From positions 1-25,063 of IMG/VR virus record IMGVR_UViG_3300021378_000154: a stretch of 25,063 nucleotides of DNA; one strand, given 5' to 3'. The notes below the pieces were generated by a model. It was not told where the DNA came from and did not search any database. It worked only from the letters and a program-made list of their open reading frames with translations. Position numbers and translations under genes: made by a program. Positions 1 to 25,063 of the stretch are shown here, in pieces. This DNA is from a virus. The first letter of the stretch is position 1; every line of letters begins with the position of its first letter.

Positions 1-51
1 GCACCAAGTAGAGACCAGCTTGAGAACTATCTCAAGCACGGGACTATTTAA
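1..51 (+). CDS. 3' end of an upstream gene (partial)
   Basis: Frame 1 is open from the window edge to a TAA at 49-51 and encodes a 16-residue tail (APSRDQLENYLKHGTI). It looks like the C-terminus of a gene starting upstream, and it overlaps the first codons of the next reading frame, as is common in this densely packed cluster. The fragment is too short to assign a function, and an open frame this short could also occur by chance. Confidence 0.35.
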   Translation, partial: APSRDQLENYLKHGTI

Positions 52-538
52 AACGACTAGCGAAACCGCATGGAAAGAAGGCACGAATATTCGAACCGCG
101 CTCAGATACTTTCCAGAGCAAACACGATCGGAGGTGGTGCAGATGATAAAAAAGACGGTGGAATTTATAGACGCGAAGAAGACCCTCAACGGGTTCGAAG
201 ACTTCGCCCTCTGTGCAGAAACTATCTTCGACGTGTTCCCGGTTTTTAAACTTGAGGAATTAAGGTTAGTTTGCGACCGCATGAAGCAAGGGCATTACGG
301 TAAATTCTACGAGCGGCTCAAAATTCAAGAGTTCCGCGAGTGCTTAATCAAGCACGAAGAAGAACGCGCCCCTATCCTTGAGCGCATGAACAAAGAAATT
401 ACGAGGGGCACGGATCAACCCACCAACGTTCCCGAATACGATGCAGAAGCGGCGAAGCTCGCCTATCGATTAAAGAACAACCCTTTCTTAATACCAGGAA
501 AGAATGACAGTAGCAAAGGCGAAAGCGAAGCTCGATAA
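20..538 (+). CDS. DUF6633-like phage protein, replication region
   Basis: This 172-residue soluble protein resembles a family (DUF6633, by memory) found near replication genes in Bacteroidota phages. The signature is the block LRLVCDRMKQGHYGKFYERL at residues ~81-100, followed by a helical EFRECLIKHEEERAPI segment; related proteins share a K-x-G-x-Y-G-K-x-Y-(D/E)-R-(I/L) core. No enzymatic motif is visible. The frame has no stop between the window edge and a TTG at 20, so the start is uncertain: either TTG at 20 or a codon upstream of the window. The ATG at 143 would cut into the conserved domain and is unlikely. The 3' end overlaps the NinG-like gene by 35 nt, suggesting one transcript. The molecular role is unknown; helicase-loader-like is a guess only. 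Confidence 0.7.
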   Translation: MRTISSTGLFKTTSETAWKEGTNIRTALRYFPEQTRSEVVQMIKKTVEFIDAKKTLNGFEDFALCAETIFDVFPVFKLEELRLVCDRMKQGHYGKFYERLKIQEFRECLIKHEEERAPILERMNKEITRGTDQPTNVPEYDAEAAKLAYRLKNNPFLIPGKNDSSKGESEAR

Positions 539-905
539 GATATTCTCGCAATTCATCCGGCTTCGTGCGGTCAACGACGAAGGGTGGGGGGAGTGTTTTA
601 CTTGCGGACGCTTGCGCCATTACAAAAGCGCAGACGCTGGGCATTTCATGGTACGGCAAAAGATGCCCACGCGCTTCGATGAGTTGAACGTACAATTTCA
701 ATGCAAGGCTTGCAACGGGTTCGAAGGGGGAGCGCAGTACGAATTCGCGAAACGCCTCGACGAAGAACACGGAGAAGGCACAGCGGATAACCTCGTGAGG
801 TTGAGCAACGAAACGAAACGATTCAGCGTTCACGAGCTTGAGGATCTTTGTAAAATATACCGGGCGAAAGTAAATGAACTCAAGGCACAAAAAGGACTGG
901 AATAA
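504..905 (+). CDS. ninG: NinG/Rap-like recombination nuclease
   Basis: This 133-residue protein matches the lambda NinG (Rap) family, structure-specific endonucleases that act on branched DNA such as Holliday junctions and D-loops during phage recombination. Visible features are a CFTCGR knuckle (C31, C34), the DAGHFMVRQ block (H47), NVQFQCKACN (C67, C70), and a basic, helical N-terminus AKAKAKLDKIFSQFIRLRA. The two CxxC pairs should bind one zinc in an HNH-like fold, and the length is near that of compact phage homologues. The ATG at 504 follows the purine-rich AGGAAAG and gives the family's normal N-terminus. It overlaps the genes on both sides and belongs to the replication/recombination end of the operon. 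Family assignment is strong; the enzymatic activity is inferred from it. Confidence 0.85.
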   Translation: MTVAKAKAKLDKIFSQFIRLRAVNDEGWGECFTCGRLRHYKSADAGHFMVRQKMPTRFDELNVQFQCKACNGFEGGAQYEFAKRLDEEHGEGTADNLVRLSNETKRFSVHELEDLCKIYRAKVNELKAQKGLE

Positions 906-1347
906 CTTCCTAACGAGGAACTATTTAAAACTTCGAACCATCGGGCGACGATGGACGGAGAACCCTTCCGACCTTGTACATCACGTCTATCTCAGGTGCA
1001 TAGATAAAGACTTCCCCGAAAACGCGCTGGGCTACTTTATCAAAGCCATGTACAACGAAGCCACACGGGGCAAGTTTAAACAACTCTATCACGTAACAGA
1101 TAATGAACCGCAAGAACAAGCAAGCGAAAACGGTTGCGCAGAAGCCATACAACGAGAACAGATGCAGTTGCTCCTCGACCGCCTCAGCTGGTTCGACCGC
1201 ACCGTTTTCTCTCTGTACTTGCAAGGGTGGAATATGGCTGACGTATCTCGACGGTCTGGAATTGGAGAGTCTACCCTTTATCGCTCACTACACGTTACAC
1301 GAAAAATCCTAAAAGATGTTCTTCGTCACCGCTCAGAAAAGGAATGA
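874..1347 (+). CDS. Sigma-70-like / HTH transcription regulator
   Basis: This 157-residue protein looks like a small sigma-factor-type regulator. Its N-terminal half (residues ~12-66) has a region-2-like pattern, with NPSDLVHHVYLRCIDKDF followed by an aromatic helix (GYFIKAMYNEA). The C-terminal part (~119-152) has a region-4-like helix-turn-helix: WNMADVSRRSGIGESTLYRS, then a basic helix. Such proteins occur in Bacteroidota phages close to the switch from early to late genes. It starts inside the end of ninG (32-nt overlap) and its end overlaps the Cys-rich gene, so it is probably co-translated with both. If functional it may direct RNA polymerase to the terminase-structural operon, but no cognate promoter could be identified. 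It could instead be a non-sigma HTH protein; the core-polymerase-binding determinants cannot be confirmed by eye. Confidence 0.65.
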   Translation: MNSRHKKDWNNFLTRNYLKLRTIGRRWTENPSDLVHHVYLRCIDKDFPENALGYFIKAMYNEATRGKFKQLYHVTDNEPQEQASENGCAEAIQREQMQLLLDRLSWFDRTVFSLYLQGWNMADVSRRSGIGESTLYRSLHVTRKILKDVLRHRSEKE

Positions 1348-1708
1348 TCGCCTCGCGGTCTGTCAAGGTTGCGAACACTTCGTCGAGAAGACGAGGAGTT
1401 GTGGCCCGCTCGTAACGGAAGCCTTCACGGACTCGAAATTGTGCGGTTGCCATATGCCCACGAAAGCGCGCCTCAAAGTCTCCTCCTGTCCTTTGGGGAA
1501 ATGGGAAGCAGAGATAAAAGAAAGCGACCTCGCAGAAATCCGCAAGCTCCTGGACAACCCCACCAAAGCAACCAACGGAGACCTCGCCCGTATTTATTCC
1601 AAGGCCACGGGAACGAATACCTCTCCTTCGTCTTGTTCGAGTTGTAACCGCCGGATGTTTAACCAACTCAAAGCCCTTTTAAAAGATGCCCCTCCCGAAA
1701 CCAAATAA
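1316..1708 (+). CDS. Cys-rich zinc-binding hypothetical protein
   Basis: This 130-residue protein has three cysteine clusters: CQGCEHF near residue 16, a C-GPLV...LCGC segment near residues 29-45 followed by a single Cys-Pro (CPLGKW), and a separate C-terminal CSSCNRR near residue 107. The spacing suggests an N-terminal zinc-ribbon-like fold plus a second metal site or helical tail. Similar Cys-rich proteins are common in Bacteroidota phage early/middle regions, and their role is not known to me. The gene starts within the end of the sigma-like gene (32-nt overlap) and its own end overlaps the next small Cys-containing gene. Several alternative open frames cover the same DNA, but only this one shows conserved-looking spacing and correct coupling. 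Confidence 0.7.
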   Translation: MFFVTAQKRNDRLAVCQGCEHFVEKTRSCGPLVTEAFTDSKLCGCHMPTKARLKVSSCPLGKWEAEIKESDLAEIRKLLDNPTKATNGDLARIYSKATGTNTSPSSCSSCNRRMFNQLKALLKDAPPETK

Positions 1709-1835
1709 AAGCGAGAACCGCTACCTCTTCATGAATCGCTGTGTCAATTGCGTTATAGCAAAACGAGATTACAAGGATCCCGAAGAGCGCATTCGCGCCT
1801 GTGAATTAATCTACCAACAAACGATAAAAGAATGA
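1686..1835 (+). CDS. Small Cys-containing hypothetical protein
   Basis: A 49-residue open frame starts at the ATG at 1686 and ends at the TGA at 1833-1835, which overlaps the ATG of the next gene (ATGA). The product begins MPLPKPNKSENRYLF and contains a CVNC pair and a later single Cys (residues 19, 22 and 39), so it may bind zinc together with, or in the manner of, the preceding Cys-rich protein. It fills an otherwise empty stretch between two genes, and the overlaps at both ends support it being real. No family is recognised. Confidence 0.6.
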   Translation: MPLPKPNKSENRYLFMNRCVNCVIAKRDYKDPEERIRACELIYQQTIKE

Positions 1836-2035
1836 GCTACACCAAAGAAGAACGCGAAGAGATAGCGAAGAATATTCGCGAATACATGAAGCAACCCCAC
1901 AAGGAACAATTCGAAACGGTTAGCTACGGAGGGATGAAAGTCCTACACCGTAGACTCCCCCATATGAATTACTACGATCGCGACTGGTTGGAGACCATTG
2001 CAAGAGACGTAGAGGGTAGAATCTTTCACCCATGA
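1832..2035 (+). CDS. Small hypothetical protein
   Basis: This 67-residue, highly charged soluble protein begins MSYTKEEREEIAKNIREYMK (helical) and ends with a tyrosine/aspartate-rich segment (NYYDRDWLETIARDVEGRIF). No motif or membrane segment is present and I do not recognise the family. It is joined by ATGA overlaps to the small Cys-containing gene upstream and to the methyltransferase downstream, so it is almost certainly translated in the same operon. A role linked to regulating or assisting the methyltransferase is possible from position alone. Confidence 0.6.
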   Translation: MSYTKEEREEIAKNIREYMKQPHKEQFETVSYGGMKVLHRRLPHMNYYDRDWLETIARDVEGRIFHP

Positions 2036-2814
2036 CTCATGGGTCTCTTTTCTCAGGAATCGGAGGTTTTGACCTCGCGGCTGAATGGGCGGGATTCACA
2101 AACATTTTTAATTGCGAGTGGGAAGAATTCCCTCGCAAAGTCCTTAAACACCACTTTCCCAATGCAGAACAATATGAAGACATCAAAGACTTCAACGCGA
2201 CAGCTTACTCTGGAAGACTTGATATCCTCTCCGGAGGCTTCCCATGTCAAGACGCAAGCATTGCCAAACAACACGGAAAAGGACAAAAAGGACTTGAAGG
2301 CGACAGAACAGGGCTATGGACAGAAATGGTTCGCGCCATCAAAGAAATACAACCCAAATACGTTGTCGCCGAAAACGTTTCGAATATTCTCAGAACCAAC
2401 AATGGACGAGATTTCAGAACAATTCTCGGTAAATTGGATGGAATGGGGTACAATGCAGAATGGAGAGTTACACGAGCGAGCGAACTCGGTGCTTGCCACC
2501 ACCGTTCCCGGTGCTACTTGGTTGCTTACCCCAACAGCATCCGACTCAATGAGGGAGAATCTTTCTTCTCCAATGTTCTTCAAGAGATACCACAGAAGCG
2601 CCGGCTCTTTGCCAGAACTTCTGCATCGATTGGGGTTTCGTGGGAAACTGAACCCATTGTTTCCGGGTTGGATGATGGGCTTCCCAAAGAACTGGACGGT
2701 ATCACCTTTCCAAAGTGGAGAAGAGAATCAATCAAAGCATATGGAAACGCCATAGTCCCCCAAGTGGCTTATCGTATATTTGAAGCAATCCAAGAATATG
2801 AGAAACGCACGTAA
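2032..2814 (+). CDS. dcm: C5-cytosine DNA methyltransferase (Dcm-type)
   Basis: The enzyme transfers a methyl group from S-adenosylmethionine to carbon 5 of cytosine in a specific DNA site, probably shielding phage DNA from host restriction. The family motifs are visible in order: I (FSGIGGFD, residues 6-13), IV with the catalytic cysteine (GGFPCQ, C72), VI (AENV, E114), VIII (ACHHRSR, ~154-160; the usual form is APHxRxR, so Cys replaces Pro), and IX/X (GLDDGLP, then GNAIVPQ at ~238-244). At 260 residues it is compact, with a short target-recognition region, so the target site cannot be guessed. The start at 2032 is set by an ATGA overlap with the preceding gene. No restriction endonuclease partner is visible. 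A second long frame lies inside this gene (2039-2755). Confidence 0.93.
   Translation: MTHGSLFSGIGGFDLAAEWAGFTNIFNCEWEEFPRKVLKHHFPNAEQYEDIKDFNATAYSGRLDILSGGFPCQDASIAKQHGKGQKGLEGDRTGLWTEMVRAIKEIQPKYVVAENVSNILRTNNGRDFRTILGKLDGMGYNAEWRVTRASELGACHHRSRCYLVAYPNSIRLNEGESFFSNVLQEIPQKRRLFARTSASIGVSWETEPIVSGLDDGLPKELDGITFPKWRRESIKAYGNAIVPQVAYRIFEAIQEYEKRT
2039..2755 (+). CDS. Candidate overprinted frame inside dcm
   Basis: In the +1 frame relative to the methyltransferase, 238 codons are open from an ATG at 2039 to a TAG at 2753-2755. The product is not random-looking. It contains SSPEASHVKTQALP opposite methyltransferase motif IV, an NWMEWGTMQNGE segment, LLTPTASDS opposite motif VIII, and GKLNPLFPGWMMGFPKNWT opposite the DDGLP region. 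I recall many phage database proteins with the same pattern (S-P-x-x-S, TPTAxD, LNPxFVEWLMGFPxGWT), so either the frame is a real overlapping gene or it is a conserved by-product of the methyltransferase DNA sequence. No separate ribosome binding site is evident and its ATG sits 7 nt after the dcm ATG. Treat as a hypothesis. Confidence 0.25.
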   Translation: MGLFSQESEVLTSRLNGRDSQTFLIASGKNSLAKSLNTTFPMQNNMKTSKTSTRQLTLEDLISSPEASHVKTQALPNNTEKDKKDLKATEQGYGQKWFAPSKKYNPNTLSPKTFRIFSEPTMDEISEQFSVNWMEWGTMQNGELHERANSVLATTVPGATWLLTPTASDSMRENLSSPMFFKRYHRSAGSLPELLHRLGFRGKLNPLFPGWMMGFPKNWTVSPFQSGEENQSKHMETP

Positions 2815-3019
2815 AGCCCTCCTCCACGCAAAGAACTACCTCCTCATCACGGAGAACGCCGAAGTCGTCCGCTTGCATGTCGGACAAGATCCCGCAACTC
2901 TACTCCTAACCTTAGCCGTACACAATGCCGAATTCCTCCACACCCTCGAAGCCGTCATCGTTCAAGCTCATGAATCTCTCGGAGCTTCAGGAGAACCCGA
3001 ACAACCCTCGGATAATTAA
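2798..3019 (+). CDS. Small helical hypothetical protein
   Basis: This 73-residue protein starts MRNARKALLHAKNYLL and is mostly amphipathic helix, with a hydrophobic run near LLLTLAVHNAEFLHTLEAVI and a polar tail. I chose the ATG at 2798; a TTG at 2780 would add six residues. It overlaps the end of dcm and the start of the ParB-like gene, lying between two genes of the DNA-modification block. No family is recognised. The hydrophobic stretch contains His, Asn and Glu, so a membrane segment is unlikely. It may be a small partner of its neighbours, by position only. Confidence 0.55.
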   Translation: MRNARKALLHAKNYLLITENAEVVRLHVGQDPATLLLTLAVHNAEFLHTLEAVIVQAHESLGASGEPEQPSDN

Positions 3020-3551
3020 AGACGATAAATTCCAGAAGCTCGTCAAGAGTATAAAGGAATTCCCGGAGATGCTTGAAGCGCGTCCGATTGTCGTCAATCC
3101 GGAGAATATCGTTCTCGGTGGGAATATGCGCCTCAAGGCTTGCAAAGCCGCAGGACTCAAAGAAGCACCCGTCTACGTAGCCTCCTGGGAAGAGAGCAAG
3201 GCGAACGAATTTATCGTAAAGGATAACGTAGGATTCGGAGAATGGGATTGGGATATCCTCGCAAACGAATGGGATGCAACTCAACTCGATGAATGGGGTC
3301 TTGATGTATGGCAACCCGAAATTGACCCAGATCAACTCGGCGAGGAGTTCAGCCTTGCTGACGGCGATAAACCTCCGTTTCAATCGCTGACATTTACGCT
3401 TGCGGACGAGCAAGCAGAGTTCATTAAAAACGCCCTCGCAGACGCAAAGGCACTTGAGGAATTTAAATACATTGAAACAATGGGCAACGACAACAGCAAC
3501 GGCAACGCCCTGTATTTTTTAGTATCACAATGGGTAGAGCGAAGGATATAA
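2970..3551 (+). CDS. ParB/Srx-like domain protein
   Basis: The product (193 residues from this start) has an N-terminal ParB/sulfiredoxin-like nucleotide-binding domain: MNLSELQENPNNPR, then a helix (KFQKLVKSIKEFP), then IVVNPENIVLGGNMRLKACK with the GGNxRLxA signature. It is followed by a segment found in phage ParB-like proteins (DNVGFGEWDWDILANEWD, DEWGLDVW) and a C-terminal NSNGNAL box, so the gene looks complete. ParB-like phage proteins bind DNA or CTP/phosphosulfate-type ligands, and some act as nucleases or partner DNA-modification enzymes. The start is set by homology (MNLSEL); an in-frame ATG at 2925 would add 15 residues without conserved features. The 3' end overlaps the Mom-like gene by 22 nt, suggesting a joint role in DNA modification. 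Segregation is unlikely, as no ParA is seen in this window. Confidence 0.8.
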   Translation: MNLSELQENPNNPRIIKDDKFQKLVKSIKEFPEMLEARPIVVNPENIVLGGNMRLKACKAAGLKEAPVYVASWEESKANEFIVKDNVGFGEWDWDILANEWDATQLDEWGLDVWQPEIDPDQLGEEFSLADGDKPPFQSLTFTLADEQAEFIKNALADAKALEEFKYIETMGNDNSNGNALYFLVSQWVERRI

Positions 3552-4177
3552 TTGTCAAAGTCATTCCGTCTAAATTGGCGAATGAATTTGTAAAACGACA
3601 TCATTACTCCGGCAAGGTGGTAAACAACAGCGTGCTTCACTTTGGGGCTTTTCTTGACGGTAAATTGGGAGGAGTCATGCAGTACGGCAACCCTATCGAC
3701 AAACGAAACGTCCTTAATTTAGTAGAGACAAGCAACAAAGGTTTCAACTCCAAGTGGAACGAGATGCTTGAGTTAAACCGAATGGCTTTCTCGGAAATAT
3801 TACCAAAGAATAGCGAATCGCGGTGCATTGCCGTTAGCATTCGATTGATTAAAAAGAACGCGCCCCAAGTCAAGTGGATTTTGTCATTTGCAGACGGCAC
3901 GCAATGCGGAGACGGAACTATTTACAGGGCTTCAGGTTTTAAGCTGACAGCCATAAACAAGAACAATACGATTGTCAAGCTTCCAAACGGTCAAGTGATG
4001 GCAAAGCACGGCACAAGCAAAAAAAATTTTACTGGAGCAGTTAGGTTACCCGGGAATCAACTTCGATACATTTACTTGATTTCAAAAAATTCAAGTTTAA
4101 ATTGCGCAAACATTCCGTTCTCAAAAATCAAAGAAGCGGGAGCAGGAATGTATAAAGGAGAGAAAACAGGCGGTTAA
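3530..4177 (+). CDS. mom: Mom-like adenine DNA-modification protein
   Basis: This 215-residue protein resembles the Mom family, first known from phage Mu, which converts adenine in DNA to a carbamoylmethyl form that blocks many restriction enzymes. The fold is related to GNAT acyltransferases. Supporting blocks are FVKRHHYSGK near residue 20, a beta-rich HFGAFLDGKLGGVMQYG, ELNRMAFSEILPKNSESRCI near residue 80, VKWILSFADGTQCGDGTIYR near residue 113, and a terminal LRYIYLI strand. The gene is clearly richer in A+T than its neighbours: 20 G/C in 60 bases at 4081-4140 against 37 in 60 at 4441-4500 in the small terminase gene. That suggests recent acquisition. Its start overlaps the ParB-like gene and its stop lies inside the tRNA-like element. 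Family confidence is good; the exact chemistry is inferred. Confidence 0.75.
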   Translation: MGRAKDIIVKVIPSKLANEFVKRHHYSGKVVNNSVLHFGAFLDGKLGGVMQYGNPIDKRNVLNLVETSNKGFNSKWNEMLELNRMAFSEILPKNSESRCIAVSIRLIKKNAPQVKWILSFADGTQCGDGTIYRASGFKLTAINKNNTIVKLPNGQVMAKHGTSKKNFTGAVRLPGNQLRYIYLISKNSSLNCANIPFSKIKEAGAGMYKGEKTGG

Positions 4178-4241
4178 AGCATTGTGGCGATGCGCTTGAC
4201 ATCCAGTCAAGAGAGGGAGGTTCGATTCCTACCTTACCGCT
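4170..4241 (+). tRNA. tRNA-like cloverleaf, possibly degenerate tRNA-Gly(TCC)
   Basis: The 72 nt fold by eye into a cloverleaf. The acceptor 4170-4176 pairs with 4234-4240 (6 of 7, one T-T mismatch). The D stem is GCAT 4179-4182 with ATGC 4190-4193, and the D loop contains GG. The anticodon stem CTTGA 4195-4199 pairs perfectly with TCAAG 4207-4211, and a T loop TTCGATT spans 4221-4227. The 7-nt anticodon loop CATCCAG would place TCC (glycine) at 34-36. However, the nearly invariant U8 and U33 are both A, the T stem has a mismatch, there is one extra C at 4233, and CCA is not encoded. It is therefore either a decayed tRNA, an unusual one, or a tRNA mimic. It overlaps the last 8 nt of the Mom-like gene and ends 13 nt before the small terminase gene. 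Confidence 0.5.
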
Positions 4242-4254
4242 CAACTTTTAAAAG

Positions 4255-4599
4255 ATGGAAGCCGTAAAAGTGAACAATCGGAACACTAAAAAAGAGCAGA
4301 TGCTCGAAGCCCTAGAAAAGTCGTTGGGCATCGTTTCCACGGCTTGCAAGATGGTAGACGTAGGGCGAACGACCCACTACCAATGGCTCAAAGAGGATCC
4401 GGAATACAAGAAGGCGGTGGACTCCATCCAGGACGGCGTCCTCGACTTCGCAGAATCGCACCTTTACAAGCTCGTGAAGGACGGCAACCCCGCCGCGACG
4501 ATATTCTTCTTGAAGACCAAAGGCAAGAAGCGCGGATATATCGAACGGCAAGAGATAGAGGTCACCGAGAAGAAGCCGCTCTCCTGGCTCGATGAGTAA
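4255..4599 (+). CDS. terS: Terminase small subunit
   Basis: This 114-residue DNA-binding subunit of the packaging motor would recognise the viral packaging site and load the large subunit. An N-terminal helix-turn-helix of the homeodomain-like (phBC6A51) type is visible at residues ~13-55: KKEQMLEALEKSLGIVSTAC, then VGRTTHYQWLKEDPEYKKAV. A helical oligomerisation part follows (LDFAESHLYKLVKDGN, then AATIFFLKTKGKKRGY) and a C-terminal WLDE tail that may contact the large subunit. The ATG at 4255 follows an A/T-rich leader (TTTTAAAAG). It directly precedes and overlaps the large subunit gene by 8 nt, the normal order. The packaging recognition site is probably in or near this gene but cannot be located from sequence alone. 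Confidence 0.88.
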   Translation: MEAVKVNNRNTKKEQMLEALEKSLGIVSTACKMVDVGRTTHYQWLKEDPEYKKAVDSIQDGVLDFAESHLYKLVKDGNPAATIFFLKTKGKKRGYIERQEIEVTEKKPLSWLDE

Positions 4600-5746
4600 A
4601 CTCCCCGCGACATATTACCACGTCAAAGAATGCAAGTCGAAAATCCAAGTTCACCAGGGCGGGACACGATCCGGAAAGACGTACTCCATCCTCACGGCAC
4701 TCATTGAGCTATGTCATAAGAACTCGGGTCTCGTCATCACGATATGTCGAAAGACATTCCCCGCCCTTCGCGCTACAGCCATGCGGGACTTCTTTGAGAT
4801 ACTCAACCGGGAAGAGATATACAACCCCGACCTCCACAACAAGAGCGACGCAACCTATCAACTCTGGGGGAACATGGTTGAGTTTATTAGCATCGACCAA
4901 CCGCAAAAGGTAAGAGGACGAAAGCGAGACGTTCTCTTCATCAACGAAGCCAACGAGATAAACCTCGAAGATTGGCGGCAACTCCTCCTCAGGACCACAG
5001 GGAAAGTATTAATCGACTACAACCCCTCAGACGAATTTCATTGGATCTATGACGAAGTTATCCCAAGAGAAGACGCGGCGTTCTTTCAGACCACGTACAA
5101 AGACAACCCCTTCCTTCCTGAAAGTGTGGTCATGGAGATTGAACGATTCAAAGAAGCAGATGAAAACTTCTGGAGGGTCTACGGACTCGGAGAACGAGGG
5201 GCATCACAAGCGACCGTCTTCACCCATTGGAAAGAAATAGACCAAATACCAAATGAATACAAAACCCTCAACCTCGGCCTCGACTTCGGGTACACCGCAG
5301 ACCCAACCGCCATCGTCCGAGTGTACACCGACGGGCACGGGTTCGCCGTCGACGAACTCTGCTACGCAACAAGACTTACTAATTCGGATATATCGAAAGT
5401 CCTCCGAGATAGTGGAGTCACTCGATCGGATGTTATCATCTGTGATTCTGCTGAGCCCAAGAGCATCGACGAGATACACGCTCACGGATTCAATACTCAC
5501 GGAGCAAGAAAGGGAAAAGATTCGGTTAAAAATGGAATCCAATTCCTCCACTCGCGACCGCTTCTTGTCACGGCTCGGAGTGTGAATGTCATTAAGGAGC
5601 TTCGAAATTACAAATGGAAGGAGGACAAGAACGGGAAGCAACTCAATGAACCCGTCGACTCATTCAATCACGCTATTGACGCGATGCGCTACGCGATCAC
5701 ATTCAACCAAACGAACCCGAACTTCGGCTCTTACGCTATCGGGTAA
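4592..5746 (+). CDS. terL: Terminase large subunit (ATPase-nuclease)
   Basis: This is the packaging motor, which hydrolyses ATP to pump DNA into the procapsid and cuts the concatemer. The ATPase domain has Walker A GGTRSGKT at residues 23-30 and Walker B DVLFINEAN at ~113-121 with the catalytic Glu119. The C-terminal RNase H-like nuclease has its acidic residues in GLDFGYTADPT (D231), ICDSAEPKSIDE (D285) and FNHAIDAMRY (D363). At 384 residues it is compact but complete, of the PBSX/Terminase_3-6 type. The start at 4592 overlaps the terS stop. The next gene is separated by 30 nt of A/T-rich DNA. The protein class is secure; the packaging mode (cos or headful) is not deducible by eye. Confidence 0.95.
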   Translation: MSKLPATYYHVKECKSKIQVHQGGTRSGKTYSILTALIELCHKNSGLVITICRKTFPALRATAMRDFFEILNREEIYNPDLHNKSDATYQLWGNMVEFISIDQPQKVRGRKRDVLFINEANEINLEDWRQLLLRTTGKVLIDYNPSDEFHWIYDEVIPREDAAFFQTTYKDNPFLPESVVMEIERFKEADENFWRVYGLGERGASQATVFTHWKEIDQIPNEYKTLNLGLDFGYTADPTAIVRVYTDGHGFAVDELCYATRLTNSDISKVLRDSGVTRSDVIICDSAEPKSIDEIHAHGFNTHGARKGKDSVKNGIQFLHSRPLLVTARSVNVIKELRNYKWKEDKNGKQLNEPVDSFNHAIDAMRYAITFNQTNPNFGSYAIG

Positions 5747-5776
5747 GGAAACCAAGCGATAAAAGTTATTTAAACG

Positions 5777-6430
5777 ATGGAACTACGCCTCCCGCATAAA
5801 TGGTCGGATCTTACGCTTGGAGAACTCCAGGTGATTATGACGAGCGAAAACCAAATCGAACGGCTCTCCGTTTGTACGGGCAAGAGCGAAGATAAACTCC
5901 GGGCAATGCCTCAGAAGCTCATAGATGCCGCCACGGAGCATATCGATAAACTCTTAACCCAAGAGACCGCACGCTTCAAGAAAGTGATTACAATCGACGG
6001 GAAACGATTGGGCTTCATTCCCGATTGGGATGCTTTTACGGCGGGCGAATGGATCGACATCGAAACGTACCTAGAAGATTTTTGGAAGAACGCTCATAAG
6101 GTGATGGCGGTTCTCTTCCGGGAGGTGACCTACGAACTCGGAGACAAGTACGAAATCAAGAAGTACACCGCCAAAGAAGACGCAAGCCTTTTCGAAGAGA
6201 TGCCCGCCGACCTCGTATCGGGTACGTTGCTTTTTTTTTGGACTACCAGAAACGAACTGCTTCACAATATGAAGTCCTCTTTACTGGAGGTGGCGGGGGA
6301 AGCGATCCGGTTGGCGAAAAATGGGGATGGTATCACATCCTCTACGCCCTCTCCGGAGAAAACCTCCTCAAGGTGGACTCGGTTACGGAGCTTCCTATTC
6401 AAGTCGTCTTCCAACATCTCAGCTATTTAA
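5777..6430 (+). CDS. Tail assembly chaperone, short form
   Basis: This 217-residue protein is the probable unshifted product of a tail assembly chaperone pair, which in siphophages coats the tape measure and guides tail-tube polymerisation. The N-terminus (MELRLPHKWSDLTLGELQVI) and the helix PADLVSGTLLFFWTTRNELL near residues 147-166 fit chaperones of Bacteroidota siphophages. Past about residue 185 the zero-frame sequence turns Ser/Thr/Pro-rich (GITSSTPSPEKTSS...) and looks non-conserved. The overlapping -1 frame there encodes the characteristic GWYHILYALSGENLL...HLSYLKD ending. ATG at 5777 follows TTATTTAAACG. The gene sits just after terL and far from the tape measure, which is unusual for this protein. 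Confidence 0.7.
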   Translation: MELRLPHKWSDLTLGELQVIMTSENQIERLSVCTGKSEDKLRAMPQKLIDAATEHIDKLLTQETARFKKVITIDGKRLGFIPDWDAFTAGEWIDIETYLEDFWKNAHKVMAVLFREVTYELGDKYEIKKYTAKEDASLFEEMPADLVSGTLLFFWTTRNELLHNMKSSLLEVAGEAIRLAKNGDGITSSTPSPEKTSSRWTRLRSFLFKSSSNISAI

Positions 6431-6462
6431 AAGACAGAGCCGCACATGATCACGTTCAATAA
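5777..6462 (+). CDS. Tail assembly chaperone, -1 frameshifted long form
   Basis: Moving from frame 2 into frame 1 (a -1 shift) somewhere between the T9 run at 6231-6239 and about 6320 gives an extended protein. It ends EKWGWYHILYALSG, then NLLKVDSVTELPIQVV, then FQHLSYLKDRAAHDHVQ. That ending resembles the C-terminus of Bacteroidota phage tail chaperones, and a tryptophan-rich amphipathic helix plus a LSYLKD box is unlikely in a random frame. Siphophages commonly make a second chaperone form by a -1 frameshift at this point. The alternative is a homopolymer sequencing error: one more T in the T9 run would create a single uninterrupted gene. The long form overlaps the fibre gene start by 17 nt. 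Confidence 0.55.
6232..6238 (+). other. Candidate -1 slippery heptamer T TTT TTT
   Basis: Within the zero frame of the tail chaperone the codons CTT TTT TTT TGG span 6230-6241, giving a perfect X-XXY-YYZ slippery site with X=Y=T. A slip here leads into the frame carrying the conserved-looking C-terminus. No downstream pseudoknot was worked out. Another possible slip point is the GGG run at ~6295-6299. Confidence 0.4.
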
Positions 6463-9400
6463 CATAGTCGAACGCTTCGAAATATTCGCGCAGAATCATT
6501 TCTTTATCAAGACCTTTTCTTTTGGGTCTCCTGACGATGCCGACCTCTCGAAGTTTACCGACTTCCCTCTCATGCACCTCGTATATACGGGAGCCAGCTA
6601 CGACGCAGGAACGAAGACGTACAACATCGAGGTATATATCCTTGACGTCCCAGCAGACAAGAACGACAAAGTAGAACGACAAAAAGAAGTGGTCTCCGAT
6701 GCGGAGCAATGCGCCGAGGACATTATCGCCGACATTAAGAACGGCGGGAATATCTTCCTCTTCGCTCAAGATTACGAGGTCGTAAACGCTACGACTACGC
6801 CCCTCGAAGAAGAGACGAAGAACGTCCTCTCCGGCGTGCTTCTCGATTTGTCAGTTGCGATCCCTTACGAGTGGGACGCTTGTAACGCTCCTATCGACGG
6901 AGTAGAGCCTGGAGGTACGGAAGTCACGTATGCACGGCGCGGGGTACTCCGTATGCTTACGATTGACGGGACGACCGACGTACAAAGCGTCCGAACGATT
7001 AACGTCACGAACGGCACGTTGACCGATAACGGCGACGGAGTTGTGACTTTGGACACAGGCGGCGCGGAGACGCTCAACGACCTGACCGACGTAGATACTA
7101 CCGGAGTCACCGACGGGCAAGTCTTGAAGTACGATAACGCTTCGGGCGAATGGCTACCAGGTAACGACCAAAGCGCGACGAGCTTAGGCAATCTCGACGA
7201 CGTTTCAATCGTCACACCCGCCAACCGTGAAGCCCTTATTTATGACGGGAGCGAATGGGTCAACGATACCGTAGCGAAAGGAGATATCGGACTGGGAAAC
7301 GTAGACAATACGAGCGACGCAGATAAGCCCGTTTCTGCGGCTACGCAAACGGCACTTAATGCCAAAGCGAACACAGCCGACGTTCCTACTTCGTTGAACG
7401 ACTTGAGCGACGTTTCGATAGTAGGAACACCCACCGGAAACCAAGCTCTTATATACGACGCGACAGCGAACGCATTTAAATCGCAGGCCAGTTATACCAA
7501 CCGTTTCGAAGATGAGGTTGAAACTGGCAAAGAAATGCCTACGATATTTGCCGAACGTGCTTACTCGGTAAAGTCGGAGGGCGACGGCATTTTCATCGAC
7601 CCCGAAAGCGACACGCCAGCGGCGGGCAAAGTAATCGTGCGGAAGATTTACCATAAAGCCGGATTCATTACAGATGCAGACGTAATCGGGGACTACACTT
7701 TGATTCATACGTTTGCCGATGATACCGCTTACGCCGATACGGTTGCCACGTTCGAAGGATTCCGCGACGGCAATACATACGGAACGCCGCCGTTCACGTT
7801 GCTTCAAACGTGGGAAGAGGTAGCCGCCGCCCCATCGTTCACGGGGCTATTGAACGAGAGTTACGGAAGCGGAGCCGCCGCCGCATATGGCACGCGTAGA
7901 TTGAACGGCAACTATTCAGGGGCTTGCATGACTATTCGCAGAGCTTCCGACGGCACTACGCAAGCGATTGGATTCGTAGGCGAAGAAATCGATGAATCAG
8001 CCATAACGACTTTTTGCACGGGAACTTCGTGTACAGTCCAAGTCTGGCATGATCAGAGTCAGACGGGCGGCACGGGAAGCGGTAACGATGCAGAGCAAAC
8101 CACCCCCGCGAATCAGCCGACCATCTACACGGGCGGACAGCTTGTAAAGGAGGGCGGGCGTTTGGCGTTGGACTTTGATGGTTCGAATGACCTTCTTGCT
8201 TTGTCTTCGGTTGTTATTCACGGGACAATAGGCAGAACAATATTTTCGGTTATTAACGCAGACGCACAGAGCAATGACGGTATAGTTGCTTTAAACACGG
8301 GAAGCGCAAGCACTGGCGGGAATTACAATTTGACAAGTGAACCCATTTTAAGAGTCAGCGGTGGAAACCAAAGTTGGTCAGGTGCTGATTTGTCAAATCA
8401 AACACTCATGACTTTGACTTTACCCGATAATTCGGGTGTCGATGACGCGAATTTGTATTTAAATAGCTCGCTCGTTTCTAACGTATCGACTACAACCACA
8501 ACCATAAACACAAATAATCAAGGTGCAACACAAATAGGAGCATTTGCAGGAACAGAATTTGACGGGCAAATTCAAGAAGTTTTGCTTTATGCCTCCGACA
8601 AATCCAGCGTTCGCACCGACATCGAAGGCAATATCTCAGCATACTACCAAAGCGCGAAATTATTAGATGAGCAATTCGGCTCAGGAGCAGAAGCCGCGTA
8701 TTCGGTGAGACAACTCAAGCGAGACAATACGGAGTGCATGGTAATTCGCAGGGCATCGGATAGCACGACCACAACGATTGGCTTCGACTCTTCAGGCAAC
8801 ATCGACGAGGCGGCTATCACGACGTTCTGCACGGGTACGACTTGCACGGTGTATCAATGGCTGGATCAGTCAGGAAACGGGAACACGGCGACAGCGTCGG
8901 CGCAAGCTAACGAACCTACGATATACACGGGCGGGGCGTTGGTAAAGGAGAACGGAAAGTTGGCGTTAGACTTTGACGGCAGCAATGACGGATTCCCATT
9001 AGATACAACCTCCTTAGATATTGGGTCGCTTTCTTCCTTTACTACTGGAAAATTCAACGCAACATCAGGCTCAGGAATGATGCTAGGCTTAAGCGGTGGA
9101 GGCTCTAACAAACGTTGGTATGCTCCTTATTTAGCCAACACGAATTTCAATTTTGGATACGCTAACAGCGGAACGGCTGTAAATACGGGAGCCGATACGA
9201 ATCGCCACCTTTTTACAATGATTGCGGGCACTACGTTAAACAGCATGCAAGCATGGGCAAGTTCTGCAAGTGTAGGAACGGCAACTTTAACAACGGGAAT
9301 CGATAGCACCAAAAACGGAATTGGTAATTTGAACGGAGCTCTATATGCAAATTGCAATGTGCAGGAAATTGTTATTTATACTTCCGACAAATCGAGCGTT

Positions 9401-10210
9401 CGCACTTCGATAGAATCCAACGTCGGCGACTACTTCACCCAAAACACGCCACTACTCGACACGTATTCAGGAGCGGCGGCGGCCTACTCACTCCGCAAGC
9501 TATCAAGCTCGTACAGCGGTAGCGCTATCCGCGTCCGTAGGTCGTCAGACAACACCGAGCAAGATATAGGCTTCAACGTATTCGGTGAACTGGATACCGT
9601 TTCACTTTTGGCCTTCGCAGGTGCGGGAGATGCGTTCGTAAAAACTTGGTATTGTCAAAGCGGCAACAGCAACGACGCGACGCAGACCACGACAGCGAAC
9701 CAGCCGAAAATCGTTTCAAGCGGTGCGGTAATCGTGGAGAACGGGAAGCCTGTTATAAATTACAACAATCCGACAACAAACGTATTAAATTTAGGTTCTG
9801 CTTTAAGCAGTGTCCAAAGTGTTTTTCAAGTTTTAAGCAGTACAAGGACTGTTGTATATGCCCCGATTTTAGGAGATTCAATAGCTAAAGATTATCACCC
9901 GGGAGTATCTTATCAAATATTGCGAAGTGACCAAAGCGCAAGTTTTGTTCTTAACGGGGACAACCGTATAAATGGGCAAACCGTTGACTTTACATCCCTT
10001 GCTGGAAGAAAACCGACTTCTCAAAGTTTACTGACTTTAATACACACATCCGCAAGCGGGAACGTTAGCAGTTTGTCCAATGATAGGAATATTTCGGGTA
10101 GAAACTGGGACGGTAATTTACAGGAAGTTATATTATACGAAACCGACCAATCTAGCAACCGCACGAACATCGAGAGCAACATCGCAACCTTCTACGACAT
10201 AACATTATGA
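6446..10210 (+). CDS. Tail fibre / receptor-binding protein with three lectin-like repeats
   Basis: This 1254-residue virion protein has a layered design. Residues 1-~150 form an alpha/beta domain (starting MITFNNIVERFEIFAQNHFF) that probably anchors it to the tail. Residues ~210-345 are fibre-shaft repeats (NDLTDVDTTGVTDGQVLKYD, then KGDIGLGNVDNTSDADKPVS), a motif widespread in phage fibres. Residues ~468-738, 739-1002 and 1003-1254 are three tandem ~260-residue repeats. Each opens (G)AAAAY-like, then I-R-R-A/S-S-D, a W-x-x-Q-S-G-N segment and DFDGS(N)D, and closes with SDKSSVRT-x-I-E-x-N. The repeats resemble arabinofuranosidase-B/concanavalin-like domains and suggest glycan binding. No catalytic residues were confirmed. 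The second half of each repeat is AT-richer and more divergent than the first, pointing to swapping. Probably decides host range. Confidence 0.8.
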   Translation: MITFNNIVERFEIFAQNHFFIKTFSFGSPDDADLSKFTDFPLMHLVYTGASYDAGTKTYNIEVYILDVPADKNDKVERQKEVVSDAEQCAEDIIADIKNGGNIFLFAQDYEVVNATTTPLEEETKNVLSGVLLDLSVAIPYEWDACNAPIDGVEPGGTEVTYARRGVLRMLTIDGTTDVQSVRTINVTNGTLTDNGDGVVTLDTGGAETLNDLTDVDTTGVTDGQVLKYDNASGEWLPGNDQSATSLGNLDDVSIVTPANREALIYDGSEWVNDTVAKGDIGLGNVDNTSDADKPVSAATQTALNAKANTADVPTSLNDLSDVSIVGTPTGNQALIYDATANAFKSQASYTNRFEDEVETGKEMPTIFAERAYSVKSEGDGIFIDPESDTPAAGKVIVRKIYHKAGFITDADVIGDYTLIHTFADDTAYADTVATFEGFRDGNTYGTPPFTLLQTWEEVAAAPSFTGLLNESYGSGAAAAYGTRRLNGNYSGACMTIRRASDGTTQAIGFVGEEIDESAITTFCTGTSCTVQVWHDQSQTGGTGSGNDAEQTTPANQPTIYTGGQLVKEGGRLALDFDGSNDLLALSSVVIHGTIGRTIFSVINADAQSNDGIVALNTGSASTGGNYNLTSEPILRVSGGNQSWSGADLSNQTLMTLTLPDNSGVDDANLYLNSSLVSNVSTTTTTINTNNQGATQIGAFAGTEFDGQIQEVLLYASDKSSVRTDIEGNISAYYQSAKLLDEQFGSGAEAAYSVRQLKRDNTECMVIRRASDSTTTTIGFDSSGNIDEAAITTFCTGTTCTVYQWLDQSGNGNTATASAQANEPTIYTGGALVKENGKLALDFDGSNDGFPLDTTSLDIGSLSSFTTGKFNATSGSGMMLGLSGGGSNKRWYAPYLANTNFNFGYANSGTAVNTGADTNRHLFTMIAGTTLNSMQAWASSASVGTATLTTGIDSTKNGIGNLNGALYANCNVQEIVIYTSDKSSVRTSIESNVGDYFTQNTPLLDTYSGAAAAYSLRKLSSSYSGSAIRVRRSSDNTEQDIGFNVFGELDTVSLLAFAGAGDAFVKTWYCQSGNSNDATQTTTANQPKIVSSGAVIVENGKPVINYNNPTTNVLNLGSALSSVQSVFQVLSSTRTVVYAPILGDSIAKDYHPGVSYQILRSDQSASFVLNGDNRINGQTVDFTSLAGRKPTSQSLLTLIHTSASGNVSSLSNDRNISGRNWDGNLQEVILYETDQSSNRTNIESNIATFYDITL
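7847..10210 (+). repeat. Three tandem ~0.8-kb coding repeats in the fibre gene
   Basis: Units begin near 7847, 8660 and 9452. Shared nucleotide blocks include TGCACGGG...TGCACGGT-like runs in units 1 and 2, GACTTTGA(T/C)GG(T/C) near 8170 and 8970, and TCCGACAAATC(C/G)AGCGTTCGCAC near 8597 and 9385 (a looser ACCGACCAATCTAGCAACCGCAC in unit 3 near 10142). The block ends are conserved while the middles differ. Confidence 0.75.
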
Positions 10211-10605
10211 ACGGCTATATCATAGTACTCCCCGAAGGAACGCTAACAAGCGAACACCGAGCCAAAGCCATAACGCGCGAACTCTACAACATCACCGCGC
10301 CGTTGGTCACACAGGAACCGTATCAAAAGGATGGCACGGTCTTCGGCGTTATCGAACACCCCGACGGCATCCAATTCGCTTTGCAGGTAGACACGGAATA
10401 CAACATCCCCGTCAGTCCATTAGCGACGCTTGAGAAGCTTATCACGCTTATGCTCGAATTGAGCGAGGTAGAAATCCGACAGCTTTCGAGCTACGTCCTT
10501 AACTCGCAATCGTTCCCGTTTGGGGCAATCGTTCCCAGCACTACGACGGTAAGAGACCAAGCATATATGATTGAGCACGGTTGGTTTCCTGAAGATCCCG
10601 AATAA
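10207..10605 (+). CDS. Hypothetical protein following the fibre gene
   Basis: This 132-residue soluble protein starts MNGYIIVLPEGTLTSEHRAK and contains a central beta-rich part (GTVFGVIEHPDGIQFALQVD) and a helical C-terminal part (LEKLITLMLELSEVEIRQLS). It overlaps the fibre stop by ATGA. Genes in this position often encode fibre assembly chaperones or small tail accessory proteins, but nothing in the sequence proves that here. No signal peptide, transmembrane segment or metal motif is visible. Confidence 0.6.
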   Translation: MNGYIIVLPEGTLTSEHRAKAITRELYNITAPLVTQEPYQKDGTVFGVIEHPDGIQFALQVDTEYNIPVSPLATLEKLITLMLELSEVEIRQLSSYVLNSQSFPFGAIVPSTTTVRDQAYMIEHGWFPEDPE

Positions 10606-10967
10606 TGAAAATACTTAAAATCCTCCTCCTCTTTGTTCTCGCTATGGTAGCAATTCCCGTCGGGATCGTGTACTCGTTTGGCGAATCGCTTTATTTCATC
10701 GCCTCAGATATCCTCAGGAGCATTTGGAGAGCCATATACGACCTATTCAGGGACGTTTCAACCATTGTGTCCGTTACGGCTTCAAAGTTCCTTAATCGGC
10801 TTCTAATGGATAAAGGCGTGCCTTTTGGTAATCATTCCGTTTCTGCTGTCCTGGGAGCTAACCAACGAGAAAAGACGCTAACCCGCTTGGGGGCATGGCT
10901 CACCTCGTTACTCGATAGCGTAGAGGACGACCACTGCCGCAAGGCTTCGGAGAGGGCGGGCATATGA
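10605..10967 (+). CDS. Conserved phage membrane-anchored protein, function unknown
   Basis: This 120-residue protein has one strong N-terminal transmembrane segment (MKILKILLLFVLAMVAIPVG, running to ~24), with no clear signal-peptidase site. A soluble part ends in a His/Cys-containing helix (LTRLGAWLTSLLDSVEDDHC). The segment FGNHSVSAVLGANQREKTLT resembles a conserved block (S-x-x-L-G-x-N-Q-R) I recall from small proteins of other phages, function unknown to me. The start overlaps the preceding stop as TAATG and the end overlaps the next gene by ATGA, so it is co-translated within the tail module. A membrane protein here is odd; superinfection exclusion, tail-tip/membrane contact or lysis timing are all possible. 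Confidence 0.6.
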   Translation: MKILKILLLFVLAMVAIPVGIVYSFGESLYFIASDILRSIWRAIYDLFRDVSTIVSVTASKFLNRLLMDKGVPFGNHSVSAVLGANQREKTLTRLGAWLTSLLDSVEDDHCRKASERAGI

Positions 10968-11524
10968 AAAACCTCAACGCGGTACTCACTAAATTCGCGG
11001 ATGAAGTTGTCAAGTCGGCAAAGCGTCATCTCGGAGGGAGGAAGATAGGGAAGAACAAGAGCTACGGAGTAGCGTCTGGAACGCTCAAGCGTTCTCTTTC
11101 TTACCGCATCCGCGTACAGGGCGACACGATTAAATCCATCACCTTTGGGGCGAAAGGCAAAGCCAATAAATACGCGGCCTTTTTGCATTGGGGGGTAAAC
11201 GGCACACGGAAGAATCAGAAGTCACCTTTCTTCAAATTCAAGAAGCAACCTCCTTCTTCGGTATTTGTTCCGTGGATCAAAGCGAAGGGGATTAAGCTCA
11301 GGGATAAAAAAGGGCGATTTAAAAAGCAGACGGAAAGCAACGTCAACTCTTTGGCCTTCCTCATAGCTCGCTCGGTCAAACGTAAGGGAATCGTAGGTCT
11401 TCGGTTTTATGAGAAAGCCTTCACAGCCGTTTCCAAGCGATTCGATAAGAAGATGGGCGACGCAATAGCGGAAGACATTAAAGATAAGTTCAAGTTGAAA
11501 CTCGGTAACATCACAATAAAATGA
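10964..11524 (+). CDS. HK97 gp10-like neck / tail-completion protein
   Basis: This 186-residue, strongly basic protein resembles the HK97 gp10 family of head-tail joining proteins, which sit at the neck between connector and tail. Supporting features are an N-terminal helix with many Lys, the alternation VASGTLKRSLSYRIRVQGDT, the segment KYAAFLHWGVNGTRKNQKSP, then FVPWIKAKGIKLRDKKGRF and a C-terminal helical region AFLIARSVKRKGIVGLRFYE. It is somewhat longer than typical gp10 (~130-150), owing to the Lys-rich C-terminal extension. ATG at 10964 overlaps the upstream TGA. It lies in the tail module and not beside the portal, a displaced position compared with lambda-like order. Confidence 0.7.
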   Translation: MKNLNAVLTKFADEVVKSAKRHLGGRKIGKNKSYGVASGTLKRSLSYRIRVQGDTIKSITFGAKGKANKYAAFLHWGVNGTRKNQKSPFFKFKKQPPSSVFVPWIKAKGIKLRDKKGRFKKQTESNVNSLAFLIARSVKRKGIVGLRFYEKAFTAVSKRFDKKMGDAIAEDIKDKFKLKLGNITIK

Positions 11525-12777
11525 GCGCGGTATTTGTAGACTCTCCCGGCGAGAATTGGTTCCCAGCAGGGCAACGCTTGATATATACCCTCGGTTCTCA
11601 AACGACACCCCTCGACGCGGCCTATCGTTTCATTATCCAAGTAGAAGAGAACGGGACGGAGATATCAAAAATCTACCTCACCCCCAACCCGAACGAACGC
11701 TCGTTCTTTGATTTGTCCGAAGTCGTAAAGGGGAGGACGGAAGTCGATCCGTTTCGATACAACACCACGACGGCGATTCACAGCTTCAATAACCAACCGT
11801 TCACCCGCGCAAATAACGGAGTGAACCGCTATACGGTACGGGTGGGGTATTATGACGGATCTGAGAACCTCGACGAAGATAACCAGACGCTATACCTTGT
11901 CGATGGGTACGAGCAAATTTCGGACGGCCTTCACCCTTCATTCGCGGACTTCTACGGCACGCAATCCAATAGAAAAGTTTGGCTCACGGATCGCGTTCCT
12001 TCGAACGACGTTATCGAAATAAAAGCGGGCATAGAAGACCAAGGGCTTGCGGCGTTCCTCAATACCGACGACACAGGTTCGCTTATCGAGCGGCTTCTCT
12101 TTAAGATATACGACACTTCCGGCACGTTAGACGATACCTTGACGTATGACCTCAACACAACAAACGGGGCGCAATTGCCAAGCGCGGCGGCATCGAGCAA
12201 CACGAACGGAACTCTCGTATATTCCTACGCATACCCCGGAGCTTTTTCCGCACTCGTAAACGCCCTGAACGCTGTCGTGGGTGGGTGGAGTTATTACGAC
12301 GTAATTCCTTCGACGGGGCTAAACGCGCAGACAGGAAACGTCCTTCGCGTGACGAACGACTGCCGATATACAAAGAACGAAGCCGTTCAGCTCGGTTGGG
12401 CAAATACTCGCGGCGGGTGGGATTACCTCCGCTTTAACGGCAAAAAACAAAAGACCGTTTCCAGAGAAGAGAAGACCTATCGAAAGATCGTCGGCGATTA
12501 CTCCGCTTCTAACTTTTCTTTTGGAACGAGCGAGAGGCAAGTCAAGCCCTACCAACTCGAAGCAAAAGAATCGTATCAGCTGAACGGGATTCTCACCATC
12601 GAAGAAATTACGCTCATGCAGTATTGCCTCCGGTCAAAAAACGTCATGGCGCGAATTGACGGCTTCTGGGTTCCCGTCACCATAAAGACGAACACGATGC
12701 AAATCGAAGAGGAAACCGTCTCGAAGGTTTTTGTTATTACGTTCGACGTTGAACTCGCTCAAATCATCCGATGCTAA
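11521..12777 (+). CDS. Tail-tip / baseplate-type structural protein
   Basis: This 418-residue, beta-rich protein is probably a distal-tail or baseplate component. Its N-terminus (SAVFVDSPGENWFPAGQRLI) is followed by an all-beta body with Asn/Thr/Gly-rich strands. A recognisable C-terminal part (GGWDYLRFNGKKQKTVSREE, then KTYRKIVGDYSASNFSFGTS) leads to a compact end domain (LTIEEITLMQYCLRSKNVMA...). I recall similar proteins in tail modules of Bacteroidota siphophages but know of no exact function. It is coupled by ATGA to the gp10-like gene and overlaps the next structural gene by 7 nt. No enzyme motif is visible. Confidence 0.65.
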   Translation: MSAVFVDSPGENWFPAGQRLIYTLGSQTTPLDAAYRFIIQVEENGTEISKIYLTPNPNERSFFDLSEVVKGRTEVDPFRYNTTTAIHSFNNQPFTRANNGVNRYTVRVGYYDGSENLDEDNQTLYLVDGYEQISDGLHPSFADFYGTQSNRKVWLTDRVPSNDVIEIKAGIEDQGLAAFLNTDDTGSLIERLLFKIYDTSGTLDDTLTYDLNTTNGAQLPSAAASSNTNGTLVYSYAYPGAFSALVNALNAVVGGWSYYDVIPSTGLNAQTGNVLRVTNDCRYTKNEAVQLGWANTRGGWDYLRFNGKKQKTVSREEKTYRKIVGDYSASNFSFGTSERQVKPYQLEAKESYQLNGILTIEEITLMQYCLRSKNVMARIDGFWVPVTIKTNTMQIEEETVSKVFVITFDVELAQIIRC

Positions 12778-14987
12778 GACTCACGATAGAAGGCAATGAA
12801 ATTGAGCTGTACGAGAACGAGCCGATAAACCTCTCGTATCAGTTTAGCAACCTCCAAGAAATCAACGCTTCGGCTTCGAGCTTCTCGCAGACCTTCCGCG
12901 TTCCGCTCACCAAGAAGAACCAGGACTACTTCGGGGCGGTCAATGAGTTTGGCCTTATAACTACATGGGATCCCAAAACGAAAGCCTCAGCCGAACTGAC
13001 TTCAAGCACTATCCCGATAATGCGGGGCTTCATTCAGGTGAAGGGGGTATACGTGCAGAAGGGTAAATACGCAGACGTTGAAATCGTTTTCTTCGGGGAG
13101 ACGGCCAACCTCTCGCGGGATATTGGAGACGGGATGCTTACAGACCTCGACCTATCGACTTACAATCACTCGTTAGGAGACACAGAGCTGGAGGCGAGTT
13201 GGGCGGGGACTTTATTTAACGGGGTGATTCGTTACGGGTTACCTGATAAAGGCTTGGACTGGACTTCTTCCAATATTTGGACATCTTCAAACCCGCTCGA
13301 ACTCGGCGACTTTACACCGTACTTCCGCGTTTCTGCACTCTTTCAGACCATTCTAAGAGAGGCAGGATATACGTACGATTCGAACTTCTTTGACAACGAA
13401 GACGACCTGTATCTATGCCTCTACAACGGGCTACTTACACCTGCAAGCCTTACTGATGATGAAACTACGGATCAAATTCTTGTAGGATTAAACAGTAATT
13501 TAACCGGGTTAACGGCGCATCCTAATTTCACGAGTATAACGGCGTTTAGCGACAGCAGTCCTTTCTTTGACCAAAACAACAACTTCACAAGCGGCACGAC
13601 GTACACCGTACCTTATCGGGGTTATTTTCGCTTTAGGGTGAACGTATACGGGCGCTTAGACCACGATACAGGAGACCACGTGTCTATGCGATTATCCAGA
13701 AACGGCAACGAACTCTGGACATTTATAGACGATTATGAAAGCTCGCAATTTAACGACATAGCGCACAATGATATTTCTCCTTTATTCCTTCTGGAGCTAG
13801 GCGATACCATAGAATTTCAATACGTTGTAGGAAACTCTTCGCACCCTCTCGCACTTGACGGCTCGGGATTTACCAATAACTCAACGTGGTGGCGAATACC
13901 TTATATCGCGCCGCTTGCGGCAAACGTGAACGTAACGAGCAACCTCCCGGAGATTAAGCAAATAGATTTTGTGTCTGGTTTGCAAAAGATGTTCAATCTC
14001 GTATTCATCCCCGACAGAAACAACCCGAAGCACCTTGAAATTGAACCCTTCGGGGATTACCTCGCTTCCGGGAGCCAAAAGGATTGGACGAATAAGATAG
14101 ACCTCTCGAAGGATATACAAATCCAACCAACCACCGACCTTCAAGCGAGGCGCTACGACTGGACACACTCACAAGGAAAGGATGTTTTAAACGAGGCGGT
14201 GTTCAAAAGTACCTCCCGCGTTTACGGTCGCTATCGTGTAGATGATCCCGGAAACGACTTCGCTTCAGGAAACAAAGAAATAAAGTCGCCCTTCGCCCCT
14301 CACGTCGTTTCAAGAATCCCTCAAACGGGTTACCTGGTTCACCGAATGTTGTTGAATACAACCGAAACAGACAAGAGCCTGAAAAAACCTCTCCCGCGCT
14401 TGGCGTATTGGAATAGCCTTATTGACGGAAACTTATTCTATTTTAACAATCTGTATCAAACGGTATCCGCTACCGAATATCCGGTATTTTCTCAATACTC
14501 CTCATTGGATGCGAACGTATCGAATAAAGACTTGAGCTTCGGCCCAGAACGCCCGTTCCACATCATCCAAGCGAACCCCTTAAATACGCTTTACTACAAG
14601 TATTGGAGACCGTTCGTAAATGAATTGTATTCTTCGGATGCTCGAAAGCTGACCGCCTTCTTCAGGCTCACTCGCTCCGAATTAGCGACGTTCGAATTCT
14701 CGGATAAAATCTACATAAAGGATACCTATTGGAGGATCCTATCTATCTCGTATGACGCGACAAGCGAAGACCTCGTGAAGGTGGAGATGCTTAAGGTCTT
14801 GGGGGATATTCGGGACTGCACTTGGCTTCCCATATCTATCGACAAATCGAACGGACAGATTCGCTTTGAAAACGCCGCAGGCACCCAAGTATATCAACTA
14901 AGCCCAAACTTCAGTTCTTGTTGCACGAAGTACGGATATATCTACGACGAAACGAATCAACGCTGTTACCAACCTTTTGAGCAATGA
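12771..14987 (+). CDS. Large tail-tip/hub protein with inserted beta-sandwich domain
   Basis: This 738-residue structural protein is probably the tail-tip hub or baseplate of the tail. The N-terminus (IELYENEPINLSYQFSNLQE, then INASASSFSQTFRVPLTK) is typical of large tail proteins in Bacteroidota phages and prophages. Residues ~223-383 look like an inserted domain: a Asn/Ser/Thr-rich linker, then YTVPYRGYFRFRVNVYGRLD and LELGDTIEFQYVV, a pattern close to C1q/TNF-like or lectin beta sandwiches. The DNA there (13440-13915) is visibly richer in A+T. The body resumes with LPEIKQIDFVSGLQKMFNLV, ending in a Cys-containing segment (SSCCTKYGYIYDETNQRCYQ). An insertion could be an extra receptor-contact module. 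Start overlaps the previous stop by 7 nt. Confidence 0.7.
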   Translation: MLRLTIEGNEIELYENEPINLSYQFSNLQEINASASSFSQTFRVPLTKKNQDYFGAVNEFGLITTWDPKTKASAELTSSTIPIMRGFIQVKGVYVQKGKYADVEIVFFGETANLSRDIGDGMLTDLDLSTYNHSLGDTELEASWAGTLFNGVIRYGLPDKGLDWTSSNIWTSSNPLELGDFTPYFRVSALFQTILREAGYTYDSNFFDNEDDLYLCLYNGLLTPASLTDDETTDQILVGLNSNLTGLTAHPNFTSITAFSDSSPFFDQNNNFTSGTTYTVPYRGYFRFRVNVYGRLDHDTGDHVSMRLSRNGNELWTFIDDYESSQFNDIAHNDISPLFLLELGDTIEFQYVVGNSSHPLALDGSGFTNNSTWWRIPYIAPLAANVNVTSNLPEIKQIDFVSGLQKMFNLVFIPDRNNPKHLEIEPFGDYLASGSQKDWTNKIDLSKDIQIQPTTDLQARRYDWTHSQGKDVLNEAVFKSTSRVYGRYRVDDPGNDFASGNKEIKSPFAPHVVSRIPQTGYLVHRMLLNTTETDKSLKKPLPRLAYWNSLIDGNLFYFNNLYQTVSATEYPVFSQYSSLDANVSNKDLSFGPERPFHIIQANPLNTLYYKYWRPFVNELYSSDARKLTAFFRLTRSELATFEFSDKIYIKDTYWRILSISYDATSEDLVKVEMLKVLGDIRDCTWLPISIDKSNGQIRFENAAGTQVYQLSPNFSSCCTKYGYIYDETNQRCYQPFEQ

Positions 14988-15172
14988 GGAATCTCGACAA
15001 TCATCGTTATATAGGAGAGGCGATTCAACTGCTCCAGAACAAAGGCGAGAAGACGAAAGTTCCCCTTTGGTTTAAGGTCTTGGATTGGTTCCTCGCTATT
15101 GTCTACATCTCAGGGGTTTGCTTCCTCCTCTTTAAAACTACCTCATGGCTACTCAACAAGATATTCTCCTAA
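14984..15172 (+). CDS. Small single-span membrane protein
   Basis: This 62-residue protein has a basic N-terminus (HRYIGEAIQLLQNKGEKTKV) and one hydrophobic segment (residues ~33-53, FLAIVYISGVCFLLFKTTSW). It starts by ATGA overlap with the hub gene and its last 28 nt overlap the start of the tape measure gene, so it is likely co-translated. Function is unknown. A small membrane protein next to the tape measure might help DNA entry across the inner membrane or assist tape measure insertion, but that is inference from position alone. Confidence 0.6.
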   Translation: MRNLDNHRYIGEAIQLLQNKGEKTKVPLWFKVLDWFLAIVYISGVCFLLFKTTSWLLNKIFS

Positions 15173-16914
15173 CATACCGAACGGATACGGGAGAGGTAAC
15201 GCGGTCTCTCGATGACATTGTTTCGGGTCTTGAGGGGGTAGACAACAAGATTGAAGAAACCGCCAAGGGAACGAAAAAGATTGAAGGAGGGTTAAAGGCA
15301 ACAGGCAAAACGGGTTCAATTGGGTTTAACGCCATCGGAACAGCCATAAAAGCAACGGGGATCGGGTTGCTTGTTGGAATTGTTGCGAAGCTCATTGAGA
15401 AATTTACAGAGAACAAGAAAGTCGCGGAAGCTCTTGAGGTTGTTTTCGCTGGAATTGGTGCGGTAATAAACACCATTTTTGAGTTGGCCGAACCTTTGGG
15501 AGAAGCGTTAATAAACGCATTCAACAACCCAATGGAGGCACTCAAGAACATTGGGAAGGCTATTAAGGAAAACCTTATCAATCGCCTTGAAGGTTTACTG
15601 GAATTTATTCCGGCGGTTGGGGAGGCTATCAAACTCGTATTTCAAGGGGAATGGACACAAGCGGGAAAGGTAGCCGCCGATGCCGCCGGGAAGATGGTTC
15701 TCGGGGTTGAGAATATTACGGACAAGGTAGCAGAAGCCGCTGAAGCTGTGGGAGAGTTTGCGAGCGATTTTGTGGATTCCACAAAGACCGCAATCAAATC
15801 TTCAAATGACTTGGTAAAAGCTCAACAAAGACTTCGGGATCAACAGCGCGATTTGAATGTAGAGTATGCCGAAGCACGCGCGGAAATCGAACAACTCAAA
15901 CAACAGCGGGACGACGAAAGACTCTCGATTAAAGAGAGGATTGCCGCCGCTCAAGAAGCCTCGGACAAAGATTCAGAATTCGCACAAAAGCGGATGGATA
16001 TCGCGAACGCGGAAGTAGGCTTAATTCAAAGAGAGATAGCCCTTCAAGGAGAAACAGAAGAGCGTCTGGATCGCCTTGCTGAGGCACGTATCGCCGCCGC
16101 TGAAGCGGCAGAAAGTAGCGCGGCAGTTCAGACGGAATTAATGACCTCTATCGCAGGACTCCAAAACGAAGAACTCGCACGGCAACAAGAACTCATCGAA
16201 AAGGAGCGCGACCGTATCGATGGCATTATCTCCCGACAGTCTGAAATCGACAACATTGTTGAGGCGGGTATTAATCGGGAGATAGAGAAAGTCAGAGAGA
16301 AATATCGCATACTTCAAGAAGAAGCCACGGCAAACGGTCAAATCCTGGTAAATACGGATGAGGCAATGCAGGCCGAAATAGACGCGATTCGTGAGAAATA
16401 CGCCAAAAATGATGCCGCAAGAAATAAAGCGGTTTTAGATTCACGCGTTCAGCTTGCGACGCAAGCGCTCGGAGCGTTATCCGCTTTAAACGATGCTTTT
16501 GCAGGTGACTCAGAAGAGCAACAAAAGAAGGCGTTTCAACGTAACAAAGCTATCGGGATTGCGAGTGCAATAGTAAACACAGCGGGAGCGATTATGGGCG
16601 CACTGAACCCGGCTGTTGGTGGTCTCGGTATTCCCTTAGGTTTACCGGGTGCGGCTATTGCCGCCGCAACGGGGGTCGCACAAATCGCAACCATTGCAAA
16701 AAGCCGATTTAATAGCTCAGGCGGTGACGCTCCCGACCCCCCATCTACGGGAGGAGGATCCGCACCAACACCAACGACCCCACAACTCGACCTCGGATTC
16801 TTAGGAGGTGGAGCAGGGCAGACGGGCTTCCGGACTTACGTTGTCTCTTCAGAAGTAACCAACAGCCAACAGGCAAACCAACGAATAAACGACCAAGCGT
16901 CACTTGTAGGATGA
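15145..16914 (+). CDS. Tail tape measure protein
   Basis: This 589-residue protein is the molecular ruler that sets tail length and may help form the channel for DNA entry. The N-terminus is polar (DTGEVTRSLDDIVSGLEGVD) and is followed by Gly/Ala-rich hydrophobic segments (~65-130, AIKATGIGLLVGIVAKLI). A long coiled coil runs from ~220 to ~420, rich in Gln/Glu/Arg (VKAQQRLRDQQRDLNVEYAE). A second hydrophobic block lies at ~475-520 (GIASAIVNTAGAIMGALN), then a Pro/Gly/Ser linker and a TYVVSSEVTNSQQANQRIND tail. At about 0.15 nm per residue this implies a tail near 90 nm, an estimate only. The ATG at 15145 overlaps the small membrane protein gene. It is not next to the tail chaperone gene, unlike the usual order. 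Confidence 0.88.
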   Translation: MATQQDILLTYRTDTGEVTRSLDDIVSGLEGVDNKIEETAKGTKKIEGGLKATGKTGSIGFNAIGTAIKATGIGLLVGIVAKLIEKFTENKKVAEALEVVFAGIGAVINTIFELAEPLGEALINAFNNPMEALKNIGKAIKENLINRLEGLLEFIPAVGEAIKLVFQGEWTQAGKVAADAAGKMVLGVENITDKVAEAAEAVGEFASDFVDSTKTAIKSSNDLVKAQQRLRDQQRDLNVEYAEARAEIEQLKQQRDDERLSIKERIAAAQEASDKDSEFAQKRMDIANAEVGLIQREIALQGETEERLDRLAEARIAAAEAAESSAAVQTELMTSIAGLQNEELARQQELIEKERDRIDGIISRQSEIDNIVEAGINREIEKVREKYRILQEEATANGQILVNTDEAMQAEIDAIREKYAKNDAARNKAVLDSRVQLATQALGALSALNDAFAGDSEEQQKKAFQRNKAIGIASAIVNTAGAIMGALNPAVGGLGIPLGLPGAAIAAATGVAQIATIAKSRFNSSGGDAPDPPSTGGGSAPTPTTPQLDLGFLGGGAGQTGFRTYVVSSEVTNSQQANQRINDQASLVG

Positions 16915-17843
16915 ACATATTAGAACTCATAATCGACGAAGAAGCGGAGATGTACGGAATCGATGCGATATCTCTCGTGGAGCAACCCGCCATCGAAAGC
17001 GATTGGGTCGCCCTAAAGAACCAGCAACTCCAATTCAAAACGCAAGACGAAGAGAAGCGGCTCATTATGGGCGCGGCTCTTATCCCCGATAAACCTATCT
17101 ATCGAAAGACGGGCGAAGAGGAATACTACGTCTATTTTTCAAAGAAGACCGTGCGAAGGGCGATGGAACTCTACTTCAAGAACGGCAACCAAGCGAACGC
17201 TACGCTTGAACACGAGCACAAAATCAACGGCTTGCACCTCGTAGAGAGTTGGATCGTAGAAGGAGAGCAAGACAAGTCGCGGATATATGGCCTCGAGGTA
17301 CCTGTCGGTACGTGGATGGTCTCGATGAAGGTAGAGAACGAAGCTATCTGGGAGAAGTTTATCAAGGAAGGCGCGGTGAAAGGCTTCTCTATTGAAGGAT
17401 TTTTCGCCAATAAGTACGAACTCGCAAAGGCTACCGTCAAAAAAGACAAGCGATATAAAGAGGGACAGCGCGTAGTTATGGAGTCGTACAGCGATTACCC
17501 TGACGCGGTTAAGAACAACGCGAAGAGGGGCATAGAATTGAACGAGAAGCAGGGCAATAAATGCGCTACGCAAACGGGAAAGGTACGCGCTCAACAACTC
17601 GCCAACGGCGAACCGATCTCGCAAGAAACCATCGAACGAATGTACTCGTATCTCTCAAGGGCGGGGGAATATTACGACCCGAACAGTACCACAGAATGCG
17701 GAACTATCTCATATCTCTTATGGGGAGGGAAGGCGGGGCTTCGTTGGGCAAAATCCAAGCTGACCGAATTAGAGCTTCTCTCAGCCGTTGAAATCGAATT
17801 AGGTATAGAATACCTCTCCGAAAAACTCAAGAGTAAGGAATGA
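16911..17843 (+). CDS. Prohead serine protease (XkdF-like) with extra C-terminal domain
   Basis: This 310-residue protein probably cleaves the scaffold and capsid precursors during head maturation. Residues ~10-165 match the XkdF-like protease fold: DAISLVEQPAIESDWVALKN, ALIPDKPIYRKTGEEEYYVY, FSKKTV, ATLEHEHKINGLHLVESWIV (probable catalytic H101) and AVKGFSIEGFFANKYELAK (probable catalytic S160). From ~190 onward a second domain follows (SYSDYPDAVKNNAKRGIELN, then CATQTGKVRAQQLANGEPIS, then CGTISYLLWGGKAGLRWAKS) known from other phage maturation proteases and minor head proteins. The two domains may link proteolysis to capsid assembly. The ATG overlaps the tape measure stop by ATGA. The 36 nt downstream are noncoding before the scaffold gene. 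Confidence 0.85.
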   Translation: MNILELIIDEEAEMYGIDAISLVEQPAIESDWVALKNQQLQFKTQDEEKRLIMGAALIPDKPIYRKTGEEEYYVYFSKKTVRRAMELYFKNGNQANATLEHEHKINGLHLVESWIVEGEQDKSRIYGLEVPVGTWMVSMKVENEAIWEKFIKEGAVKGFSIEGFFANKYELAKATVKKDKRYKEGQRVVMESYSDYPDAVKNNAKRGIELNEKQGNKCATQTGKVRAQQLANGEPISQETIERMYSYLSRAGEYYDPNSTTECGTISYLLWGGKAGLRWAKSKLTELELLSAVEIELGIEYLSEKLKSKE

Positions 17844-17879
17844 CCCCTTAAAATCGTTATTAATACAAATCCCTCGAAG

Positions 17880-18458
17880 ATGACTCTAAAAGAACGCATC
17901 TCCGACTTGTTCGAAAAATACTCCGTTGAATTGGAGGTCGAAACTAAGGAGGAGGTAAAATTTGCAACTGCTACGCTTGACAGCGGGCAAGAAATCCAAA
18001 CCGACGCGGAAGCCTTTGCCGTCGGTGTTTCTGTTTTCGTAGTAAATGACGAAGGCGAACAAATCCCTCTCCCAGACGGAGACTACACCCTTTCCGACGG
18101 CTCTATGTTGGTCGTGGCAGAAGGTGCGGTCGTTGAGGTAAACGAAGCCACAACAGAACCGGAAGTTGAAGCCGAAGAAGACAAGGAAGAAGAAATGCAG
18201 GCTCAAGAAGTCGAAGCGTCTTCCGAGGTACTAACACGCGAGGCGGTAGCCGGTATGATTGCCGAAGCCGTCGCAGAAGCGAAGAAAGAATTCAGCTCTC
18301 AAATTAAAGAGCGAGACGCGAAGATTACCGAGTTGAGCAAGCAAGCCTCGAAGTCAATCTCTCGCGCACCTAAGATGGAGGCACCCGTTTCCGTCGATTT
18401 AAAAAGTTTATCAATCCAGGAACGCGTTGCCGCGATCCACAACCAATTCTCTAAATAA
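17880..18458 (+). CDS. Capsid scaffold-like protein
   Basis: This 192-residue, acidic protein lies directly before the major capsid gene, as scaffold proteins do. Its middle is strikingly acidic (residues ~93-116, EPEVEAEEDKEEEMQAQEVE), followed by a helical, coiled-coil-like part (AVAGMIAEAVAEAKKEFSSQ, then IKERDAKITELSKQ) and a basic C-terminal tail (SIQERVAAIHNQFSK) that would bind the capsid protein. The N-terminal beta part (EEVKFATATLDSGQEIQTDA, then DGDYTLSDGSMLVVAEGAVV) recurs in Bacteroidota phages. The start follows TTAATACAAATCCCTCGAAG with no strong ribosome site. The stop TAA overlaps the capsid ATG (TAATG), coupling their translation. Confidence 0.72.
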   Translation: MTLKERISDLFEKYSVELEVETKEEVKFATATLDSGQEIQTDAEAFAVGVSVFVVNDEGEQIPLPDGDYTLSDGSMLVVAEGAVVEVNEATTEPEVEAEEDKEEEMQAQEVEASSEVLTREAVAGMIAEAVAEAKKEFSSQIKERDAKITELSKQASKSISRAPKMEAPVSVDLKSLSIQERVAAIHNQFSK

Positions 18459-19384
18459 TGGCTAACGCTACAGTAGGAGTCGGCACGTATGCCGGCGAAG
18501 CGGCACGTCCTTACGTTGCCGCAGCGATTTTGTCTGCTGACACTCTCGCAAACGGTTACATTTCCGTTCTTGAAAATGTTCATTCAAAGGCGGTTCTCCG
18601 CAAGTTCTCAGGAGCAGCAATCCAAGCAAACGACGATTGCGCGTTCACAACACCTAGCGCAGGTCAATTGACTTTGGGCGAAGCCGTTTTGACAGCATCT
18701 GCTTTGAAAGTAAACGAGCAAGTCTGCAACGCTGAACTTCGAGCGACTTGGGAATCTGCACAGATGCGAGGACAATCTTCAGCGGCTCCCGCTGACTTCA
18801 CCTCTTACGTTGCTCAATACGTAGCCGCGAAAGTTGCTGAAGGAATCGAGCGTAATATCTGGCAGGGAAACTACGCTTCTGACGACGGTGGAACTGATGG
18901 AACGTACACGAGCTTCAATGGTATTTGCGCTCAGTTAGTTGCAGGAACACCGGGAGAAGAAGACTTGTTGACAGGTGCAACAACAGCCGCAAACATCTTG
19001 GCGCGCATTGGCGGTCTCGAAGTTCCTTCGGTTATCGCAGGAGACCCTAACACGAAGCTGCTCATGAGCCGCGCAAGCAAGCAGTTGTATTACAACGCTT
19101 TGGCTGACACGTATAACTTGCCATTTCACGCGGAAGGGGCTGCAAGCAATTACAACGGTTATGAAATCATCACACCGGGCGGAATGCCGAACGACACTTT
19201 CATCTTCGCAAAAGGTGAGAACCTGTACTTCGGAACTAACCTCCTAACTGACCACATCCAAGCTTCTGTTTTGGATTTGACAGGTGTGACGGGTGACGAT
19301 GTTACTCGTGTAATCATGCAATTCTCAGGAGGTACACAAGTCGTTGACTTGGACTCTGTTGCCATTGCTCGTCGATCATCCTAA
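18458..19384 (+). CDS. Major capsid protein (HK97-like fold)
   Basis: This 308-residue protein is very probably the main shell subunit. It follows the protease and scaffold genes, has the size and character of HK97-like capsid proteins, and has long helical parts (TSYVAQYVAAKVAEGIERNI, TTAANILARIGGLEVPS) flanked by beta segments. The C-terminal part ends in a TRVIMQFSGGTQVVDLDSVA pattern typical of the family's P domain. Codon choice is distinctive: TCT, GGT and GTT are frequent compared with neighbours, consistent with high expression. Its start overlaps the scaffold stop. A strong hairpin (19391-19415) follows the stop. The protein sequence was not matched to a named relative. Confidence 0.82.
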   Translation: MANATVGVGTYAGEAARPYVAAAILSADTLANGYISVLENVHSKAVLRKFSGAAIQANDDCAFTTPSAGQLTLGEAVLTASALKVNEQVCNAELRATWESAQMRGQSSAAPADFTSYVAQYVAAKVAEGIERNIWQGNYASDDGGTDGTYTSFNGICAQLVAGTPGEEDLLTGATTAANILARIGGLEVPSVIAGDPNTKLLMSRASKQLYYNALADTYNLPFHAEGAASNYNGYEIITPGGMPNDTFIFAKGENLYFGTNLLTDHIQASVLDLTGVTGDDVTRVIMQFSGGTQVVDLDSVAIARRSS

Positions 19385-19390
19385 TTAATC

Positions 19391-19421
19391 GGGGAGGGGC
19401 TTTAAATCCCTCCCCTTAATT
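19391..19421 (+). terminator. Hairpin after the major capsid gene
   Basis: GGGGAGGG (19391-19398) pairs perfectly with CCCTCCCC (19408-19415) around a 9-nt loop. The tail TTAATT is only weakly U-rich, so this is a leaky terminator, an attenuator or an mRNA-stabilising hairpin. It lies between the capsid stop and the tail-tube start. Confidence 0.6.
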
Positions 19422-19430
19422 CCTCAAAAT

Positions 19431-19964
19431 ATGGCTTGTAGTATTACAGTTTCGGGGCGTTCCTTCCCCTGTAAAGATAAAATCGGAGGAATCAAAAGGG
19501 TTTGGATTGCTCAATTCGAGGCCGACGAATGGGGTACTATTGCCGCAGGAGTTATCCCCGGAGCGGGAGCGGACGGCGACGGTGCTACTCCCGTTGTATT
19601 CAAGAATTTCGAACTCACTAAGAACACGGGATCGTTTCAACAAACCGTTACCTCTTCCGTTGAGAATGGTACTGTCTTCTTCTCGCAAGTCGTGGAGTTG
19701 ACTATGCCCAACCTTGACGCGGTAGATAATACGGAAATCTACGAACTCATGAAGGGTCGCTTGTCTATCATAATTCAAGACAACAACGATAATTATATCC
19801 TCATGGGTCACACGACCGGAGCGGAAGCTACGGGAGGCACAGTAGGAACGGGAACGGCAAAAGGTGACCTTAACGGCTATCAGTTGCAATTGACAGCGGA
19901 AGAAGCTATTCCAGCTCCTTTCGTTTCATCTTCGGATTCGCTCCTCACGTTTACGACTGTTTGA
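19431..19964 (+). CDS. Major tail (tube) protein candidate
   Basis: This 177-residue beta-rich protein resembles major tail proteins of Bacteroidota siphophages: a Cys-containing N-terminus (MACSITVSGRSFPCKDKIGG), the strand pair KNFELTKNTGSFQQTVTSSV, NGTVFFSQVVELTMPNLDA, an ELMKGRLSIIIQDNNDNYIL core and a C-terminal GYQLQLTAEEAIPAPFV. These fit a tail-tube fold that would polymerise around the tape measure. It lies between the capsid gene and the portal, away from the tail module. It is bracketed by hairpins on both sides, suggesting its mRNA level is set separately, as expected for a very abundant protein. A capsid-decoration role is a weaker alternative. Confidence 0.7.
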   Translation: MACSITVSGRSFPCKDKIGGIKRVWIAQFEADEWGTIAAGVIPGAGADGDGATPVVFKNFELTKNTGSFQQTVTSSVENGTVFFSQVVELTMPNLDAVDNTEIYELMKGRLSIIIQDNNDNYILMGHTTGAEATGGTVGTGTAKGDLNGYQLQLTAEEAIPAPFVSSSDSLLTFTTV

Positions 19965-19994
19965 TTTTCCTTTTTGGTTTTAGGTTAAAAGGAC

Positions 19995-20023
19995 GGGGGA
20001 GGGCGCAAGTCCTCCCCTTTTTT
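19995..20023 (+). terminator. Rho-independent terminator after the tail-tube gene
   Basis: GGGGAGG (19996-20002) pairs with CCTCCCC (20011-20017) around an 8-nt loop, followed by TTTTTT (20018-20023) and ATT. This is a textbook terminator lying just before the next gene's ATG at 20032, so downstream expression requires read-through or an unseen promoter. Confidence 0.78.
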
Positions 20024-20031
20024 ATTCTCAA

Positions 20032-20436
20032 ATGATACACCTCAACCCCAATTCAGCTACCGAACAATTTATCTACCTGACGCTTCAGGAGATGAAAAAA
20101 GACCTCGACCCGTTTACCCATTATTTGATAATTTTGGAGAACATGGCAAGCACGGATGAACACGCCTTCGTTGGAGATGTAGAAATCGACAACGCTCGAT
20201 ACACCAAGATAAGCGTCTACACGAACCAACCTCTCGGAACGGCAAGCCGTGTTCTCTTAATTGAGACGGGGTTTTATACGTATAAAGCATACGGCCAAAA
20301 CAGCTCAACGAACCTTAATGCGAATGATGCTTCGGTAGTTGGTTTGCTTGAGCAAGGGACGCTTAATGTAGTCGGGGCGACAGGTTACACGATCCCAGAC
20401 ATAACAATCCCCGATAACGTCATATATTACGAGTAA
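20032..20436 (+). CDS. Hypothetical structural protein, tail/baseplate related
   Basis: This 134-residue protein begins MIHLNPNSATEQFIYLTLQE. It contains beta strands (HYLIILENMASTDEHAFVGD, TKISVYTNQPLGTASRVLLI) and a TGFYTYKAYGQNSSTNLNAN segment, which I recall from small structural proteins in other Bacteroidota phages. It lies between the tail-tube gene and the portal and its stop overlaps the portal ATG (TAATG), so it is translated with the portal. No enzymatic motif is present. A role in the virion is likely but not shown by the sequence. Confidence 0.55.
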   Translation: MIHLNPNSATEQFIYLTLQEMKKDLDPFTHYLIILENMASTDEHAFVGDVEIDNARYTKISVYTNQPLGTASRVLLIETGFYTYKAYGQNSSTNLNANDASVVGLLEQGTLNVVGATGYTIPDITIPDNVIYYE

Positions 20437-22061
20437 TGGAATTAATACAACTCAACCAATACCAAGAGAGGAGTTACGCAGAGACTGCCAGCCGCGAAGG
20501 TTTCGTGAATTACGGGGCAGACAATCTCTTTCCTCAGTACCTCGTTGACCTCTTTCATTCGTCCGCTACTCACAACGCATTGTCAACAACTATTGCGATG
20601 ATGATTTTCGGCGAAGGGTTCGACGCTTCGAGCTTAGAAGGTCGTCTCGCTTTTGACAAATGGAATTTGAACGACGAACTCCGGAAGGCTTGTCTCGACT
20701 TTAAGATTCAAGGCGGCTTTGCTCTCGAAATCAATTGGTCGCTTGATAGGACGACTATCGCCAACGTCTCGCACTTGCCCTTTGAGAATATCCGTTCGGG
20801 CTTTGTCAATGAGGACGAGATCGTAGAAACGTATTACTACTCTAAAGACTGGAGCAATAAGCAAGAGGAGCGCGTCGAAATTCACCGCTTTCACAAGGAG
20901 ATGAACATCGAGTTTCCTACGCAGATTCTATACGTGAAGCCCTTCTCTCCAGGGTCTTTCTACTATCCTAAGCCCGACTATATCGGCTCGATTAATTACA
21001 TCGAACTCGATAAAGAAATAGGGGTCTACCATATCAACAACATCAAGAACGGGATGAGTCCTTCGTTCTCGATTCACTTCAAGAACGGTATCCCTCCGCA
21101 AGAGGAGCGCAATCGAATCCGAATGGATATCGAACGACAACTTGCGGGAGCAAGCAACGCGGGGAAGTTTATCGTGACGTACTCAGACGATCCCGAAAGA
21201 AAGCCAGACTTCGAGCCGTTCCAATTGTCCGACGCTCACAATCAATACCAATTCCTTTCGGAAGAAGTGACCTCGAAGATTATGGTCGGTCACCGCGTTA
21301 CGTCGCCTCAGATGTTCGGGGTCTCCGTACCGGGTAAGTTAGGGGGCGGTGGAGAGCTTGCAGAGGCTTCAGAGCTATTCGAAAGGAACGTCATAGCCCC
21401 AGCGAGGCAAATCGTCACAGAGGCCGTTAAAACGCTTCTAAACGCTTCGGGGATAGAAAGCCAACTTGTAACGCTTTCCTCTGAAGAAATCAACCTCGAC
21501 GCGAGCCTTGAGTTATTGCTGGAAAAAGGGGAAGAAGTCGAAGAAGGTTGGGAATTGATAGATGAGGTGGAGGTTGATTTACAACTCGAATCCGCACGCG
21601 ATGCACTTTGGGCGTTTGCTTCTCGTGTTCCCGGAGATTCCAAACGTAAAAGCGAAATGGATAACGATATCGTTCGCATACGTTACAAATACGACGGAGG
21701 CCTAAGCGATGACAGCCGCGAATTCTGTAAAAAGATGGTACGCGCCAATAGAGTCTGGAGGAAAGAAGATATCGAAGCCGCAGGCGGTTTAGCAGTCAAC
21801 CCCGGATTCGGCCCGAATGGCTCAAATACTTATTCCATTTGGGAATTCAAGGGCGGGCCGTGGTGTTCCCATCGCTGGATTCGGCAAACATACCTCAAGA
21901 AAGACAACAATCGAAAGGTCGATGTGGCCGAAGCAAAGCGCATTATCTCCCGACTACCCATAGAGGAGCGCAAAGCCAACCAAATCAAGTCGGAAGTTGG
22001 CGGTATTCAGGACATCAAACCCCGCAACATGCCGAACAACGGCTATCTAAACCCTCGATAA
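20436..22061 (+). CDS. Portal protein with C-terminal Cys/His domain
   Basis: This 541-residue protein forms the dodecameric portal through which DNA enters and leaves the capsid. N-terminal and core features are YGADNLFPQYLVDLFHSSAT, a helical clip region, strands FIVTYSDDPERKPDFEPFQL and a stem HRVTSPQMFGVSVPGKLGGG, all typical of the portal family. From ~414 a separate domain follows (VRIRYKYDGGLSDDSREFCK, GGPWCSHRWIRQTYLK), similar to a minor head/MuF-like module and possibly metal-binding through its Cys and His. Fusion of portal and this module is unusual in length and suggests an added assembly role. It starts by TAATG overlap. The adaptor gene follows with no gap. Confidence 0.85.
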   Translation: MELIQLNQYQERSYAETASREGFVNYGADNLFPQYLVDLFHSSATHNALSTTIAMMIFGEGFDASSLEGRLAFDKWNLNDELRKACLDFKIQGGFALEINWSLDRTTIANVSHLPFENIRSGFVNEDEIVETYYYSKDWSNKQEERVEIHRFHKEMNIEFPTQILYVKPFSPGSFYYPKPDYIGSINYIELDKEIGVYHINNIKNGMSPSFSIHFKNGIPPQEERNRIRMDIERQLAGASNAGKFIVTYSDDPERKPDFEPFQLSDAHNQYQFLSEEVTSKIMVGHRVTSPQMFGVSVPGKLGGGGELAEASELFERNVIAPARQIVTEAVKTLLNASGIESQLVTLSSEEINLDASLELLLEKGEEVEEGWELIDEVEVDLQLESARDALWAFASRVPGDSKRKSEMDNDIVRIRYKYDGGLSDDSREFCKKMVRANRVWRKEDIEAAGGLAVNPGFGPNGSNTYSIWEFKGGPWCSHRWIRQTYLKKDNNRKVDVAEAKRIISRLPIEERKANQIKSEVGGIQDIKPRNMPNNGYLNPR

Positions 22062-22625
22062 ATGGCACTTACCCCCGAAATCCTCTTCGTGAATCCGGAC
22101 TATATTAAGCGGATCACCAACATAAACGGAAGCATCGAGGACGCTTACCTCGTTCCTTCGATTATCCTCGCTCAGGACAAGTACATCCAGCTCTATTTGG
22201 GGACTGACCTCCTCAATAAACTCAAGGCCGATATACAGGCGGGTACGCTCTCCGGCGATTACGCCGTCCTCATGGATTCCTACGTCCGCAAGGCTACCCT
22301 TTGGTGGGCTATGGTCGAAATGATCCCTTCGCTTTATGTGAAGATGGATAACGGGTCTTTAGTTATTCGGATATCTGAAGACACTACAAGCATAACCCCG
22401 GACGATTTGCATCGAGAGGTCGAGCGGGCGCGACAAAATGCTCAGTTCTATACCTTCCGACTGTATGACTACCTCTGCAACAACTCCTCGCTGTTTCCTG
22501 AATACACTTCGAACACGGGGGCCGATATGCTTCCACAGCCTGCCGACTATTACCAGAGCGGAATGAGTATTTCGGGAAGCAGTAGGTACCCGCGTTTGGT
22601 AGATTTAAGAGCGTTTTTTGGATGA
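22062..22625 (+). CDS. Head-tail adaptor (DUF6712-like)
   Basis: This 187-residue protein begins right after the portal stop. Its helical content fits a connector protein (VPSIILAQDKYIQLYLGTDL, then DYAVLMDSYVRKATLWWAMV). It resembles the DUF6712 family of Bacteroidota phages, placed between portal and lysis genes, and probably forms the ring joining the portal to the neck. No enzyme motif is visible. The C-terminal part (SSRYPRLVDLRAFFG) is typical of this group. Its stop (TGA 22623-22625) overlaps a possible small frame by ATGA. Function inferred from position and resemblance only. Confidence 0.65.
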   Translation: MALTPEILFVNPDYIKRITNINGSIEDAYLVPSIILAQDKYIQLYLGTDLLNKLKADIQAGTLSGDYAVLMDSYVRKATLWWAMVEMIPSLYVKMDNGSLVIRISEDTTSITPDDLHREVERARQNAQFYTFRLYDYLCNNSSLFPEYTSNTGADMLPQPADYYQSGMSISGSSRYPRLVDLRAFFG

Positions 22626-22756
22626 GAAAGAACCGCAAAGAGAATATAACGCTATTGAAAAAATTCCTCGATGACATCGACAGAAATAATCCTCACAATT
22701 CTCCCAAGCGCGATAACGATCGTGATGGTGTGGGTAAACCTAAACAGAGAAATTGA
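22622..22756 (+). CDS. Possible small basic protein
   Basis: A 44-residue frame begins at the ATG overlapping the adaptor stop and ends at a TGA at 22754-22756. The product (MRKNRKENITLLKKFLDDID, then a basic Asn/Asp-rich tail) has a helical start and no recognisable motif. Its second half overlaps the next gene in another frame, which weakens the case. It may be real through coupling, or only a leader that brings ribosomes to the next start. Confidence 0.3.
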   Translation: MRKNRKENITLLKKFLDDIDRNNPHNSPKRDNDRDGVGKPKQRN

Positions 22757-22871
22757 AAAGCTAAAGGGGCGAATCATTCGCGTGGAGTCCGATAAAGACG
22801 AGCTAAAGCAGATGATGAAAGAGGTCATGGAGTCAGTTCACAAAATCGAAATAATGCTCGCGAAAAAATGA
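22671..22871 (+). CDS. Small membrane protein with coiled coil, lysis region
   Basis: This 66-residue protein has a short N-terminal leader and one transmembrane segment (residues ~4-24, TEIILTILPSAITIVMVWVN). An amphipathic coiled coil follows (REIEKLKGRIIRVESDKDEL, then KQMMKEVMESVHKIEIMLAK). The layout (single span plus coiled coil) resembles small accessory proteins next to phage endolysins, such as the XhlA type in mirror order. It directly precedes the endolysin gene and overlaps it by ATGA, so a lysis role is likely. The ATG lies inside the short frame upstream, in an A-rich stretch. Confidence 0.65.
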   Translation: MTSTEIILTILPSAITIVMVWVNLNREIEKLKGRIIRVESDKDELKQMMKEVMESVHKIEIMLAKK

Positions 22872-23236
22872 GATACTTCACCCTTGACGAATTCGATTCC
22901 CCCGACTCTCCCGGCTCTGGCGAGATGATGGATCAAGACTTCTTGTCTATGCTTGACGAGGCTCGCGATTGCGCGGGGATTCCCTTCATCGTGAACAGCG
23001 GCTTTCGAACAATTTCCTATAATCAAGACCTAAAGAAGAGGGGATACCCCGTAGCGAAGAACTCCTCGCACTTGTTAGGGCTTGCCGCCGATATACACGT
23101 AGAAGATTCGAGGGCGAGGTACATCATTCTCGAAGCACTTTCCGAAGTCGGCTTTAATCGAATAGGAATTGGGCCAAACTTCATCCACGTAGATTTGGAC
23201 GTAAATAAGTCGCAACATAGAATCTGGACGTATTGA
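22868..23236 (+). CDS. Endolysin: M15-type D-Ala-D-Ala peptidase
   Basis: This 122-residue enzyme should cleave peptide bonds in peptidoglycan to lyse the host. It matches the peptidase M15 (D-Ala-D-Ala carboxypeptidase/endopeptidase) family: a SGFRT segment (R47), SSHLLGLAADIHV with zinc ligands H68 and D75, and IHVDLD with H107 and D109. No signal peptide or cell-wall-binding domain is present, so it probably needs a holin to reach the wall, as is common for endolysins of Gram-negative hosts. ATG at 22868 overlaps the preceding TGA. It sits between the small membrane protein and the metallophosphoesterase in the lysis module. Confidence 0.88.
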   Translation: MRYFTLDEFDSPDSPGSGEMMDQDFLSMLDEARDCAGIPFIVNSGFRTISYNQDLKKRGYPVAKNSSHLLGLAADIHVEDSRARYIILEALSEVGFNRIGIGPNFIHVDLDVNKSQHRIWTY

Positions 23237-23943
23237 ATAACTTTCGCCCCCGCTTAGATCCCAAACTCGCAAAGGCTATCAAGAGCCTCAAGAAGAACGA
23301 GCGACGGATTCTTTGCATAGGGGATTTACATTGTCCTTTTGAGCTGGAGGGGTATCTCGAATTTTGCGTGGATACCTACGAGAAGCATTACTGTAATCAA
23401 GTAACCTTTATCGGCGATATTTTGGATAATCATTATAGTAGTTACCATGAGACTTCACCTAACGCCCTAGGAGGGGGATATGAATTACAACAAGCCGTCC
23501 AGCACGTCGCAAAATGGGCTGAGGCTTTTCCCGTCGCCGACGTTATAATCGGAAACCATGATCGAATCATTATGAGAAAGGCGTTCTCTTCGTCTGTCCC
23601 TCGTGAATGGATACGCGACTACAACGAGGTTCTCGGTACTTCGTGGAATTGGGTCGAGCGCATTGAGTACGACGGCGTGCAATACGTCCACGGCGAAGGA
23701 GGCACGGCAAGAACCAAAGCAAAGAACGATATGCAATCAACCGTCCAAGGCCACATTCATACGCAAGCGTACGTAGAATGGATGGTCGGAAACAACTTCA
23801 AAATTTTCGGAATGCAGGTAGGTTGTGGTTTGGATCGTGACAGCTATTCGGCGGCATACGCGAAGCACTTTAAAAAGCAAGCCATAGGGTGCGGGGTAAT
23901 CATCGGCGGACATACCGCTTTCAATGTACTTATGGACTTATGA
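23233..23943 (+). CDS. Metallophosphoesterase
   Basis: This 236-residue protein has the calcineurin-like phosphoesterase motifs that bind two metal ions: GDLH (residues 30-33), GDILDNH (61-67), GNHD (107-110), a GHIH box (173-176) and a late GGH near the C-terminus. Such enzymes hydrolyse phosphate esters of nucleotides, RNA or DNA; the substrate here cannot be guessed. The start appears to be a TTG at 23233 that overlaps the endolysin stop (TTGA). No in-frame ATG exists before the core domain, which supports TTG. The stop overlaps the next ATG by ATGA. A phosphoesterase inside a lysis cluster is not a standard arrangement. Confidence 0.85.
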   Translation: MNNFRPRLDPKLAKAIKSLKKNERRILCIGDLHCPFELEGYLEFCVDTYEKHYCNQVTFIGDILDNHYSSYHETSPNALGGGYELQQAVQHVAKWAEAFPVADVIIGNHDRIIMRKAFSSSVPREWIRDYNEVLGTSWNWVERIEYDGVQYVHGEGGTARTKAKNDMQSTVQGHIHTQAYVEWMVGNNFKIFGMQVGCGLDRDSYSAAYAKHFKKQAIGCGVIIGGHTAFNVLMDL

Positions 23944-24359
23944 AACTAAAAGAAACAAAGCTCGGAAAATGGTTCAGGGATAAAAGCCCCGACGTACTCG
24001 AAGCGATTGGGGAACTCGTGCCAGGTGGGGAACTGCTCAAAGCCTTGGGGGTACTCATTGACAAGAGTACCGAAAGCGAGGAAGAGAAAGAAAAGGCGCG
24101 GGTCTTGCTTCTCGAACTTGCCAACGCAGACAGAGCCAGCGCAAGAAATCGGGAGGTAGAGGTTACGAAGGCACTTGGAAAGCGCGACTATATGCAGATG
24201 TTCGTTGGCATTGCGGCCATGAGCATCGGGATCGTCCTCGTAGCATGGGCAAAGTCAGGGGTCGAAGACAAAGAAATTTTTTTTCATATCCTCGGATTCG
24301 CGGAGGGTACTCTCGTGGGGCAGGTCGTCAACTACTATTTCGGAAGCTCTCAGAAATGA
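23940..24359 (+). CDS. Holin-like membrane protein
   Basis: This 139-residue protein has an N-terminal amphipathic helix (LGKWFRDKSPDVLEAIGELV), a charged stretch (STESEEEKEKARVLLLELAN), and two hydrophobic segments near residues ~80-100 (MQMFVGIAAMSIGIVLVAWA) and ~112-135 (HILGFAEGTLVGQVVNYYFG). Similar proteins with this C-terminal FGSSQK-like end occur in Bacteroidota phage lysis modules and are thought to be holins, which form membrane lesions that release the endolysin. I set the start at 23940, coupled by ATGA to the phosphoesterase; an upstream in-frame start at 23889 would add a non-conserved segment. It is the last gene before the strong terminator. Confidence 0.7.
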   Translation: MKLKETKLGKWFRDKSPDVLEAIGELVPGGELLKALGVLIDKSTESEEEKEKARVLLLELANADRASARNREVEVTKALGKRDYMQMFVGIAAMSIGIVLVAWAKSGVEDKEIFFHILGFAEGTLVGQVVNYYFGSSQK

Positions 24360-24410
24360 CGTATCTTCCCGCTTGATAGTTATCTATCTGTTTACGTTTG
24401 TTGTTCAATG

Positions 24411-24445
24411 AGGGGGAGGCCGAACGCGGCTTCCCTCTTTTTTTT
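24411..24445 (+). terminator. Strong rho-independent terminator ending the late operon
   Basis: The stem AGGGGGAGGCCG (24411-24422) pairs with CGGCTTCCCTCT (24427-24438), with two G-T pairs, around the AACG loop, followed by a run of T through 24445. It is well placed after the holin-like gene and ends the operon that begins at or before terS. Confidence 0.87.
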
Positions 24446-24500
24446 GCATAAAAACTAAAAAAAGTTTTGCATAACTAAAATTTATTTGTAGTTTAGCCAC
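24442..24500 (+). promoter_or_regulatory. Direct repeat and candidate promoter/operator before the next operon
   Basis: TTTTGCATAA occurs at 24442-24451 and again at 24465-24474, each followed within 4 nt or fewer by CTAAAA, with a 23-bp period. Downstream, TTTATTTGTA at 24481-24490 resembles the Bacteroidota -7 element TAnnTTTG (second base differs). The spacing to the upstream TTTTG is about 11 nt, shorter than the usual ~19, so the standard -33/-7 arrangement is not satisfied. The ATG at 24501 would give a very short leader. Interpreted as a promoter with a two-copy operator, tentatively. Confidence 0.45.
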
Positions 24501-24755
24501 ATGAACAACAAACAAATGGAACAGCACGAAATCCAAATCGATTGTAACGTCTACCTCGAAGTAGAGTATTCAATCCAATACGGAGAAGATGGAACGTACG
24601 ATACCCCTCCAAGCCCTTCGACATTCGAAATTCAACGAATATGGCTCAGAAGCGGCGAGTCAGTTATTGACGTAACCGAAGTGAACCCCGCTTATCTAGA
24701 CTTCCAATTCAAGCGCATCGAGGAGGAAATCGAAGAAGAACTCACGAACCGATGA
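24501..24755 (+). CDS. Small acidic hypothetical phage protein
   Basis: This 84-residue, strongly acidic, soluble protein begins MNNKQMEQHEIQIDCNVYLE and carries EVEYSIQYGEDGTYDTPPSP, then a beta segment (STFEIQRIWLRSGESVIDVT) and a Glu-rich helical tail (FKRIEEEIEEELTNR). Small proteins with this E-V-E-Y...D-x-P-P-x-P arrangement occur in other phages, but their role is unknown to me. It is the first gene after the terminator and candidate promoter, so it probably starts a new operon, perhaps early genes. Its stop overlaps the next ATG by ATGA. Confidence 0.65.
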   Translation: MNNKQMEQHEIQIDCNVYLEVEYSIQYGEDGTYDTPPSPSTFEIQRIWLRSGESVIDVTEVNPAYLDFQFKRIEEEIEEELTNR

Positions 24756-24931
24756 GCGCGATTAAAGAAGACGTCCTGAAGTATTGGGACTGGGCACAAG
24801 AAGAATTTAAAGGGGAGGATATCGACCGCCTCCGCTTTGAAGTTGACTCCGCGATCATTAACCTAAACAGATACATAAATGCAGAATTTAAAAGAAAAGC
24901 AATGGGCAAAGCCCGTATGCGTACAAAGTAG
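24752..24931 (+). CDS. Small hypothetical protein
   Basis: A 59-residue frame runs from an ATG overlapping the previous stop (ATGA) to a TAG at 24929-24931. The product starts MSAIKEDVLKYWDWAQEEFK and ends with a basic segment (FKRKAMGKARMRTK). It has no recognised motif. Its last 53 nt overlap the next gene in another frame. The start overlap supports it, but no family match is available. Confidence 0.5.
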   Translation: MSAIKEDVLKYWDWAQEEFKGEDIDRLRFEVDSAIINLNRYINAEFKRKAMGKARMRTK

Positions 24932-25061
24932 CGTGAACGTTAACCCCGCTTCTTCATTCAACGAATGGGCGCAAAGCCTCCGCGATGAAGACGCAGAATT
25001 CGACAAAGCATGGAAGCAATTCAAGACGGCGATAGTGAAAGCCCGGACTTTGAGCAAATGA
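24879..25061 (+). CDS. Small hypothetical protein
   Basis: A 60-residue frame starts at the ATG at 24879 and ends at the TGA at 25059-25061, which overlaps the ATG of the gene that begins at 25058. The product has a Ser/Asn-rich middle and a helical C-terminus (DEDAEFDKAWKQFKTAIVKA). No motif is recognised. The end overlap supports expression; the start overlaps the preceding small frame by 53 nt, so one of the two starts may be mis-set. Confidence 0.45.
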   Translation: MQNLKEKQWAKPVCVQSSVNVNPASSFNEWAQSLRDEDAEFDKAWKQFKTAIVKARTLSK

Positions 25062-25063
25062 AA
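25058..25063 (+). CDS. 5' end of a further gene (partial)
   Basis: The ATG at 25058-25060 overlaps the preceding TGA (ATGA) and is followed by AAA, matching the coupling pattern used throughout the window. Only two codons are visible, so nothing can be said about the product. Confidence 0.35.

Follow-up and report, generated by a model that had tools for sequence, protein, structure and literature searches.

The window, i.e., the whole stretch of viral DNA analyzed here (25,063 nucleotides), contains a dcm gene in which two frames of the same strand are open (Table 1). The product of frame 0, hereafter alpha, matched the profiles PF00145 (4.5e-48) and PHROG 363 (1.7e-69), and its sequence revealed the motifs of a C5-cytosine DNA methyltransferase, namely I, IV (PCQ), VI (ENV), VIII (RxR) and X (GNxxxP). 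The +1 frame, whose product is hereafter called beta, was open at 2039-2755 over 238 codons, exactly as an earlier note on this DNA had described. The four motif blocks named in the note were all present, and they lay opposite the dcm features given there: SPxxS (motif IV), W-x-x-x-G-x-x-x-N/S-G-E, TPTAxD (motif VIII) and LNPxFxxWMMGFPxxWT (the DDGLP region). Among 91 codon-aligned loci of the family, the +1 stop was located at dcm codon 241 in 62%. Motif X was in frame 0 in every intact alpha frame where it was detected. Because a ParB-like gene and a Mom family gene (2925-4177) adjoin the methyltransferase, the locus looks like a DNA-modification cluster.

Table 1. Features of the dcm locus and its neighbors (window coordinates).
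Feature	Position	Strand	Remark
Alpha (predicted large subunit), dcm frame (frame 0): C5-cytosine methyltransferase large domain, motifs I-VIII and X, without motif IX	2032..2814	+	
Entire +1 open frame, 238 aa, ATG 7 nt past the dcm ATG	2039..2755	+	
Probable coding sequence of beta, 193 aa from ATG 2174; alternative start ATG 2162	2174..2755	+	
Alpha motif IV GGFPCQ, catalytic Cys; beta reading EASHVK, directly after beta SP	2233..2250	+	
Beta block LLTPTASD (family form LLPTPxASD)	2522..2545	+	T and P columns, z 15 and 36 against synonymous shuffles
Variable region (both frames); predicted target recognition domain position	2546..2647	+	dcm codons 172-203 poorly conserved
Beta motif IX, LNPLFPGWMMGFPKNW	2648..2695	+	L-N-P and M-M-G-F-P-W columns, z 11-79
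Alpha motif X GNAIVPQ; beta terminates here	2743..2763	+	
Neighbor: ParB-like N-terminal domain protein	2925..3551	+	PF02195, 1.2e-6
Neighbor: Mom family DNA-modification protein	3530..4177	+	PF25680, 6.2e-46; phrog_1384, 4.1e-46

A tblastn search against phage genomes revealed 53 records with a similar product, including Porphyromonas, Mycobacterium, Microbacterium, Bacteroides, Microcystis and Stenotrophomonas phages, and in all 12 loci inspected the match was the +1 frame of a dcm frame. The dcm frame was annotated in Porphyromonas phage032a and Microbacterium vB_MoxS-R1, and the +1 frame in Mycobacterium XFactor (gp67) and Stenotrophomonas SOVA965. Several GenBank proteins that appear to be standalone are thus the +1 frame of dcm, and they seem to be the standalone phage proteins mentioned in the earlier note. 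A further 265 loci were collected from IMG/VR and from GTDB genome contigs; some were the same contig fetched twice, and about 190 distinct second-frame products were left once near-copies had been removed. A dcm frame was present in 277 loci, of which about 190 are distinct, and 258 of the 277 contained the motif-IX block described below in the +1 frame; since similarity to the window or its family was the basis for collecting the loci, these counts describe this clade and not all cytosine methyltransferases. The proposal that a widespread, apparently standalone phage family is a second reading of cytosine methyltransferase genes was borne out by this result.

The most constrained block of the +1 frame, LNPxFVEWMMGFPxNWT, has the spacing of C5-methyltransferase motif IX (LTPRECARLMGYPDSF in locus L299), and it follows a variable stretch resembling a target recognition domain (TRD). 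When the alpha family profile was aligned with M.HhaI, the only residues matched were 14-179, which hold motifs I-VIII, and 297-319, which hold motif X; no match covered the TRD or motif IX. In 80 loci fetched by the dcm protein alone, motif IX was found in the +1 frame in 66 and in frame 0 in none, and the nine loci without a strict match that were printed in full all contained a variant in the +1 frame. The arrangement of a single-chain enzyme, with motif IX in frame 0, was found neither in the window nor in any of these 80 loci. Alpha lacks motif IX and beta has it, and this coupling is exclusive across the family sample. An unguided hhalign comparison of the beta profile with full-length canonical dcm also selected motif IX (E 0.0046, compared with 0.71 for the reversed control). 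For the main clade, this resemblance was short, comprising 16 residues with an hhalign probability under 10%, which is why the sister lineage described below matters.

Additionally, beta matched PHROG 1008 over residues 29-177 (2.3e-14). No Pfam or NCBIfam family was found for the +1 product, and a solved-structure profile search with beta revealed nothing relevant. AlphaFold2 models of beta alone, built from two alignments of 100 and 81 rows, showed a mean pLDDT of 58-59 and a pTM of 0.22-0.25, with no confident fold. Such a low-confidence model would be expected of a subunit that folds together with its partner, and it would also be compatible with disorder.

The sister lineage, represented by locus L292, provides a longer match. 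The L292 +1 product aligned to a canonical phage methyltransferase over residues 175-302, a segment that starts at the end of motif VIII and includes the TRD and motif IX up to its end, and it was 60% identical to another canonical methyltransferase over motif IX. In the canonical sequences that were matched, the match fell in the frame of their annotated genes. Frame 0 of L292 retained motifs I-VIII and X. The L292 product also matched positions 173-295 of PF00145, a weak match below threshold (E 0.08). A search of 369 genomes of the class and of IMG/VR revealed no second L292-like locus, so the link drawn through L292 comes from one genome.

Taken on the sequence evidence, we assign a probability of roughly 0.88 to the reading that the dcm locus of the window encodes a two-subunit C5-cytosine methyltransferase from one stretch of DNA, on the plan of M.EcoHK31I. 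The large subunit, alpha, would provide the SAM-binding and catalytic motifs I-VIII together with motif X. The small subunit, beta, most likely the 2174-2755 product, would be translated separately from its own internal ATG and would carry motif IX and all or part of the target-recognition region. Alpha and beta would then assemble into one enzyme that methylates cytosine at a putative target site, and the methylation would presumably shield the phage DNA from host restriction.

It is improbable that beta is a real overprinted but independent factor (anti-restriction, regulatory or inhibitory) and no subunit of the methyltransferase, although such a factor would also be selected in its own right, as beta is, and beta has no Pfam or NCBIfam match of its own. 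The earlier note had suggested an anti-restriction or regulatory partner; that suggestion was not supported, since beta has the methyltransferase motif IX that the dcm frame lacks, and a subunit of the same enzyme fits this finding far better. Alpha lacks a normal TRD as well as motif IX, and in the dcm-fetched set motif IX was found in the beta frame and never in alpha. The alignment of the L292 +1 product with a methyltransferase TRD and motif IX also argues against an independent factor, as does the presence of a dcm frame at all scanned beta loci except L248, which lies near a contig end.

With respect to how beta is made, 160 of 170 loci contained a usable in-frame ATG 8-26 codons upstream of dcm motif IV, compared with 45.9 +/- 5.7 in shuffles, and this enrichment points to separate initiation of beta. 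In the window, the beta start is likely to be ATG 2162 or ATG 2174. Across the 91 aligned loci, no +1 stop occurred between dcm codons 79 and 226, whereas before codon ~58 the +1 stops were about as frequent as in shuffles; position 2039 did not hold up as a conserved start for this reason. A Shine-Dalgarno test at the conserved beta ATG showed no signal. In L035 and L036, compared with L025, a frame change in a G-rich stretch past motif IV fuses the alpha N-terminus to the beta frame, and this change would reflect either phase variation or an assembly error. These natural fusions speak for programmed frameshifting, by which both frames would be joined into one alpha-beta chain and not expressed as two proteins. 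We nevertheless regard this arrangement as very improbable given the internal ATG in nearly all loci; moreover, a chain shifting into beta would lose motif X, because motif X stays in frame 0.

Beta is a selected, conserved protein. In shuffles that preserved the dcm protein, the frame at 2039-2755 stayed open in 0.87% of 20,000 permutations of dcm's own synonymous codons (P 0.0087) and in 0.035% when codons were resampled from the usage of the other genes of the window (P 0.00035). The chance of about 1 in 100,000 given by the earlier note was thus too strong, as it ignored codon use. We compared +1 profile scores in 23 diverse loci, with close relatives left out of the profiles, and found that in 23/23 loci the real score (z 6.4-11.3) exceeded every one of 300 permutations that left both the dcm protein and its codon use unchanged. 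The shuffled means were 45-137 bits versus totals of 116-240 bits, i.e., a large share of the score is forced by the dcm protein. The mean pairwise similarity of the +1 products was 0.78, compared with 0.03 in shuffles (91 codon-aligned loci). In the window's near relatives, changes that are silent in dcm and alter beta occurred at 0.275 per site inside beta, compared with 0.65 (upstream) and 0.64 (downstream); for changes silent in both frames, the rate was 0.84 per site. In particular, the motif IX block kept Gly as GGG, Asp as GAT and Val/Leu codons ending in TG across genomes of 32-63% GC. Both comparisons that the earlier note had proposed, i.e., of the +1 frame with codon-shuffled controls and of constraint at dcm synonymous sites, therefore came out as expected for the true overprinted gene that it had considered.

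Canonical dcm genes served as a control. With TIGR00675, we drew dcm genes from 143 genomes belonging to the same class as a Burkholderiaceae genome; 17 of these and two genes from phage contigs gave 19 canonical genes with motif IX in their own frame. The canonical genes showed a mean z of 0.36 and 15.1 +1 stops versus 15.9 in shuffles, in sharp contrast to 11 further overlap-type genes, which showed a mean z of 7.3 and 0.6 stops versus 4.3. Encoding a cytosine methyltransferase is thus not enough to produce the second-frame signal. The notion, also raised in the earlier note, that the +1 frame is open and similar among phages only through constraint by the dcm protein can be dismissed: much of the +1 score is indeed forced by dcm, and the window's +1 frame by itself stays open at P 0.0087 when dcm's own codons are permuted, but the synonymous permutations, the control genes, which are similarly constrained and show no signal, and the codons kept in the motif IX block despite the range of GC content have already refuted it. 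The methyltransferase gene of Solobacterium phage SMO_1P (L009, 1329-2357) had motif IX in frame 0 and yet 5 +1 stops versus 13 in shuffles (z 2.9). It is possibly a relic or a recombinant of the overlap type, and locus L291 resembles it.

In a tree of motifs I-VIII with 93 rows, the overlap-type genes all fell into one clade (SH-aLRT 100) with L292 as its sister, and a single state change separated motif IX in the +1 frame from motif IX in frame 0. The overlap clade included phages, Bacteroidota, Actinomycetota, Bacillota, Pseudomonadota, Cyanobacteriota, Planctomycetota and archaea. Enterobacterial phages formed a further branch, the second frame of which matched 192 phage records; in Salmonella phage epsilon15, the match was +1 to the annotated methyltransferase. 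In two bacterial classes, 13 of 369 genomes and 6 of 295 genomes contained a profile match. We also observed two overlap-type methyltransferases of different branches in one prophage of E. coli PT62 (L329, 440-1426 and 3398-4135), where only the dcm frames were annotated. In E. coli PCP07014 (L330, 3374-4135), both overlap-type frames were broken at approximately the same place, and the record lists a pseudogene with an internal stop.

We consider it quite probable that a single ancient overprinting gave rise to this dual-frame cytosine methyltransferase clade, which would extend over phages, at least six bacterial phyla and archaea. The same claim holds that the pair is among the most widespread same-strand nested gene pairs of prokaryotes, with half-enzymes that are missing or misnamed in annotations. 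We found no prior description of overlapping phage methyltransferase genes in the open-access literature, which misses most subscription journals. What appears to be new here is the scale, i.e., one clade across phages, six bacterial phyla and archaea.

To place the window pair, we compared it with known systems. M.EcoHK31I has motifs I-VIII and X on a large polypeptide and a small polypeptide with motif IX only (PMC3404938), and it has been called naturally split (PMC3439449). The same division of motifs was found at the window locus, which by its architecture would be a member of the M.EcoHK31I kind, a likeness drawn from the described motif plan of that enzyme (YGGCCR, E. coli). According to what Lee, Kam and Shaw reportedly described in 1995, the small M.EcoHK31I gene lies within the large one in a different frame, and its product is about 23 kDa; the small gene of the window is likewise nested in another frame, and the 193 residues predicted for beta would be near that size. 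There are differences as well. M.EcoHK31I belongs to a bacterial restriction-modification system, whereas the pair described here occurs mostly in phages and no restriction enzyme was noticed beside it. Furthermore, the TRD of M.EcoHK31I was predicted in the large chain in the literature, whereas the variable stretch here lies in both frames and the L292 TRD is in beta. A search for M.EcoHK31I through E. coli genomes revealed only prophage relatives.

M.AquI is a two-subunit C5 methyltransferase with a natural split of its catalytic and recognition parts (PMC3404938), which is similar to the window pair. In contrast, the small M.AquI subunit holds motifs X and IX and its variable region is divided, whereas here motif X is in alpha, apart from motif IX, and the beta frame lies within the alpha gene. 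In another group of IMG/VR phage contigs (L346-L351 and L355-L362; e.g., L347, 510-3408), we observed a C5-methyltransferase core gene that contains motifs I-VIII and no others. Two to five small ORFs follow it in tandem, often with a slight overlap, and all of them combine a variable region with motifs IX and X. This arrangement looks like a single catalytic subunit served by several interchangeable specificity subunits, in an M.AquI-like split.

M.HhaI and M.HaeIII share these motifs and their order along the DNA, but they are single chains with motif IX in frame, and the canonical genes of the control set had no signal in the +1 frame. PHROG 1008 ("DNA methyltransferase") corresponds to the beta frame, yet it is named as the methyltransferase itself, whereas the beta of the window lacks motifs I-VIII. 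The ShiLan insertion is a hidden HNH endonuclease in phage methylases (PMC11855218). It is similar in being a second reading frame within a phage methylase gene; however, it is an inserted homing element with an HNH nuclease and is neither a methyltransferase body nor a motif IX. No connection to the overlap type could be established for a Paracoccus phage methyltransferase whose m5C activity has been tested (PMC3925955).

In prokaryotes, long same-strand nested genes whose function is known are uncommon and difficult to demonstrate. The clade described here combines a second frame with an identifiable function, many sampled loci, canonical single-chain relatives as a clean negative control and a basal lineage showing the origin, and together these make the evolution of overprinting directly testable. 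Usually a single gene is annotated at such a locus, in some cases alpha and in others beta, so many "hypothetical proteins" and some "DNA methyltransferases" would each be one half of an enzyme. Recoding, codon-optimizing or deleting such a phage gene changes both subunits.
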